Below are positions 1 through 62,121 of a stretch of DNA of 62,121 nucleotides, piece after piece. The DNA comes from a bacterium. GTDB lineage: Bacteria > Bacteroidota > Bacteroidia > NS11-12g > UBA955. The position numbers were made by a program, and so were the translations under genes. The notes under the pieces are model-generated. The model saw nothing but the letters and a program-made list of their open reading frames with translations. It searched no databases and was not told the origin of the DNA. Each line of letters begins with the position of its first letter. Position 1 is the first letter of the stretch. Location of the stretch: assembly GCA_029945665.1 (NCBI GenBank), contig JAQSCZ010000001.1, positions 1 to 62,121 of the forward strand, in the 5' to 3' direction.

Positions 1-1240
1 GCGTCCATAGTATTTTAACATTCGGTTCGGGTTGACCCAAATTGGTAACCACTGCAGATGAATTGGGCAATTCATTCACCCATCTTAATTGAACAGTATC
101 TCGAGTAGTTTGCTTAGTGGCCAAGCTATCTTTTACATTAAAAACAAGGGTATCCGCCACTTCTTCGCAAGCGTTGTAGGTGTAGTCAAAATCAGGGGTG
201 TAGGCGAATTTGTTCAGGGTTTCAATAACTGAATAGGGATTATATGCAGTGTTATTACGAACCATCGTAGATACTCTAATTCGCTTACCAGAACTATCCT
301 TTTTAAAACTCTGACATTCAACAGCAATAAGTGGATGAATATTTAAAACATCCTGCGTAGGTTTATAATACTTAATTACTCCTGTTTTAGGACTTAGGTA
401 AAATCCTCGTGGAGGTTTGGCAGTGGGATTGGCAGTGCAGGGTGCTCCTGAAGGACAATATGATGGATAATAGTAAGATAAAGACAAAATACCATTTAGA
501 TTATAAAATGCACCACTAGGATATTTGCGGGGCTGGGTAAGGAGATAGTTTAAACTATCTCCTTCATCGCCTTTTGTATAGCCCATATCTATTTGATGTA
601 TTCCTGCCTGCACTATGTTATCCATTGTGTAGGGCTCAAACATTTTCACCTTTGGTGATGCATCTCCCGCCTTCCATTTAAAACAACGGTTCAATTGTAT
701 ATATCCATATAAGGGATCATCAGTTGATGTTACAATTTCAAAATTCGAACCATAGACATCATGGTTATAAATACCCCAAAAAACAATATCAACATCACAT
801 GCATTCAATTTATCTAATGTGTCTTTTGTAGATTTTGTCCCGAAATCAACAATTCCACTGTACCTGAAAATACTGTAATCATAATTATTGTTACCTGCTC
901 CAGAACCATTATTAAAACAGTCTGCAATACCTAAACATTTATTATAAGGATGGGCGTATATACTATCGCGAAAGGCAAGTATATTAGAAACAGCACGCTT
1001 ATTATTTACAAAAATCCCAAAGTAAGCCGTATCTGGAAAGTGTTTGTCACTAAAAATACCTTGTTTTAAACAATTCCGTCTAGTGTAAAACGTAAACTTA
1101 ACTTTCGAAGAACTTAACCAAACATATTCACTATGATAGGTTGTATTGGTAGTTGGTGCAGCGCTTCCAAAGCTATTTTGAGCGTTTAATGGTATTACCA
1201 AAAACAAAATTGAAATTAACAGTATTGTTAGAAATTTCAT
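1..1240 (-). CDS. Secreted protein, N-terminal part (cut by window edge)
   Basis: An open frame of 413 codons runs without a stop from the ATG at 1240 to the left edge of the window, so the C-terminus is missing. It starts with a clear signal peptide (about residues 1-21, MKFLTILLISILFLVIPLNA then Q), so the product is exported. The body is rich in Asn, Tyr, Thr and Ser and contains paired cysteines. Around residues 270-330 there is a stretch of the kind seen in large Bacteroidota adhesin or gliding-motility-associated proteins (GFYLSPKTG, then HPLIAVECQ, then RIRVSTMVRN). By analogy the missing end may carry a PKD array or a T9SS sorting tail, but that is inference. The next gene to the right (1323-2861) is also secreted and on the same strand. 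No specific function can be assigned. Confidence 0.75.
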   Translation of the reverse strand, partial: MKFLTILLISILFLVIPLNAQNSFGSAAPTTNTTYHSEYVWLSSSKVKFTFYTRRNCLKQGIFSDKHFPDTAYFGIFVNNKRAVSNILAFRDSIYAHPYNKCLGIADCFNNGSGAGNNNYDYSIFRYSGIVDFGTKSTKDTLDKLNACDVDIVFWGIYNHDVYGSNFEIVTSTDDPLYGYIQLNRCFKWKAGDASPKVKMFEPYTMDNIVQAGIHQIDMGYTKGDEGDSLNYLLTQPRKYPSGAFYNLNGILSLSYYYPSYCPSGAPCTANPTAKPPRGFYLSPKTGVIKYYKPTQDVLNIHPLIAVECQSFKKDSSGKRIRVSTMVRNNTAYNPYSVIETLNKFAYTPDFDYTYNACEEVADTLVFNVKDSLATKQTTRDTVQLRWVNELPNSSAVVTNLGQPEPNVKILWT

Positions 1241-1322
1241 AATAATAAATATGAAGAAAAAATAAATTAGTAAAACAAACTACTAAAACGAATGTACAAA
1301 ATAAATTACAATTAATACTACA

Positions 1323-2861
1323 TTAAGGTCTGCAAGATTCATCATTGCATGTTACCATTGTTTTTTGTATAAACATTGTGTGTGTATCATATAATATGGG
1401 CAAATAATGGGTTTCAACAGTAATATCTTTTTTATCATAATAAACTAAATTTCTATCTGCTGGATAACACTCACCTGTACCCTCTGAAGTTATTAGCTGA
1501 AGATCATATTCAATGGGGCCACCTGATTGGTCATTATAACTTATCATCCCCCATTGTAAATTGCCATTTATATCATAATACTTTAATCCCATCTCAGGTA
1601 CATAAATTGAAGGGAAATGTGCTGTATAAACTGCAGAAACAATATTATCCCACGCATTCAAAAATCCCGGATCCAGACTTGGATAACCATCGGTTCTATT
1701 GATATTGGTATGATTAATTGTAAAACTTACTTGACTGGCATCAATTTTATTGAGTACAGCATGAAAAGGAATCATAATGTTATCAGATGTCACTGTAGGT
1801 GGGCTACTCATAACGTAAGCCCTAATGTGGCCAAAAACCATTAATTTATCATCATTTAATTCAATTTTATAAGGAACTACAAAATGAGGGTAAGGAAAAC
1901 CAGTAAATCCTCCTTCAAAAAGCTTTTGATAAATTACATTTCCCGTTCCAACATCTATTTTACCAATTACACCTTGCTGATCTGTATTTTTTACATCCCA
2001 CTTGCCAATATAATAAATAGAATGGTCCGTTGCATCATAGACAGCATCCAGGGCGTTTCCCAATCTTAGGCTTGTAGATTTATAGATAAGTCCGCCTGTA
2101 TTGTTGACATATAAATAGAATAGATTTGGCACATTTTGAGTTGCTGATTTAACGAGAGTGTCAGATACAGATCCTGTTATAAAATAATAATCATTATTAC
2201 CTGTTCTAATATTATTTATAACAGTTACATTTTCAGCACATTCAAAAAAATTAATATCTCTAGACGTTCTGCTATTTGTATGAAAGATATTCGTCCAATT
2301 TACTGCAAGTATTGCGCTGAACTTAGCAACAAACCCCCTACGTCCAGTTGATACTCCTTCATGAATATTATCACTCAGAAAACCTACTGCAATACATCCT
2401 CCATCACTGGTAGGTGCCACATCAAGAAATACACCTTTGGTGTTTCCCATATTATGCATGGTTACATTACCCAACTCATCAATTTGCATTACAAATGGAT
2501 AAAAACCGCCACCATCGCCCCAATAACCGCTTATCCAATATCCATTCCCTGTATTGTTATTTATAATTTTTGTGGCATTTAAAGAATGTTGTGGAACCTC
2601 CATGTAGGAGAAACTCCAAACGGTATTTAAAGCATTGTCCGTTTTAATTATATGAATACCATCATCACCAAATGCATTTTTAGTAGTACCCGCATATAAA
2701 AATCCATTATTCAAGTTGTTACGGCACATGCTGTATTGCTTAAACTCATTGACCCCTCCCCCAGCAGCTTTTGATTTAAATACTTCGGTAGCATTGGCAT
2801 TAAAAAAAGTGCTAGTTAAAATAAGCAGCACCATCACGATTTTGTTTTGATTCTTGTTCAT
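1323..2861 (-). CDS. Secreted propeller-like protein of unknown function
   Basis: A 512-residue protein with an N-terminal signal peptide (hydrophobic stretch about residues 9-24, ending near NANA). Blade-like phrases such as SDGGCIAVGFLSDN, YDATDHSIYYIGKWD and LNDDKLMVFGHI recur, suggesting a beta-propeller of the kind seen in Bacteroidota secreted proteins. It ends in CNDESCRP with no recognisable T9SS type A tail, so the surface-export route is unclear; it may be periplasmic or use another signal. It lies 82 bp downstream of the start of the truncated secreted gene on the same strand and could be co-transcribed with it. I do not recognise a characterised homologue. Confidence 0.75.
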   Translation of the reverse strand: MNKNQNKIVMVLLILTSTFFNANATEVFKSKAAGGGVNEFKQYSMCRNNLNNGFLYAGTTKNAFGDDGIHIIKTDNALNTVWSFSYMEVPQHSLNATKIINNNTGNGYWISGYWGDGGGFYPFVMQIDELGNVTMHNMGNTKGVFLDVAPTSDGGCIAVGFLSDNIHEGVSTGRRGFVAKFSAILAVNWTNIFHTNSRTSRDINFFECAENVTVINNIRTGNNDYYFITGSVSDTLVKSATQNVPNLFYLYVNNTGGLIYKSTSLRLGNALDAVYDATDHSIYYIGKWDVKNTDQQGVIGKIDVGTGNVIYQKLFEGGFTGFPYPHFVVPYKIELNDDKLMVFGHIRAYVMSSPPTVTSDNIMIPFHAVLNKIDASQVSFTINHTNINRTDGYPSLDPGFLNAWDNIVSAVYTAHFPSIYVPEMGLKYYDINGNLQWGMISYNDQSGGPIEYDLQLITSEGTGECYPADRNLVYYDKKDITVETHYLPILYDTHTMFIQKTMVTCNDESCRP

Positions 2862-3224
2862 ATTTATTTTATTATAAGTTGTAAATACTTTTAATAATTT
2901 TAATGAAACAAAGTGCTGCGGTTTTGTTTTGGTAAAATTATGAAATAACCAATCTGAAATTCAACAGTTTGATTGTTATTCTGAAACAAAGTAAAAAAAA
3001 AAAACGATAAATGCAAACAAGGCTCTAAAAATTTCGCCATTACACGTTTATATTGCTAATAATCAATGAAATAAAATTATAAGGCAACTAAAACCCTAGC
3101 AATTTCGTTGAATGCACTTATTTTCAACTACATAAGCGTGCAGCTCCAAAATGAGCGTTCGAAATAGGATTCTAAAAAAACATTTTTTTTATTCCAATTG
3201 ATAAACTGAAATACAATAACTTCG
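2862..3224. other. AT-rich intergenic stretch, nothing recognised
   Basis: This 363-bp gap separates the start of the secreted protein gene (2861) from the stop of the YfiT-like gene (3225). It contains only short A and T runs. I found no convincing ORF, tRNA or strong hairpin. It must hold the promoter of the secreted protein gene, but no exact TAnnTTTG box is visible. Confidence 0.5.
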
Positions 3225-3764
3225 CTATCTATTATTCTCCATAAACATCTCCACTTGCCTTAAATGGTGATAACCATGCCAGGCGTACAAACCCACAACA
3301 TGCGCCAAGGTAAAGGTTTTGTTGTATTCAGGATGAATGTAGGTGCGATCGAAATCTGCTGTCTGCATACTGCGCAATAAGATGACCAAACGCTTATGTA
3401 AAGGTTTAATGATATCAACAGACAAAGTAATATCAGCTAATTCGCTGTCGGCTGTTTCGGCCCATGCATTTTGTATGTATGGCTTTATAACTGGCGAATC
3501 TTCTGTTAAACTCAATTTAAAACGGCTAAAGGCCTGCATGTGGCTATCGGCTATGTGATGAATGACTTGCTTTAATTTCCAACCACCTGTTCGGTAAGGC
3601 AGATTTTGCCACTCAGGTTTCATTGCACTTACAACGCGTTCCAAATCACTGGGAAATTTTTCAAGGCGATTGATTGCCTCTTGTAAAAAGGCTATCGTGA
3701 AAACCTCGGGCGCTTGATAAGGACCATCGGCCTGCGCAATTTCGACTTCCGTATATTTTGACAT
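3225..3764 (-). CDS. YfiT/DinB-family putative metal-dependent hydrolase (bacillithiol transferase fold)
   Basis: A 179-residue protein of normal length for the YfiT branch of the DinB superfamily, which are four-helix-bundle metal enzymes related to bacillithiol transferases. The three-histidine metal site is visible: VIHHIADSH at residues 67-75 and WHGYHHLRQ at 162-170. The conserved opening GPY.AP....... lies at residues 14-19. The protein is predicted to be cytoplasmic, with no signal peptide. It is followed 33 bp downstream in genome coordinates by the nucleotidyltransferase gene on the same strand (that gene is transcribed first). The substrate is unknown; members may conjugate or hydrolyse low-molecular-weight thiols, but bacillithiol use in this organism is not shown by anything in the window. 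Confidence 0.85.
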   Translation of the reverse strand: MSKYTEVEIAQADGPYQAPEVFTIAFLQEAINRLEKFPSDLERVVSAMKPEWQNLPYRTGGWKLKQVIHHIADSHMQAFSRFKLSLTEDSPVIKPYIQNAWAETADSELADITLSVDIIKPLHKRLVILLRSMQTADFDRTYIHPEYNKTFTLAHVVGLYAWHGYHHLRQVEMFMENNR

Positions 3765-3797
3765 ATTATTTGAAAATTATTTGAAAAATGATTGTCG

Positions 3798-4790
3798 TTA
3801 ATTAAAATTAATTTCGGCACTGTCTCCTAAATTCAAACTGTGCACTGTACCCTGTAAAAAGGCATCATTGCCGATTAAAGAGTTACTTAAAACGGAATTG
3901 TATAATTCAGCAAAAGGACCAATGATAGATTCCTTAATGATAGAGGATTCAACCAAGGCATTTTCACCGATACTCACATTTGGCCCTATGATACTGTTCT
4001 TTACTTTGCTGCCTATACCAATAAATACTGGGGGAATAATGATGCTATTCTCTACCAAATCGGGATTCACTGTTTGAAAATTACCGCGTTTCAAAAGCAG
4101 TTCATTCGTTTGCAATAAAATTTCTTTCTTACCACAATCAAACCAAGAATCGACGCTTATGGCTTCAAATACAGTGCCTTTGGTTATCATGCACATTAAG
4201 GCATCCGTTAGGTGAAACTCCCCTTGTGTTTTTAAATTGTTCTCAATGTTATTGATGATACAATCCATCATCAATTTCGTTTCAATAATTTTATAGATAC
4301 CCACCAGTGCTAAGTTCGATTTTGGTATTGCGGGCTTCTCCACCAATCTTACAATTTGACCTTCGGCATTCAATTCTGCCACACCAAACTGCCTTGGATC
4401 ATCAACCTTCTTAACACCTAATAATGAAACTGGTGAATGTATAATTTGATCCCAGTTAACCTCACAAATAGTATCTCCAAAAATAATGAGTACCGGCTCG
4501 TTAGCAATAGCTTCTTTAGCTAACCAGATGGCATGCCCAGTGCCTTTGCCTGTGGTTTGTATGATAAATTGTGCATTTATTTCAGAATAATTTCGGTTAA
4601 TATATTCTACAATTTTATCGCCAAGGTAGCCGATTATAAATACAAATTCTGTAATTCCATTAATAACCAATTGATCGACAATATGGGCCAATATAGGCTT
4701 ACCGGCTACTGGAATTAATGACTTAGGCTGCGTGTGTGTATGTGGTCGTAATCTAGTGCCAATGCCGGCTACGGGTATAATTGCTTTCAT
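3798..4790 (-). CDS. Sugar-phosphate nucleotidyltransferase with left-handed beta-helix tail
   Basis: The N-terminal half is a nucleotidyltransferase with the signature GIGTRLRPHTHTQPKSLIPVAG near residues 10-30 and a metal-binding FGDT-type Asp. The C-terminal third carries hexapeptide-like repeats (IGIGSKVKNSIIGPNVSIGENALV) typical of a left-handed beta-helix. The architecture matches RmlA/GlmU-like sugar-1-phosphate NDP-transferases, which supply activated sugars for surface polysaccharide. The base and sugar cannot be told from sequence. I place the start at 4790 (MKAIIPVAG) rather than the upstream ATG at 4814: the latter lies inside the likely -7 box TATTTTTG (4812-4819 on this strand), and all family members begin at the beta-strand before GxGTR. 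The divergent ABC exporter starts 170 bp away. Confidence 0.9.
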   Translation of the reverse strand: MKAIIPVAGIGTRLRPHTHTQPKSLIPVAGKPILAHIVDQLVINGITEFVFIIGYLGDKIVEYINRNYSEINAQFIIQTTGKGTGHAIWLAKEAIANEPVLIIFGDTICEVNWDQIIHSPVSLLGVKKVDDPRQFGVAELNAEGQIVRLVEKPAIPKSNLALVGIYKIIETKLMMDCIINNIENNLKTQGEFHLTDALMCMITKGTVFEAISVDSWFDCGKKEILLQTNELLLKRGNFQTVNPDLVENSIIIPPVFIGIGSKVKNSIIGPNVSIGENALVESSIIKESIIGPFAELYNSVLSNSLIGNDAFLQGTVHSLNLGDSAEINFN

Positions 4791-4811
4791 GATGGATAGG
4801 CTGTATAGTTT

Positions 4812-4819
4812 CAAAAATA
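4812..4819 (-). promoter_or_regulatory. Bacteroidota -7 box for the nucleotidyltransferase gene
   Basis: The minus strand reads TATTTTTG, an exact TAnnTTTG match, 21 nt before the ATG at 4790. It overlaps the alternative upstream ATG and so decides the start. Confidence 0.5.
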
Positions 4820-4960
4820 AATATTCGGTTTGACAAATGTGGTATTTTAATGTTATTTTTTATTAAAAAAAAGTCCTTACTTGTCGGTAATTTGTTTTTA
4901 ATCATCGAATAGTCACCAAACATCCCTAAGATTAATTTTCTTTGCATCTAAATAACGTAC

Positions 4961-5875
4961 ATGCAAAATACTTTACTTCAAATAAATAATGTATCCAAGT
5001 TTTACAAAGACAAGGTGGCATTAAAAGATGTTTCTATTGCCGTTCCAAAAGGTCATATTTACGGACTATTAGGACCCAATGGCGCTGGTAAAACCACCCT
5101 TATTCGCATTATCAATCAGATAACCGAAGCCGATGAAGGCAGTGTCATGTTAAATGGCGAACCCTTGAATCAGACCCACATACGCAACATTGGTTATTTG
5201 CCCGAGGAAAGAGGTTTATACAAAAAAATAAAAGTCATCCGCCAACTCGAATATTTTGCGCAACTGCGCGGTATGACTAGCAAAGAAGCTACTCAAAAAG
5301 CAACAGAATGGTTAAAGGCCATGGAACTTTATGATGTTCGCAACAAAAAAATTGAAGAATTGAGTAAAGGCATGCAACAAAAAATTCAATTTATTGTGTC
5401 TGTTATTCACTCGCCTTCCTTGCTTATTTTAGATGAGCCTTTTAGTGGCTTCGACCCGGTAAATGCCGAATTATTGACTCAAAAAATATTGGAGTTGAAA
5501 GCAGCAGGCACCACTATTTTATACTCTACGCATCGCATGGAGAGTGTCGAAAAACTTTGCGATTCAATGGCACTTATTCATCAGGCAGAAAAAATACTGG
5601 ATGGCACAGTGGCCGAAATAAAAAATAAATTCAAGTCGGATTTATTTGAAATCGTAACAAGCGGAAACTATGCCCCTAGCATTGGGGCCATAGAAATTAT
5701 GCAACAATCAACAACAGATGCAGGCCATCCAAGTTTGCTTTTAAAACTCAATGGTGTAAGCAATAACGCGTGCTTAAAAGATGTCATGAATCAAACAGAA
5801 TTGATTCATTTCAGTCAGAAAATTCCAAGTATCAACGATATCTTTATTCAATTGGTAACCCCTCACAACAACTAA
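4961..5875 (+). CDS. ABC transporter ATP-binding protein, NatA-like
   Basis: A 304-residue ABC ATPase. Walker A GPNGAGKTT is at residues 38-46, the signature LSKGMQQK at 134-141, Walker B LLILDEP at 154-160 and the switch His in STHRME at 191. A C-terminal extension of about 90 residues after the ATPase core is typical of NatA/CcmA-type exporters. It pairs with the permease gene that starts 9 bp downstream, so the two form one export system. NatA homologues drive Na+ or drug efflux, but the substrate here is not known. No exact -7 box was found upstream. Confidence 0.92.
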   Translation: MQNTLLQINNVSKFYKDKVALKDVSIAVPKGHIYGLLGPNGAGKTTLIRIINQITEADEGSVMLNGEPLNQTHIRNIGYLPEERGLYKKIKVIRQLEYFAQLRGMTSKEATQKATEWLKAMELYDVRNKKIEELSKGMQQKIQFIVSVIHSPSLLILDEPFSGFDPVNAELLTQKILELKAAGTTILYSTHRMESVEKLCDSMALIHQAEKILDGTVAEIKNKFKSDLFEIVTSGNYAPSIGAIEIMQQSTTDAGHPSLLLKLNGVSNNACLKDVMNQTELIHFSQKIPSINDIFIQLVTPHNN

Positions 5876-5884
5876 TTACAGCAC

Positions 5885-7168
5885 ATGCACAATATTTTAC
5901 TCATTTTAAAACACGAATACATCACCAGGGTTAGCAAAAAATCATTCATCATCATGACCCTTTTAGGACCGCTCCTCATTGGTGCATTTTATGGTTCTAT
6001 TGTTGCTATTTCTATTAGCCAATTTAGCAAAGACAGTGCCACTAAAATGGCCATTTACGACCCTAACAACGCCTTAAAAAACGAGGATCTGTCGAATAAA
6101 TCCTATCAATTTGGGTATGTAAAAAATGCCGAAGCAGCCAAAGACTCTATTCGCTCAGAAGCCATTTATGGCATGCTGGTGATTCATAATTCCAAAGGCG
6201 ACAGTATGGAATTATTAACTAAAAAAAATATCTCTATCAGTGCCCGTCAGGAATTAAAAGAATTGGTGGCAGATAAATTATTTAATCTCAATTTAAAAGC
6301 CAATGGTTTGACAAAAAATAAAATTGATAGTTTAAAAATGGACATCCATTTATCCGACCATTCCCTCTCTGGTGGAAGCAATGGCACGGAGATAAAATCG
6401 GGCGTGGGCTATGTCGGCGCTATGGTTATTTACATGTTTATTTTCTTGTATGGAGTGATGATTATGCGCGGTGTAACAGAGGAAAAGAACAACCGAATTG
6501 TCGAAATTATTGTTTCAGCAGTGAAGCCTTTTCAACTTATGATGGGTAAAATATTAGGTGTGGCCATGGTAGGATTAACCCAATTTATAGCTTGGATTAC
6601 ACTTTCAGGCTTATTATTATTGGTATTAAGTATAGCATTTGGTGCCCAGCAAGTCGATACCGCCCAAATAGCGAATATTGGCAAACAAATGCCTAGCAAT
6701 GCCGCACAAATTTCTGGAGAAATTTTCCAACAATTTCAAACTTTAAATTTACCTAAAATACTCATAGGTTTTGTCGTGTTTTTCTTTGGCGGTTTCTTAT
6801 TATACAGTGCCTTATTTGCAGCTATTGGCAGCGCCGTAGACAGCGATACAGAAACCCAACAATTCATGTTTCCTGTTTCTATGCCCTTGGTATTTGGTTT
6901 GGTAATCGCACAAATTGCAGTAATTAACGACCCTTACAGCACATTGGCCTATTGGTGCAGCATGGTGCCGTTTACTTCACCGGTTGTGATGATGGTGCGC
7001 CTGCCATTTGACATTTCGTGGACAGAGATACTTATCTCGGCTGTCATTCTATTTGGCACTTTTGTGTTGGTGGTTTGGATGGCCGGTAAAATATATAGAA
7101 TAGGTATTTTAAGTTATGGTCAAAAAGCCAGCTACAAACAAATGTTTAAATGGCTGATGACGAAATAA
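5885..7168 (+). CDS. ABC-2 type permease, NatB-like
   Basis: A 427-residue inner-membrane protein. One transmembrane helix lies near residues 20-45, followed by a large extracytoplasmic loop (about 46-175), then a cluster of five or more helices to the C-terminus. The motif RGVTEEKNNRIVEIIVSAVKP at about residues 196-216 is the hallmark of the NatB/ABC-2 export family. It is co-transcribed with the NatA-like ATPase. The stop codon at 7166-7168 lies only 3 bp from a 9-bp direct repeat that bounds the putative mobile element, so the element appears to have landed just behind this operon and may now influence its 3' end. Confidence 0.92.
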   Translation: MHNILLILKHEYITRVSKKSFIIMTLLGPLLIGAFYGSIVAISISQFSKDSATKMAIYDPNNALKNEDLSNKSYQFGYVKNAEAAKDSIRSEAIYGMLVIHNSKGDSMELLTKKNISISARQELKELVADKLFNLNLKANGLTKNKIDSLKMDIHLSDHSLSGGSNGTEIKSGVGYVGAMVIYMFIFLYGVMIMRGVTEEKNNRIVEIIVSAVKPFQLMMGKILGVAMVGLTQFIAWITLSGLLLLVLSIAFGAQQVDTAQIANIGKQMPSNAAQISGEIFQQFQTLNLPKILIGFVVFFFGGFLLYSALFAAIGSAVDSDTETQQFMFPVSMPLVFGLVIAQIAVINDPYSTLAYWCSMVPFTSPVVMMVRLPFDISWTEILISAVILFGTFVLVVWMAGKIYRIGILSYGQKASYKQMFKWLMTK

Positions 7169-7300
7169 AAGTTAAACTTAACGTGAGTTCGGGCTAAGTT
7201 AATCAATTAAATATTATGTCTAAAATATTTTAACCATAACCTTTTTCCTCTCCTTTAACTTCGTTGCGACTTCGTGGTTTGTGTGGGCAAAAAGGAGACA

Positions 7301-7423
7301 AACTTAGCCGAAGGCGTTCTCATGAGCTTGCGAATAAAAGCCCACCACGCATAGAAAATTTCAATTGGTCTTCACGAGCAGGCGCGCCCTTCATCACTGG
7401 CCAATTAAAATTTTTATGCATGA
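7301..7423. repeat. Internal repeat A, copy 1
   Basis: Begins AACTTAGCCGAAGGCG, runs through CTCATGAGCTTGCGAATAAAA and CACCACGCATAGAAAATTTC, and ends near CCAATTAAAATTTTTA. Nearly identical sequence recurs at 7494 and 7798. Confidence 0.85.
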
Positions 7424-7493
7424 CTGCCCCCCAGCAAATTCTGTTCTATAATAAATTTTCTCCTACTTTTTTGTTTGGACAAAAAAGTAGCAA

Positions 7494-7616
7494 AACTTAG
7501 CCGAAGGCGTTCTCATGAGCTTGCGAATAAAAACCACCACGCATAGAAAATTTCAATTGGTCTTCACGCACAGGCTCGCCCTTCATCCCTGACCAATTAA
7601 AATTTTTACGCATGCG
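7494..7616. repeat. Internal repeat A, copy 2
   Basis: Second copy of the 120-bp unit, with a handful of substitutions and a 1-bp change in the spacing after CGAATAAAA. It is followed directly by repeat B copy 1. Confidence 0.85.
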
Positions 7617-7617
7617 T

Positions 7618-7700
7618 GGACCCAGCCCGCACTTTCGTCCTAAAATGCTGATTTTAATTTACAATTTCTCTCTTCGATTACCTCTTTTTAAACTTTTACG
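7618..7700. repeat. Internal repeat B, copy 1
   Basis: Begins GGACCCAGCCCGCA and continues through TCCTAAAATGCTGATTTTA and TTCGATTACCTCTTTT. It matches 8062-8150 with scattered changes. A shorter relative follows copy 3 of repeat A near 7935. Confidence 0.75.
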
Positions 7701-7797
7701 CATGATTAGAATCCAGTATATTCGCTTCGATAATATGATTTTTATTACTTTTAGCTGCGCTGCGACTTCGTGGTTTTTGAGGATAAAAAATTGACAA

Positions 7798-7933
7798 AAC
7801 TTAGCCAAAGGTGTTCTCATGAGCTTGCGAATAAAAGCCCACCACGCATAGAAAATTTCAACTGGTCTTCTCGCGCAGGCCCGCCCTTTATCACTGGCCA
7901 ATTAAAATTTTTACGTCCCGATAGAAATCGGGA
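7798..7933. repeat. Internal repeat A, copy 3, ending in a perfect hairpin
   Basis: Third copy of the 120-bp unit. It ends in TCCCGAT-AGAA-ATCGGGA (7916-7933), an inverted repeat with 7-bp perfect arms and a 4-nt loop. The upstream neighbourhood (CTGCGACTTCGTGGTTT at about 7760) also repeats the area before copy 1 (7265). Confidence 0.85.
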
Positions 7934-8013
7934 TGGACCCAACGCGCAAATCCTGCCTTCGATAAAAGTTGTACAATTTTAATAGGTAGTGGTTTTTGTT
8001 AATTCGCACAAAT

Positions 8014-8150
8014 CTTCATCCCTGACCAATTGAAATTTTTACGTCCCGATAGAAATCAGGATGGACCCAGCCCGCAGAGTAGTCCTAGAATGCTAATTTT
8101 ATTTACAATTTATTTACTTCGATTACCTCTTTTCAAATCATTTATAAAAG
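8014..8150. repeat. Partial repeat A copy 4 plus repeat B copy 2
   Basis: Only the last third of unit A remains (CTTCATCCCTGACCAATTGA to 8061), including the hairpin at 8044-8061, here with one mismatched arm base. Repeat B copy 2 follows directly (8062-8150). Confidence 0.75.
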
Positions 8151-8227
8151 ATTGTATCAAAATAACTACAATACTTAATTTAATTGAATATACCTCCTTA
8201 ACCCGAACTCACATTAAACTTATTGTC

Positions 8228-8235
8228 TATTTTTG
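8228..8235 (+). promoter_or_regulatory. -7 box for the small lipoprotein gene
   Basis: TATTTTTG matches TAnnTTTG and ends 4 nt before the ATG at 8240. It sits 6 bp outside the right boundary of the putative element, so any -33 contact would fall inside the element's end. The implied mRNA is almost leaderless. Confidence 0.4.
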
Positions 8236-8239
8236 AAGT

Positions 8240-8428
8240 ATGAAAAAAGTAATTTTCTGTCTTGCAATCACCGCTTTATGTGCTTGTAATCAAAAGGCAA
8301 ACCCAATGGAGCCAATTGCGGGCGACACAACAGAGCAAGCCGAAAACAAGGCCGTAGAAGATGTGCTTAAAAACGATAGTTTAAAGATGATAGAGAAGGA
8401 AAAAGAATTATTGGAAAAATTTAAATAA
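8240..8428 (+). CDS. Small lipoprotein
   Basis: A 62-residue lipoprotein precursor. It has Lys residues at positions 2-3, a hydrophobic core, and a lipobox LCAC whose lipidated Cys is residue 16. The mature part is about 46 residues, highly charged and probably helical (EKEKELLEKFK at the C-terminus). No function is recognised. It converges with the GH3-family gene, leaving only 5 bp between the stops, and its upstream neighbour is the repeat-filled element. Confidence 0.75.
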   Translation: MKKVIFCLAITALCACNQKANPMEPIAGDTTEQAENKAVEDVLKNDSLKMIEKEKELLEKFK

Positions 8429-8433
8429 TCCTT

Positions 8434-10017
8434 TTAATTTTTAACTGCAACTGTGTTGGTATGCCTATTAACGAAGGCCACCCACTCCTTGTATTTCGCA
8501 TCTGATAACACCCTTGGGAACTTGCTTTGGGAACCATACTTGCCCTGTTCTAGCATCCAATTTAAGAATAAATCAGAATGAATAAGTTGCACCCTTACTT
8601 CTTTTAAAGCATGTTTCCTTTCTGTGGCATAATCATCATTCAGTTCACATAAATAGCCATCTAAAAGTGTACTGGCTTGTTCAGAGGTAATTGAATCATC
8701 GTTGCAAGCAATGTACCATTGGTGAATGTGATTTTTGCCATCTGACTCGCCCTTAACCGTGTATTCATTAATTGGTGTATTCAATTTTTCACTTAAGCGT
8801 TCTATTCCTTTGTTCATATTATCGACACTTAAATGCTCACCACAAACACTGAGAAAATGTTTGGTTCTACCTGTAATTTTTATTTCACATTCCTCGAGAT
8901 CAACAAACTTAATGGTATCGCCTATTAAATAACGCCAAGCACCCGAACAGGTTGTAAGCAATAGCGCATACTCCTTATTTAATTCAACTTGTTTAATACT
9001 AAAGGCTACCGCATTTGGCCGCATGTTGCCTGTCTCATCAAAATTCAGTTCATTAAAAGGTATAAATTCGTAGAACATGCCATTTCTGAAATTCAATTTC
9101 ATTCCTTTAGAGTTCGGACCACTTTGAAACGCTACAAAACCCTCGCTGGCCAAATAGGTTTCTAAGTACATGATAGGCTTTCCTAACAATCCATTCAAAC
9201 TTTTCTTGTAGGGTTCTATAGCCACACCACCCCATAAATAGACACTTAGATGGGGCCATATATCATGAATGGTTCTAAGGTTATACCGTTTAATAATGAG
9301 TTCGAATAAAATCTGAATCCAAGCAGGCACACCAGCGATTATGACAACATCCCATTGTGGGGCCTCATCGACAATTCTATCCAATTTATCCTGCCAATTT
9401 TTCTCACTTCGAATATCCATTGATGGTTTAGAAAAACGTTCAAACCAATTCGGCACATGACTAGAGGTAATACCGCTTAAATCTCCTGCATACGTTTTAC
9501 CGTCGTCATTAAAATATAAACTTGTACTGCCACCTAACATGAGGTAGTTTTTTGTCAAATAATCTTTCGGAAAATCAGTACGCGCAATGCTAATTACCTG
9601 ACGTAAGCCAGCTCGGGTAATAGATTTTATCATATCCTGCGATACAGGAATGTATTTACTTGCACCCTCTGAAGTACCTGAGCTCAAAGCAAAAAACTCT
9701 ATTTTGCCAGGCCAAGTAACATTCTCCGCGCCGTTGTATGCCTTTTGCCACCAATCGTGCATTTTGGCATAATCTACCAAGGGTACATTTTGCTGATAAC
9801 TGCGATAAACAGCTTTAGAACCAAGTATTTTGGAAAAACTATATTTTTTACCATAAGCTGTTTCTTCAGCTTTGGTAATTAATTTTTTAAGGGTGCGAAG
9901 CTGTTGTCTATAGGCCTTTTCCTGTGTTAAAGAAAAAGGTTGCGAAAGCCTTTTGCCAGCATTAAGAAGTTGCTTAATGATTTTTGTAGGGTAAATGGAT
10001 GGCATGGTGAACTGCAA
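8434..10017 (-). CDS. GH3-family acyl-adenylating enzyme
   Basis: A 527-residue cytoplasmic protein of the GH3 (auxin-responsive promoter) family, a branch of the ANL adenylate-forming superfamily. The ATP-binding loop FFALSSGTSEGASKYIPVS lies near residues 107-125, and the later motif YLIGDTIKFVDLEECEIKITGRTKHFLSV matches the hinge/P-loop region of GH3 proteins. Plant GH3 enzymes conjugate amino acids to hormone carboxylates; the bacterial substrates are unknown. The chosen ATG at 10017 could be replaced by MPSIYP five residues in. It stands alone, divergent from the small ORF at 10158. Confidence 0.85.
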   Translation of the reverse strand: MQFTMPSIYPTKIIKQLLNAGKRLSQPFSLTQEKAYRQQLRTLKKLITKAEETAYGKKYSFSKILGSKAVYRSYQQNVPLVDYAKMHDWWQKAYNGAENVTWPGKIEFFALSSGTSEGASKYIPVSQDMIKSITRAGLRQVISIARTDFPKDYLTKNYLMLGGSTSLYFNDDGKTYAGDLSGITSSHVPNWFERFSKPSMDIRSEKNWQDKLDRIVDEAPQWDVVIIAGVPAWIQILFELIIKRYNLRTIHDIWPHLSVYLWGGVAIEPYKKSLNGLLGKPIMYLETYLASEGFVAFQSGPNSKGMKLNFRNGMFYEFIPFNELNFDETGNMRPNAVAFSIKQVELNKEYALLLTTCSGAWRYLIGDTIKFVDLEECEIKITGRTKHFLSVCGEHLSVDNMNKGIERLSEKLNTPINEYTVKGESDGKNHIHQWYIACNDDSITSEQASTLLDGYLCELNDDYATERKHALKEVRVQLIHSDLFLNWMLEQGKYGSQSKFPRVLSDAKYKEWVAFVNRHTNTVAVKN

Positions 10018-10145
10018 ATTAAGTTATTTTCCATGAATTCATCAGAATATTTAATTAACACCCTGAATAAAAACTGCTTAACCCGATTTTTAAAACAAAA
10101 TGAGTAGGTTTCGAGATTCTTTGAATGAATAAAATAAGATAGGTG

Positions 10146-10153
10146 TAAATTTG
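10146..10153 (+). promoter_or_regulatory. -7 box for the 10158 gene (leaderless)
   Basis: TAAATTTG, an exact TAnnTTTG, ends 4 nt before the ATG at 10158, so transcription should start at or within a base or two of the start codon. Confidence 0.5.
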
Positions 10154-10157
10154 CAGT

Positions 10158-10499
10158 ATGGAAGATGAAAGTGTAATCTGGAAAAAGATTATTGCGCATG
10201 TAGAAGAGAATTTTAATAAAAAACCGGACATGAATGCTATTTTATTTCTGATAGGCATTCGCGAATTGGGACAATTGCCTCAAGATAATTATAAAAAAAG
10301 CGAGAAAGTGGATTTAATGCATATTGCTATTTGCAAAGTATTAAGTTACTCGGGGCATTATCAATTAATTGGAGCCGATATTGACGGATGGCCCCATTGG
10401 GAATTATTAAAACCATTGCCTCAATTCGATGTTTTTGAACAAGAATCGTATATTCGCACTCACATAATTGAATATTTTATAACCGAAGAAATTTTATGA
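10158..10499 (+). CDS. Conserved-looking hypothetical protein
   Basis: A 113-residue soluble protein with no signal peptide and no transmembrane segment. It is mixed charged/hydrophobic, with a segment FLIGIRELGQLP and a tail DVFEQESYIRTHIIEYFITEEIL. The stop overlaps the start of the cyclophilin gene by 4 nt (ATGA), so the two are translationally coupled. I do not recognise the family; the small size and operon position suggest a Bacteroidota-specific protein of unknown role. Confidence 0.75.
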   Translation: MEDESVIWKKIIAHVEENFNKKPDMNAILFLIGIRELGQLPQDNYKKSEKVDLMHIAICKVLSYSGHYQLIGADIDGWPHWELLKPLPQFDVFEQESYIRTHIIEYFITEEIL

Positions 10500-11245
10500 A
10501 AAACCTTTTCACACAATTAAGCGCAATCACCTTTACATTTTTATTGGCATTAACTGCTTGTAATAACAGCGCAAAAGAAACAACTGAACAAAGTGCAGAA
10601 GTTGCCGAAACTCCTAACATTACAGCAACAACGGAAGCACCTCAGCCCGTAATTTCAACAGCCGATAAAATTTATATTATCAAGACTTCTGCTGGAGATA
10701 TTAAAGTTCGATTATACAAAGAATGTCCTTTACACCAAGCCAATTTTGCCAAACTTGTCGATGAAAAATTCTATGACGGCATCTTGTTTCATCGCATTAT
10801 CAAAGGCTTTATGATACAAACAGGCGACCCTGACAGCAAAAAAGCTGAACCTGGTAAGCAATATGGAGTTGGTGGCCCTGGCTATACCATTCCTGCAGAA
10901 ATACTGCCAAATTTTTATCACAAAAAAGGTGCTCTCGCTGCTGCCCGTCAAGGCGATCAAGTAAACCCATACAAAGAAAGCAGTGGCAGTCAGTTTTACA
11001 TCGTACAAGGTACTGTTATGCCGAAAGAACAGTTGGTGCAATTTGGCAAACCATTTACCGAATTAGCAATGAAAGATTATGCAACCCTAGGCGGCACTCC
11101 ACAATTAGATGGGGACTATACGGTTTTCGGTGAAACGATTGCAGGCATTGAAGTAATTGATGCCATCGCAAATACTTTAACTGATTCTGGCGATCGCCCT
11201 AAAAAGGATATTAAAATTATTAGTATTACTGAGGAGACGAAATAA
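10496..11245 (+). CDS. Lipoprotein peptidyl-prolyl cis-trans isomerase (cyclophilin type)
   Basis: A 249-residue precursor with a lipoprotein signal ending in the lipobox LTAC (lipid Cys about residue 22), then a Ser/Thr/Glu-rich linker to about residue 55, then a cyclophilin domain. The catalytic strand ILFHRIIKGFMIQTGDP contains the active-site Arg; SSGSQFYIVQG and the later DYTVFGETIAGIEVID complete the fold. It should catalyse proline isomerisation of envelope proteins in the periplasm. It is coupled to the upstream small ORF by a 4-nt overlap, and its 3' end overlaps that of the convergent HIT gene by 20 bp. Confidence 0.92.
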   Translation: MKNLFTQLSAITFTFLLALTACNNSAKETTEQSAEVAETPNITATTEAPQPVISTADKIYIIKTSAGDIKVRLYKECPLHQANFAKLVDEKFYDGILFHRIIKGFMIQTGDPDSKKAEPGKQYGVGGPGYTIPAEILPNFYHKKGALAAARQGDQVNPYKESSGSQFYIVQGTVMPKEQLVQFGKPFTELAMKDYATLGGTPQLDGDYTVFGETIAGIEVIDAIANTLTDSGDRPKKDIKIISITEETK

Positions 11246-11633
11246 ACAATTGGCTAATCGCAGCAGCTGTTTCCTCGTATTCTTCGCTTGAAAATTTGAC
11301 TCTGGGTCCGGCAAAATTCAAGTCAGCAACTTGGTTCATCGGCACAAGGTGTATGTGTGCGTGAGGAACTTCTAATCCAATAACAGCCATGCCTATCTTT
11401 TTGCATGGAATTACTTGCTTAAGGGCTTTGGCCACCTGCTTGGCAAATACATGCATAGCAGCTAGCTGTTCATCCTCCATGTCAAAAATATAATCTACCG
11501 CATTCTTGGGTATAACCAAGGCGTGGCCCTTTGCTAACGGATTAACGTCAAGAAATGCCAAAAAAAGGTCGTTCTCGGCCACTTTATAGCATGGAATCTC
11601 ACCACTTATAATTTTCTGAAAAATAGTTGACAT
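11226..11633 (-). CDS. HIT-family (histidine triad) nucleotide hydrolase/transferase
   Basis: About 135 residues, normal for an HIT protein. The triad HAHIHLVP near the C-terminus is the catalytic H-x-H-x-H motif; the N-terminal IFQKIISGEIPC and the PLAKGHALVIPK strand are standard. It is expected to be a cytoplasmic purine nucleoside phosphoramidase. I start at MSTIF (11633) rather than the upstream MINYM at 11645, because family members begin there. It lies 19 bp downstream of greA on the same strand and is probably co-transcribed with it. Confidence 0.92.
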   Translation of the reverse strand: MSTIFQKIISGEIPCYKVAENDLFLAFLDVNPLAKGHALVIPKNAVDYIFDMEDEQLAAMHVFAKQVAKALKQVIPCKKIGMAVIGLEVPHAHIHLVPMNQVADLNFAGPRVKFSSEEYEETAAAISQLFISSPQ

Positions 11634-11652
11634 ATAATTTATCAATGGGTAG

Positions 11653-12126
11653 TTAACCGCCTATTGAAATAACTTCCAACTTAACAAGGCCTGCAGGCAC
11701 TGTAATTTCAACAACATCTCCTACACGTTTACCTATTAAACCAGCTCCAATGGCTGATTTGCTAGAAATTCGGCCAATTTTCATGTCGGCCTCTTTTTCG
11801 GAAACAATGGTATATTCCATTTCTCTGTTAGCATTCAGGTTTCTAACCTTCACTCTGCTTAACATATTAATCTTGCTATTATCCAATTTAGACTCGTCCA
11901 AAACTCGGGCGTTGGCAAACATTGTTTCGAGCTTCGAAATCTTTGCTTCTAACAACCCCTGCGCTTCCTTAGCAGCATCATATTCTGCATTTTCTGACAG
12001 GTCGCCCTTATCTCTTGCTTCTGCTATTTGAGCACTAATGGAAGGACGTTGCACCCTTTTAAGATTTTCAAGTTCACTTTTAAGATTATCAAAACCTTCT
12101 TTGGTTAAATATACTATATCACTCAT
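11653..12126 (-). CDS. greA: Transcription elongation factor GreA
   Basis: A 157-residue protein of the usual GreA length. The N-terminal half is the antiparallel coiled coil that enters the RNA polymerase secondary channel, with the acidic tip region DKGDLSENAEYDAAKEAQG at about residues 39-57; the C-terminal half (SRVKVRNLNAN... onward) is the FKBP-like domain. It rescues backtracked polymerase by stimulating RNA cleavage. The terminator of the upstream three-gene operon lies just before it, so greA and the HIT gene probably form a separate unit. Confidence 0.95.
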   Translation of the reverse strand: MSDIVYLTKEGFDNLKSELENLKRVQRPSISAQIAEARDKGDLSENAEYDAAKEAQGLLEAKISKLETMFANARVLDESKLDNSKINMLSRVKVRNLNANREMEYTIVSEKEADMKIGRISSKSAIGAGLIGKRVGDVVEITVPAGLVKLEVISIGG

Positions 12127-12161
12127 CTTATTCTAAATTATTGTAATGGTTATAAAAAAAT

Positions 12162-12192
12162 AAAAGTGCTTTCATGAGATGAAAGCACTTTT
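12162..12192 (-). terminator. Intrinsic terminator of the TonB-receptor/PorV-like operon
   Basis: AAAAGTGCTTTCAT (12162-12175) pairs perfectly with 12179-12192 over 14 bp with a 3-nt loop. On the minus strand it is followed by a T-rich run. It lies 21 bp past the stop of the PorV-like gene. Confidence 0.85.
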
Positions 12193-12213
12193 GCAAATAT
12201 ATTAAAAAATTAA

Positions 12214-13356
12214 TTAATCTAAACTAATTCTTAATCCGAAAGTATGAGTACCACTAAATGGGTTGGTTGCTCTGTAAGAATAATCTATCCCAATGGTATT
12301 GTTATTCTCGCGACCAGAGTCCGTTTTTTTAGCCAATGGAATCTGAACAGAAGCACCCATACAAACACCAGTATAAGCTGTTCTTCGGGTATCGTAGTTA
12401 AAAATTCCCTTTTCATAATCAAAAGCACCTCTTAACAAAAGGATTTCTTTATAGGCATATTCTAAACCAAGCGAGGTTTGATTACTAGAGAATGAATTAT
12501 TTGTAAAATTCATTGCAGTTGTTAATCTGTGCCAATACATTCCCGCTTTTTTATCTAAACGGAAATCATAAGCAAACCCAACGTTAATTAAAGAAGGTAA
12601 TTGTGTCTTATCGGCTCTCTGACTTGTAGTAGTCGTGTAAGGATTGCCATTAACATTCGATTTTGTTGCTAAACCATCACCATTATATTTTAAATCTGGG
12701 CCAAGATTTTTGATACTTACACCAAAACGAATATCACTTCCTCTTTTAGCTGCAGGATTAAGATTTTCACTTAAATATTTTGTTTTCTTAGTCGCAACAT
12801 CTTTGATTAATTCTGTAGCAAATTGCAAACCAGCATCGAAGGCAATACCACTTGATCTGACATCTGGCGTTGATTCACTCACTACTTTCATATTAATACC
12901 AGCAGAAATTTGATCTGTAAAGCTGTAAGCATAGCCCACATTGATATTACTAATAGCAGGCTTATATGTTCCGATTCCTCCATCTGGTTGTGCAACTGTA
13001 GTAATTGGTATTTGCCCTAGTGAGAATGACATAACACTAATTCCAATAGCACCTTGACCAAGATTTTGACCAAAACCGAAGGTATTAATGTTAATACCTG
13101 TTCCGCCTAACCATGAAGTTCTGCTAAAACCCAATTCAGTGCCTTGTATTTTTGCTAAACCCGCAATATTCAAATGAAATGATTCAACACCAGTTACACC
13201 GGCTGAATAGGAATTACCCATTCCACTTGTTTTGCCCCAACCATTTATTAATAACTGGGTAAATCCAGCCTGACCAGCTCTTACCGGACCTTGTGCATAC
13301 AAATTCCCTATGCTTAATATGATGGCTACCGCTGTATATTTTATTATTTTATTCAT
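12214..13356 (-). CDS. PorV/PorQ-family outer-membrane beta-barrel
   Basis: A 380-residue precursor with a signal peptide ending near LYAQ (about residue 22). It contains the family hallmark AGQAGFTQLLINGWGKTSGMGNSYSAGVTGVES and NIAGLAKIQGTELGFSRTSW at about residues 28-85. The rest is amphipathic barrel strands ending FGLRISLD. PorV shuttles T9SS cargo to the attachment complex and PorQ works on it at the surface. This copy is last in an operon with a huge secreted protein and a TonB receptor, so I infer a dedicated partner for that cargo rather than the housekeeping PorV. Which paralogue it is cannot be settled here. Confidence 0.85.
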   Translation of the reverse strand: MNKIIKYTAVAIILSIGNLYAQGPVRAGQAGFTQLLINGWGKTSGMGNSYSAGVTGVESFHLNIAGLAKIQGTELGFSRTSWLGGTGININTFGFGQNLGQGAIGISVMSFSLGQIPITTVAQPDGGIGTYKPAISNINVGYAYSFTDQISAGINMKVVSESTPDVRSSGIAFDAGLQFATELIKDVATKKTKYLSENLNPAAKRGSDIRFGVSIKNLGPDLKYNGDGLATKSNVNGNPYTTTTSQRADKTQLPSLINVGFAYDFRLDKKAGMYWHRLTTAMNFTNNSFSSNQTSLGLEYAYKEILLLRGAFDYEKGIFNYDTRRTAYTGVCMGASVQIPLAKKTDSGRENNNTIGIDYSYRATNPFSGTHTFGLRISLD

Positions 13357-13392
13357 GAATTTCTTTCCTCCTTTATCTGTATTTCTAACTAA

Positions 13393-16300
13393 TTAATATG
13401 TATCTAAATCTAATTGACGCATTACACCGTACCATTTCAGAATTTTCTCACCCAAGTCGCCGCAATCCACATGAATAATGTAAAATCCGCTTGCTATAGG
13501 CACTTTATTGTCATTTTTCAAATCCCAATCTGCAAAAGTTAACAAATCATCCTTCTTTATTCTTCTAACCAATGTACCACTTAAAGTATAAATGGATACC
13601 GTTGCTTTTGGAGGCAAATTGGTAATTTTAACTTTGCTATCTACAGGGCTACTCTCGTATTCTGATGTTGCGTAATATGGATTTGGAACAATATTGATTA
13701 AATTAACTGATTTTTTACCTGTTTCTGCATTCACATTGTTATATACACTCTCTGTATTGAATGTGTAGCGCGGAATCATTGTATCTTTATTGCTATTCGT
13801 TACTACAGGTGATACTTTATTGTAAGGCTTACGCATGTTAATTCTAAAGCTTATTTCAGTCAATGGAACACCATCGGTCAAGGTATATCCTCTTTCTGCT
13901 ATGGCAGGTATTACCCACATGGCTTGAGATAGCACTTTTCGCTTTTCTAAACTAGATGGACTTGTATTAGGAGCAGATGTAAGCATTGTTTGGTACATCA
14001 AACCTTCGTCGTATATTGGACCTTTAAAAGTTCTGTTAGCCAATCCACCAGGGTAAGAACCCATCAGATAAATAAAATGCTTACCTCCAAAATTATAGTA
14101 AGTATTGGTATTTGCATAATTTGAGGTAGGATTCCAAATCATATCAGTTCCATTTTCTCCTGGCAAATAAGAATCTTCACCGAAGGCAATATTCATTCTT
14201 TCGCCTGTTTCAAGGTTTACAGCATATCCAGGGAAATAGCTTCTACCAAAATCGCTACCATCGGTTACCCAACGTTGAAACACACCATTGTTATGCTCTG
14301 GCCTGATTGACTGGTGGTAACGCATATTCATTTTGGCCATACCGCCTTCATTTAATGCAGATTCTTCACCCATCTCTAATACAACACATCTGGTCCATTT
14401 TCTAACATCAGGTGTAATTACAAATTGAACACTTGCTAACTCCGAAATAGGATTATCGCTGATACTTGATCCTCCCCAAGCCGGGCCAAAGGTATATTCA
14501 CCCAAACTACTTCTACCTTGCGCTCTAGCTGCTAAGGCATAAGGTGCAATTCTTCTGTCCCATATTTTTTCAAACGCTTCATAAGGATCATAAGAATCTA
14601 AGCCTTGGTGATTAGGGTCTGATTCAGAGCTAAAGTCATCATTGAAAATATCAATAGCTGTGGTAACCTTTGTTCCAGAACGAATCCAGTTGAAAGGAGC
14701 AAGCGATTGTCCACTGTTATTAAATCCAGATATATCTTGATCGGTTAAAGCAGTTAACCATTTTCGACTGTCATCTTGGAACTTAACTTCATAACCTAAG
14801 AACCCATTGGTAGTTTCAAGATACTGATTCTTACCGGGAACAGGTGGTTGTATAATTTCTACCGCCATACCCCATTCGCGTAAGTTTCGGGTTTTCTTAG
14901 TAATTCCACCATATCTATTTTTACCTACAATTGTTTCTGTTCTAGCTTCCATTGATGTATCTGCAAAAACAGTATCGTTAGTTGTTAGATTTACAATTCT
15001 CCAGTAGGCTTTTGCCGAGATAGAATCTTGGTATTTTAAAGTTGTTCCTTGCGGTTTTACTTTGTCTTTGAAGTTCTCTATAAATTGGAATTCAAAATCA
15101 GCCTTAGGCACTAAAAGTGGATCCACAATTTTAATATTTACAGGACCTTTACCACCTATGTACACAGGAGCGTCTGATTTGTTATTGGCCAAAATTTCAT
15201 CGATGGTTTCTTTAGAGAATTCTAAAATTTGACCACCGTTACCTCTGCCTTCTAATTGTTTTAAAATTGGACCATCACCATAGTTTGATTGTTGCATACT
15301 TCCAAATTGCTCAGGAGATGTTTTGTGAGGAATCGCTGATAGTTTAACAGTATTTCTACTAGCCAAGAACTGCTCAGGCTCCAATTTTGCTGGATCGTTT
15401 GATGGATAGCCATAAGCTAAAATTAAGTAATAATAGGTTTTAAAATTTACCAATGTTTTACTAGAACCTGTTGCAAATGCATCTTCCTTAATATTTAAAG
15501 TGTGGAATATACCTTGATTGGCACCGTTCACTTTCTCTTTAGGGATGTTAGCAGAAACAGTTGGATCAAACTCTTGATTGATCATTTGTGCAACGTTATC
15601 TTTCACATCACACTGTCCAACTAATACTGCTTTATCAATGTTATTTAACTCGGTGTTGGATACACTGCCATCTTTTAATTGATAAATCATGTAACCTTGG
15701 AAACGGTATTTTATGATTTGATTCTGTTCATTCTTGATATCTTCTGCATAGCCTTCTGTGATTTTAGTATCCAACAGTTTTAATACCAAACTATTTTCAA
15801 GCTCTTGAATTTCTACGGCAGGAGGTTCAGGACCATCTGCAATATCAAATTTATTATTAAACAATTTCTGAGCTTTATCACTTGCTAATTTTAATAATTT
15901 TAATGAACCTCTTGCACCACCAGAAGTTGTTCTAGCCCAAACAACGCCAATTGTAACTTTATTCATAGCGCCACTTTTTAATGTAAACGGACCTGCAGAT
16001 TGCAAGAAACGTCTATCAGCAGGAGAATTACCTGCACTGTACTCATTCCAACATGGCAGGTTAGCCGTTGCAGGATTGGTACAATCATCGAACATGTATT
16101 TGGTTTTAACCGATCCACCAACACCATTGCCGCCAAAAGTTACATCATTACCATTTTGCCACTTGGCTTGCAAGTAATTATAAAAATCAATCGCAGCATT
16201 TGGATTACCATTGATTGGGTCAGAGTTATTATTGTAATACAAAAATACACCCATTCCCAACTGAATACCACTGGTATCTGTTGGACCTTCGAAGAAATCG

Positions 16301-17349
16301 ACACCAATACTTGGCGGATTTAAACCATAACCCAATACACCTTCGTCATTATCATCGCCATTATAGCAATATCCTAAACTTCTTCCAACATCACAACCAA
16401 CATAGTCATCGGCATAGTTTCCTAAATCCGCATCTACCCATTGACCAAAATAGGTTTGACTCAATGTTTCAAAACCTCTATTGATAATTTTAGTAGTGTA
16501 GAAAGTCATGTTGTTAACCTCATCATTGGTTTGGAAAGCAAAAGCTGTTGTTTGCAACTCTAGACCAATTGGTATACCACCAGTTTCGGAGTGCACATTG
16601 CCTCTGTCATTGTATGCAAACCATATCATTTGGTCTGGCTGATCTTTAGGGGTATTTTTTGCAAACTCTCTAGCATTATCTAAAACCGGATAACAACCAT
16701 TCAAAGGGTCATAAATCGTGTTATTACTAGGGTTATTTGGATCGATAAAGTTAGCCAATGAATTATTGCTTTGGTTCGTGCCATAAGGCGTATTTGGATT
16801 TCCTGCAGCAGGCCAATTTAAAATATTAGTAGACACATTACCTGTTAGCTGTTGATCTAACAATTCAGCCCTTGTTACTTTATACATTTTATCCCAAGCT
16901 TCGCATCTTGTAGGATCAGTACTAACATTGGTAGTATCTAAAGTACCAGGCCAAAAGTCATTACCAGTTTGACGGTAAGTCATGGCTGCAATTCTTAAGT
17001 TACCATCAGAACCTAGTCCGCCAATCCAAAGCGCCCCAGCAAACAAGGAATGTTTACGAACAGAGTTCGCGTCTGTTACTTTAGGAATTTCATATCTAGG
17101 ATTGTTCAAATCCCACCACATGTCACCACCATTTAAAATTCTGGTACGCACGTTATTTATATCTAAATCGGCACTCTGAGAAGCCGCTTTACATGTATTC
17201 GCAAATTGAGCAAGCCCATTGCTGTATAAAGCATCTTGCTTTGTCTTCCCTCCTTGTGGACTAAAATTTTTAATCTCGGCGGCATTCACACTGAAAGCAG
17301 TGAAGCCAAGTACAAGAATTAAATTTAGTTTTTGATAAACACTTTTCAT
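13393..17349 (-). CDS. Very large secreted surface protein with T9SS-like sorting tail
   Basis: About 1,319 residues from MKSVYQKLNL (17349). I reject the upstream ATG at 17415, because only the internal start gives a proper signal peptide (cleavage near VNAAE) and because the upstream one overlaps the TonB-receptor gene. The N-terminal third contains LDINNVRTRILNGGDMWWDL and HSLFAGALWIGGLGSDG, a pattern I associate with Bacteroidota surface proteins found beside PorV/PorQ genes. The end has the features of a type A sorting domain: VPNPYYATSE, then VSIYTLSGTLVRRI, then IASGFYIIHVD, with an unusual extra tail GVMRQLDLDTY after the usual last strand. It is middle gene of the operon and the likely cargo of the PorV-like protein. 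Confidence 0.85.
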   Translation of the reverse strand: MKSVYQKLNLILVLGFTAFSVNAAEIKNFSPQGGKTKQDALYSNGLAQFANTCKAASQSADLDINNVRTRILNGGDMWWDLNNPRYEIPKVTDANSVRKHSLFAGALWIGGLGSDGNLRIAAMTYRQTGNDFWPGTLDTTNVSTDPTRCEAWDKMYKVTRAELLDQQLTGNVSTNILNWPAAGNPNTPYGTNQSNNSLANFIDPNNPSNNTIYDPLNGCYPVLDNAREFAKNTPKDQPDQMIWFAYNDRGNVHSETGGIPIGLELQTTAFAFQTNDEVNNMTFYTTKIINRGFETLSQTYFGQWVDADLGNYADDYVGCDVGRSLGYCYNGDDNDEGVLGYGLNPPSIGVDFFEGPTDTSGIQLGMGVFLYYNNNSDPINGNPNAAIDFYNYLQAKWQNGNDVTFGGNGVGGSVKTKYMFDDCTNPATANLPCWNEYSAGNSPADRRFLQSAGPFTLKSGAMNKVTIGVVWARTTSGGARGSLKLLKLASDKAQKLFNNKFDIADGPEPPAVEIQELENSLVLKLLDTKITEGYAEDIKNEQNQIIKYRFQGYMIYQLKDGSVSNTELNNIDKAVLVGQCDVKDNVAQMINQEFDPTVSANIPKEKVNGANQGIFHTLNIKEDAFATGSSKTLVNFKTYYYLILAYGYPSNDPAKLEPEQFLASRNTVKLSAIPHKTSPEQFGSMQQSNYGDGPILKQLEGRGNGGQILEFSKETIDEILANNKSDAPVYIGGKGPVNIKIVDPLLVPKADFEFQFIENFKDKVKPQGTTLKYQDSISAKAYWRIVNLTTNDTVFADTSMEARTETIVGKNRYGGITKKTRNLREWGMAVEIIQPPVPGKNQYLETTNGFLGYEVKFQDDSRKWLTALTDQDISGFNNSGQSLAPFNWIRSGTKVTTAIDIFNDDFSSESDPNHQGLDSYDPYEAFEKIWDRRIAPYALAARAQGRSSLGEYTFGPAWGGSSISDNPISELASVQFVITPDVRKWTRCVVLEMGEESALNEGGMAKMNMRYHQSIRPEHNNGVFQRWVTDGSDFGRSYFPGYAVNLETGERMNIAFGEDSYLPGENGTDMIWNPTSNYANTNTYYNFGGKHFIYLMGSYPGGLANRTFKGPIYDEGLMYQTMLTSAPNTSPSSLEKRKVLSQAMWVIPAIAERGYTLTDGVPLTEISFRINMRKPYNKVSPVVTNSNKDTMIPRYTFNTESVYNNVNAETGKKSVNLINIVPNPYYATSEYESSPVDSKVKITNLPPKATVSIYTLSGTLVRRIKKDDLLTFADWDLKNDNKVPIASGFYIIHVDCGDLGEKILKWYGVMRQLDLDTY

Positions 17350-17392
17350 ATCGTTATAAATTTGATTGTTCTTTTGAATATAGTTGATTGTA

Positions 17393-20300
17393 TTAGAAAT
17401 ATAATTTAGCTCCAATTCTCATGAAACGAGGTGCTTGATAATTTCCTGGGCTATTTACTGCAGTTCTGTAATAGTAGTTATAGGCTTCTGAACTTAAAGT
17501 GGTGCTCAAATATTGCTGTCCTTTTGCTGAATTTAAGTATCCATCATCTGCAGCAGACCCTGTGTATTGATAAGCTCCAAATACATTTTTTGTGTTCAAT
17601 AAGTTGGTTATCAAATAATATACCTGTAGGTAAGCGCCTTTTGAAACACCCGTAGTTTTATCTTTCCAATTTAACAAGATATCTTTAGATATATTTAAGT
17701 TGGTGTTAAACTGCCATGGCAAGCGAGACCCGTATGGTGTACCTTTAATTGTTGCTCTGTCTGCAGAACCCAACTGAACTGGTGAAGTAGTTGCGGTATA
17801 AGGCAAACCTGAAGTAGCAGAATAGGTAATATTAAAATTGGTGTTTTTCAAAATTTTGGTTTTGCCAATTACCGGACCATAATAAACTGTTTTTTTAGCT
17901 TTATTGTCGTCTAAGAACTCCCAGTTAAAAATACCTTTTAATTGGTGGCGTATATCTAAATCACCCAATGGGAATAAACTTCTTAAGTTAGGCTGATTGC
18001 TCGCTATTAAGGCTCTTTGTGAGTTAATGTTTGAACCAGTACCATCCGCAATTTGCAAGGTATAGTTACCATTTAAAGAGATATTCTTTCTCGACTTATA
18101 ATCTACTTCCAAAATAAATCCTTTAACCGTACTAAAGTCAATGTTATTATAACTGATATAAGTGATAGGATAAGCTTGGTTGTATTGGTAAACAGAAATA
18201 TCATTTTTGGTTTCTCGGTAATAAGAGATCAAAGACAATAAAGTGGTTCTTGAAACTTGTTGCTTAAAGCCAATCTGATAATCTGTAGTAATACGAGAAG
18301 TCAATGCTGGATTGGCCAAAGTACCACTGTTTTTTTGCAACATGAAATAGTAATCATCGATGGTTAGGAAGTTAGCACCTGCGCTAGGTCTTTGAGCCAA
18401 AACATCATAACTGGCATAAAATAAACTCTTGTCATTTAAAGGGAATTTAAAAAATACACGTGGTAAAATATTCACTTTTGGCTTGTAATCTTTAAATGAA
18501 TTTTCAGTAATTTCTGTTTGATTAGGATTAACCAAGTAAGGTGCAATTTTACCATTGGAAGTTTGATTGGCAATCAAATCTGGAGTTGATAATTGTTTAC
18601 CAGTTGCATCATACCAAGTATTCTCATTTCTATAACCTAATATTTTAGTTGGATTCTTAACATCGTTAACATAAACCGCATAATTACTTCCAATGTTTGA
18701 TGGGTGAGCAATTGGGTTACCATCAATGGTACTTACTTCACCAGCTGTTCTAATTGGATACAATGAATAAGGATCTTTTAACACCAATTGATTCGCATCA
18801 TATCGCTCTAATCTCAATCCTAAACGAAACTCTAAATTATCTAAATAGAATTTATCTTGGAACCACGCAGCGGTATATATTGGCATGAATGCACCAATGC
18901 TTCTTTTATTTTTATCTTGCAAGAAATCATTAACACTAGGGCGTCCTCTTAATTTTTTACCTAAATGATCGTAACCATAATAGTTAACATAAGAACTACC
19001 ATTGTTTAACAACTCATCGGCGCTAAACATATTTAAACTAAAATCACCAGGATTATATGAATTTACATCAATAAAAGTAGTAGCTGTAACTGGCTTGCCG
19101 TATACATCGGTAGCCCCTTGACTAATTAATTTATTTCTAAATTCTCTGTCGAAGTTTGATTGCTTGTCAGCGTTTACCAAACGGTTGTACTTAACTGTAT
19201 CTTGGAAAGTTCCATTGGCATCGTATACTAAGATTGGATTATTTTTATCCAGTTCAGAGATATGACTATTCGCCAATTGATACATTAAACGCCATAAGTT
19301 ATTAGCACCTAAACCATAACCTCTGTTCACTGTTTGTTCGTATGTTAAACCAAATTGCAAAGCATGTGAACTTGATTTTTTATCTGCTTTTGCAGCACCT
19401 TGTAATTCTGCTTCACCCATAGCATATAAGGTATAACGCTCACTTTGAGATTTACTATAACCTGCTTGTTGAATACCTGGTACATTAAATAAAGAGTAAA
19501 TACTGTTTGGGTTATAGCCGTTTAATAAACCTTGGTTAAACAAAATCTCATTATCGCTGGTAATTCTGCCGCCTTGTTCTGCTATTTTATCAAAAACATT
19601 TTGCGTGTAATTAGCTCTTACTCTGTTTATATCAGAAGCAATAAACCGAATACTGGTATCTCTAAATCCAGCCTGCTCAAAAAAGTTTTTCAAATAAACG
19701 GTATCACCATTTTGATCAACAAATCTTTTTGATGGTGAACTTGGGTTAAGGGCTGCATTAAAGCTATAGGCCGCAGTTGGGTAATGTTTAAACTTACCAA
19801 TAAAACCATACTCAAAAATATTATCTTTAAAATCGGCATCTTGTGTTTTAGCCCATGAGGATTGATAATCAAAACGAACTGTAAAATAAGCATTATTTAA
19901 AGTTGAACCGTTTGCTCTCTTTGTTGAATCTGGATCTTTAAATCGCTGTGTAAATTTCAAATAACTCAAAACTGCTGTTGATGTATTTAAAGGATTCGTT
20001 TTGTAGGTCATCATACTTCCATTACTTCCGCCTGGAGCTGTTGAATTGGAGTATGAAAAATTACCAAAGAAACTTAAGGTCGATAGTTCTGACAATCTAA
20101 AATCCAATTTGGCTTGCATGTTCGAACTAAAGCTTCTCGCATTTTCTCTAACTTTAACATTGTTAAAATCATTGGCACCTAAGAAATTGGCGGCATTTAC
20201 AAAACCACCATCTTTGTTAACAGCCAATGGGTTTTTTTCTAATTGAGCCAAGGCCTCATCCTTTATTTGATAATAACCTATATAGGAAGGTGCATCTTTT

Positions 20301-21190
20301 TGAAAAGAGAAATTACCACCGAAATTTAATGCGGCAATGGCTATTTTTCTTGGTTCGTATTTACTAGTTTCAGTATATCTAGGGTTGTTTTTAAATAGAA
20401 TAGGCGTTGCAATAAATCCTTCGATCAAATTATAATGGTAAGGATTAAACATACTTGAACTCACAACTTCTAAACTTTTACTAGTTCTAGAAGAAACACC
20501 GCCTTTGGTTGTAATCGATACACCTAGACCTGTAAAATCACCATATTGGGCAGGAATACCCGCTTGTAAAATATCTACACTACCACTCATCCCTTGGGTT
20601 AAGCTACTGTTAAACACTCTGACACCATCAATAAAGTAAGCTGTAGCATCCGTTCTTGAACCTCTACCGCTTAAACCCGAACTAGTAGCTGTTACACCTG
20701 AAGACAAGCTTGCTAAACTAGCAAAACCCCTTTGACCTGTTTTTACTAATGTGGCTTGCTTGATATGAGTCGATGTTTTGTCATCATTTAATACTGCCTT
20801 TTGAGCAAATCTTCCTGCAACATTGACCCCAGATGATTTAAATTTAAAATTTATTGTTTCGATTGTCAAATTTTGATAGGTTGTATTGTTTGGTGAAACT
20901 TCAAAGTCGTCGCTTGTTGTATCTTTATAACCGGTACGACTAATTCTTAGATTATAGTTAGCAGGACTAACGTTCACAAATGAAAATGACCCATTTGGAT
21001 CTGATTTTTTTCTATCTATTTCAGTGCCATCTCTGTACAAAAGCACCATCGCATTTGATACATGAGTTCCGGATTCATCGCTAACACTGCCTCTGACAGT
21101 ACCTGAATTGTTCTGGGCCCATAAATTGGTTACAGAACTCAGGGTGAGTAACGCTAATAAAACAATTTTGTAAGTATATTTCTTCATCAT
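17393..21190 (-). CDS. TonB-dependent receptor with carboxypeptidase-regulatory-like N-domain
   Basis: A 1,265-residue outer-membrane receptor. Signal peptide ends near LWAQ (about residue 26); residues 28-115 form a carboxypeptidase D regulatory-like beta-sandwich (GTVRGSVSDESGTHVSNAMV). The plug follows (LSGRGSRTDATAYFIDGVRV at about 172-191, AQYGDFTGLGVSITTKGG), then a 22-strand-size barrel ending RFMRIGAKLYF with the C-terminal aromatic used for barrel assembly. No SusD partner is present; the two following genes encode the giant secreted protein and a PorV-like barrel. First gene of the operon. The ligand is unknown. Confidence 0.92.
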   Translation of the reverse strand: MMKKYTYKIVLLALLTLSSVTNLWAQNNSGTVRGSVSDESGTHVSNAMVLLYRDGTEIDRKKSDPNGSFSFVNVSPANYNLRISRTGYKDTTSDDFEVSPNNTTYQNLTIETINFKFKSSGVNVAGRFAQKAVLNDDKTSTHIKQATLVKTGQRGFASLASLSSGVTATSSGLSGRGSRTDATAYFIDGVRVFNSSLTQGMSGSVDILQAGIPAQYGDFTGLGVSITTKGGVSSRTSKSLEVVSSSMFNPYHYNLIEGFIATPILFKNNPRYTETSKYEPRKIAIAALNFGGNFSFQKDAPSYIGYYQIKDEALAQLEKNPLAVNKDGGFVNAANFLGANDFNNVKVRENARSFSSNMQAKLDFRLSELSTLSFFGNFSYSNSTAPGGSNGSMMTYKTNPLNTSTAVLSYLKFTQRFKDPDSTKRANGSTLNNAYFTVRFDYQSSWAKTQDADFKDNIFEYGFIGKFKHYPTAAYSFNAALNPSSPSKRFVDQNGDTVYLKNFFEQAGFRDTSIRFIASDINRVRANYTQNVFDKIAEQGGRITSDNEILFNQGLLNGYNPNSIYSLFNVPGIQQAGYSKSQSERYTLYAMGEAELQGAAKADKKSSSHALQFGLTYEQTVNRGYGLGANNLWRLMYQLANSHISELDKNNPILVYDANGTFQDTVKYNRLVNADKQSNFDREFRNKLISQGATDVYGKPVTATTFIDVNSYNPGDFSLNMFSADELLNNGSSYVNYYGYDHLGKKLRGRPSVNDFLQDKNKRSIGAFMPIYTAAWFQDKFYLDNLEFRLGLRLERYDANQLVLKDPYSLYPIRTAGEVSTIDGNPIAHPSNIGSNYAVYVNDVKNPTKILGYRNENTWYDATGKQLSTPDLIANQTSNGKIAPYLVNPNQTEITENSFKDYKPKVNILPRVFFKFPLNDKSLFYASYDVLAQRPSAGANFLTIDDYYFMLQKNSGTLANPALTSRITTDYQIGFKQQVSRTTLLSLISYYRETKNDISVYQYNQAYPITYISYNNIDFSTVKGFILEVDYKSRKNISLNGNYTLQIADGTGSNINSQRALIASNQPNLRSLFPLGDLDIRHQLKGIFNWEFLDDNKAKKTVYYGPVIGKTKILKNTNFNITYSATSGLPYTATTSPVQLGSADRATIKGTPYGSRLPWQFNTNLNISKDILLNWKDKTTGVSKGAYLQVYYLITNLLNTKNVFGAYQYTGSAADDGYLNSAKGQQYLSTTLSSEAYNYYYRTAVNSPGNYQAPRFMRIGAKLYF

Positions 21191-21270
21191 ACCAGTATAT
21201 ATTTCTTTATAATTTGAATTTTAAAAAGTTCAGCAATTTCACTTATTTTTTTTGATATTTCAACTTTCAT

Positions 21271-22230
21271 CTAATATTTTTTTAAATTAGTCGTAAATTC
21301 CAATAATTTAAGGGCTATAACTTCAGCTATTTTGTAGTAACTTTCGTGTGTCCAACCGGCAACATGGGGTGTTAAAACTACCTGACTTAAAGTTGCTAAT
21401 GTATTGAATACATCTATTTCATTTTGCGTGTAAGTTCCGAACTTTTCGTTTTCTAAAACATCCGCAGCAAATGCTTTTAATTTTCCATTTTGAAGCGCTG
21501 CAAGCACATCCAATTGATTAACAACCTTCCCTCTTGATGTATTAATTAAGGTAAAACCTGGTTTACATTGGTCTAAAAAATCAAGATTCACCAAGTACTT
21601 TGTTTCGCTGGTCAATGGCAGGTGCAAACTGATAATATCAGATCGACTTTGCAACTCACTTAAGCTAACGGCCTCAACATCTTTATCGGCTGATGGTGCA
21701 AACTTATCAAAAGCAATCAGTTTACTTCCAAAACTTTTCAGTTTTTTTGCCAATGCCTGACCCGTATTGCCAAATCCTAAAATACCGATTGTTTTACTGC
21801 CTATTTCATAGCCTCTGTTGGCTTCTCTATGCCATTGCATCGCCTTTACTTCACTATTCGACTTAACAATTTGATTGCTAAGCGACAGCATTAAACCAAT
21901 GGTGTGTTCGGCAACTGCATTGCGGTTACCTTCGGGAGCATTTAATAGAACAATATTTCTTAATTTTGCCGCCTGTTCATCTATATTATCCATGCCAGCA
22001 CCCCCTCGCGCAATGCATTTAAGTTGAGGCAAATTTTCCAACACAGAGGATGTAAAATTAACTTTACTTCTAACGATTGCAATGTCATAAAGGGCTAAGG
22101 CCTTAATAGCCTCTTGCTCTGAGATATCTGGCAGATAATGAAACGGAATGTTATTGGCATTTAATGTCTCCAATAAAACTGGATGAAAATCATCTATAAT
22201 AATCGTTTTTAAATTGGAGTGAGAAGTCAT
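21271..22230 (-). CDS. D-2-hydroxyacid dehydrogenase (phosphoglycerate dehydrogenase-like)
   Basis: About 319 residues from MTSHSNLK (22230). The longer frame to 22353 adds an implausible hydrophobic leader, so I start internally. The NAD-binding motif GILGFGNTGQALAKKL, the substrate Arg in INTSRGKVVNQ and the catalytic His in LTPHVAGWTHES are all present. It lacks the C-terminal ACT or ASB domain of long SerA enzymes, so it could be the short-form SerA or a related 2-hydroxyacid dehydrogenase. It is cytoplasmic and NAD-dependent. No serC or serB is nearby to support a serine-pathway role. Confidence 0.85.
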   Translation of the reverse strand: MTSHSNLKTIIIDDFHPVLLETLNANNIPFHYLPDISEQEAIKALALYDIAIVRSKVNFTSSVLENLPQLKCIARGGAGMDNIDEQAAKLRNIVLLNAPEGNRNAVAEHTIGLMLSLSNQIVKSNSEVKAMQWHREANRGYEIGSKTIGILGFGNTGQALAKKLKSFGSKLIAFDKFAPSADKDVEAVSLSELQSRSDIISLHLPLTSETKYLVNLDFLDQCKPGFTLINTSRGKVVNQLDVLAALQNGKLKAFAADVLENEKFGTYTQNEIDVFNTLATLSQVVLTPHVAGWTHESYYKIAEVIALKLLEFTTNLKKY

Positions 22231-22405
22231 GGTAGGGTGGGCAATTAGAACAGGGCAAATAAACAAAAGGTTAATCGAAAAAAATATACAACTTGCCCAC
22301 CCAATGATGACATTTTTTAACACACACTTAACATATTTAACAAACAACAACATTTTAAAGGCTTTCGAATATTTGACAATACCGAAACTAAAAATGCTGC
22401 AACAG

Positions 22406-22421
22406 ATACCTTAAAAGGTAT
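22406..22421. promoter_or_regulatory. Short palindrome between murI and the dehydrogenase gene
   Basis: ATACCTT-AA-AAGGTAT has perfect 7-bp arms with a 2-nt spacer. The spacer is too small for a hairpin, so if functional it would be a protein-binding site. It lies 28 bp past the murI stop and 176 bp before the dehydrogenase start. Confidence 0.3.
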
Positions 22422-22448
22422 ATATTATTGAAATACAAGATGTTAATT

Positions 22449-23282
22449 TTACTTCCAAAGATTTTTTTCTTTCAACTGCAACTTGGTTCCAAAGAAAATT
22501 TTGGCAGTTTGCTCGAAAGATTCAGTATAATCCGAAACATAAAATGCATGCTTCGGCGCTTTTTTCGAAACATTTAAAAGATAATTTTGCTTTAAGAACT
22601 GCTGAACCGACTGAGATACGATCTCTGCTGAATTAATAATTTCTATATCCCCTTTGTAGAATGATTTGATTTCATTCATTATTAAGGGATAATGGGTACA
22701 GGCCAATATAATGGCTTCAATTTTACTGAGGTGTGGATTACTCAAATAAGAATGCACCACGGTTTTACTAATTTTATTATTAAAAAATCCTTCTTCTATC
22801 ATTGGCGCTAGTAAGGGAGTTGCTAATGATTTTAAATGAATACTTGGGTCAATTTGTTCGAACTTTTTTTTGTAAACAGCACTACTTACTGTCCGTTTGG
22901 TGCCAATCAAACCAATCTCCTTATGGTGTCCTTCGGCTACGAGATGTTGAACAACAGGATCAATTACATTGATCACAAATTGCTTTTGTGGCAATAATTT
23001 CTGAACAGTTTTAAAAGCTGTTACTGAAGCGGAGTTGCAAGCAATAACAATTAACTTACAGGGTTGCTCAATTAAAAATTCAACGATTTTAACTGCATAC
23101 GATTTGATGGCATGTGGCGACTTTTCGCCATAAGGCATGTGTGCGGTATCGCCAAAATAGACAATGTGCTCGTTTGGTAATAAATCTGTAATCGCTTTAG
23201 CCACTGTAAGTCCTCCCACCCCTGAATCGAAGATTCCAATTGGGTGGGTGGATTTAGGCAAAAAAGTGATTTTATGAACCAA
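22449..23282 (-). CDS. murI: Glutamate racemase
   Basis: A 277-residue enzyme converting L- to D-glutamate for peptidoglycan. The start PIGIFDSGVGGLTVAKAI is the family signature, and both catalytic cysteines are visible, in IACNSASVTAF (about residues 81-91) and LACTHYPLIM (about 193-202). It is cytoplasmic. The ATG directly abuts the stop of the preceding OmpH gene (no intervening base), so it is probably translationally coupled to the two chaperone genes; all act in envelope assembly. Confidence 0.95.
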   Translation of the reverse strand: MVHKITFLPKSTHPIGIFDSGVGGLTVAKAITDLLPNEHIVYFGDTAHMPYGEKSPHAIKSYAVKIVEFLIEQPCKLIVIACNSASVTAFKTVQKLLPQKQFVINVIDPVVQHLVAEGHHKEIGLIGTKRTVSSAVYKKKFEQIDPSIHLKSLATPLLAPMIEEGFFNNKISKTVVHSYLSNPHLSKIEAIILACTHYPLIMNEIKSFYKGDIEIINSAEIVSQSVQQFLKQNYLLNVSKKAPKHAFYVSDYTESFEQTAKIFFGTKLQLKEKNLWK

Positions 23283-23852
23283 TTAACGTTGAGGTATAGT
23301 TCTGCCTGCAGCAGGATTTGCTACTGGTTTATCCTTAATTTTCAATCTCGTTTTAACCGCTGCATCGATGTTATCTGCCTCATCTGCATAAATTAGGGTA
23401 CCATAACTGTTATCAATAATATGAGAATATCCTTTTTCTTTTGCAATTTCTGCGATAACCAATTCAACCTTCTTTTTGATAGGTGCTACCAATTCGGCCA
23501 TTTTGGCTTTTAAACTATCTTGTGTAGACTGCTGCATCAATTGGTATTCCTGCTGAAATGTTTCATTTTGCTTAATATAGATATTCAATCTTGCTTTGTT
23601 AGGCGCAGGTTTCTTTGACTCAACCGCATAATCATTTTGTGCTTTTAAAATCATATTCTCAATTTCCTTCAAATTATCTTCTAAAGCTGCTTGGTATAAA
23701 TCATACTCAGTAGCGGCCATTGTATATTCTGGCATTAACAAAATTATTTCTTGAAAATTTACATGTCCAACTTTGGATTGGGCTTTTAAAACATTTGGAG
23801 TTACAGCGCTTAATACTGCAAACGCTAACACCATTACTAATTTTTTACTCAT
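23283..23852 (-). CDS. Skp/OmpH-family periplasmic chaperone (copy 2)
   Basis: A 189-residue precursor with a signal peptide (cleavage near LKAQ, about residue 25). The mature start SKVGHVNFQEIILLMPEY matches OmpH proteins, and the centre is a long coiled coil (about residues 45-125) forming the tentacle-like arms that hold unfolded outer-membrane proteins. A Pro/Ala/Arg-rich tail (AAGRTIPQR) follows. It is a tandem paralogue of the gene at 23893-24432, 40 bp apart; both precede murI in one operon. Confidence 0.9.
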   Translation of the reverse strand: MSKKLVMVLAFAVLSAVTPNVLKAQSKVGHVNFQEIILLMPEYTMAATEYDLYQAALEDNLKEIENMILKAQNDYAVESKKPAPNKARLNIYIKQNETFQQEYQLMQQSTQDSLKAKMAELVAPIKKKVELVIAEIAKEKGYSHIIDNSYGTLIYADEADNIDAAVKTRLKIKDKPVANPAAGRTIPQR

Positions 23853-23892
23853 TTTTAATATAGATTATTTTATTTTTATAACATTCGACCTA

Positions 23893-24432
23893 TTAACGGT
23901 CGCTTTTTTTCTCTGTTGGGGTAACTCCTAAAACATCGAGTACATCATCACTTCTATCGTATTTAGGATTGCTGAACAATATATTCATATTGGCCGATTT
24001 ATCGAATATAAAATCCAACGCATTGTCTTTGGCTACTTTAAACACCGCTGAAGATATTTTATCTTGTATGGGATCAATTAATTCTTTGCGCTTTTTAAAA
24101 AGTTCTCCATTTACACCAAATTTTTCTTGTTCAAATTTTTTCATGGCATCTTCTTTGGCAACAATAGCATCTTCTCTTTCTTTTTTTTGGGCAGCACTCA
24201 ATAAAATTTCTTCTGCTTTATAATCTTTATAAAGTTTATCAACTTCATCTTTCATTATCTTTAGATCGCTCTCCCATTTCTGAGAAATTTCGTTCAATTG
24301 TTTTTGCGCACCCCGGTATTCTGTCATTTGACCCAGAATATAATCGGTATCCACATAGCCAAATTTTTGAGCATTTAATGCAATGGCTGATATAGCCATG
24401 AATGCGGAAAATAATATTATTTTAAGTTTCAT
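23893..24432 (-). CDS. Skp/OmpH-family periplasmic chaperone (copy 1)
   Basis: A 179-residue precursor with signal peptide ending near LNAQ (about residue 21). It continues KFGYVDTDYILGQMTEYRGAQ, the usual N-terminal strand, then a long charged coiled coil (QKKEREDAIVAKEDAMKKFE), and finishes with FSNPKYDRSDDVLDVLGV, a tail common in Bacteroidota OmpH. It is expected to escort outer-membrane barrels across the periplasm. First gene of the ompH-ompH-murI unit, divergent from accC. Confidence 0.9.
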   Translation of the reverse strand: MKLKIILFSAFMAISAIALNAQKFGYVDTDYILGQMTEYRGAQKQLNEISQKWESDLKIMKDEVDKLYKDYKAEEILLSAAQKKEREDAIVAKEDAMKKFEQEKFGVNGELFKKRKELIDPIQDKISSAVFKVAKDNALDFIFDKSANMNILFSNPKYDRSDDVLDVLGVTPTEKKSDR

Positions 24433-24579
24433 GTTGTTAAGTATTATAAACTTTGATAGAGGTTAAACGAAATATGTGCCAAAATGTTATAAGCATGCGA
24501 AATTAATTATTTTTTTCTTAGAAAAGGTAATATTTGAAAATGCAAAATGATAACCCTTAATTATTATTCATTTTTTATA

Positions 24580-24587
24580 TACGTTTG
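24580..24587 (+). promoter_or_regulatory. -7 box for the biotin carboxylase gene
   Basis: TACGTTTG matches TAnnTTTG. It overlaps the upstream ATG at 24585 and so supports the internal start at 24615, giving a leader of about 22 nt. Confidence 0.45.
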
Positions 24588-24614
24588 CAATTGCTTTCAC
24601 AAGTCTTTTTAAAA

Positions 24615-26120
24615 ATGAATAAAATTAAAAAATTATTGGTGGCCAACAGAGGCGAAATTGCCATTAGAGTAATGCGCACTTGCAGAGAAATGGGCATCAA
24701 AACAGTTGCAGTATATAGCGATGCCGACCGCAATGCGTTGCATGTAAGATATGCTGACGAGGCTTATTATTTGGGTCCGCCCCCTAGTCGTGAGAGTTAT
24801 TTATTGGGGGATAAAATAATTGAAATTTGTGTAAATAATTCAGTTGACGCGGTGCATCCAGGTTATGGTTTTTTAAGCGAGCGTTCGGAATTCGCGAGTA
24901 AATTAGCCGAAGCTGGCATTATATTCGTCGGACCGAGTGCCTATAGCATGGATTTAATGGGTAGTAAAATTGCCAGTAAGCAAGCCGTAGAAAAATTTGG
25001 AGTTCCGCTTGTACCAGGTTTGAAAGAAGCCATTACAGATATCGAAGATGCCAAACGTGTGGCGGCTGAAATAGGATTTCCTGTTTTAATAAAAGCAAGC
25101 GCAGGTGGTGGAGGCAAAGGCATGCGCATTGTAAACAATGTTGAAGAGTTTGAAAGTCAGATGCACATGGCCCAAAGCGAGGCGCTCAGTTCATTTGGCG
25201 ACGACAGTGTTTTTATAGAAAAATATGTGGCGGCTCCTAGGCACATTGAAATACAATTGATGGCCGATAACCATGGCAATGTGTGTTACCTATTTGAAAG
25301 AGATTGCAGTATACAGCGTAGACATCAAAAATTGGTTGAGGAAGCTCCGAGTGCTGTATTAACCCCTGAATTAAGAAAACAGATGGGTGAAGCAGCTGTG
25401 AATGTTGCCAAAGCAGCGCAATATAGTGGGGCTGGCACGGTTGAATTTTTATTAGATGAAAAGTTAAATTTTTATTTTTTAGAAATGAATACCCGCTTGC
25501 AAGTTGAGCATCCTGTTACAGAATTAATCACTGGATTGGATTTGGTGAAAGAACAAATAAAGGTGGCCGAAGGCCATCCTTTGAGTTTTAAACAAGAAGA
25601 CTTAAAAATTTATGGACATGCGCTCGAATTAAGAGTTTGTGCAGAAGATCCAATGAATAATTTCTTACCTGATATTGGCACCTTGACCACCTATAGCGTA
25701 CCCCAAGGGCCGGGTATTCGTGTGGATGATTGCATGGAAGAAGGCATGGAAATACCCATCTACTATGACAATATGATTGCAAAACTTATTGTTTGGGCCG
25801 ATACCAGAGAAAATGCAATTGAGAAAATGAAACGTGCAATTAGCGAATACCGCATTGCAGGGGTGGCTAATACCTTAGGTTTTGGAAATTGGGTAATGGA
25901 TAATGAACATTTTAGAAATGGACATTTTGACACCAAATTCATCGATAATTATTTCAAACCTGAATACTTACTGCCTAGCTTTGATGAAAACTTGGAGAAA
26001 GCTTTGGCCATTGCTGCTTCTTATATGTTCGAGAATCAAACTGCGCATTCAACTGCAACAGCAAACACCAATGGTGATTTAACCTCAAACTGGTACAATA
26101 AAAGAAGAACCATGCGTTAA
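24615..26120 (+). CDS. accC: Biotin carboxylase (acetyl-/acyl-CoA carboxylase subunit)
   Basis: About 501 residues from MNKIKKLLVANRGEIAIRV. The ATP-grasp loop KASAGGGGKGMRIV, the RDCSIQRRHQKLVEEAP segment and EMNTRLQVEHPVTE are all intact, so the enzyme should carboxylate biotin with ATP and bicarbonate. It is about 50 residues longer than E. coli AccC because of a polar tail (TANTNGDLTSNWYNKRRTMR). No biotin carrier (accB) or carboxyltransferase gene is adjacent. It could therefore serve acetyl-CoA carboxylase or a propionyl/acyl-CoA carboxylase; the symbol is given for the subunit type. Confidence 0.9.
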   Translation: MNKIKKLLVANRGEIAIRVMRTCREMGIKTVAVYSDADRNALHVRYADEAYYLGPPPSRESYLLGDKIIEICVNNSVDAVHPGYGFLSERSEFASKLAEAGIIFVGPSAYSMDLMGSKIASKQAVEKFGVPLVPGLKEAITDIEDAKRVAAEIGFPVLIKASAGGGGKGMRIVNNVEEFESQMHMAQSEALSSFGDDSVFIEKYVAAPRHIEIQLMADNHGNVCYLFERDCSIQRRHQKLVEEAPSAVLTPELRKQMGEAAVNVAKAAQYSGAGTVEFLLDEKLNFYFLEMNTRLQVEHPVTELITGLDLVKEQIKVAEGHPLSFKQEDLKIYGHALELRVCAEDPMNNFLPDIGTLTTYSVPQGPGIRVDDCMEEGMEIPIYYDNMIAKLIVWADTRENAIEKMKRAISEYRIAGVANTLGFGNWVMDNEHFRNGHFDTKFIDNYFKPEYLLPSFDENLEKALAIAASYMFENQTAHSTATANTNGDLTSNWYNKRRTMR

Positions 26121-26163
26121 GATTTTGTATATACTGCATGCAACTATTTTCAATATAAGGGTC

Positions 26164-26179
26164 TAATGTTTAAACATTA
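26164..26179. promoter_or_regulatory. Perfect 16-bp palindrome before the small lipoprotein gene
   Basis: TAATGTTTAAACATTA equals its own reverse complement. It ends 11 nt before the ATG at 26191, a place where a bound dimer would block transcription or translation start. No TAnnTTTG box is visible nearby. Confidence 0.45.
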
Positions 26180-26190
26180 AACACTTCATT

Positions 26191-26361
26191 ATGAAAGCTA
26201 TTCAACGACTCTCAATTATTTTATTTATTATCCTAGGTCTAAGTGCCTGCGCAGTTCAACCAACAAGCAAAATTGTTGTTATTAAAAAACAAAGACCCAC
26301 AAAAGTTATTCTTGTTAATCACTCACACAGAAGAAACCATGTATTAGTGGTAAAGAGATAA
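26191..26361 (+). CDS. Small, very basic lipoprotein
   Basis: A 56-residue ORF: a positively charged start (MKAIQR), a hydrophobic core, and the lipobox LSAC with lipidated Cys at residue 20. The mature 37 residues hold about ten Lys/Arg and three His and only hydrophobic or polar residues otherwise, with no acidic residue at all (for example KIVVIKKQRPTKVILV and HSHRRNHVLVVKR). It may alternate beta-strands. A perfect palindrome lies just upstream. The function is unknown; binding to an anionic envelope surface (LPS, peptidoglycan) is a guess from charge only. Confidence 0.65.
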   Translation: MKAIQRLSIILFIILGLSACAVQPTSKIVVIKKQRPTKVILVNHSHRRNHVLVVKR

Positions 26362-26381
26362 TACATATTTTATTCAATTGC

Positions 26382-26873
26382 TTATTTTAAGCATTTAAAA
26401 TAATCAAAAGGCTCCAAGCAATCCTTGCATTTATAGAGTGATTTGCAAGCCGTACTGCCAAATTCACTTATTAATTCCGTATTGGTGCTATTGCACAATG
26501 GACATTCAATATTTTTAGGCTTACTGAACAATTCATTGCTCACCTGGTATTGTGGTGGAGCAATGCCGTATGCTTTGAGTTTTTCCTTGCCCTTCTCGCT
26601 CATCCAATCTGTTGTCCAAGCGGGAAATAAAATCGTATTAATTACCACAGGAATATGATAAGAGCTCATCAGAATCTTAATATCAGTTTCTATCGCATTC
26701 ATAGCAGGACAGCCACTATAGGTTGGCGTGATTGTAATTTCCGCTAAATTATCCTTAATAGATACTTGTCTTATTACACCTAGGTCGACCACTGTTAATA
26801 CTGGCACTTCTGGATCGCAAACCTGTTCAAGTAATTGCCATATTTCTGCTTCGGTATGCGTAATTGTCTCCAT
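26382..26873 (-). CDS. paaD: PaaD-like phenylacetyl-CoA epoxidase maturation protein
   Basis: A 163-residue protein. Residues 1-100 are the DUF59/MIP18 domain, with CDPEVPVLTVVDLGVIR and TYSGCPAMNAIETDI. The C-terminus is a zinc ribbon (CPLCNSTNTEL, then CKDC). This two-part layout is characteristic of PaaD, needed for assembly of the PaaABCE ring-epoxidising monooxygenase, rather than of the shorter general SufT protein. It lies about 10 kb from paaABC on the same strand and has its own promoter, so it is not part of that operon. The symbol is given because of the zinc ribbon and the presence of paaABC in the window. Confidence 0.85.
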   Translation of the reverse strand: METITHTEAEIWQLLEQVCDPEVPVLTVVDLGVIRQVSIKDNLAEITITPTYSGCPAMNAIETDIKILMSSYHIPVVINTILFPAWTTDWMSEKGKEKLKAYGIAPPQYQVSNELFSKPKNIECPLCNSTNTELISEFGSTACKSLYKCKDCLEPFDYFKCLK

Positions 26874-26880
26874 GTTACTG

Positions 26881-26888
26881 CAAAAATA
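26881..26888 (-). promoter_or_regulatory. -7 box for paaD (nearly leaderless)
   Basis: The minus strand reads TATTTTTG, ending 7 nt before the ATG at 26873. Transcription should begin within a few bases of the start codon. Confidence 0.45.
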
Positions 26889-26908
26889 AGTTAAATTTTG
26901 TCGGCTTC

Positions 26909-28441
26909 TTAAATTCTTTCGATACGCAATATAATGTCGCCAATTTGCAACAAATCGATAATTTCTAAACCTTCTGTTATTTCACCAAAAATGGTGTAAC
27001 GCCCATCGAGGCTAGGCGTAAAACCATGGGTAATAAAGAACTGCACGCCTTCCGAATCCTTGCCAGCAGAGGCCAAACCAACCGATCCTTTTTTATACGT
27101 TAGTACCGATGAGAATTCACTGCGCTGGGTCCAATTGAGCGCTCCCCATCCATCGCCTCTTGGACAACCGCCTTGTACTACAAATTCGGGTACCATGCGA
27201 TGAAAGTATTTTTGATTGTAAAAGCCTTGGTCTACCAACTTTAAAAAATTGACAACAGAACCAGGTGCTTCGTTGACATAACAACTTAAAACCATTATTC
27301 CTTTGGTAGTCGTAATTTTTACTTTTTCTAATGCCTTTAATTTATTGGCGTATTTCCAATCAATTGGATGATTAAAAAGAGGTACTTTGTACTGGTAATC
27401 TCTCAGCTCCAATTGGCAAATGGCTTTCTCTATTTCCACCCAAGCCTCATAGTCTTGTGGCATAATGATCCCACTTTGCAGTTTTTTTAAATAGGCAACA
27501 TCAACACCATTAGCAACCCATAAACTGTCCTTTCTTATTTTCTCAACCGCCATTGCAATAAATGCAAGGTTTTTGCTCTCTAGACAACGTTTTACAAAAG
27601 CGGCATCAAATGGCATCGTCGCAATAGATTGCTCGACACAATAAGAGGTTAAAAAATGACCTTCATTCGTAAAAGCTAAACTATCGTATACGACTTTGCT
27701 TACTTGGTATTTTTCTAACCATTTTACTTTCTGGTAGGCATCCTTATATTGTTTTAACGAATCAAAACATGCTTTATCGTCAATAGGTAGTTTACTAAGT
27801 GGTAATGGAGCAGGCAATTTAATTTTTATCCGATTCAAATAATTTTCAACATATAGAATAAATGGATCTTTGGTAGCAAAAGCAAGCTGACTGACTTTTT
27901 GATGGATTAAATTGCTTTTTAGATTTCTTCTAGCAGCAAAAAAAACACCCCGTGAATACCCTCCGCCTATTTCCGAATCAGTAAATACCAAATTTACCGT
28001 TTCATAAAAGGTTAAGGCTTCCGTGGTAGCGCATTTTCCAATAGATTCGAGTAAGGTACGTTTAACAATGGTTTCCTTTTCTTTGGTATAAGCAGAGATG
28101 AGAATGGAACAAAGTCTGTCCAGTCTGTATTGACCGAGACTGTATGCTGCCATATTTCTAACAACTACAGATTGGTCGGCATTTAGTATTTGAATAAGTG
28201 CAGGCAGCGCAAATGTATCTTGAACGGTTCCAAATGCTTGAACCGCCTTTGCTCTGCAACCCTCATTCTTAAATGTAAAATAATTGAGGATTAAAACGGT
28301 GTTGCGTCTATCTTGCAATTCCCCAATTACTTGACGACAATCAGCTACCGGTTTTTCTTTGACCTTAGATTTGACTTGTGTAAATCCAAGCTGAAAGAAC
28401 AGTATAAATGAAATGAATAAACTTATTTTTTTTGAAAGCAT
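26909..28441 (-). CDS. HEAT-repeat/cyclophilin fusion, exported peptidyl-prolyl isomerase
   Basis: About 510 residues from MLSKKISLF (28441); the upstream ATG at 28471 adds 10 residues. A signal peptide ends near GFTQ. Residues about 25-340 are alpha-helical with HEAT-like repeats (VQAFGTVQDTFALPALIQIL, SVVVRNMAAYSLGQY). The last 140 residues are a cyclophilin domain with YFHRMVPEFVVQGG (active-site Arg), VQFFITHG and DGRYTIFGEI. The helical array may hold a client while the cyclophilin isomerises it. It stands alone between paaD and panD. It is a second exported cyclophilin after 10496-11245. Confidence 0.85.
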   Translation of the reverse strand: MLSKKISLFISFILFFQLGFTQVKSKVKEKPVADCRQVIGELQDRRNTVLILNYFTFKNEGCRAKAVQAFGTVQDTFALPALIQILNADQSVVVRNMAAYSLGQYRLDRLCSILISAYTKEKETIVKRTLLESIGKCATTEALTFYETVNLVFTDSEIGGGYSRGVFFAARRNLKSNLIHQKVSQLAFATKDPFILYVENYLNRIKIKLPAPLPLSKLPIDDKACFDSLKQYKDAYQKVKWLEKYQVSKVVYDSLAFTNEGHFLTSYCVEQSIATMPFDAAFVKRCLESKNLAFIAMAVEKIRKDSLWVANGVDVAYLKKLQSGIIMPQDYEAWVEIEKAICQLELRDYQYKVPLFNHPIDWKYANKLKALEKVKITTTKGIMVLSCYVNEAPGSVVNFLKLVDQGFYNQKYFHRMVPEFVVQGGCPRGDGWGALNWTQRSEFSSVLTYKKGSVGLASAGKDSEGVQFFITHGFTPSLDGRYTIFGEITEGLEIIDLLQIGDIILRIERI

Positions 28442-28598
28442 GAAAGCAATATTAGTCAACAAACATAGCATAAAGCCTTTGTTTTTCCAATTACTTAAGC
28501 TTATTAATCAAAGCGCTAGGCACTGTGGATTTATCGAATTTCAAATTCCTTGAAACGGTTTATGAAAGTCAATTACCAAACTATTATATCAAATACTT

Positions 28599-28606
28599 TA
28601 CCTTTG
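28599..28606 (+). promoter_or_regulatory. -7 box for the panD operon
   Basis: TACCTTTG matches TAnnTTTG and ends 10 nt before the ATG at 28617, giving a leader of roughly 5 nt. Confidence 0.5.
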
Positions 28607-28616
28607 CCGCTGATTT

Positions 28617-28961
28617 ATGATGATACAGGTTTTAAAATCGAAGATACACAATGTGAAAATTACTTTCACAGAATTGAACTACATTGGCAGTATTACAGTA
28701 GATGAGGCTTTGCTTGAAGCGGCCAACATGATAGAAAACGAGAAAGTATTGATAGTCAATAACACCAATGGTGAGCGTATTGAAACATACATTATTAAAG
28801 GCGAAAGAGGCAGTGGAATAATTGGACTAAATGGAGCCGCAGCAAGAAGAGGTATGATAGGAGACGAAATTATCATCATCAGCTTCGCCTTAATGGAATT
28901 TGAAGAAGCCAAAACACACCAACCATGGTTGGTATTCCCCAATAAATACAATAAACTTTGA
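28617..28961 (+). CDS. panD: Aspartate 1-decarboxylase
   Basis: A 114-residue pro-enzyme of standard length. The self-cleavage site Gly24-Ser25 (NYIGSITVD) generates the catalytic pyruvoyl group; [33 protein letters not shown] and the SFALME segment are conserved. It makes beta-alanine for pantothenate and CoA. Two adjacent ATGs (28617, 28620) are possible. Its stop overlaps the TTG start of the next gene by 4 nt, so the three-gene unit panD-UPF0104-hldE-C is coupled. The two later genes have no link to pantothenate. Confidence 0.95.
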
Positions 28962-29917
28962 ATAAAAAAGACATTATAAAGTATTTAATCTTTGCAGCAG
29001 TAGGTGCATTGGTTGTCTATTTTATTTTGAAAAATTTCGATTTTGAGGCTTTTAAAAACACCATACAAAAAGCCAAAATCCATTTTGTTATTATCTCCGT
29101 ATTGGGAGGTGTATTAGCGGTTTTATTAAGAGCTTTAAGATGGCAATTGCTTTTGAAACCTATGGGCTATAAAACCAAATTGAGCAATGCTTATCATTCT
29201 ACTATGAGTGGTTATTTGGTAAATTTAGGCATACCAAGAGCCGGAGAGGTTTCGCGCTGTGCTTTGATGGCCAAAACCGACAATATACCTGTCAATGTTT
29301 TGGTAGGCACTGTGGTGAGTGAACGCATATTGGATCTTATTATGCTAGCCCTTGTAATTACTAGCACTGTTATTCTTGAATTTGACTTACTATATAATTA
29401 TATAGATGAAAATGTATTGTCAAAATTGGCTTATATAAAAGGACCTATAATTATTACCTTTCTTATTTTAATAATGGGCGCCGTATTTCTTTTTAGATCT
29501 AAAAAACTATTCAAAGGCGGAGGAAAAATTGCGGCCATAATTCAAGGTTTTGCTGATGGGTTGAAAAGTGTATTTACGGTTCAAAAACCCATTCTGTTTA
29601 TTCTTTACACGGTTGGTATTTGGTTTTGTTATTGGATGATGACTTATTTTGTACTGCAAGCTTTTGACTTTACAGAACATTTAGGTGTTACTGGCGGTTT
29701 GTGCACCTTGGTATTTACAAGTTTGGGTGTGATAATACCTGCACCCGCAGGTATTGCAACTATTAAGAGCGTTGAAATTGGCTTATTCCAAATATTTAGT
29801 TTGCCAATTATCCAATCCAATGCTGTTGGCATCGTTTTATTCTTCAGTAATATCATCATGATTATTATTGCAGGAACAATCTCATTTTTAGTCATGGCAT
29901 ATAGAACTAAGGTTTAA
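28958..29917 (+). CDS. UPF0104/lysylphosphatidylglycerol-synthase-TM family membrane protein
   Basis: A 319-residue integral membrane protein with seven to eight transmembrane helices. The family pattern is visible in [16 protein letters not shown], the [27 protein letters not shown] segment, and [17 protein letters not shown]. These resemble the transmembrane half of MprF and the YbhN proteins, but there is no C-terminal synthase domain, so it may act as a lipid-handling or flippase-like protein. The start codon is TTG at 28958, overlapping the panD stop (TTGA). Its last base is shared with the ATG of the heptose gene (TAATG). Confidence 0.88.
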
Positions 29918-30411
29918 TGAAACACCACGAAAAAATTCAAGACAAAATTAAAACCCAATCGGCTTTAATGGAATTTGTCGAACAGGCAAAATCAAATGAC
30001 AAAAGGATTGTATTTACCAATGGTTGTTTTGATATCCTGCACAAAGGCCATGTCGATTATCTATCCAAAGCTGCTGATAAAGGTGATATTTTAATCGTTG
30101 GCGTTAATACAGATGAATCTGTTAAACGCCTGGGCAAATCGCCTAGTCGACCTATCCAAGATGAAGACGCAAGGGCCTATTTGATTGCCTCTTTAGAAAG
30201 TGTTTCTGCTGTCATATTATTCAATGAAGACACGCCTTATGAGTTAATTCAAAAGATTGTGCCCAATGTGTTGGTGAAAGGTTCGGACTATGAACCTTCA
30301 AAAATTGTAGGTTATGACATTGTGATTTCTAACGGAGGCTCTGTTGAAACGATTGATTTTATTGCAGGATATTCTACAACTGCAATTGAGAAAAAAATAA
30401 AAAATACTTAG
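29917..30411 (+). CDS. rfaE2: D-glycero-beta-D-manno-heptose 1-phosphate adenylyltransferase (RfaE2/HldE C-domain)
   Basis: A 164-residue stand-alone cytidylyltransferase-fold protein. The nucleotide-binding motif FTNGCFDILHKGHVDYL contains the HxGH signature; VGVNTDESVKRLGKSPSRP and NGGSVETIDFIAGYSTTAIEKKI follow the RfaE2/HldE C-terminal domain closely. It makes ADP-heptose for lipopolysaccharide cores. There is no kinase domain fused to it, unlike E. coli HldE. It is coupled to the upstream membrane protein gene (1-nt overlap) and converges with the barrel gene at 30408, with 4 bp shared. Confidence 0.92.
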   Translation: MKHHEKIQDKIKTQSALMEFVEQAKSNDKRIVFTNGCFDILHKGHVDYLSKAADKGDILIVGVNTDESVKRLGKSPSRPIQDEDARAYLIASLESVSAVILFNEDTPYELIQKIVPNVLVKGSDYEPSKIVGYDIVISNGGSVETIDFIAGYSTTAIEKKIKNT

Positions 30412-31037
30412 AAGGCAGCCGTTGCACCTATCTGTATGATTGACTTAGCAAAGCCTAATTCAGCATAAGCGCCAATATTGGGTGTGATATAATATTTTAT
30501 ACCAAAGGTGGTTTCAAAACCTATTGGCAATAAATTCGGAAAGGAGATAGACGGTGTAGCATCTTGATCTGTGTATTGAGCGCCTATTTTTATTTTGCCG
30601 GCTTTAATACCTAATCCTAAACCCCAATAGATATCGCCGCGTGAGCCATAATGCTCTGGATTTAACAAATGTAAATTAGCCCGCAAATTAAAAGCAGTGC
30701 TAGTATTCTTTATTGTAATTAAATTAGGCACTAAATCACCGTTAGAATTTCTATAGTTATCTAAAAGATATGAAATTTTAAATTGACTGTGATTAACATT
30801 CAAACCAAGGCCTAACCACCACATAGGACGGTATTCAACTTTAAAATGAAACGGACCTTTGCCTGTAATATTATAATCGGGTTTGTTTTTAAAAGTTTTA
30901 TTAATAAACCCTGAATATCTTGAAAGATTAGGTGCACCCACGCCTATTGAAATATTCCATTTCAATGGTTCTTCCGATTCTGCCTTTAAAAAACAAGCAA
31001 AAACTAGCAGATTGAGAAACAAAAGTATTTTTTTCAC
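30408..31037 (-). CDS. Outer-membrane beta-barrel protein of unknown function
   Basis: About 209 residues if started at the GTG codon at 31037, which places the signal peptide (KKILLFLNLLVFACFLKA) at the N-terminus; the ATG at 31088 would add 17 non-signal residues. The mature part shows alternating amphipathic strands with YRPMWWLGLGLNVNHSQFK and YWGLGLGIKAGKIKIG, and ends in an aromatic (ATAAF), as outer-membrane barrels do. No specific family is recognised. It converges with the heptose gene. Confidence 0.75.
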   Translation of the reverse strand: MKKILLFLNLLVFACFLKAESEEPLKWNISIGVGAPNLSRYSGFINKTFKNKPDYNITGKGPFHFKVEYRPMWWLGLGLNVNHSQFKISYLLDNYRNSNGDLVPNLITIKNTSTAFNLRANLHLLNPEHYGSRGDIYWGLGLGIKAGKIKIGAQYTDQDATPSISFPNLLPIGFETTFGIKYYITPNIGAYAELGFAKSIIQIGATAAF

Positions 31038-31120
31038 TATTACCACACTTAAACATTGCAAATAAACACCTATTGACCGATTATCCAATAGTTTTTATTT
31101 ATGATATTATAGCACCCAAA

Positions 31121-31152
31121 AAAGGCCCTATCGCATTATCGATAAGGCCTTT
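31121..31152 (-). terminator. Intrinsic terminator after the lipoprotein gene
   Basis: AAAGGCCCTATCG pairs with CGATAAGGCCTTT with one mismatch and a short loop. The minus strand continues as seven T's. It follows the stop at 31171 by 19 bp and separates the two minus-strand units. Confidence 0.8.
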
Positions 31153-31170
31153 CAAATCAATTAAAAAACT

Positions 31171-32166
31171 TTAAAGCGCTTTAATAAAACCTTCTAATTC
31201 AAGATTGGTACATTTTACCAGAGAGGTAAAATCAACTTGGGTATCGTCTGTAAGCACAATTTCTTTGATAGCATATTCCAAATCATCTTCCTTTGGCCCT
31301 GTTTTTTTGTATACTAGCACCTTCATTGTTTCGCCCAAAGGCAATTGATAATGGGTTGCTATGGCCTTTTCGGCAGTCAACCAACTACACCATGCGCAGC
31401 AATTATAATTTTTAAACAATAGCAAGGCAGTACTGTTGGTATCATTGCAATTGGCCGGCATTTTTATTCTAAATTTAGAAATCAATGTTTTAAACTTGCT
31501 CCATTCTCTATCAATATTGCAATAACCGAATTTGAAGTAGTTGAACTGAATGTTATAACTACTAAAATGGGCTGTATCTTGTTTCGGAACAATTTGAACT
31601 GTATCCTTTTTCACCCAATCGACTTTATTCAAAGAATCGTCTACATTGTTCTCACCAATCCAAAAATCCATTGGATCGGGTGTATTATTCGTTTGAGGAA
31701 TTTTAATTTGAAATCCACAATTATCCTTCAATTTTAATTCCACACCATTTTGTTTGGCAATTAAATAAAACATACCACCTGACTCTAGCAATTGATTACC
31801 CGAACCCACAGTAACCCCCGAAAACAGCATATCCGCTTTATTCATATACTCAATCAATTCGATATCTGCAGTGCCAGTAACAGCTATATTACCCATATTC
31901 AGGAGGCTATTAGCAGGGAAATAAAAACGACAACCTTTTGCCCCTATAACCCATTGACCGGTTGCAGCATTAATAGTAAATCTTTGTAAAACAGGTGCTG
32001 ATTTTTTAAAGTTGCTCAGTATGCTCACAGTAAAATTAACAACAGGCGTATTAGGTGTATTATTAGATGGCGTAATATAAACGACGGTTCGGTCTTTTTT
32101 GCAAGCTTGGAAACTAAAGACCATGCAGCAGAATATTACTGCGCTAATTAAAAATTTATTTTTCAT
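31171..32166 (-). CDS. Lipoprotein of unknown function
   Basis: A 331-residue precursor with lipobox FQAC (lipid Cys about residue 22) followed by KKD, so probably outer-membrane anchored. The mature protein has a ZU5-like opening (GCRFYFPANSLLNMGNIAVTGTADIELIEY) often seen in Bacteroidota lipoproteins, and a cysteine-rich segment NYNCCAWCSWL near residue 265. It is followed by the strong terminator at 31121-31152. It lies 20 bp downstream of the barrel gene 32187-32858, suggesting joint transcription. Function unknown. Confidence 0.8.
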   Translation of the reverse strand: MKNKFLISAVIFCCMVFSFQACKKDRTVVYITPSNNTPNTPVVNFTVSILSNFKKSAPVLQRFTINAATGQWVIGAKGCRFYFPANSLLNMGNIAVTGTADIELIEYMNKADMLFSGVTVGSGNQLLESGGMFYLIAKQNGVELKLKDNCGFQIKIPQTNNTPDPMDFWIGENNVDDSLNKVDWVKKDTVQIVPKQDTAHFSSYNIQFNYFKFGYCNIDREWSKFKTLISKFRIKMPANCNDTNSTALLLFKNYNCCAWCSWLTAEKAIATHYQLPLGETMKVLVYKKTGPKEDDLEYAIKEIVLTDDTQVDFTSLVKCTNLELEGFIKAL

Positions 32167-32186
32167 ATTAAATTATATTTTAAAGT

Positions 32187-32858
32187 TTAAAAATCGGTTG
32201 GACATTTATTGTATTTATTCTTTGGTTTACCCTTTGCGCCAAAACAAAGCACTGCGCCAAAGTAATATTGATTCATGGATGTATCGTATACCAATTGCTG
32301 TTCTAGGGCGTATCTTAATCCAATAAAGGGTTGCAGATATAAGCCATTGCGAATTGTGCATTTAGCACCTAACCCTGCCTGGACCAATAATCTGCTGTTG
32401 GGCCAATATGAATTGGCAAGCACGGCATTGTTAAATCTTTCCTCGCCCCATCTTCTATATAAAAGTTGACCACCACCAAAAAGAAAGACATTCACCGTTT
32501 CTGAACGCGGATTCAAAATTAAATTTAACGCTAAATTCACTTCTGTAAAACGGATATTCGCATCTATTAAAGTGGCGTTATTTCTCGTAAAATTCGGGGT
32601 ATACATAGCCCTAGTAAAAACCACTGAGCCATCGATAAAAAAAGTGTTCCCCAAAGTACGGGCTATATAAAAGCCACCAGCAGCTTTGCCTCCTGGCTCT
32701 TTCTGATTGACCACTCTATTATCAGGTGTCTCTAACTTTAAACGGTTGTATGCTATCTTGCCTATTAAACCGAAACGCCATTCAGAAACTTGAGCATTCA
32801 ATTTTGGTAAATTGAAAAGCACTAAACTACAAATTAGCCAGCCTAATAATTGCCTCAT
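32187..32858 (-). CDS. Outer-membrane barrel protein (PorT/OmpA-like fold), unknown function
   Basis: About 223 residues from MRQLLGWLIC (32858). The 39-nt longer frame to 32897 is rejected because only the internal start gives a normal signal peptide (ending near LNAQ). Strand-like segments such as AGGFYIARTLGNTFFIDGSVVF and LVQAGLGAKCTIRNGLYLQPFIGLRYAL indicate a small barrel. The end (KYNKCPTDF) has a terminal aromatic. It is upstream of and probably co-transcribed with the lipoprotein gene. Confidence 0.75.
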   Translation of the reverse strand: MRQLLGWLICSLVLFNLPKLNAQVSEWRFGLIGKIAYNRLKLETPDNRVVNQKEPGGKAAGGFYIARTLGNTFFIDGSVVFTRAMYTPNFTRNNATLIDANIRFTEVNLALNLILNPRSETVNVFLFGGGQLLYRRWGEERFNNAVLANSYWPNSRLLVQAGLGAKCTIRNGLYLQPFIGLRYALEQQLVYDTSMNQYYFGAVLCFGAKGKPKNKYNKCPTDF

Positions 32859-33012
32859 TACCCTTAAGACGTAATAAAAGTATAAAACGTGTCTCAAACT
32901 TCTAAATATATTTTATAAATGCGGCTATCATTCATTTTTTAAAATTCACAAGTGTTTAGTCGACTAAAAAGCAGCTTTATTGAGCAATTTTGATGAAGCC
33001 CTAACAATGTAG

Positions 33013-33020
33013 TACTTTTG
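33013..33020 (+). promoter_or_regulatory. -7 box for the 33031 gene pair
   Basis: TACTTTTG matches TAnnTTTG and ends 10 nt before the ATG at 33031. Confidence 0.45.
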
Positions 33021-33030
33021 CAGTTCAGTT

Positions 33031-33414
33031 ATGATGACCGAGGACTTATTAAAAACCTATTTAAACAGCCTAAGATTGGATTTGAATTTATTCAAAGATG
33101 CCATTAAGGAAGTAAGCGAAGACATAATTAAAGAAGGATTCAGCGCCTTTCCAATTTTCATAGCCCATCAAGCAGAAGTAAAATTGGGTGAGGTAATACT
33201 CGACCGTGATGAGCTGGGTATTAACTTCACCATTCAAGCAAGCACACTTGAGGAATTTGTGAGTCGCAATATTATTAAACCAGGCAATGCCGATCGATTT
33301 AAAGATGCCTTTAAAGATCCTGCCAAATTTTGTTGTATTTTTTTAGTGACAGAGTATGGCGGACAATTTGTATTTGTGCCATTCGAAATTACCGAAGTCG
33401 AAAAGCCTGAATGA
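33031..33414 (+). CDS. Hypothetical cytoplasmic protein coupled to a glycosyltransferase
   Basis: A 127-residue soluble protein, acidic, with no signal or membrane segment. Conserved-looking parts are GFSAFPIFIAHQAEVKLGE and DPAKFCCIFLVTEYGGQFVFVPF. It may start at either of two adjacent ATGs. The last 4 nt overlap the start of the glycosyltransferase gene (ATGA), so the two are translated together; I see no catalytic motif that would explain the link. Confidence 0.8.
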   Translation: MMTEDLLKTYLNSLRLDLNLFKDAIKEVSEDIIKEGFSAFPIFIAHQAEVKLGEVILDRDELGINFTIQASTLEEFVSRNIIKPGNADRFKDAFKDPAKFCCIFLVTEYGGQFVFVPFEITEVEKPE

Positions 33415-34421
33415 AATCGGTAACCGTTGTTATACTGAATTATAATACGCAAAAGTTTTTAGCAGAATTTTTACCATCCGTTTGTGCCACCAATTATTCA
33501 AATTTAAAAATAATAGTGGCCGACAATGCCTCTACAGATCATTCGGCAGAATTTGTAAAACAATATTTCCCACAAATTGAGTTAATTGTTTTAGAAAAAA
33601 ACTACGGTTTTACTGGTGGATATAACCGCGCTCTAAAACAAGTAACAGCAGACTACTACGTATTGCTTAACAGTGATGTAAAAGTTGACCCGAATTGGAT
33701 TCAACCCATGGTAGACTTAGTAGAAAAAAATCCACTAATTGCTGCAGTGCAACCTAAATTACTGTCCTTCCACGAACCTACACATTTCGAATATGCGGGC
33801 GGCAGTGGTGGTTATATAGACAAATATGGTTATCCTTATTGCCGTGGTAGATTGTTTGACACGATAGAGGTAGACAAGGGACAATACAATGATGCAAGAC
33901 CAGTATTTTGGGCCAGTGGCGCCGCTTTGTTTATTAAGTCGGAATTGTATCACAATTTAGGTGGCTTAGATGAAGAATTTTTTGCGCACATGGAAGAAAT
34001 TGACCTTTGTTGGCGACTACAAAACGAGGGACATTTGGTGTGGGTTTGTCCGCAAAGTGTGGTGTACCATGTTGGAGGCGGCACTATGCACAAATCCAAT
34101 CCTCGAAAGACTTATCTTAATTTTAGAAATGGATTGATTTTGCTATTAAAAAATTTACCTAGCAATAAATTATTGCCAGTTATTCTAATGCGTTTGATAC
34201 TCGATCATATTGCAGCATATCGTTTCTTATTTCAAGGCAATTTTGGCGAATTCAAGGCCATTGCAAAAGCGCATTTCCACTTTATTTTTCAAATCGGCAG
34301 ATGGTGGAAGAAGCGCCAGGTCATTAATGGGAATAAGGCCTATTACCAGCCCGAAGTTTACAGAAAGAGTTTGGTTTGGTCTTATTTTAAAAAGGGGAAA
34401 AAATTGTTTTCAGATTTATAA
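33411..34421 (+). CDS. Family 2 glycosyltransferase
   Basis: A 336-residue GT-A fold inverting glycosyltransferase. The opening VTVVILNYNTQKFLAEFLPSV, the DNASTD motif, the LNSDVKVDP metal-binding DxD-like site and DEEFFAHMEEIDLCWRLQNEG (acceptor/catalytic ED) are all intact. The C-terminal 90 residues hold amphipathic or membrane-associating helices (LLPVILMRLILDHIAAY). It resembles rhamnosyltransferases that build surface polysaccharide, but donor and acceptor cannot be told. It is coupled to the small upstream ORF. Confidence 0.92.
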   Translation: MKSVTVVILNYNTQKFLAEFLPSVCATNYSNLKIIVADNASTDHSAEFVKQYFPQIELIVLEKNYGFTGGYNRALKQVTADYYVLLNSDVKVDPNWIQPMVDLVEKNPLIAAVQPKLLSFHEPTHFEYAGGSGGYIDKYGYPYCRGRLFDTIEVDKGQYNDARPVFWASGAALFIKSELYHNLGGLDEEFFAHMEEIDLCWRLQNEGHLVWVCPQSVVYHVGGGTMHKSNPRKTYLNFRNGLILLLKNLPSNKLLPVILMRLILDHIAAYRFLFQGNFGEFKAIAKAHFHFIFQIGRWWKKRQVINGNKAYYQPEVYRKSLVWSYFKKGKKLFSDL

Positions 34422-34463
34422 AAATATTTGAATACTGAAAAAATTGTTTAAGATAAGATTACC

Positions 34464-36173
34464 TCATTGCTTTAATATTTTTTGATATTGCAAAAGCAAA
34501 TCATTTTGAAATAGCTTTATTATGTAAATTCCATTTGCTTGATTTGTTAAATCAATTAAATTATTCGTGCCGACATCCTTTACATTAAAAACCAAATTAC
34601 CGCTCATATCATAAATTTCAATTCTCATACTTCTATCTGAATTTGAAACAAAATAGTTTATTTTACCTGATGTTGGATTAGGATATGTTAAAGTCTCAAA
34701 TGTTCTTAAATCCTTTAAAGAACTAAATGCAGCGTGGTTAATCTTATATATAAAAACATCTGAATTTCCATTAGACGACAATCTTACACCCCCAAGTCGA
34801 GAATCTAATCCTAAGGTATCACCAAAATATCCTACAGCATATAAATTACCTCTATCATCAAGTTTAATTTGATTAACAGTTTTAGAAATTAAACCACTTG
34901 CTTTATATACCCATATAAAATTACCATACTCATCTAATTTAAGAAAAAAGATATTAGTTGATGGACCTGTAGATTGCAATACAAAACTATCCAAACTTGT
35001 TTTAAAACTAACTTTTCCACTAAAGAAACCACTCAGATAAGTTGTATTATTCTTGTCTACTGCAATGGAAGTACCAGCATCAACCAAGTTACTATTTGGA
35101 TTCGAATTCCCATAATTCTTAGCGAACATAAAATTCCCATTTCGATCTAATTTTAAAAGAAATACATCCTCTCCACTCAATGAAATTAAGTTTGTTAATC
35201 CAGATCCAGGATCAAAATCAACTTTTCCTTCAAAATAACCAGTTAATAATATATTTCCACTTGTATCAAGCGCAATTGAATTTGAGCGATCATCGTATTT
35301 TCCACCAATTCTTTTAACCCAAACAAATTCCCCCATCGAATCTAATTTTAGTACAAAGACATCTTCTCCTCCAATTGAATTAACGATCTGCATGCCTGAA
35401 TCTGGGTCAAAATCAATTGTTGAATCAAATGCCCCCGCCATTACAACATTTCCATCCGCATCAACCTTCACACTCAAGCCTAAAATATAAGTAAATCCAC
35501 CAATTGTTTTTACCCAAATTAAATTACCATTTGCATCAAGTTTTAGAACAAACAAATCCGATTCCCCTTGTGCTGTTATATTATGAATTCCAATATTGGG
35601 ATCAAAATCTACCGTACTTTGAAAATATCCCGTAATATAAATTGAACCTTTACTGTCTATTTCAAGAGCATTTCCAGATTCTTGCAAATCACCTCCAATA
35701 CTTTTAGCCCAAATATAAGTTCCATCTTCAGTCAATTTTAAAATAAACACGTCATGCTGAAAATTTGAAGTCAGATAAGATTGACCAATTCCAGGATCAA
35801 AATCTGCTTTTCCAAAAAACCGCCCAGTTACATAAACGTTATTTTGACTGTCCGTTTCAATAGAATAACCAGATGCATCTATACTTACTTTAATATTTAT
35901 AGCCCATAAAAAGTTTCCAAATGCATCCATTTTAGAAACATACAAATCATTCGTTCCATAACATTGTAGCTTATAACTTGATGTATCTGGATCAAAATCA
36001 GCAATATCTGTATAATAACCGGTTGTATAAACATTGCCATTTAAATCAACTGCTATTGCACTTCCCACATCTTGAAATTTACCTCCAAAACTCTTAGCGA
36101 ATTCCAACTTTGGTAATTGTGCATTTGCATCAAGAAAATTAAATAGAATTATAAAAAAATACATTCTTTTCAT
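34464..36173 (-). CDS. Seven-bladed FDPG-type propeller protein with T9SS type A tail
   Basis: About 569 residues from MKRMYFF (36173), with signal peptide ending near ANAQ. Seven repeats of about 65 residues follow, each with a DxxGNxYxTG turn and most with an FDPD/FDPG motif, e.g. VDLNGNVYTTG and IDSKGSIYITG; in blade 6 and 7 the FDP motif has decayed (SFKTS, LGLDS). The C-terminal 75 residues are a type A sorting domain (YPNPTSGKINYF, MRIEIYDMSGNLVF, ANGIYIIKLF), so it is exported by T9SS to the surface. A second member of this family starts at 61655. Confidence 0.88.
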   Translation of the reverse strand: MKRMYFFIILFNFLDANAQLPKLEFAKSFGGKFQDVGSAIAVDLNGNVYTTGYYTDIADFDPDTSSYKLQCYGTNDLYVSKMDAFGNFLWAINIKVSIDASGYSIETDSQNNVYVTGRFFGKADFDPGIGQSYLTSNFQHDVFILKLTEDGTYIWAKSIGGDLQESGNALEIDSKGSIYITGYFQSTVDFDPNIGIHNITAQGESDLFVLKLDANGNLIWVKTIGGFTYILGLSVKVDADGNVVMAGAFDSTIDFDPDSGMQIVNSIGGEDVFVLKLDSMGEFVWVKRIGGKYDDRSNSIALDTSGNILLTGYFEGKVDFDPGSGLTNLISLSGEDVFLLKLDRNGNFMFAKNYGNSNPNSNLVDAGTSIAVDKNNTTYLSGFFSGKVSFKTSLDSFVLQSTGPSTNIFFLKLDEYGNFIWVYKASGLISKTVNQIKLDDRGNLYAVGYFGDTLGLDSRLGGVRLSSNGNSDVFIYKINHAAFSSLKDLRTFETLTYPNPTSGKINYFVSNSDRSMRIEIYDMSGNLVFNVKDVGTNNLIDLTNQANGIYIIKLFQNDLLLQYQKILKQ

Positions 36174-36249
36174 ATAGCAAAAGTATTCATTTCTATTCAA
36201 AAAAAATAGTTGTAAAATCTAAAAAATAATTCAAATTGTTTCAATGATA

Positions 36250-36278
36250 TTTGACTTTTAGTTTATGATTTAAATTTG
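36250..36278 (+). promoter_or_regulatory. Promoter of the sirtuin gene
   Basis: TTTG at 36250-36253 and TAAATTTG at 36271-36278 form -33 and -7 boxes separated by 17 bp, slightly short of the usual 19-21. The ATG follows 23 nt later. Confidence 0.5.
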
Positions 36279-36301
36279 AAAACTTTTAAAAAGCATATTA
36301 A

Positions 36302-36991
36302 ATGAAAAACATTGTAATACTGAGTGGTGCAGGCATGAGTGCCGAAAGTGGTATCAGCACTTTTAGAGATGCCGGCGGTTTATGGGAAGGACATGATATT
36401 ATGGAAGTGGCGAGTCCTGAAGGCTGGCGCAAAAATCCTGAATTAGTAACTGAATTTTACAACAAAAGGCGCCTACAATTGGCCGAAGTGGAGCCAAATG
36501 CGGGTCACCTTGCACTAAAACTATTAGAAGCTGAAAACCAAGTAACCATCATTACCCAAAATGTAGATGACTTGCATGAACGCGCTGGCTCAAATACCAT
36601 CGTCCATTTGCATGGCGAGCTCACTAAAATGCGAAGTAGCGAATATGAAAATGATATTTACGAGGTAGGATATGAAGCCATTTCATACGGCACTTTATGT
36701 AGCAAAGGCACTTTACTGAGACCGCATATCGTATGGTTTGGAGAGGCTGTACCAATGATTGATAAAGCGATTGATATGATTTCCAATGCGCAAGTTTTAA
36801 TCATAGTAGGCACCAGTTTAGAAGTATATCCAGCGGCTGGTCTAATGCATTATGCACCAACAGATTGTTTAATTTATTTAATTGATCCTAATAGACATCA
36901 AAATTTAAATAATTCCCGAATTGAATTAATAAAGGATACAGCAGCAAATGCATTGCCTAAATTGGTGACAGAATTGATTTCGAAATCTTAA
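36302..36991 (+). CDS. NAD-dependent protein deacylase (sirtuin), zinc cysteines absent
   Basis: A 229-residue sirtuin. The NAD-binding GAGMSAESGISTFRDAGGLWE (residues 9-29), TQNVDDLHERAG (about 80-91) and catalytic His in HLHGEL (about 97-102) are intact, and GTSLEVYPAAG is present. The region between HGEL and RPHIVWFGE, where most sirtuins have four zinc cysteines, has only one Cys (TLCSKG). The family contains similar short CobB-like members, so this may be a zinc-free subclass. It converges with paaC (7 bp between stops). Confidence 0.9.
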   Translation: MKNIVILSGAGMSAESGISTFRDAGGLWEGHDIMEVASPEGWRKNPELVTEFYNKRRLQLAEVEPNAGHLALKLLEAENQVTIITQNVDDLHERAGSNTIVHLHGELTKMRSSEYENDIYEVGYEAISYGTLCSKGTLLRPHIVWFGEAVPMIDKAIDMISNAQVLIIVGTSLEVYPAAGLMHYAPTDCLIYLIDPNRHQNLNNSRIELIKDTAANALPKLVTELISKS

Positions 36992-36998
36992 ATTTCAT

Positions 36999-37754
36999 TT
37001 ACCATTTTGCTCCAGGATATGCTCTTTGCAGAAACTGCATTTCAGAAAGTAAATGGCCTAAATATTCAGTATGAATGCCATTGATACCACCAATAATATT
37101 ATTTTCAGAGTTTGGTATTTCTAAACCAGCTTCCTCTAAAACATTCGATATTTCTGCTTTCCATAGTGGATAAATATCCCTTAAACTAAAACTAATTCCA
37201 GATGTAATTAGGACCTTGTCTGTTTCATTCATTTCGAACAAATCAGACGTAAATCGCCATAATTCCACAAGTGCATTTTTAGTTCTTTCATTGCTTTCTT
37301 TAGTCCCTTTACCAAAACGAATGATCCATTCGCTGCTATGTCTAAAATGGTATTTAACTTCTTTCAACCCCTTTGTTGCCAAGGCTACCAATTTTTCATC
37401 ACGACTATTTAACAAGGCTTCGTATAAAAATTTTGCATAGGTAGAATAGAGCATTTGTCGCAACATGGTGCAAGCAAAATCACCATTGGGTTGCTCTACT
37501 AACAAATGGTTGTAGTATTCGCGTTCACTTCTTAAAAAGGCTAACTCATCTTCACTTTTTTCGCCATTTAGTTCACTTGCATATTCATAAAAATCTTCGG
37601 CTTGCCCCAACAAATCAAGCGAAATATTAGTCATGGCCAAATCCTCTTCAAGAATAGGCCCACAACTGCACCATTCTGCCAATCGTTGCGCCAATATCAA
37701 ATTGTCATCTGCTAAACGCAACACAAAATTATAAAGTTCAATTTTAGTGGTCAT
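36999..37754 (-). CDS. paaC: 1,2-phenylacetyl-CoA epoxidase subunit PaaC
   Basis: A 251-residue helical protein matching PaaC, the non-catalytic partner of PaaA in the di-iron ring epoxidase. Features are LAEWCSCGPILEEDLAMTNISLDLLGQAE (about residues 24-52), KGLKEVKYHFRHSSEWIIRFG and the C-terminal HTEYLGHLLSEMQFLQRAYPGAKW. Last gene of the ten-gene oxygenase operon, 11 bp after paaB. PaaE (reductase) is not in the window; PaaD lies at 26382. Confidence 0.93.
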   Translation of the reverse strand: MTTKIELYNFVLRLADDNLILAQRLAEWCSCGPILEEDLAMTNISLDLLGQAEDFYEYASELNGEKSEDELAFLRSEREYYNHLLVEQPNGDFACTMLRQMLYSTYAKFLYEALLNSRDEKLVALATKGLKEVKYHFRHSSEWIIRFGKGTKESNERTKNALVELWRFTSDLFEMNETDKVLITSGISFSLRDIYPLWKAEISNVLEEAGLEIPNSENNIIGGINGIHTEYLGHLLSEMQFLQRAYPGAKW

Positions 37755-37765
37755 GGTTGTATTGA

Positions 37766-38056
37766 TTAAATATTTTTAGCGCCTTCTGGCATTTTATAGA
37801 ATGTTGGATGTCTGTAAATTTTATCATCGGCAGGATCAAAGAATTCAGCTTCTTCTTCAACTGTTGTTGCGGCAATACTGTCCGATGGAACCACCCAAAT
37901 TAAACGGCCTTCGCCCCGTCTGGTATAGATATCTCTAGCATTTTGTAAAGCCATATTTTTATCCGATGCATGGATACTTCCTTCGTGTTTAAAAGGACTA
38001 CCACCTTTTTGAATAAATACTTCCCAAAGTGGAAGTTGATCGTTATTATTTTCCAT
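37766..38056 (-). CDS. paaB: 1,2-phenylacetyl-CoA epoxidase subunit PaaB
   Basis: A 96-residue protein of the usual PaaB size. It has LPLWEVFIQKGGSPFKHEGSIHA at residues 8-30 and RDIYTRRGEGRLIWVVPSDSI, both family signatures. PaaB bridges PaaAC dimers in the epoxidase complex. Located between paaA and paaC, with 37 and 11 bp gaps. Confidence 0.93.
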   Translation of the reverse strand: MENNNDQLPLWEVFIQKGGSPFKHEGSIHASDKNMALQNARDIYTRRGEGRLIWVVPSDSIAATTVEEEAEFFDPADDKIYRHPTFYKMPEGAKNI

Positions 38057-38093
38057 TTTATTGTTTTTTAATGATTGATTGATAGGTTATACT

Positions 38094-39041
38094 TTATATA
38101 CTGGCAGCTGTTTGAATAGCATTCATTTTTTCAGAATAACTCATAACCGCTTGACGCACCCATTTGCCTTCATTGTGGTATTGAATATGGTGTGATATCC
38201 TTTTATGATTGCACAATCCGTTGCCTTTAACAACATTCCAAAACTCATCCCAATTGATGTCTCCAATTTCCCAATGTTTAGTTGTTTCGTTAAACTTCAA
38301 ATCTTTATCAGGCACTGTTAATCCAATGACATAGGCTTGATCGACTGTTTTATCTATAAATTTTTGACGTAAATCGTCATTACTTGCTCTTTTAATTTTC
38401 CAATGCATTGATTCTTGGGTATGCCATGAATCTTTATCAGATGGACCAAACATCATTAAAGATGGCCACCACCAGCGGTTCATAGCATCTTGTGCCATGT
38501 CTTTTTGAGCAGTTGTACCATTCATCATGGTGGCCATTATTTCATACCCTTGCCGTTGATGAAAACTTTCTTCCTTACATATACGCACCATAGCGCGCGC
38601 ATAAGGGCCGTAGGAAGTGCGCTGCAACGACACCTGATTAACAATGGCTGCTCCATCCACCAGCCACCCAATTGCGCCAATATCGGCCCAATTTAAAGTT
38701 GGATAATTAAATATATGCGAATACTTCGCTTTGCCTTCATGCAATTGCTCTATCATTTCGCTGCGATCCATTCCCAATGTTTCGGCGGCTGAATACAAAT
38801 ACAAACCATGACCACCTTCATCCTGTATTTTCGCCAATAATATTTTTTTTGCCCTCAGTGTTGGTGCTCGCAATACCCAATTGCCTTCCGGTTGCATACC
38901 TATTACTTCCGAATGGGCATGCTGTGTCATCTGTCGCAAGACCGTTTTTCTATAAGCTTCAGGCATCCAATCTTTAGGTTCAATTTTTTCATCTCGTTCA
39001 ATCAAAGAATTGAAGTGGTTTAATTTTTCTTCTTCTGTCAT
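38094..39041 (-). CDS. paaA: 1,2-phenylacetyl-CoA epoxidase catalytic subunit PaaA
   Basis: A 315-residue di-iron oxygenase subunit. Iron-binding carboxylates and histidines are visible in [20 protein letters not shown] (about residues 70-90) and [13 protein letters not shown] (about 154-166), and the N-terminus [24 protein letters not shown] fits PaaA. It epoxidises the aromatic ring of phenylacetyl-CoA using O2 and reductant. It lies 36 bp after the tryptophan dioxygenase gene. Other paa genes (paaE, paaG, paaZ, paaK) are missing here. Confidence 0.94.
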
Positions 39042-39077
39042 TATCTTTAAATTTTAATTGTCAATAGATATTTATTT

Positions 39078-39989
39078 TCAAACATTGCCCCAGTTTTTCA
39101 ATTCTTCTTCCGACCACAAATCAGGAAAGAAAATTCGGCGTTGAAATTTGGGATGCATGTATTTTCTCCAATCACTACCACCAGTTGCTTCAGCGTTTCC
39201 AAGATATTTACCAGCGGCATTGTAATGGGCCATAACCCAAGAAACATTCACAGTATAATCGTAATGTCTCATTGCATTTATCAATGCTTTGTCTTGCTTA
39301 ATTGCTTCAGGCAATTCTTTGAAACGGGTCCATAAATTGGTGGAATTATACTGTTCCATTTTAATCAAAAAATCGGACTTATATCTTTGTTCAAAAAGGG
39401 TAATCAAAGTATTTTTTTTACCCGTAGCATGGTCCTTACCAGCCGCTTGCCAGTATAAATGTTCATAGGCATGCTCGTAGGGTGTATTTCTATCAATGGT
39501 TGCTCTGAATCTGTGATCTATTAAATTAATTAGCTCAGTAGATGAAAACTCAATGAGTCGATATTGTGCACTTTGAAATCCACTTGCTGGTGTTAGCGTA
39601 TTTCTGAATTTCATATATTGTTCCTTTTCCATGCCATCACCCATGATATCAAATGAGGAGGACAACATATCGAAATAACGGCTTATTCGCCTCAATTTTT
39701 CTGTAAAAAAAATGGCATCTATGGCTTTATTCGCACTAACTTGATCGATTTCCCATAATATCATTTTAAACAAAAGTTCATTAATTTGATGGTACATTAT
39801 AAACACCATTTCATCGGGTAAAGTAGTGCGTTGTATTTGTAAATTAAGGAGCGCATCTGTGTGAATATAGTCCCAATATGTAATTGGCTTGGCCCATACC
39901 AAACCTTCTAAATGCACCTCTGGATTCTGATTAATTGCTTTGAATTTTTCTTCAATGCGTTGATGAATATTTTGTTGTTCTTCGGTCAT
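39078..39989 (-). CDS. kynA: Tryptophan 2,3-dioxygenase
   Basis: A 303-residue heme enzyme of the TDO family. Hallmarks are ITYWDYIHTDALLNLQ (about residues 36-51), DEMVFIMYHQINELLFKMILWEID (distal His in YHQ), and the proximal-His region SWVMAHYNAAGKYLG followed by ATGGSDWRKYMHPKFQRRIFFP. It converts L-tryptophan and O2 to N-formylkynurenine. It is in the operon between the desaturase and paaA. The next enzymes, formamidase and kynureninase, are not encoded in the window. Confidence 0.92.
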   Translation of the reverse strand: MTEEQQNIHQRIEEKFKAINQNPEVHLEGLVWAKPITYWDYIHTDALLNLQIQRTTLPDEMVFIMYHQINELLFKMILWEIDQVSANKAIDAIFFTEKLRRISRYFDMLSSSFDIMGDGMEKEQYMKFRNTLTPASGFQSAQYRLIEFSSTELINLIDHRFRATIDRNTPYEHAYEHLYWQAAGKDHATGKKNTLITLFEQRYKSDFLIKMEQYNSTNLWTRFKELPEAIKQDKALINAMRHYDYTVNVSWVMAHYNAAGKYLGNAEATGGSDWRKYMHPKFQRRIFFPDLWSEEELKNWGNV

Positions 39990-39999
39990 CCTTTTAATT

Positions 40000-41097
40000 T
40001 TATTTATACTGAATTAGTGGCTGTAGCTTTCCAAGTTCTTTAAGTCGAATAATATGCGAATACAACGCCGCGCCAAAACTAGATTTTAAATTATACGGCA
40101 TACCAAAATCTTTGGCAGTTTTTTCTACAATTGGTGCAATTTCAGGATAGTGTATATGGCAAATATTGGCAAATAAATGGTGCTCAATTTGAAAATTCAA
40201 ACCGCCCACATACCACCCAATTAATTTATTATTTCTTGCAAAATCGGAAGTAGTATGCAATTGATGAACTAACCAATCTGATTGAATAGAATGACCTGGG
40301 ATTGGCTGTTCGGCACCTTCTACCACATGTGCCATTTGAAAAACAAAGCTTAAAATTATACTAGCGACCCAATGCATGATAAAAAATCCGATTAATACTT
40401 GCAATAGACTATAAGTGGTTAACCAAAGTGGCAAACCGAGTATAATTGTTAAATAAATAATTTTACGAAAAACCATCTTGGTATATTCACTTGAAATATC
40501 CTTATTTTGTCCCTTCACTAACCCATTTTTATTATAATTAAACAATCTTGAAAAATCATTGATTAGCATGGTCAATGTCATCAATCCATAAAAAAAGAAG
40601 GCATAAATAAATTGAAATTTGTGAAACCATTTTAATGGTTTATTCTCCGATAAACGGATAGGACCCTTTGAATCAATATCCTCGTCCAAACCAGAAATAT
40701 TGGTATAAGTATGGTGCAAAACATTGTGCTGAATTTTCCAGTTCAATATGTTACTTCCCAGCAAATACAATGTACCAGACAGTACTTTATTTACCCATTG
40801 TCTTTTTGAATAAGCGCCATGACAGGCATCGTGCATAACGCCCATGCCAACACCTGCAACTCCTATGCCCATTATCACGGTCAATATTGCCGCAACATAT
40901 AGTGGCATCGACACTGTTAAAAGTAAAATATAGGGAACGAGATATAGGGAAAGCATTACAAAAGTTTTTATAACCATTGCCGCATTGGCCTTTGTTGAAA
41001 TATGATTAGTTTTAAAATAATCATTTACATTTTTTCTGAGTGTTTGAACAAACAATTTTTCTTGGTGATCGTGTGGGATAAATTTAACAATATTCAT
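40000..41097 (-). CDS. Membrane fatty-acid desaturase (acyl-CoA/front-end type)
   Basis: A 365-residue integral membrane di-iron enzyme. All three histidine boxes are present: HDACH at residues 89-93, HNVLHH at 124-129 and QIEHH at 303-307. The QxxHH third box is that of delta-6/linoleoyl-CoA-like front-end desaturases. Four transmembrane helices are visible (about 45-65, 68-88, 165-185, 215-250). No cytochrome b5 domain is fused. It is embedded between kynA (10 bp) and kmo (30 bp) with no lipid genes nearby; what links it to its neighbours is use of O2. Confidence 0.92.
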   Translation of the reverse strand: MNIVKFIPHDHQEKLFVQTLRKNVNDYFKTNHISTKANAAMVIKTFVMLSLYLVPYILLLTVSMPLYVAAILTVIMGIGVAGVGMGVMHDACHGAYSKRQWVNKVLSGTLYLLGSNILNWKIQHNVLHHTYTNISGLDEDIDSKGPIRLSENKPLKWFHKFQFIYAFFFYGLMTLTMLINDFSRLFNYNKNGLVKGQNKDISSEYTKMVFRKIIYLTIILGLPLWLTTYSLLQVLIGFFIMHWVASIILSFVFQMAHVVEGAEQPIPGHSIQSDWLVHQLHTTSDFARNNKLIGWYVGGLNFQIEHHLFANICHIHYPEIAPIVEKTAKDFGMPYNLKSSFGAALYSHIIRLKELGKLQPLIQYK

Positions 41098-41127
41098 GTA
41101 GGGAAATTCTTAAGAGATTAGGTTTTT

Positions 41128-42489
41128 TTAATTGGGGATTTTGGTACTACCATCAAAAAGATGGTGAATTAATTTATCAATTTGTGACAGTGGTGTTTCC
41201 TGAGTAATTTCATTTGCTTTAATAAAATCTGCTATGATTTCGTTCTGCTCATTTCCTTTCTCTAATGCTACTTTGTATTCCATATCACTAAAGGAAACCA
41301 TGCTGTAAAGCGGGAAATATTTATTAGGAAATAATTCACTAATTCTGCGTTCTACTTTTTGCTGTAATTGATAATTGGCATCACTTACTTTATCGCGCAT
41401 TACTAAATAGTTTTGCAAAGACAAATCTTGCACTGCATCACCATTTGGTTTCCTAGATATTTCATACGCTTTGAAAACTTCAGACCAATTTTCATTATGC
41501 GCTTTCATCAATGAAAAAAGCACTGAGCAATCTTCGAAGCCGCAATTCATACCTTGACCAAAGAATGGAACCGTAGCATGGGCTGCATCGCCCATTAACG
41601 CCAATTTTCCATGGGTCCAAGGAAAACAGCGAATGATTGCCAACGAAGACAAAGGATGTGAATTCCAACTATCTGCCACTTCTGGCATTAAATGATAAAA
41701 ATCCGGAAATACCATTCTGAAAAAACTGTCTACATCCGACTTAGTTTTTAAATCATTAAAACAAAAATCATGTCCTTCAAAAGGCATAAATAAAGTACAA
41801 GTAAATGACCCATCAAAATTTGGTAAAGCAATCAACATAAAACGACCCCGAGGCCAAATGTGCAAAGTTTCCTTCTCCAATTTATAGGATCCATCCGCAT
41901 TTGCTGGCAATAAAATTTCTCTATAACCATCGGGAATATAATTTTGAGAATAACTAAACCTATCCAGTTTTTGCATAGCACTGTATCGAGCTGCAGAAAA
42001 AGCACCATCCGTTGCAAATACAACATCGGACTTATACTCGGACAATTCACCCGTTTGTGTATGACGCAAATAAGTGACACCATTGTCAAAATCAACATTC
42101 ACACATTCTTGGTTGAAATTTATTTTCGTATTTAATTTCTCTTCCGCAATATCCATTAACTTGGCATTTATTTCGCCACGGGAAACTGAATAAATAGCTT
42201 GACCACTTGAACCATAAGGCTGATAAGCCAAAGTATTGTCTAAATTATGAATGGTACGACCATGCATAGGAATCGCAATTTTCCTGATTTCATCACCTAT
42301 ACCTACTTCATCCAAGGCTTTCCAACCGCGATAAGAAGTTGCAAGATTTATCGACTTACCTGCCGATATTTTTGTAAGTCGCATGTCTGAACGCTTTTCA
42401 AAAACCTCAACTTGATATCCTGCTTTTGCAAGATATATGGCCCATAATGAGCCAACCAAACCCGACCCAATAATTGTCGCTTGTTTCAT
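41128..42489 (-). CDS. kmo: Kynurenine 3-monooxygenase
   Basis: A 453-residue flavin monooxygenase. The FAD-binding GSGLVGSLWAIYLAKAGYQVEVFEKR at residues 7-32, SINLATSYRGWKALDEVG, and ALMGDAAHATVPFFGQGMNCGFED (about 300-323) are all characteristic of KMO. It hydroxylates kynurenine to 3-hydroxykynurenine with NADPH and O2. Its start lies 1 bp after the stop of the 3-hydroxyanthranilate dioxygenase gene, so the two are probably coupled. Its product needs kynureninase to reach that dioxygenase, and no kynureninase is in the window. Confidence 0.94.
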   Translation of the reverse strand: MKQATIIGSGLVGSLWAIYLAKAGYQVEVFEKRSDMRLTKISAGKSINLATSYRGWKALDEVGIGDEIRKIAIPMHGRTIHNLDNTLAYQPYGSSGQAIYSVSRGEINAKLMDIAEEKLNTKINFNQECVNVDFDNGVTYLRHTQTGELSEYKSDVVFATDGAFSAARYSAMQKLDRFSYSQNYIPDGYREILLPANADGSYKLEKETLHIWPRGRFMLIALPNFDGSFTCTLFMPFEGHDFCFNDLKTKSDVDSFFRMVFPDFYHLMPEVADSWNSHPLSSLAIIRCFPWTHGKLALMGDAAHATVPFFGQGMNCGFEDCSVLFSLMKAHNENWSEVFKAYEISRKPNGDAVQDLSLQNYLVMRDKVSDANYQLQQKVERRISELFPNKYFPLYSMVSFSDMEYKVALEKGNEQNEIIADFIKANEITQETPLSQIDKLIHHLFDGSTKIPN

Positions 42490-42490
42490 T

Positions 42491-43024
42491 TTATTTTGCT
42501 TCTGTTTTTAGTTCAGGTATCTCCATTACATGACCGCATTCTTTGCAAGTCCTTAAATCCACATCGTCATAAAACCCCTGCATCAAAATGGGTAATTGAC
42601 CAACAATATCATTACAATGAAAGGTGGCTCTATACAACTCGGTATCGCAGCTTTCACAATACCAAGTGCAGGCATCCAACTCCTCTTTTTGCCTTTCTCT
42701 TTCTATGACTACACCAACTGTATTCGGAAAACGCTGTGGTGAATGCTCTACTCTTGGAGGCAATAAAAACAATTCCCCCTCTTTAATAGTAATCACTCTA
42801 GTTTTACCAGCTTCGCGAATGGGCAATTCCATATCGCCTTCTAATTGATAAAACAACTCCTCGCATTCGTTATAGTGAAATTCCTTTCTAGCATTTGGAC
42901 CACCAACCACCATTACCATAAAATCGCTGTCTTTATACACCACTTGATTTCCAACTGGTGGCTTTAATAAATGGCGATTATCATTGATCCATTTTGTAAG
43001 ATTGATAGGATTTGAAACTTTCAT
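42491..43024 (-). CDS. nbaC: 3-hydroxyanthranilate 3,4-dioxygenase
   Basis: A 177-residue cupin dioxygenase. Metal ligands His50, Glu56 and His94 are present (EFHYNECEELFYQL and PPRVEHSPQRF), and the C-terminal rubredoxin-like site with CESC (about 139-142) and CKEC is the bacterial form. It opens the ring of 3-hydroxyanthranilate; the product cyclises to quinolinate unless a decarboxylase acts. With no decarboxylase here it could serve NAD synthesis as well as tryptophan breakdown. It lies 9 bp after hppD. Confidence 0.94.
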   Translation of the reverse strand: MKVSNPINLTKWINDNRHLLKPPVGNQVVYKDSDFMVMVVGGPNARKEFHYNECEELFYQLEGDMELPIREAGKTRVITIKEGELFLLPPRVEHSPQRFPNTVGVVIERERQKEELDACTWYCESCDTELYRATFHCNDIVGQLPILMQGFYDDVDLRTCKECGHVMEIPELKTEAK

Positions 43025-43033
43025 AAATAATAT

Positions 43034-44194
43034 TTATAATGTGCCTCTTCTAGCCTGTTCTGCCTCAATAGATTCAAACAAGGCTTGAAAATTTCCTTTG
43101 CCAAAAGAACGCGCTCCTTTTCTTTGAATGATTTCAAAAAACAAGGTTGGACGGTCTTCGACAGGTTTCGTAAATATTTGCAACAAGTAGCCTTCTTCAT
43201 CCCTGTCTACCATAATGCCCCACTTTTTTAATTCATTTAAATCCTCTTCTATCATTCCTACCCTTTCAGCAACATTGTCATAATAGGTACCAGGAACATA
43301 TAAGAACTCAACCCCTCTTTTGCGCATTTCAGAAATTGTAAACACAATATCATCGGTAGCAACCGCAATATGTTGACAACCCGGACCTCTATAAAAATCG
43401 AGATACTCTTCTACTTGCGACTTCTTTTTACCTATTGCTGGCTCATTGATTGGAAACTTAACGTATCCATTGCCGTTGGTCATTACTTTGCTCATCAAAG
43501 CCGTATATTCTGTAGAAATATCTTTGTCATCGAATGTCACAATATTGGCAAAACCCATCACATCAGCATAAAAATTCGACCATTTATTCATACTGCCCAT
43601 TTCAACATTTCCCACCATGTGATCAATGTATTTCAAACCTGTTGAAATTGGATGATATTCTGTTTTTAAAGCCACATAACCAGGTAAAAAAATTCCTTTA
43701 TAATTTTTTCTTTCAATAAAAATATGCACTGTGTCGCCATAGGTGCGAATGCCAGCGCGCTTAATTGACCCATATTGGTCTTCAATAGTCTCGGGCAATA
43801 GGTAATTCTCAGCACCTCTCGTTATGGTTTGATGGTAGGCATCATAAGCATCATCTACCCATAAAGCAATTACTTTTACACCATCGCCATGTTTTACCAA
43901 ATGCTTTGAAATATCGCTATCAGGATCAAGCGGTGTTGTTAATACCAATCGAATTTTACCTTGTTGTAAAACATACGATGTGCGATCCTTAATGCCCGTT
44001 TCTAAACCAGCATAAGCCAAGTCTTGGAAGCCTAAGGCTGTTTTATAATAATGGGCAGCTTGCTTGGCATTTCCAACATAAAGTTCTATATAATCTGTTC
44101 CGTTTATAGGTAAAAAATCTTTGGCATCTGCGAATATTTTTTGAGTTTCAGAATATTGAAAATTCTTTACATTGGTTAAATCTTCTGTTATCAT
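43034..44194 (-). CDS. hppD: 4-hydroxyphenylpyruvate dioxygenase
   Basis: A 386-residue enzyme with two VOC domains. The Fe(II) ligands fall in YIDHMVGNVEMG, PGCQHIAVATDDI and LFFEIIQRKGARSFGKGNF, the last being the HPPD C-terminal signature. It converts 4-hydroxyphenylpyruvate, O2 to homogentisate and CO2. It lies 12 bp after hmgA and 9 bp before nbaC, so tyrosine and tryptophan genes interleave. Length and motifs fit the bacterial/plant-type enzyme. Confidence 0.95.
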   Translation of the reverse strand: MITEDLTNVKNFQYSETQKIFADAKDFLPINGTDYIELYVGNAKQAAHYYKTALGFQDLAYAGLETGIKDRTSYVLQQGKIRLVLTTPLDPDSDISKHLVKHGDGVKVIALWVDDAYDAYHQTITRGAENYLLPETIEDQYGSIKRAGIRTYGDTVHIFIERKNYKGIFLPGYVALKTEYHPISTGLKYIDHMVGNVEMGSMNKWSNFYADVMGFANIVTFDDKDISTEYTALMSKVMTNGNGYVKFPINEPAIGKKKSQVEEYLDFYRGPGCQHIAVATDDIVFTISEMRKRGVEFLYVPGTYYDNVAERVGMIEEDLNELKKWGIMVDRDEEGYLLQIFTKPVEDRPTLFFEIIQRKGARSFGKGNFQALFESIEAEQARRGTL

Positions 44195-44206
44195 TTTAAT
44201 TATATT

Positions 44207-45373
44207 TTATTTGTTTTCGTATTGCCAAGATTGGTAATACGCTTTTATTTCGATTGCGAGGGCTTCCTTGGTTATTTGTACAGGATTGAACGGATCAATC
44301 ATCACAGCCAATTCATTGGTTGCTTTTTTTCCAATACTTCTTTCAATGGCGCCAGGATGTGGTCCATGTGCCAAACCACCCGTATGTAAAGTAATCTGAC
44401 CTGGTTGAATATCATTTCGACTCATAAAATCACCATCCACATAATACAACAATTCATCGCTATCAATATTACTATGGTGATAGGGTGCTGGAATGGCATC
44501 AAGATGATAATCGTACATACGAGGTACAAAAGAACAGATGACAAAATTATTCGCTTGAAATTGTTGATGAATCGGAGGTGGCATGTGTACCCTACCCGTG
44601 ATGGGCTCGAAATCGTGAATCGATATGGCATAAGGATAGGAACAACCATCATAGCCTATAACATCGAAGGGATGGGTGGCATAAACATACGGATATATTA
44701 AGCCACGTTTTTTTATCTGAATCAGAAATTCGCCCTTCTCATCATGGGTTTCCAAATCAGTCGGAAATTTCATATCCCTTTCGCAGAAAGGCGCATGTTC
44801 CAAAAACTGTCCGTATTGATTTCTATATCTTGCGGGCGTTTCAATCGGACTAAAAGACTCCACAAACAATAATTTATTATCGGCTGTATCAAAACTAATT
44901 TGATAAATTGTACCTCTAGGTATAATGATATAATCACCGTACTTGAAATCAATTTTACCATACATCGTTTTTAACACCCCCGAGCCTTTATGAACGAATA
45001 ACATTTCGTCTGCATCCGCATTTTTAAAAAAATAAGTTTCTACACTTTTGGTTGGCGAAGCAATGCCAATATGTAAATCGTTATTAACGAAGAGCACTTT
45101 GCGACTTTTAATATAATCTGCTTCGGGTGCTACATTAAAACCGAGGTAACTTCTATTTTGCAAATTATCTTCAAATGCTATTTCAGGACGAACACTAATT
45201 GGTTGTCCCATTTCCTTCACAATGGTTGGAGGATATAGATGGTAAACCAACGAGGAAACACCTGCAAAACCTTCGGTTCCAAATAACTCCTCGTGATACA
45301 ATTGGCCATTTGGTTGTCTAAAAACGGTATGGCGCTTGTGTGGTATTTTTCCTACTTGACGATAAAGTGGCAT
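44207..45373 (-). CDS. hmgA: Homogentisate 1,2-dioxygenase
   Basis: A 388-residue cupin-fold enzyme, shorter than the roughly 430-440-residue pseudomonad and human proteins. Active-site segments are clear: MPPPIHQQFQANNFVICSFVPR, YHHSNIDSDELLYYVDGDF (Fe-binding His and Glu) and HTGGLAHGPHPGAIE. It cleaves homogentisate with O2 to maleylacetoacetate; isomerase and fumarylacetoacetase genes are absent from the window. It starts 23 bp after the MBL-rhodanese gene. Confidence 0.94.
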   Translation of the reverse strand: MPLYRQVGKIPHKRHTVFRQPNGQLYHEELFGTEGFAGVSSLVYHLYPPTIVKEMGQPISVRPEIAFEDNLQNRSYLGFNVAPEADYIKSRKVLFVNNDLHIGIASPTKSVETYFFKNADADEMLFVHKGSGVLKTMYGKIDFKYGDYIIIPRGTIYQISFDTADNKLLFVESFSPIETPARYRNQYGQFLEHAPFCERDMKFPTDLETHDEKGEFLIQIKKRGLIYPYVYATHPFDVIGYDGCSYPYAISIHDFEPITGRVHMPPPIHQQFQANNFVICSFVPRMYDYHLDAIPAPYHHSNIDSDELLYYVDGDFMSRNDIQPGQITLHTGGLAHGPHPGAIERSIGKKATNELAVMIDPFNPVQITKEALAIEIKAYYQSWQYENK

Positions 45374-45396
45374 ATATATTTAAACTATTAAATTGA

Positions 45397-46809
45397 TTAC
45401 AAAAGGGTTGTTGGACAGATGTATGCGGACTTTGGTATTCCTGTTTTAGAAAGCTCGGCAAATCCACCTCTTATTTCTGTAAAATTATTCCACCCTCTTT
45501 GTTTCAAAATCGAAGCAGCTATCATACTTCTGTAACCACCTGCACAGTGCAAATAGAAATGCTCGTTTTTGGGAATTTCAGCCAAATAATTATTGATTTG
45601 ATTGAGTGGCATATTGATAGCACCTATAAGGTGTTCAGATGCAAATTCACTTTTTTTCCTAACATCAATCACGCGTGGTTTTTCATTGTACTTAAGCGCT
45701 AATAATTCTGCTGCCGCTCTATCAATCGTTTCAATGTTTTTGTTTGCCAACAACCACGATTCAAAACCACCTTTCAGATAACCAATGACACCATCGTATC
45801 CAACGCGCGACAGGCGTGTAACAGCCTCTTCAACTTTATCTGGGTAGGTTATCAATAGTATTTTCTGATTAATATCACTAATCATTTCGCCAACCCATTG
45901 GGCAAAACTACCTTCCAAACCTATGTTAATGCTATTGGGAATAAATCCATTTTTAAAATCTTCTGCATTTCTGGTATCCAATACCAATGCTCCAGTTTCA
46001 TTGGCAATGGCTTCGAATTCATCAACTTCAAAGGCGTGCATAGCATTATCAATAACCTTATCAAAACTTTCATACCCCTTAATATTTAACAACACATTAC
46101 TTGGAAAATAAGCTGGAGGTGCAGTTAAACCAGTTAATAAAACTTTAATGAATTCTGCTTTACTCAAGGCAGGATTTAGCGCATAGTTAACCACCTTTTG
46201 ATGGCCTAATGTATCGGTAGTTTCTATGCTCATGTTTTTACCACAAGCACTACCAGCACCATGATTGGGATAAACGATCAAATGATCTGATAAAGGAATT
46301 ATTTTGTTATGAAGAGAATCGTAGAGCATACCAGCCAATTTCTCTTCCGTTAATTCTGCAATAACATGTTGAGCTAGGTCGGGCCTACCAACATCTCCAA
46401 TAAACAAAGTATCACCGGTAATAATACCATGTTCTTTGCCTGTTTCATCAATGAGTAAATAAGTTGTACTTTCGAGCGTGTGCCCAGGTGTGTGAATGGC
46501 TTTTACAAGACAATTACCAACTCTAAATATTTGATTATCCTCTGCCACCAAGGCCTCAAAACCAGGTTTAGCAGTTGGACCATAAACAATGGCCGCTCCA
46601 GTTTTTTTTGCTAAATCAAGATGACCACTCACAAAATCGGCATGAAAGTGGGTTTCAAAAACATATTTTATATGCGCTTTATTGATATTTGCTTTATCAA
46701 TATAGGGTTGAACCTCGCGCAGTGGATCAAATATTGCGACTTCGCCCTCACTTTCAAGATAGTAGGCAGCATGGGCTAAACAACCGGTGTAAATTTGTTC
46801 AATTTTCAT
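45397..46809 (-). CDS. MBL-fold/double-rhodanese protein (persulfide-dioxygenase-like)
   Basis: A 470-residue three-domain protein. Residues 1-240 are a metallo-beta-lactamase fold with HFHAD at 54-58 and HTPGHT, the single-iron layout of ETHE1/PDO sulfur dioxygenases. Residues about 255-350 are a rhodanese domain whose active-loop Cys is missing (ITYPDK), and about 365-460 a second with an intact loop HCAGGYRS. It probably oxidises persulfide with O2 and passes sulfane sulfur. First gene of the operon, 23 bp before hmgA. A promoter and FNR-like site lie upstream. Confidence 0.88.
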   Translation of the reverse strand: MKIEQIYTGCLAHAAYYLESEGEVAIFDPLREVQPYIDKANINKAHIKYVFETHFHADFVSGHLDLAKKTGAAIVYGPTAKPGFEALVAEDNQIFRVGNCLVKAIHTPGHTLESTTYLLIDETGKEHGIITGDTLFIGDVGRPDLAQHVIAELTEEKLAGMLYDSLHNKIIPLSDHLIVYPNHGAGSACGKNMSIETTDTLGHQKVVNYALNPALSKAEFIKVLLTGLTAPPAYFPSNVLLNIKGYESFDKVIDNAMHAFEVDEFEAIANETGALVLDTRNAEDFKNGFIPNSINIGLEGSFAQWVGEMISDINQKILLITYPDKVEEAVTRLSRVGYDGVIGYLKGGFESWLLANKNIETIDRAAAELLALKYNEKPRVIDVRKKSEFASEHLIGAINMPLNQINNYLAEIPKNEHFYLHCAGGYRSMIAASILKQRGWNNFTEIRGGFAELSKTGIPKSAYICPTTLL

Positions 46810-46877
46810 ATTTTAAAACTTTTAAAAGCCATATTTTTACTTAATATATATAAAGACCTTTTTATCTTTTTATTGCA

Positions 46878-46908
46878 CAAAACTAAATACAATAGCATAT
46901 AGTTGCAA
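46878..46908 (-). promoter_or_regulatory. Promoter of the ten-gene oxygenase operon
   Basis: On the minus strand, TTG (46908-46906, in CCTTGC) and TAGTTTTG (46885-46878) are separated by exactly 20 bp, the normal Bacteroidota -33/-7 spacing. Transcription should begin near 46872, giving a leader of about 62 nt before the ATG at 46809. Confidence 0.65.
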
Positions 46909-46912
46909 GGGC

Positions 46913-46928
46913 TATGATAAAAATCATA
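46913..46928. promoter_or_regulatory. FNR/CRP-like palindromic operator
   Basis: TATGATAAAAATCATA has perfect 6-bp arms around a 4-bp centre. Its core TGAT-N4-ATCA equals the core of the FNR consensus. It abuts the -33 box of the oxygenase operon (centre about 48 bp before the expected start), the usual place for an activator. It also lies about 90 bp upstream of the divergent PspC gene. Confidence 0.55.
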
Positions 46929-47006
46929 AGGCGAATAGTTGAACCTGAAAAAAGTAAGACATGCAACAAAAGGTTAAACATATTTCATTGAATGAAAAAT
47001 TTATGT

Positions 47007-47014
47007 TAAATTTG
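47007..47014 (+). promoter_or_regulatory. -7 box for the PspC gene (leaderless)
   Basis: TAAATTTG matches TAnnTTTG and ends 4 nt before the ATG at 47019. Confidence 0.5.
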
Positions 47015-47018
47015 CAAT

Positions 47019-47237
47019 ATGCCCTTATTTAAAAACATTATAGAAACCCAGGCATTTGGTGTTTGCAGTAAGTTAGGCGAAAAAATGGGTTTAAGTACAA
47101 AAAGAATTCGTTTATTCTTTTTATATACCAGTTTTCTAACCCTTGGATCACCAATTATTATTTATATGGTGATGGCATTTTGGATGAATATGCGAAAATA
47201 CGCTCGCGAAAAGCGCACAGCAGTTTGGGATTTGTAA
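47019..47237 (+). CDS. PspC-domain membrane protein
   Basis: A 72-residue protein consisting of a PspC domain: FGVCSKLGEKMGLSTKRIRLFFLYTSFL followed by a second hydrophobic stretch (TLGSPIIIYMVMAFWM), giving one or two membrane helices. PspC proteins sense envelope stress in phage-shock responses; small stand-alone copies are common in Bacteroidota and often uncharacterised. Its stop directly abuts the stop of the convergent lipoprotein gene. Confidence 0.85.
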   Translation: MPLFKNIIETQAFGVCSKLGEKMGLSTKRIRLFFLYTSFLTLGSPIIIYMVMAFWMNMRKYAREKRTAVWDL

Positions 47238-47660
47238 TTAGTCCTTCAAATGCAGTTCAACATCTTTACCATTGATGGCTTGCACCACCCAAGTTTCAGT
47301 TTCCTTTAATCGCAATATTTTCCATTTGCTGACATTATTTGAACCCGATTGCGGTGTAAAATTAATGGTTGATTTATCACCACTAAAATCCCAAGTACCT
47401 GTTTCTTTATAGTCAAATACATTGAAGGGCCGATATTTGATTTCATAAGATTTATCTTTTTTAATAGCAATTTGATAATTGAAATAGGCATTTTTATAAT
47501 CATCTGTTTTATTTGTACCTTCTTCAAATGCTTGATCGAGATACCAAGTATTGATTGCCCTGTGGGCTTTGCTTCTTAAACTAAACTTTGGACCATCCTC
47601 ATATTTGCAAGCAGTGAAGCAGATAATAAGTATAAATAAACCACCAATATATTTGATCAT
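47238..47660 (-). CDS. Lipocalin-like lipoprotein
   Basis: About 140 residues from MIKYIGGLF (47660). The longer start at 47678 is rejected because a -7 box (TAAATTTG, minus strand 47673-47666) lies between the two ATGs. The lipobox FTAC puts the lipid Cys at about residue 18. The mature part resembles small lipocalin-like Bacteroidota lipoproteins (AINTWYLDQAFEEGTNKT, ETGTWDFSGDKSTINF, WKILRLKETETWVVQ). Function unknown. Confidence 0.8.
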   Translation of the reverse strand: MIKYIGGLFILIICFTACKYEDGPKFSLRSKAHRAINTWYLDQAFEEGTNKTDDYKNAYFNYQIAIKKDKSYEIKYRPFNVFDYKETGTWDFSGDKSTINFTPQSGSNNVSKWKILRLKETETWVVQAINGKDVELHLKD

Positions 47661-47665
47661 AAAAA

Positions 47666-47673
47666 CAAATTTA
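47666..47673 (-). promoter_or_regulatory. -7 box for the lipocalin-like lipoprotein
   Basis: The minus strand reads TAAATTTG, ending 5 nt before the ATG at 47660; the mRNA would be leaderless. Confidence 0.5.
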
Positions 47674-47678
47674 GTCAA

Positions 47679-48266
47679 AAAACAATACTATTTTAGAGAA
47701 GTGTTAGATTTTGAGCTCTAAAAAAAAGGCTTTAAAAAAAAGTGTACAGGAGATATCGCAATTCTGCAAACCGATTTTTGACAAATGAGTAAGGTTGTAA
47801 GTCAAATTTTATTAAGATTTAGACTACAAATCCAAATGATTGGAAGTACATAGGATTTAACAAAAATCAAGAATTTCCTTTAAGCCAATTAGTTTAATTC
47901 ATATAAATAGGTAGCCATAATAGATGCTGTAAATTCAACATAAAATACAAATTTTATAAATTCCATTATGCATTCATTTACCATTTTTGCAGATTTAGAT
48001 TTCAATTCTCAATTTGAGAAAAAATGCAGGAACGAAACGAGCAAAAGAGAGTGTGCATAACCTTCTAAAAATTGATTATCAAATTGTTACGTTGATTTTC
48101 TGGAACGGTTTTGGTCGTGGCACGAATAGTGAAATACAATGCATAGGAGTTCAAATGTAAGTTAGACATAATCTGATACATATTCTTTCAAAATATACAA
48201 ATAAATAAAATCGGGGCCCTCTTTAAAAAATCAAGTTGACAAGCAGATACCGCGCTATAAAACACC
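47679..48266. other. Gene-poor intergenic region
   Basis: No convincing gene. The best frames are 30 codons from the ATG at about 47968 and a 48-codon open stretch without a start ending near 48160. Neither resembles anything known to me. The stretch separates the lipocalin-like gene from the kinase operon and could be a decayed gene. Confidence 0.4.
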
Positions 48267-48305
48267 AACACATGGGGGTTTCATATTTTTTGGACCCCCT
48301 GTGTT
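48267..48305. promoter_or_regulatory. Large GC-rich inverted repeat at the kinase promoter
   Basis: AACACATGGGGGT (48267-48279) pairs with ACCCCCTGTGTT (48294-48305): 12 bp with one bulged T, loop 14 nt. It ends where the -33 contact of the kinase promoter should lie. It could be an operator, or a terminator for anything reading in from the left, as a T-rich stretch follows. Confidence 0.5.
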
Positions 48306-48325
48306 ATGATATGACTTTTTAAAAT

Positions 48326-48333
48326 TACTTTTG
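48326..48333 (+). promoter_or_regulatory. -7 box for the hybrid kinase gene
   Basis: TACTTTTG matches TAnnTTTG and ends 14 nt before the ATG at 48348. Confidence 0.5.
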
Positions 48334-48347
48334 ATAAACTTTAAAGA

Positions 48348-50816
48348 ATGCGACCAAAAACAAATCAAAATTTTTTATATGGTATTTGGGTCTACGTCCT
48401 TTTATCACTTGCTATATTATCTATAGTAAATTTAGGTTTGTTTAGTTACAATAAAATTTCAGATGCTTTAAACAACTTAAAAAGTAGAATTAATGAGAAT
48501 ATAGAACTAACGTCGATTAAGAACATAAGATTAGACTACATTAAAATGGATAACATGATGGAGATGTATTTAATTACAAACAAAATGTTCTATCTCAATC
48601 AATTTGATACTTTAGCAACAAAAACCAAACGTACAATCGCGCAACTCAATCAGTCGAAAATAATTAATCCCTATGAATCTGCCTTATTGGATTCTCTTAA
48701 AACTTCAATTAACTATAAAATCGAAAACCTCGATTATATTATCCTTTATGAGCAAAATAAATCAATTGAAAACTCTATCAACGATTTATTAGAAAGAAAT
48801 AGCAATAGTTATTTAGAAACGCCTTCTGTTAGTATCATTCCAAAAAAAGAAAAAGTACCAAGAAAGAGTTTTGCCGATCGCATTGGGCTTAAGCGGAAGC
48901 AAAAATATAAAACGGATTCGTTGGAAACGAACCAAGCTAGAAATATACCATTAGATGCCAATGGCGATGCAATTGCACGAAAACAAGACTTATTCGACCT
49001 CCGTCAATCGTCTGATATTAATCCTAACCTTGAGAACGACAAGGAATTAAATGAATATTTTATGGATTTGTGTCGCGTTATTGAAACTATTGAGATCAAT
49101 AGAATAGACCAAGAACGCATTGTATCTGAGAAGAAAATCAAACAGGCGAATCAATCGATTCTAATGCTCGGGGTAAGCACTACCCTTTTCCTAATCCTAG
49201 CTGCAATTGTATATTTTATCTATATTAAGCGTCTTACAGAAGTTCGAAAAAATCTCGCAGACTCAAAAGATGTTGCCGAGGAAATGACCCTCTTGAAAGA
49301 GCGTTTCATGGCCAATATGAGTCATGAAATTAGAACACCAATGAATGCCATTTCTGGATTTGTCGATCAGCTTCAAGTCTCCGAATTAAATGTTATTCAA
49401 AAACGACAAATAGGTATTATTCAAAAATCCATAACCCATGTGCTGAATATCATTAATGATATTCTGGATTTTTCTAAATTAAATGCACGTAAGTTAACCC
49501 TTGATTTTAAAGGTATGAAAATCCACAACGTGATTTATCAAACCATAGAAATTGTTCAGCCACTTTTGGCAGAAAAACACTTGACATTAACCTGCGAAAT
49601 TGACCCAAAAATGCCTCCCATATTAATTGGAGACACTTATAGATTGCGACAAATTTTACTAAATATAATAGGCAACGCCATTAAATATACGCATGAAGGC
49701 GGTATAGATATTCGAGTAACCGTTTTACCCGAAGAGCACAATGTTTTCTTGGTTAAAATTATAGTAAAGGATAGTGGTATTGGTATAGCTCAGAACGAAC
49801 TCGCCCAAATATTTAAGGAGTACCACATGGCCGATAATTCTAATTTCAGCAAAGCTGGAAGCTCGGGACTAGGTTTGAATATTACCAAAATGCTTGTTGA
49901 GTTATACAATGGACAAATTAGCGTAGATAGCGTTCTTAATAAAGGCACCAGTGTAACTATCTATATACCTTTTAGAGGCGGAAATACTTTGGACTTAGCG
50001 CAGGAAAATAGATTTATGAGCAATCGTCAATTTCTGAATGGAAAAAAAATATTGATAGCTGACGATGAACCATTTAACAGGGTATTGCTCAATAATATTT
50101 TAGAAAAACACAATGTCATTACTTCAGAGGCAGTCAATGGCGAAGAAGTCTTATTAAAGGTAGAGAGTGAACATTTTGATTGCATTTTAATGGATTTAAA
50201 AATGCCTGAGTTAAACGGATTAGAAGCTAGTCAAAAAATACGTAATTCCTCTGATACAAGTGTTAGGAACATTCCTATCATTGCACTTTCTGCAGCCATC
50301 ACTTCCGAAAATATCCATTTTTTAAACAGCATTGATGTAACAGCATTTCTTGAGAAACCTTTTAAAGAAATCGAATTACTTAACATGCTCTTTAGCGTTT
50401 TAGATAATGGCATCATAGAAACAGAAACTCAAACAGAGATTACAGGTACAGTATCCGATAAATCAACACAAAATTTTGACCTCGGCGATTTACAAAAACA
50501 GGCCGGATCTGATGTGCATTTTTTGAATGATATGCTAAATACACTAATCAATTCAACAAAAAAAGGAATTGATGAAATAGAAGAGGCGATAACCCACGGA
50601 GATTATGATTTAATTAATCTTACTGCTCACCGCATCGCTTCGCCACTTAAGTATATTTACGCCACGGAGTTGTATGATATTATCAAACAAATTGAAAATT
50701 ATACTGAACCTAATGTTGGTAAAAATCCGGACATAATCAGGCTTCATTTTAACCGGTTCAGAGGTGAATTTAATACCCTCACCAACTTAATTCAAGAATA
50801 CATGAAAAATACTTAG
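48348..50816 (+). CDS. Hybrid sensor histidine kinase with receiver and Hpt domains
   Basis: An 822-residue protein. Transmembrane helices at about residues 10-33 and 270-293 enclose a roughly 235-residue extracytoplasmic helical sensor. HisKA follows with the phospho-His at 326 (FMANMSHEIRTPMNA), then HATPase (IIGNAIKYTHEGG, KDSGIGIAQNE, SSGLGLNITKML). A receiver has ILIADDEP and CILMDLKMPELNG (phospho-Asp), with Lys in EKPF. The C-terminal 100 residues form an Hpt-like domain with His in TAHRIASPLKYI. It can therefore run an internal His-Asp-His phosphorelay. The sigma-54 regulator gene follows after 37 bp and is the probable target. The stimulus is unknown. Confidence 0.93.
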   Translation: MRPKTNQNFLYGIWVYVLLSLAILSIVNLGLFSYNKISDALNNLKSRINENIELTSIKNIRLDYIKMDNMMEMYLITNKMFYLNQFDTLATKTKRTIAQLNQSKIINPYESALLDSLKTSINYKIENLDYIILYEQNKSIENSINDLLERNSNSYLETPSVSIIPKKEKVPRKSFADRIGLKRKQKYKTDSLETNQARNIPLDANGDAIARKQDLFDLRQSSDINPNLENDKELNEYFMDLCRVIETIEINRIDQERIVSEKKIKQANQSILMLGVSTTLFLILAAIVYFIYIKRLTEVRKNLADSKDVAEEMTLLKERFMANMSHEIRTPMNAISGFVDQLQVSELNVIQKRQIGIIQKSITHVLNIINDILDFSKLNARKLTLDFKGMKIHNVIYQTIEIVQPLLAEKHLTLTCEIDPKMPPILIGDTYRLRQILLNIIGNAIKYTHEGGIDIRVTVLPEEHNVFLVKIIVKDSGIGIAQNELAQIFKEYHMADNSNFSKAGSSGLGLNITKMLVELYNGQISVDSVLNKGTSVTIYIPFRGGNTLDLAQENRFMSNRQFLNGKKILIADDEPFNRVLLNNILEKHNVITSEAVNGEEVLLKVESEHFDCILMDLKMPELNGLEASQKIRNSSDTSVRNIPIIALSAAITSENIHFLNSIDVTAFLEKPFKEIELLNMLFSVLDNGIIETETQTEITGTVSDKSTQNFDLGDLQKQAGSDVHFLNDMLNTLINSTKKGIDEIEEAITHGDYDLINLTAHRIASPLKYIYATELYDIIKQIENYTEPNVGKNPDIIRLHFNRFRGEFNTLTNLIQEYMKNT

Positions 50817-50836
50817 GGTTCTTTGCAATTGTGGGT

Positions 50837-50844
50837 TAAATTTG
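50837..50844 (+). promoter_or_regulatory. -7 box for the sigma-54 regulator
   Basis: TAAATTTG lies between the kinase stop and the regulator start, ending 9 nt before the ATG at 50854. The regulator may be transcribed independently of the kinase. Confidence 0.45.
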
Positions 50845-50853
50845 TAATAATTA

Positions 50854-52221
50854 ATGACCACGTCTAAGAATTATAAAGTTTTTGTTGTTGAGGACAATGA
50901 ATGGTTTAATAAAATGCTGGTGCATTGTTTAACACAGAATCCTGACATAGAAGTTAAGAGTTTTTTCAATGGGGCAGATCTTCTAAAAGCCTTACACGAA
51001 AAACCCGATGCAATAACACTCGACTACCGATTGCCAGACATGAATGGCTCAGCGCTTTTGCAACAAATTAAAGCCTTCAATCCTCAACTCGAAGTCATTA
51101 TGATTTCTGAGCAGAATGACATAGAAGTGGCTGTTGAATTACTCAAATTAGGGGCTTACGATTATCTCATTAAAAATACTGATCTGAACAGTCGCTTACT
51201 TAATAATATTAATAATCTTCTAAAGCGAACGCATTTAGAAAAACGCATTGAATATTTGCAAGAAGAAGTTGAACAAAAATTTAATTTTTCAAACTCCATT
51301 ATTGGTCAAAGTGAAGTTATGAAAAAAGTGTTCAGCGTTTTGGAAAAGGCAAGTGCATCCAATATCAATGTTTCTATCACAGGCGATACCGGCACAGGCA
51401 AAGAATTAGTAGCCAAAGCCATTCATTATAACTCGGAAAGAAAAAACAAACCCTTTATAGCTGTAAATATGGCAGCTATTCCTAAAGAATTAATTGAAAG
51501 TGAATTGTTTGGATACGAAAAGGGAGCCTTTACAGGTGCTAATGAAAAAAGAAAAGGGAAATTTCTTGAAGCCAATACAGGTACTATTTTCTTGGATGAA
51601 ATAGCTGAAATGGATTTAGCAATGCAATCTAAATTATTGCGGGTATTACAAGAAAGAGAAGTTACACCATTGGGCAGTAGCACACCTCAAAAAATAGATT
51701 GTAAACTAATCATTGCAACCCACGAAAATTTAAAAAAGCTGGTGGATGAAAAAAGATTTAGAGAAGATTTATTTTTTAGAATCATGGGGCTGAATATCCA
51801 TTTACCACCCTTGCATGAACGCGATAAAGACGTACTATTCATTGCAAAGAAATGTATTGAAGAATTTTGCAAGTCGAATAAAATGCCGATTAAAAGCCTA
51901 AAGGAAGACGCTTGTAAAAAGCTTTTAACTTATCCATTCCCTGGCAATGTTCGCGAATTAAAATCTGTTATTGAAGTGGGCATTGTATTAGCTGATGGAC
52001 CTGAAATTGAGGCCGAAAATATAATTTTTCAGCATGCCGACACGCTTACACAAGTAGCCACTGAAGAGAAAACCATGCGTCAATACAATTATGAAATAAT
52101 CTCCTTGTTATTAAAAAAGCATGGCGAAGACATTCCTACCGTTGCAAAAATTTTAGACATTAGTTCAGCAACCATTTACCGCATACTTAAGGAATTTAGT
52201 TCAACACAAACTACTGCTTAA
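50854..52221 (+). CDS. Sigma-54-dependent response regulator (NtrC family)
   Basis: A 455-residue protein with three intact domains. The receiver has acidic residues 13-14 and phospho-Asp57 (TLDYRLPDMNG). The AAA+ domain (about 145-380) has Walker A GDTGTGKELVAKAIH, the sigma-54 contact loop GAFTGA, and Walker B GTIFLDEIAEM. A C-terminal Fis-type helix-turn-helix reads TVAKILDISSATIYRILKEF. It should activate sigma-54 promoters when phosphorylated by the adjacent kinase. Its 3' end overlaps the convergent membrane-protein gene by 11 bp. Confidence 0.94.
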   Translation: MTTSKNYKVFVVEDNEWFNKMLVHCLTQNPDIEVKSFFNGADLLKALHEKPDAITLDYRLPDMNGSALLQQIKAFNPQLEVIMISEQNDIEVAVELLKLGAYDYLIKNTDLNSRLLNNINNLLKRTHLEKRIEYLQEEVEQKFNFSNSIIGQSEVMKKVFSVLEKASASNINVSITGDTGTGKELVAKAIHYNSERKNKPFIAVNMAAIPKELIESELFGYEKGAFTGANEKRKGKFLEANTGTIFLDEIAEMDLAMQSKLLRVLQEREVTPLGSSTPQKIDCKLIIATHENLKKLVDEKRFREDLFFRIMGLNIHLPPLHERDKDVLFIAKKCIEEFCKSNKMPIKSLKEDACKKLLTYPFPGNVRELKSVIEVGIVLADGPEIEAENIIFQHADTLTQVATEEKTMRQYNYEIISLLLKKHGEDIPTVAKILDISSATIYRILKEFSSTQTTA

Positions 52222-52720
52222 TATTTTCACTTAAAAATAATTGAAGGGCTTCTGCTTTTTGCGTGCCCAAAAGAAATCGTCTACCCGATTTTAGATAAAC
52301 TTGTAATCCTTTATTACCAGAAACAGTATAGGCCTTTCCCATTTTACCATATCTAATTCCCCATCCCCCGTAATCTTTTAAAGGTTCAAAACTGATTATT
52401 TCGTATCGTACTATTTCTTCCCAACGGTATTGTTTGTAACGGATATGAAATGGAAAAAAACGAAACTGAATACCCGATTTGTCTAGTATTGTCGATAAAC
52501 GAGCAAATGCAAACAAGGCTATTAAAAATAAAAAAAACGCAAACACAAATAAGAAAATCACTACCAATTCAGTATCACTCGTTGGGTTACTGCTCATTTT
52601 TTTCTTTAATATAATTTGCTCGTATATTTCATATCCAAATATCCCTAATGTAAATAAGCCGGCCAAACTTAATATCACCCATATCCAAGCTTGCTTAAAT
52701 TTCTGTATTTCCTTATACAT
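52211..52720 (-). CDS. Two-helix membrane protein with PH-like domain
   Basis: A 169-residue protein with transmembrane helices at about residues 13-34 and 48-72, then a soluble C-terminal part of about 95 residues. The latter (DKSGIQFRFFPFHIRYKQYRWEEIVRYEII, then LQVYLKSGRRFLLGTQKAEAL) has the look of bacterial PH-type domains. No signal peptide; it sits in the inner membrane. Function unknown. It converges with the sigma-54 regulator, overlapping by 11 bp. Confidence 0.8.
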   Translation of the reverse strand: MYKEIQKFKQAWIWVILSLAGLFTLGIFGYEIYEQIILKKKMSSNPTSDTELVVIFLFVFAFFLFLIALFAFARLSTILDKSGIQFRFFPFHIRYKQYRWEEIVRYEIISFEPLKDYGGWGIRYGKMGKAYTVSGNKGLQVYLKSGRRFLLGTQKAEALQLFLSENIKQ

Positions 52721-52954
52721 GATACGTTTTAGTTTTAGTTGTGAGAATTTTAGTTAAGCCAATTCGTACGCTAAAATTCAATGCATTACAAAAGTAATAA
52801 AAAAGGACATAAAACTAAAGCTGAAAAATAAACTTCCACAGGCTATAATTGACTTCTACCTTGTGCTTGCTAAGTGTTTTATTAAATCACCAGCGTATTT
52901 AAAGACTATCTAAACGCATTTTATTTTTATGAAATTTTTAATGGATTCTGTCAA

Positions 52955-53152
52955 CTAAGCAGTCTTCTGGGATTTTAATTTTTCAAGCAGTGAATGAATA
53001 GAGGCATTTGTTCTCCCAAAATATTTTGCTGCTTCTAATTTCACTGCTCTATTCAATACCAAAAATAGAATTTTAGCATTGGCTGTCCATAAATGGGTGT
53101 ATTCAAATATAACATCTGAATTTTTAGCACATAAAAAATAAATATTAAAAGA
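52955..53152 (-). pseudogene. Possible coding remnant with helix-turn-helix-like end
   Basis: A 65-codon open stretch ends in TAG at 52955 and begins after a stop with no ATG in frame. The translated end, VKLEAAKYFGRTNASIHSLL followed by EKLKSQKTA, resembles a short DNA-binding helix-turn-helix. The absence of a start and the gene-poor surroundings suggest a truncated gene; it could also be chance. Confidence 0.25.
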
Positions 53153-53252
53153 TCACTAAAATGAATGGTATAGCCGACCCTAAGCGCTTAAAAACGACTA
53201 TAAATGTTTAAAAACAGCTAATGAGAACCTAAGCTGCTCAAATTTGCACCCT

Positions 53253-53387
53253 ATGAAACACCTTATTCAATTGTTTAAAAAATCACTGCGCAGAACACAC
53301 TGCAATCTGCAACTTATTTATGGCTTACTCTTTATCATTTTTTTTAAATTGCTAAAATATCTCAAATCAAAATTTAGAAACCAATAA
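53253..53387 (+). CDS. Possible small cationic membrane peptide (44 aa)
   Basis: ATG at 53253 opens a 44-codon frame. It starts with a basic stretch (KKSLRRTH), contains one hydrophobic segment (LQLIYGLLFIIFFKLL) and ends very basic (KYLKSKFRNQ). The upstream sequence CAAATTTG resembles a -7 box except for its first base. No homologue is recognised; it may be real or noise. Confidence 0.3.
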   Translation: MKHLIQLFKKSLRRTHCNLQLIYGLLFIIFFKLLKYLKSKFRNQ

Positions 53388-53474
53388 TTTGCCATTACCA
53401 AATCAAAATTAAATATGGTTTTATCTTTGGACTTATCTTATAAGTATCCGGTTTAGAGCGCCCAAAACAAGTAT

Positions 53475-55388
53475 CTACGGTTTCACAAAATGCTGTGTCA
53501 ACACCTGCGTACCATCACTTAACTGAACCACATACATGCCCTTTACTAAATGTCCAACAGCAATCGGCACATTGTTCTGTTTGCTGATAGCTTTGGCATA
53601 TACCAAGGCCCCTAGTGCATTATAAATTTTGATGGTATAATGTAAATTTATATTTGGCAACTCGATATTAATGAATTCACTGCTGGGATTTGGATACAAT
53701 AAAAATTGTGGCTGCATAGTTGGTGTATTAATACTGCTGCTATAACCAACCAAAGGCATGGTCATTAAGGATGCATTGACACTGTTCACATAAACAGTAT
53801 TCTTAGCAACCAATGGATTCAATAAGGAATCTAAACTATTACCAGGATACATGGCACCTCCATTATTCATGTTGCGATTAAATCGCGGATAATTGGAGGA
53901 ACTAATGTCTAATCTAATTTTATGACCTGCTAAAAAAGTAATACATGTTGCGGGCAACTCCAATTCACAATCATAGACCTTACCTGCCACCAACATTGAT
54001 GTGGAAGCGAATGTCAGACCATTTCTAAATCGCATTCGCATGGATTTGTCTAGTACCAACATCGATCGCCCATCTGGATAAACATCGGTTAATCGGACAT
54101 CGAAATCGGTATCTAGTTTATCGGATGATACTATTAAATGTATTTTTACACTGCCTTTTAAAACAACATCTTTACCGAGTGTTGCAGTACTAAAAATCAA
54201 GATATCATTTCTACTTTCTACCTTGGCCACTTGATCGTATGGACCTTGCACCAAATCGTTCCGCAAGGTACTCCCCCCAACGGTAGGCGAAGGATTAGTA
54301 GGATCGTAATTAAAACTTAAACTATCTGTAGTCGAAATCGATTTTGCATTGTCTATACTGCCATCTTTGTGTAAATAAAATAAAATATCTGTGGTATTAT
54401 TTGGCGGCCAAATTGCACTGCGTTGCCATTTATTATCTCCCATTTGATAATAGGTTACAAATGCATTCAGATCCCATCCATTGTTTTGACTTCTTAAATA
54501 ATAATCAAAATACAGCATCGCCATTGAATCATTCCAGGCTGCTGAATTAGGATATGTTAATTCCCCCTGAACATTGGTTCCCACCTGCGCTGTGCCATGT
54601 CCACCATGCACCCATGGACCAACTAATATTTTGTGTTTATCTCTTACATTGACAGCCGAGCTGTTTCTAATTTGATTAAAAAAGGGAAGCATAAATTCTA
54701 TGGTATGATCATACCAGCCACCAATCATAAAACAAGGCACTCTGATACTATCTGGATAATTGTTGGCGGCTTCTACAAAAGTCCAAGTATTGTCGTAATA
54801 AGGATGTGCCATTAAGGTTTTTGATAATCCGAAGCCCAACTGATCGAGTTGTTGCACATACTCAGTTCTTAAATTGCCATTTGGAAAATACTCGTTATAA
54901 TCATATTGCGGTGCTGCTACCAATGGACAAATACAAGTTAAATGCGGAGGATTTTTTGCCGCGGTTTGATATTGTACCCGACCTAATGCAGATGGACCCC
55001 AAGTGCCAACTTTACCATTGCTCCATGTTTGTGAAGCTATCCATTCTACTGCTGAATAACCATCGTCGCCCATGGTGGGACTGCCAGGATAAGCCGCCTT
55101 TTTTGAACCGTAAAAGCCTCGCCAATCTGCCACTACAAAAATATAATTACTGCTGTTCAAATTGTTGCCAATACCCATGGGTAATCCAAATCTATAAAGC
55201 TGCCGATTGTAAGGTGTTTGAATCAAAATAACTGGACCATTCAACATGCCTGTAGGCTTGTATATATCAACAGCCATATGTCTCCCATCCTTTAAAGGAA
55301 TAGAATCAATTAAAGGTGTTAAAATAGCGTATGTTGACAGTCGGAATAACAGCAAGGTAATTAATAAAAACAATGCTTTCAAATGCAT
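53475..55388 (-). CDS. CocE/NonD-family X-prolyl dipeptidase-like hydrolase with T9SS tail
   Basis: About 637 residues from MHLKALFLL (55388). A start at 55412 is also possible; the furthest ATG (55424) lies inside the -7 box. A signal peptide is followed by an alpha/beta-hydrolase of the S15 type: TWGPSALGRVQYQTA carries the nucleophile Ser and GPWVHGGHG the catalytic His region, and a jelly-roll C-domain follows. The last 80 residues are a type A sorting domain (YPNPSSEFINIELP, YTIKIYNALGALVYA, VKGMYVVQL), so it is exported by T9SS. Cocaine-esterase relatives hydrolyse esters or peptides; the substrate here is unknown. Confidence 0.88.
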   Translation of the reverse strand: MHLKALFLLITLLLFRLSTYAILTPLIDSIPLKDGRHMAVDIYKPTGMLNGPVILIQTPYNRQLYRFGLPMGIGNNLNSSNYIFVVADWRGFYGSKKAAYPGSPTMGDDGYSAVEWIASQTWSNGKVGTWGPSALGRVQYQTAAKNPPHLTCICPLVAAPQYDYNEYFPNGNLRTEYVQQLDQLGFGLSKTLMAHPYYDNTWTFVEAANNYPDSIRVPCFMIGGWYDHTIEFMLPFFNQIRNSSAVNVRDKHKILVGPWVHGGHGTAQVGTNVQGELTYPNSAAWNDSMAMLYFDYYLRSQNNGWDLNAFVTYYQMGDNKWQRSAIWPPNNTTDILFYLHKDGSIDNAKSISTTDSLSFNYDPTNPSPTVGGSTLRNDLVQGPYDQVAKVESRNDILIFSTATLGKDVVLKGSVKIHLIVSSDKLDTDFDVRLTDVYPDGRSMLVLDKSMRMRFRNGLTFASTSMLVAGKVYDCELELPATCITFLAGHKIRLDISSSNYPRFNRNMNNGGAMYPGNSLDSLLNPLVAKNTVYVNSVNASLMTMPLVGYSSSINTPTMQPQFLLYPNPSSEFINIELPNINLHYTIKIYNALGALVYAKAISKQNNVPIAVGHLVKGMYVVQLSDGTQVLTQHFVKP

Positions 55389-55417
55389 TCCTATTTCAAT
55401 ATCATTTTTCATAAAAA

Positions 55418-55425
55418 CAAACATA
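55418..55425 (-). promoter_or_regulatory. -7 box for the CocE-like gene
   Basis: The minus strand reads TATGTTTG, 29 nt before the ATG at 55388. It rules out the start at 55424. Confidence 0.45.
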
Positions 55426-55509
55426 CAAATACCTCGTTAAGCGATAAAGGGAATCTTAATAACAAAGTAGATAATTCTCCAAAATTAACTACACTTTCAC
55501 TGGTGTATT

Positions 55510-56190
55510 TTATTTAGAAAAGAGATTTCTAACCAATCCTATTTCGATTAGATGGCGATAGGTTTTGGTATTGGCTCCCACATTTTTCAACTCATTAGTC
55601 AAACCACAATAGAAAGCATATTGAGGCATAATCCACCAATCTTTCTTAATTGCTATGCGGTAGGCAAGTCGACCCGATAAGCCCATTCCGAACTTGTTAA
55701 GCATGTTTCTTGAACTGTTGTCAATGCGTGTGTTCACATCAGGTTTATCGGCACTAAAAACCGTATTTTTATAGCCCTTCATTTGAGCATTTAATAAGAA
55801 ATTAGTTTCTACTCCGAGACTAAAAGTCAAATGGTTATCCTTAATTTTAAAATTGAAGGGATAAATACCTAATCCCAGAATTGACTTATTAATTTCAATA
55901 CCAGTTGTAGTTATCTCTTCAGGCTTGCGCGCAGTTGTATAAACATACCCGTTATAGGAAGATGACCTTAGGGTAAACAAAAAGGAGTGATTGGCTATTT
56001 TTACATTGTCTAATCCTATGCCAAAATTCGACCCTTTAAGACCTGAATAAAAAGTGCTAAAATTGGCATTGTCCTTTTTGTAATCAAAGAAACGGTTGTT
56101 ATTTAATCCACCAAATAACATGAGGCTCTGACCAGTTAATCCAACCACATTGCCCAACATAATAATTAACACCAATAACCTTACTTTCAT
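55510..56190 (-). CDS. Outer-membrane barrel protein of unknown function
   Basis: A 226-residue precursor with signal peptide ending near VGLTGQ. The mature part has barrel-like strands (MLFGGLNNNRFFDYKKD, WWIMPQYAFYCGLTNELKN) and ends LVRNLFSK. A -7 box TAATTTTG is seen on the minus strand at 56229-56222, giving a leader of about 26 nt. No family is recognised and no partner gene is adjacent. Confidence 0.75.
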   Translation of the reverse strand: MKVRLLVLIIMLGNVVGLTGQSLMLFGGLNNNRFFDYKKDNANFSTFYSGLKGSNFGIGLDNVKIANHSFLFTLRSSSYNGYVYTTARKPEEITTTGIEINKSILGLGIYPFNFKIKDNHLTFSLGVETNFLLNAQMKGYKNTVFSADKPDVNTRIDNSSRNMLNKFGMGLSGRLAYRIAIKKDWWIMPQYAFYCGLTNELKNVGANTKTYRHLIEIGLVRNLFSK

Positions 56191-56600
56191 CGTCTTTGTT
56201 TTACTTTTAATACCATTTAGACAAAATTATTGTATCTACTTCTGAATTATGACACAAATAATACAATTCTTTTTAAATGATCGCTGCGAAATTATGATTT
56301 GCAAGATGTTGAAAGGATGACGATCATCAGTAAAATACATAATCGATGTCATATAAATCATTTAGTTGCGGCTTTTAAATCTATTGCAAATCCTTACTAT
56401 CACTTGGTAAATCAGAAAAAATAACAAAACAAACTACCATATTTTCAATGTCATTAATTGGTCATATTATTTAAAAAGGCGCATGCACGTTGCGATTTTC
56501 TTTTTTACGAGAAATCACACCCCTAATACCCTAAAATTCTGACAACTATTTTTTAGTAAAGCGTCTATTGCATTGCTTGACCACTCTGTGAAAGAGAAAC
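56191..56600. other. Intergenic region, no gene seen
   Basis: It holds the promoter of the barrel gene (-7 box at 56222-56229). I found no convincing ORF, RNA gene or repeat in the rest. Confidence 0.5.
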
Positions 56601-56604
56601 AAAA

Positions 56605-56630
56605 AAGGGAATACATTGCTGCATTCCCTT
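56605..56630 (-). terminator. Intrinsic terminator of nrdJ
   Basis: AAGGGAAT (56605-56612) pairs with ATTCCCTT (56623-56630) around a 10-nt loop. On the minus strand it is followed by a T-run. It lies 31 bp past the nrdJ stop. Confidence 0.75.
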
Positions 56631-56660
56631 CTTCTTTTATAGTGTTGTGTGATTCTATTA

Positions 56661-59600
56661 TTATGAGCAACCGCTGGTTGTACCACAAGTCAAGCAAGTG
56701 TAGCAAGTGCCTGAGCGCACTGTAATATTGCCACAACTTTTACAAGCTGGCGCATCACCCATTGTCGGCGGTGTTGCAGGCTTAACACTGGTGTGCATTT
56801 TATGACCATGAGCTACTGGCGCTGGCTTAGACTCGGAGCTTTTTACTGGCTCTTTAATTTCATTTTGAGCTAAGTTATAAGCTGGTTGTATTGGCATTTC
56901 ATCAGCAATTTTTGGCTTAACATGCAATTGGTCTTGGTGGTTCAAATATTCGAAGCCTAACAAACGGAATATGAAGTCGACTACAGAAGTAGAAGATTTG
57001 ATATTTGCATGTCCTTCTACCATACCACTTGGTTCGAATCTACTAAATGTAAATTTCTCGTAGTATTCTTCCAATGGTACACCATATTGTAAACCGATAG
57101 ATACTGCAATTGCGAAACAGTTCATTAATGAACGGAAACTAGCGCCTTCTTTGTGCATATCTACAAATATTTCACCAAGCGTGCCATCTTCATATTCACC
57201 AGTTCTTACGAACACTGTATTACCATCAATTTTCGATTTCTGAGTAAAGCCTTTGCGTTTGTTTGGCAATACTTTACGGGTAGCAATATTTGAGAGTTGT
57301 TGTTTGAATACAGGGTTGTTACTATTGATAATTAATCTAGCAGCTTCCAATACAATCTCTGGCGTTAAATCTTCAACTCTGGTTGTAGGTGAAACACCAA
57401 CTGCTTTCTCAACAGAGGCAACTACATCACTTACTGTTTCTTCAACTTCTTCGGTTTTCTTTTCCGATTTATTTGACAATGGTTGAGACAATTTAGAACC
57501 GTCTCTATAAATCGCATTGGCTTTAATACCCATTCTCCAGCTCATTTCGTAGCATGACTTAATATCTTCTATGGTTGCTTCGTTCGGAAGATTAATGGTC
57601 TTAGAAATCGCACCTGATATAAATGGTTGCGCTGCAGCCATCATGCGTATGTGTGAGTGTGCATGCAAGAAACGGGTTCCTTTGTTACCGCATTTGTTAG
57701 CTGTATCGAATACAGGATAGTGCTCTTCTTTCAATAATGGGGCACCTTCAATTGTCATAGTACCAGTTACAAATTCATTAGCAGCTTCTATTTCTGCAGC
57801 TTTGAATCCCAATGCTCTTAATAAATTAAAATCAAGATGGTTGTACTGAGCAGGCGTGAATCCAAGTCTTTCGATGGTCGCTTCGCCTAAAGTAAATACA
57901 TTGAATACAAAGTCAATATCAAATGCTCTCAACAATTCAGATTCAATTTTTTCGATATCTACTTCGTTAAACCCTTTTGCTTTTAAAGCTTCGTGGTTCA
58001 ATGCTGGAGCACCTACCAAGGTAGCATGTCCTTTGGCGTAATTGATAATTGCATCAGATTCAGCTTGGGTATAACCCAATGTTTTTAAAGCTGCTGGTAC
58101 TGCGTGATTAATGATTTTAAAATAACCACCACCGCTTAATTTTTTATATTTTACCAATGCAAAGTCAGGCTCGATACCAGTGGTATCACAATCCATTACT
58201 AATCCAATGGTTCCGGTTGGAGCAATTACAGTTGACTGTGCATTTCTATAACCAAATTTTTCACCGTACATTAACGCTTTGTCCCATGCGTTGCAAGCTG
58301 CTTTCAATAAATCTTCAGGGCAATATTGAGGATCGATAGCAACGGCAGGAATACTTAATCCTTCGTAGGCCAAAGGTGTGTTATAAGCTGCGTAACGGTG
58401 ATTGCGAATAACGCGCATCATGTGTTTTTTATTTTTCTCATACATGCGGAAAGGACCTTTAGCGGCAGCGATTTCGGCACTGGTGGCATAAGATTGACCG
58501 GTTAGTATAGAAGTTAATGCACCACAAATAGCGGTTGCTTTTTGACTGTCATAAGGAATACCAGAAACCATTAACAAAGCACCTAAGTTAGCGTAACCCA
58601 ACCCAAGTGTACGGTAATCGTAACTTAATTGAGCAACCTCTTGACTAGGGAACTGAGCCATTAATACGGATACCTCAAGTACGGTAGTCCATAAACGGAT
58701 GGCGTACTCATAAGACACAATATCGAATTCTAATTTATCAGCATCAAAAAACTTCATTAAGTTTAAAGAAGCTAAATTACAAGCTGTATTATCTAAGAAC
58801 ATGTATTCTGAACATGGATTAGAAGCATTGATTCTTCCACCTTCAGGACAAGTGTGCCATTCGTTGATGGTATCATCATATTGTACACCAGGATCAGCAC
58901 AAGACCACGCAGCATCGCCAATAGCATCCCATACTTCATTAGCTGGTAATGTTTTGAAAACTTTGCCATCGCTTCTACCTATTAAATCCCAATTGGCATC
59001 TTGCTTTAGGGCTTCAAAAAATTTATTAGGTATGCGAACTGAATTGTTAGAATTCTGTCCTGATACTGTTGCATAAGCTTCACCTTCATAATCACTAGGG
59101 TAACCAGCGGCGATTAAAGCTGCAACTTTTTTCTCTTCATTTTTCTTCCAATTAATGAAAGACATAATCTCTGGGTGATCTAAATCAAGACACACCATTT
59201 TAGCAGCTCTGCGGGTAGTACCGCCAGATTTAATTGCACCAGCCGCTCTGTCACCAATTTTCAAGAAAGACATAATCCCTGAAGAGGTTCCGCCGCCAGA
59301 TAATTTCTCACCACTGCCACGTACTTTAGAAAAGTTTGTACCAACACCACTGCCATATTTGAAAATACGCGCTTCACGCACCCATAAATCCATGATACCA
59401 CCTTCGTTCACCAAATCATCATCAACAGACAAAATAAAGCAAGCATGCGGCTGCGGTCTTTCGTAAGCGGAAGTAGAACGGGTTAATTTTTCAGTATCAG
59501 GATCGACGTAATAATGACCTTGTGGTTTACCAGCTATTCCATAACTTGAATGTAAGCCTGTATTAAACCACTGAGGTGAATTAGGCGCAGATTGCTGACC

Positions 59601-59984
59601 TAATATTGAATACACCAATTCTTCATAAAACACTTGTGCATCTTTTGCAGAAGCGAAGTAGTTGTATTTTTCACCCCATTGCTTCCAACAGTCAGCCAAA
59701 CGATGCGCTACTTGTTTAACACTCGTTTCTCCACCCAATGATCCATCAGACATTGGGACACCCGCTCTTCTAAAATACTTTTGTGCAACAATATCTGTTG
59801 CTACCTGACTCCATGCCGCAGGGACTTCTACATTTTTCATTTCAAACACAATATCGCCATTCGGGTTTTTAATACTCGATGTGCGGTACTCGTATTTGAA
59901 TTGGTCGTAAGGAGATACGCCCTCTTTGGTGTTGAGTCTCTCAAATTTGAGACCCTTTTTCATCTGGTCAAGGTTTTGTTGCAT
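56661..59984 (-). CDS. nrdJ: Vitamin B12-dependent ribonucleotide reductase (class II)
   Basis: A 1,107-residue cytoplasmic enzyme. The catalytic core shows HACFILSVDDD (redox Cys), NPCSEYMFLDNTACNLASLN (active-site Cys and Glu) and APTGTIGLVMDCDTTGIEPD. The C-terminal part has VRTGEYEDGTLGEIFVDM and a cysteine-rich tail (CKSCG, CYTCLTCG) for electron delivery. It reduces ribonucleotides using adenosylcobalamin without needing O2 or an NrdB partner. No cobalamin riboswitch or NrdR box is obvious. A hairpin lies at the predicted transcript start. Confidence 0.95.
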   Translation of the reverse strand: MQQNLDQMKKGLKFERLNTKEGVSPYDQFKYEYRTSSIKNPNGDIVFEMKNVEVPAAWSQVATDIVAQKYFRRAGVPMSDGSLGGETSVKQVAHRLADCWKQWGEKYNYFASAKDAQVFYEELVYSILGQQSAPNSPQWFNTGLHSSYGIAGKPQGHYYVDPDTEKLTRSTSAYERPQPHACFILSVDDDLVNEGGIMDLWVREARIFKYGSGVGTNFSKVRGSGEKLSGGGTSSGIMSFLKIGDRAAGAIKSGGTTRRAAKMVCLDLDHPEIMSFINWKKNEEKKVAALIAAGYPSDYEGEAYATVSGQNSNNSVRIPNKFFEALKQDANWDLIGRSDGKVFKTLPANEVWDAIGDAAWSCADPGVQYDDTINEWHTCPEGGRINASNPCSEYMFLDNTACNLASLNLMKFFDADKLEFDIVSYEYAIRLWTTVLEVSVLMAQFPSQEVAQLSYDYRTLGLGYANLGALLMVSGIPYDSQKATAICGALTSILTGQSYATSAEIAAAKGPFRMYEKNKKHMMRVIRNHRYAAYNTPLAYEGLSIPAVAIDPQYCPEDLLKAACNAWDKALMYGEKFGYRNAQSTVIAPTGTIGLVMDCDTTGIEPDFALVKYKKLSGGGYFKIINHAVPAALKTLGYTQAESDAIINYAKGHATLVGAPALNHEALKAKGFNEVDIEKIESELLRAFDIDFVFNVFTLGEATIERLGFTPAQYNHLDFNLLRALGFKAAEIEAANEFVTGTMTIEGAPLLKEEHYPVFDTANKCGNKGTRFLHAHSHIRMMAAAQPFISGAISKTINLPNEATIEDIKSCYEMSWRMGIKANAIYRDGSKLSQPLSNKSEKKTEEVEETVSDVVASVEKAVGVSPTTRVEDLTPEIVLEAARLIINSNNPVFKQQLSNIATRKVLPNKRKGFTQKSKIDGNTVFVRTGEYEDGTLGEIFVDMHKEGASFRSLMNCFAIAVSIGLQYGVPLEEYYEKFTFSRFEPSGMVEGHANIKSSTSVVDFIFRLLGFEYLNHQDQLHVKPKIADEMPIQPAYNLAQNEIKEPVKSSESKPAPVAHGHKMHTSVKPATPPTMGDAPACKSCGNITVRSGTCYTCLTCGTTSGCS

Positions 59985-60036
59985 GCTGTTAAAAATGTCG
60001 TTTGTTGATGTTATGTACTGTCCTAAAAATAAAAAT

Positions 60037-60074
60037 GACCTCTTGCTTTTCTGCTTTGAGGTCCTTCAAAACTA
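60037..60074 (-). promoter_or_regulatory. nrdJ promoter box and 5'-terminal hairpin
   Basis: The minus strand has TAGTTTTG (60074-60067), so transcription should start near 60061. The RNA would begin with GGACCTC, which pairs with GAGGTC at 60042-60037 (6 bp, 15-nt loop), followed by a T-rich run. The hairpin could stabilise the mRNA end or act as a weak attenuator. Confidence 0.35.
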
Positions 60075-60747
60075 TCTCTATTCAATGCATAAAAAGAAAT
60101 GGACTTTTCCACATAAATTGGATATCCCTTTAATGACGCTAATTTGACAATGTTGAAAACAAAAAAGTGAAAAAAAAATGTTGTTTTTTGCAAATTTATT
60201 CTATCTTCTCACCGCAACAAGAAAGCCTTGTAGAACCTTAACTTGTTGAAGTAACTCTTTCAAAATTACAACAAAATTTCGACAATTAAAAATTAGAAAC
60301 ATCCATGAAACACATTCATTATTTTGACTTTGGGTGTAGTTTAAAATGGTCATTTAAAAATTGTAATTTACAAGACCTAATCACAGCATCATTTTCAACA
60401 AAAAAGAACTCCATAAAGCCATGATTTCCATAATTGATTTTGAATAAAACAACAAAGATTTGAATTCTTTTTACCAAATCGAAATTCGTTAATCAAATTA
60501 TTTTTAAAAAATACCTATCACTTTTGTGAATTGAGTCTAACATTTTAAAACATGCTAATCGGATTAGAATTAATTAAATTTTTTCACAAAGAAATTAAAG
60601 ATAACCCAAAGCAACCAATGCAGTTAATGCATTTAGAGCATAAGCTCCCTTTCTCCTATCTCAATATTCTTCGAGCATTATTGATTTTGGGTTTATAAGC
60701 TTTCTATTGCTACTTTCTTCAAAAGGCACAAATTCAAATATAAAACG
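60075..60747. other. Long intergenic region with two weak small ORFs
   Basis: It holds the upstream region of nrdJ and of the GGGP synthase gene. Two short plus-strand frames with ATG starts exist, at 60305-60424 (39 codons) and 60552-60698 (48 codons, MLIGLELIKFFHKEIKDN at its start). The second has a plausible amphipathic composition but no promoter box. Neither is supported enough to call a gene. Confidence 0.4.
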
Positions 60748-60755
60748 TAATTTTG
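60748..60755 (+). promoter_or_regulatory. -7 box for the GGGP synthase gene
   Basis: TAATTTTG matches TAnnTTTG and ends 20 nt before the ATG at 60776. Confidence 0.45.
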
Positions 60756-60775
60756 CCTCTAACATATAAATAGAG

Positions 60776-61531
60776 ATGTCGCAATTCCTAAAGATAATCA
60801 CCCATTTAAAAAGCCAACAAAAGAAAGCACTGGCTGTTTTAATCGACCCTGATCAACCACTTAAATCGGTTGTCTCAATTGCACAACTTTGCCAGAAAAA
60901 CCATGTTGATTTAATATTTATTGGCGGAAGCCTTGTTACATCTGGTGTTTTATCTGACGCTATTTCTACTATACAATCCAATTGCACCATTCCGGTTTAT
61001 ATTTTTCCAGGCAATGAGTTTATGATTGATGAACAAGCTGATGGTATTTTATTTCTTTCCTTATTAAGTGGTCGCAATCCTGAATACCTTATAGGCAAAC
61101 AAGTAGTAGCAGCGCCTCAATTAGCTGCCTCTAATTTAGAAGTGATACCAACTGCTTATTTATTAATTGATGGTGGACGCGAAACCAGTGTATCCTATAT
61201 AAGCAATACTAAACCTATACCTGCCAACAAACCTGATATTGCTGTGGCGACAGCGTTGGCCGGCAAACTCATGGGTATGCAATGCATTTATATGGATGCT
61301 GGAAGTGGTGCCGATCATTCGATTAGTGAAACCATGGTGAACAAAGTGCAGAACGCTGTTCAGCTGCCTCTAATTATTGGCGGTGGCATACGCTCCGCTC
61401 AAACGGCTTTAAACCTTTACCGCGCGGGTGCCGATGTATTGGTTATAGGCAATGGTGTAGAAGAAAGCCATGGTTTGATAGAAACCATTAGTAAAGTAAA
61501 AAGCACACTAGTTGTCGGTGTAGAGATTTAA
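60776..61531 (+). CDS. Geranylgeranylglyceryl/heptaprenylglyceryl phosphate synthase (PcrB/GGGPS family)
   Basis: A 251-residue TIM barrel. LAVLIDPDQPLKS at residues 19-31, IFIGGSLVT, and the phosphate-binding end LPLIIGGGIRSAQTA and ADVLVIGNGVEE match bacterial group II enzymes of the family. These join a polyprenyl diphosphate to sn-glycerol 1-phosphate, forming the archaeal-type ether bond. Bacteroidota are known to carry such homologues, but what lipid they make in vivo is unclear. It has its own promoter. Confidence 0.92.
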   Translation: MSQFLKIITHLKSQQKKALAVLIDPDQPLKSVVSIAQLCQKNHVDLIFIGGSLVTSGVLSDAISTIQSNCTIPVYIFPGNEFMIDEQADGILFLSLLSGRNPEYLIGKQVVAAPQLAASNLEVIPTAYLLIDGGRETSVSYISNTKPIPANKPDIAVATALAGKLMGMQCIYMDAGSGADHSISETMVNKVQNAVQLPLIIGGGIRSAQTALNLYRAGADVLVIGNGVEESHGLIETISKVKSTLVVGVEI

Positions 61532-61654
61532 TTAATTGGGGATTGAAGGATTTTAAGATTTAGGAAGGCAAGTTATTGAAAAAAATGTGGCCGCTCTCTC
61601 AAAAAAGTTTTTTCCAAATTGAAGCAAAACCCATTTTTAAAACGTCCAAGAAAC

Positions 61655-62074
61655 ATGCTAATAAAAAATATTTACCTGCTCGTCATTTGTTTAACTTGGG
61701 TTCAGTTAGCACAAGCGCAATCAACTTCTTTCCAATGGGGCAAACAAATTGGCGGAGACTCATCAACAGCTCATAAATTTATAGATTTCAAAACAGATCT
61801 GTTTGGGAACACCTATTCCCTTGGCTATTTTTCAGGTACTGTCGACCTTGATCCAGGACCAGCCACCTATCATTTATCCGCATCAGGAAATTTTGGTTTT
61901 TACATTCTTAAACTCAATGCATCAGGAAATTTTGCCTGGGCCAAGTCCATTTCAAATAGCGATATAGCAATTGCTAATTCATTGTGCGTTGATGGGTTTG
62001 GCAATGTCTATACGACTGGTTATTTTACTACCGTTACTGATTTCGATCCTAGCAATGGTAAATATGTTTTATGA
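61655..62074 (+). CDS. FDPG-type propeller protein, stopping after about two blades
   Basis: From MLIKNIYLL (61655) a signal peptide ends near LAQAQ. Blades begin as in 34464-36173: TDLFGNTYSLGYFSGTVDLD and VDGFGNVYTTGYFTTVTDFD. The frame stops at 62072 right after the second FDP motif, giving only about 139 residues and no sorting tail. No other frame continues the pattern in the last 47 bases. Either it is a truncated gene or the contig end is unreliable. Confidence 0.75.
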   Translation: MLIKNIYLLVICLTWVQLAQAQSTSFQWGKQIGGDSSTAHKFIDFKTDLFGNTYSLGYFSGTVDLDPGPATYHLSASGNFGFYILKLNASGNFAWAKSISNSDIAIANSLCVDGFGNVYTTGYFTTVTDFDPSNGKYVL

Positions 62075-62121
62075 CTGTCAGAAAGCTTGCACAAGTATAC
62101 GTAATATTGTAAATTGCACCA

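What the first reader, a model, noticed from the sequence alone, without database searches (positions are those of the whole stretch)
46878..46928. FNR/CRP-like site abutting a well-spaced promoter of the oxygenase operon
The promoter boxes TTG and TAGTTTTG are 20 bp apart, and immediately upstream lies TATGATAAAAATCATA, whose core TGAT-N4-ATCA matches the core of the FNR consensus. The placement is that of an activator site. Together with the all-O2-using operon this suggests oxygen- or redox-responsive control by a Crp/Fnr-family regulator encoded elsewhere.
Basis: partly seen in the sequence, partly recalled or inferred. Interest (0 to 1): 0.62.

Follow-up and report, generated by a model that had tools for sequence, protein, structure and literature searches.

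The report
Displaced low-oxygen switch site upstream of oxygenases
A short DNA palindrome in front of a set of oxygen-using enzyme genes looks like a kept but shifted docking site for a bacterial oxygen-type regulator, and its relatives point to a little-described low-oxygen control circuit in this group of bacteria.

Summary
By sequence alone they are not above chance. By comparison the palindrome is real: its eight core bases are 94% identical in four congeners, other intergenic columns 42%. TGAY-N4-RTCA also stands before 12 of 20 relatives' HGD-HPD operons that are not led by this sulfur gene, 8 of them centred at -41.5 of a TAnnYTTG box (class II Crp/Fnr position). In 59 related genomes this architecture occurs 181 times, the reversed pattern 5 times. 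In congeners it precedes cytochromes, stress proteins and, in five genomes, cbb3 oxidase; sites cluster near a gene for a fused receiver-Crp regulator. Own genome: such a regulator with a FixL/DosP-like PAS kinase lies on another contig. So oxygen/redox control by a Crp/Fnr protein encoded elsewhere is plausible.

Binding and oxygen response are untested.

The parts
46913..46928 (.). Palindrome TATGAT-N4-ATCATA; TGAY-N4-RTCA operator candidate, centre at -47.5 of TAGTTTTG
   Evidence: core 94% identical in 4 congeners
46906..46908 (-). TTG, possible -33 element
   Evidence: three bases, not testable alone
46878..46885 (-). TAGTTTTG, consensus -7 box; TAGTTTTT in 4 congeners
46884..46895 (-). 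Place of a second, degenerate palindrome in congeners (TGATTCTCATTA in L012); CTATTGTATTTA here
   Evidence: alignment, read by eye
46850..46871 (-).
   Evidence: core 96% identical in 4 congeners
45397..46809 (-). MBL-fold plus rhodanese domains, first gene; persulfide dioxygenase/sulfurtransferase type (inferred)
   Evidence: best PDB hits 3tp9, 3r2u; weaker 4ysb, 4chl persulfide dioxygenase
44207..45373 (-). Homogentisate 1,2-dioxygenase-like
   Evidence: (50 bits, cut-off 511)
43034..44194 (-). 4-hydroxyphenylpyruvate dioxygenase
   Evidence: above curated cut-off
42491..43024 (-). 3-hydroxyanthranilate 3,4-dioxygenase
   Evidence: above curated cut-off
41128..42489 (-). Kynurenine 3-monooxygenase
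   Evidence: 6lkd, E 5e-94
40000..41097 (-). Fatty acid desaturase
47019..47237 (+). PspC-domain protein, divergent
   Evidence: 24.9 bits, cut-off 25
47007..47014 (+). TAAATTTG, likely -7 box of the PspC gene

Best explanation
The palindrome is an operator for a Crp/Fnr-family protein, kept from the ancestral promoter of the tyrosine-degradation (HGD-HPD) operon. In relatives whose HGD-HPD operon is not led by the MBL gene, the same TGAY-N4-RTCA motif is often centred at -41.5 of a TAnnYTTG promoter, where a bound dimer would act as a class II activator (the sequence pattern is shown; binding and activation are inferred). The likely protein is a fused receiver-Crp regulator served by a FixL/DosP-like PAS histidine kinase (own genome C67:15095-17384), so that low oxygen would drive binding through phosphorylation (inferred). 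In the window's lineage a sulfur-type MBL-rhodanese gene heads the operon and the palindrome lies at -47.5 from the only consensus box. It is probably still bound, but works from an altered promoter or only modulates it, perhaps with an unidentified protein on the 46850-46871 dyad. The direction of regulation here is unknown.
For: Core 94% conserved in 4 congeners against 42% background; TGAY-N4-RTCA in 6 of 8 MBL-led HGD operons scanned. In HGD-led operons 12 of 20 have it, 7 have two, 8 at offset 29; shuffled rates 1.5%, 0.02%, 0. The full architecture occurs 181 times in 59 genomes against 5 reversed. Micro-oxic gene set; cbb3 operon in 5 of 15 cco loci. 17 of 129 listed sites within 10 kb of a receiver-Crp gene, 1.18 expected; 3.59 sites per genome with full receiver-Crp, 1.25 without. 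PAS best PDB hits FixL 2e-16, DosP 4e-15.
Against: Offset 35 instead of 29; box not conserved; L013 has lost the core. On the matrix of class II sites the window site is in the lowest 7%, and the window holds no more hits than shuffles (2 against 2.8). The own genome has only 2 perfect class II matches (reversed 0), and with one mismatch 21 against 15 for the control. G061, G072 and G078 have the receiver-Crp and no site; 16 genomes without it still have 20 sites, and 6 with only a Crp domain have 28. Counts include close relatives, so the statistics overstate independence.
Confidence: 0.45

Rival explanations
1. The palindrome is a relic without present function. The operon is run by an unknown DNA-binding protein on the dyad at 46850-46871, which overlaps the predicted start of transcription.
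For: The dyad core is 96% identical in 4 congeners. Scores of 20 or more of 22 occur in 5 of 109 MBL upstreams, all leading HGD operons or, in L029, a contig end before it. The palindrome is off the 29 rule and lost in L013.
Against: The palindrome core is the best conserved 12-mer outside the box/dyad block. L015 and L016, from another family, have TGAY-N4-RTCA at other places of the same promoter region. Other AAAGAY-N6-RTCTTT sites of the genome lie inside genes. L014 and L016 reach only 19 of 22, a score also seen in unrelated upstreams.
Confidence: 0.27
2. The site is bound by the sulfur-linked Crp (C23:37684-38304 type), which usually stands before MBL-rhodanese genes, so the signal is sulfide or persulfide, not oxygen.
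For: The first gene is of that family. 75% of 97 non-redundant MBL upstreams carry TGTRAC-N4-GTYACA (score 10 or more; shuffled 1.1%, reversed 3.1%; matrix trained on the same set). This Crp type lies beside MBL in 39 of 110 loci.
Against: The window site scores 6.0 on that matrix, the own genome's two sites in the Crp's cluster 15.2 and 14.6, both at offset 29. The outer TG is missing on both arms and the offset is 35. The same core without that outer TG precedes HGD-led operons that have no MBL gene.
Confidence: 0.15
3. The site belongs to the divergent PspC gene.
For: It lies in the shared intergenic region, and PspC is the neighbour in all 5 congeneric loci L011, L012, L013, L014, L029.
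Against: The centre is about 86 bp from the PspC box, far from -41.5. In relatives the motif goes with the HGD operon; upstreams of PspC elsewhere were not examined.
Confidence: 0.05

Closest known systems
FixL-FixJ-FixK cascade of rhizobia (haem-PAS kinase, response regulator, Crp/Fnr-type activator; features recalled)
   Same: PAS kinase most like FixL, Crp/Fnr-type regulator, cbb3 oxidase genes among the targets in congeners
   Different: Receiver and Crp are one protein, no separate LuxR-type FixJ; promoters are TAnnYTTG; haem not tested
FNR box TTGAT-N4-ATCAA and class II FNR/CRP promoters at -41.5 (recalled)
   Same: TGAT-N4-ATCA core; -41.5 placement in relatives
   Different: Outer T is A here; -47.5 in the window; no own Crp/Fnr protein with four cysteines
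Sulfur-linked Crp motif TGTRAC-N4-GTYACA before MBL-rhodanese genes (found here; no paper found)
   Same: Same offset of 29 and same gene family as the operon's first gene
   Different: Different half-site; the window site scores 6.0 against 14.6-15.2

Membership tests
FNR-type binding site (TTGAT-N4-ATCAA) | TGAT-N4-ATCA core | tested here: met
FNR-type binding site (TTGAT-N4-ATCAA) | outer T/A of each arm | tested here: not met
   A/T on both arms in the window; C/T or C/A in congeners
FNR-type binding site (TTGAT-N4-ATCAA) | an FNR with four cluster cysteines in the genome | tested here: not met
   1 to 3 cysteines in the six Crp/Fnr proteins over the Pfam cut-off; rule recalled
Class II Crp/Fnr activator site | centre at -41.5 of the promoter | tested here: not met
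   window offset 35 = -47.5; relatives 8 of 20 HGD-led at -41.5. Transcription start not mapped here.
Class II Crp/Fnr activator site | binding and activation | not testable with these tools
   needs footprint and expression
FixL-FixJ-FixK type circuit (the proposed regulator) | haem-PAS kinase | tested here: inconclusive
   FixL/DosP best PDB hits, proximal His aligned; the FixL distal Arg is not kept (alignment, role recalled); haem not testable
FixL-FixJ-FixK type circuit (the proposed regulator) | separate FixJ with LuxR-type output | tested here: not met
   receiver fused to Crp; a separate FixJ was not searched for
FixL-FixJ-FixK type circuit (the proposed regulator) | target sites before cbb3 oxidase | tested here: inconclusive
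   met in 5 of 15 cco loci; in the 7 loci of the window's clade other same-strand ORFs precede cco, so the operon promoter lies outside most of the 1.3 kb scanned
Sulfur-linked Crp motif | TGTRAC-N4-GTYACA at offset 29 | tested here: not met

The most novel reading that the evidence does not exclude
Bacteroidota of this order use a one-protein FixJ-FixK (receiver fused to Crp) with a haem-PAS kinase as a low-oxygen switch. It binds TGAY-N4-RTCA at -41.5 of TAnnYTTG promoters, up to 18 matches per genome, and governs enzymes that consume oxygen (tyrosine dioxygenases, TrhO) besides cbb3 oxidase, so that oxygen-requiring catabolism is raised, not shut down, when oxygen is scarce. The window shows one such promoter being rearranged after a sulfur gene came to head the operon.
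Probability: 0.4. Interest if true: 0.66.

Novelty: new variant of a known kind. Interest (0 to 1): 0.45.

Why it matters
I found no paper on a low-oxygen switch of this kind in Bacteroidota. A defined operator, a fixed spacing rule and a candidate kinase-regulator pair make one testable at once. The window shows such an operator in a rearranged promoter, where a sulfur gene whose family usually has its own Crp motif heads an aromatic amino acid operon.

Tried and rejected
Rejected or set aside: the FNR core as evidence by itself (chance level); the sulfur-type Crp as binder (matrix score and spacing); the Crp of C115 (L006, with an FNR-like recognition helix by eye) as the general regulator, found in 8 of 59 genomes at E 1e-30; a 5' RNA hairpin on the dyad (z -0.01); Rfam, no match in 40000-50000 at gathering scores. 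Of six AAAGAY-N6-RTCTTT sites in the genome (reversed 4) the five others lie inside genes, so no regulon of the dyad was found. The upstream of the own MBL paralogue (C31) shows no palindrome (by eye). The window-clade cco loci were at first read as lacking the site; one search shows the operon promoter lies farther upstream, so that test is inconclusive.

Literature: ten searches (three of them found no paper). In the capped listings no title or abstract start describes a receiver-Crp of Bacteroidota, the -41.5 rule or the sulfur Crp motif. Of PMC9723704 and PMC8510549 I saw passages; of the rest only listings.

Not done: structure prediction, expression data, a tree of the Crp paralogues, a search with the C12 Crp (L002).

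Rows dropped before counts: 10 of 30 HGD loci (7 MBL-led in the window's clade, 2 led by another MBL, 1 cut by the contig end); 2 of 110 MBL upstreams under 150 bases, then 11 near-identical ones (108 to 97). The dyad scan stopped with an error at L037, so it covered L011-L036 only; one search repeated it on 109. 7 of the 60 gave no ORF within 160 bp and 3 overlap a longer ORF. In one search, 30 of the 110 loci have about 1.5 kb of flank only, so a neighbouring Crp can be missed there. The control sum of 5 was added by hand; 181 was repeated.

Full report
What is there. The minus-strand promoter region of the six-gene run 46809-40000 holds TATGATTTTTATCATA at 46913-46928, TTG at 46908-46906 and TAGTTTTG at 46885-46878. 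The run begins with an MBL-fold protein with rhodanese domains, followed by a distant homogentisate dioxygenase-like protein, 4-hydroxyphenylpyruvate dioxygenase, 3-hydroxyanthranilate dioxygenase, kynurenine monooxygenase and a desaturase. That it is one operon is inferred from spacing and strand. A PspC-domain gene diverges at 47019. The genome is 3.79 Mb in 126 contigs, a Bacteroidota by inference from the record titles of its relatives and the promoter type.

Is it more than chance? By sequence no. The core occurs 4 times in the window against 2.16 expected, its relaxed form 214 times in the genome against 187 for the reversed pattern. The 16-mer has one other copy, inside a gene. A matrix of class II sites finds 2 hits as good in the window against 2.8 in shuffles. 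By conservation yes. L012, L013, L014 and L029 are congeneric loci with the same MBL gene and the same PspC neighbour, HGD following in three and the contig ending in L029. Their TGAT/ATCA cells are 94% identical to the window, other columns 42%. L012 and L014 keep ATCA, L029 has GTCA, and L013 has AACA and so has lost the core.

What the motif does elsewhere, first family. Upstream of MBL-rhodanese orthologues across Bacteroidota stands TGTRAC-N4-GTYACA: 75% of 97 non-redundant upstreams score 10 or more, against 1.1% shuffled and 3.1% reversed; the matrix was trained on the same set. Its core is at offset 29 from a TAnnYTTG box in 29 of 97, no other offset exceeding 3. A Crp of the C23 type lies beside the gene in 39 of 110 loci, and that type is found in 42 of 59 related genomes. 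In the own genome this Crp's neighbourhood carries TGTAACAATGGTTGCA and TGTAACAAATGTAACT, both at offset 29; the box of the first, CAAATTTG, departs from TAnnTTTG at one base. By neighbourhood this is a sulfur-linked Crp system.

Second family. Where the HGD-HPD operon is not led by MBL, TGAY-N4-RTCA stands before it in 12 of 20 loci, two copies in 7, and at offset 29 in 8. Per shuffled sequence the rates are 1.5%, 0.02% and 0; in the reversed sequences 1 of 20 has the motif. All 12 are among the 13 loci from the window's family; none of the 7 from the other family has it. Some of these loci are close relatives of each other, so the counts are not independent. Of 8 MBL-led HGD loci scanned, 6 have the motif.

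The -41.5 rule. Offset 29 as I count it puts the centre 29.5 bp before the first T of the box. In F. psychrophilum the box lies at -12 to -5 (PMC9723704, passages), which gives -41.5, the class II position (class names recalled). The window's offset is 35, giving -47.5; in the histograms the only 35 is one MBL upstream, and one search shows the window's own (L011).

The regulon. TGAY-N4-RTCA-N23-TAnnYTTG occurs 181 times in 59 related genomes against 5 for the reversed pattern. This pattern also takes in sulfur-type sites with TGAC. In the own genome it occurs twice (reversed 0), before an SDR-family gene at C3 and a PSCyt1 cytochrome gene at C15; with one mismatch it occurs 21 times against 15 in the control, so single one-mismatch sites there are weak. 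Of 60 sites read, genes downstream include cytochrome c proteins, TrhO, a 2-oxoacid:acceptor oxidoreductase, an SQR-like oxidoreductase, aldehyde dehydrogenase, Usp, Hsp20, a DnaJ-type protein, fasciclin and a 226-aa protein (names are my reading of the sequence except cytochrome, aldehyde dehydrogenase, the oxidoreductase fold and TrhO, which matched family models, TrhO and SQR from partial sequences below curated cut-offs). In G010 the site precedes ccoN/O, ccoP, ccoG, ccoH, a PAS kinase and a receiver-Crp gene in one run (cco names are my reading). Palindromes with the exact offset precede cco in G004, G009, G010, G012 and G015, 5 of 15 cco loci. In the seven loci of the window's clade none was found, but other same-strand ORFs precede cco there, so the operon promoter was not covered.

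The regulator. The own genome encodes six Crp/Fnr proteins above the Pfam cut-off. One, C67:15095-16153, has a receiver domain fused to a Crp and follows a PAS histidine kinase whose PAS hits FixL at 2e-16 and DosP at 4e-15 with the proximal histidine aligned (the residue's role is recalled). Its recognition helix GTATETVIR keeps the E and R that in FNR read the TGA (recalled). Of 30 receiver-Crp loci my expression caught 21 helices, 18 of them GTATET[VL]IR. The full protein is in 37 of 59 genomes, a Crp domain alone in 6. Genomes with the full protein have 3.59 sites on average, those with the Crp domain alone 4.67, those without 1.25 (full against none p 0.003; per Mb p 0.03). 17 of 129 listed sites lie within 10 kb of its gene, 1.18 expected. 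Congeners count repeatedly in these tests. Against it, G061, G072 and G078 have the protein and no site, and the 16 genomes without it still hold 20 sites.

The window's promoter. In six of seven MBL-led loci (L012-L016, L029) a TAnnTTTG box ends 8-20 bp before the ATG; the window alone lacks it and has TAGTTTTG 68 bp before the ATG, which reads TAGTTTTT in the four congeners. In L012 to L014 and L029 TAGTTTTT is the tail of a degenerate second palindrome (TGATTCTCATTA in L012), resembling the site-plus-T-run before HGD in some relatives (by eye). The best conserved block is another one: the dyad at 46850-46871, consensus ATAAAGAY-N6-RTCTTTAT, core 96% identical in the four congeners. Scores of 20 or more of 22 occur in 5 of 109 MBL upstreams (L011, L012, L013, L015, L029); L014 and L016 have the same block but score 19, as L048, an unrelated upstream, does. 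Its protein is unknown, and an RNA hairpin there is no better than in shuffles.

Judgement. I hold it most likely (0.45) that the site is still bound by the receiver-Crp, with unknown effect; a relic beside the dyad (0.27) and a sulfur Crp (0.15) remain.

Literature. Ten searches of open papers gave no title or abstract start that describes a receiver-Crp of Bacteroidota or this spacing rule. PMC8510549 (passages) predicts Crp/Fnr homologues of Flavobacteriales and Saprospiraceae to be MalR-like carbon sensors. PMC9723704 (passages) reports cbb3 induction under oxygen limitation in F. psychrophilum; the words Crp and Fnr do not occur in its main text.

Noticed in passing
window 56287-56329 (-), before 55510-56190: TGATGATCGTCA with TAATTTCG at offset 29 (one mismatch in the box) before a 226-aa protein without Pfam match; the orthologous promoters of G005, G006, G011 and G014 have perfect class II sites.
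   Followed up: partly
L122 11541-12690 and MBL upstreams L011-L120: A sulfur-linked Crp motif TGTRAC-N4-GTYACA at -41.5 before MBL-rhodanese genes across Bacteroidota, with the Crp gene often beside it; no paper found.
   Followed up: partly
window 44207-45373 and G000:C69:10759-11910: The HGD-like protein is far below the hmgA cut-off (50 of 511 bits) and a second one, 62% identical, is in this genome and in many relatives; one of the two may have another role.
   Followed up: no
L126 (G000:C15:29745-32762): By eye, a truncated haemoglobin, a tryptophan 2,3-dioxygenase and a RIC/ScdA-like iron-sulfur repair protein lie together.
   Followed up: no
L182 14575-14943 and 17438-17857 (-): Two small related proteins of 122 and 139 aa without Pfam match flank the receiver-Crp/kinase pair; relatives of them in G004 and G015 have perfect class II sites just upstream.
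   Followed up: partly
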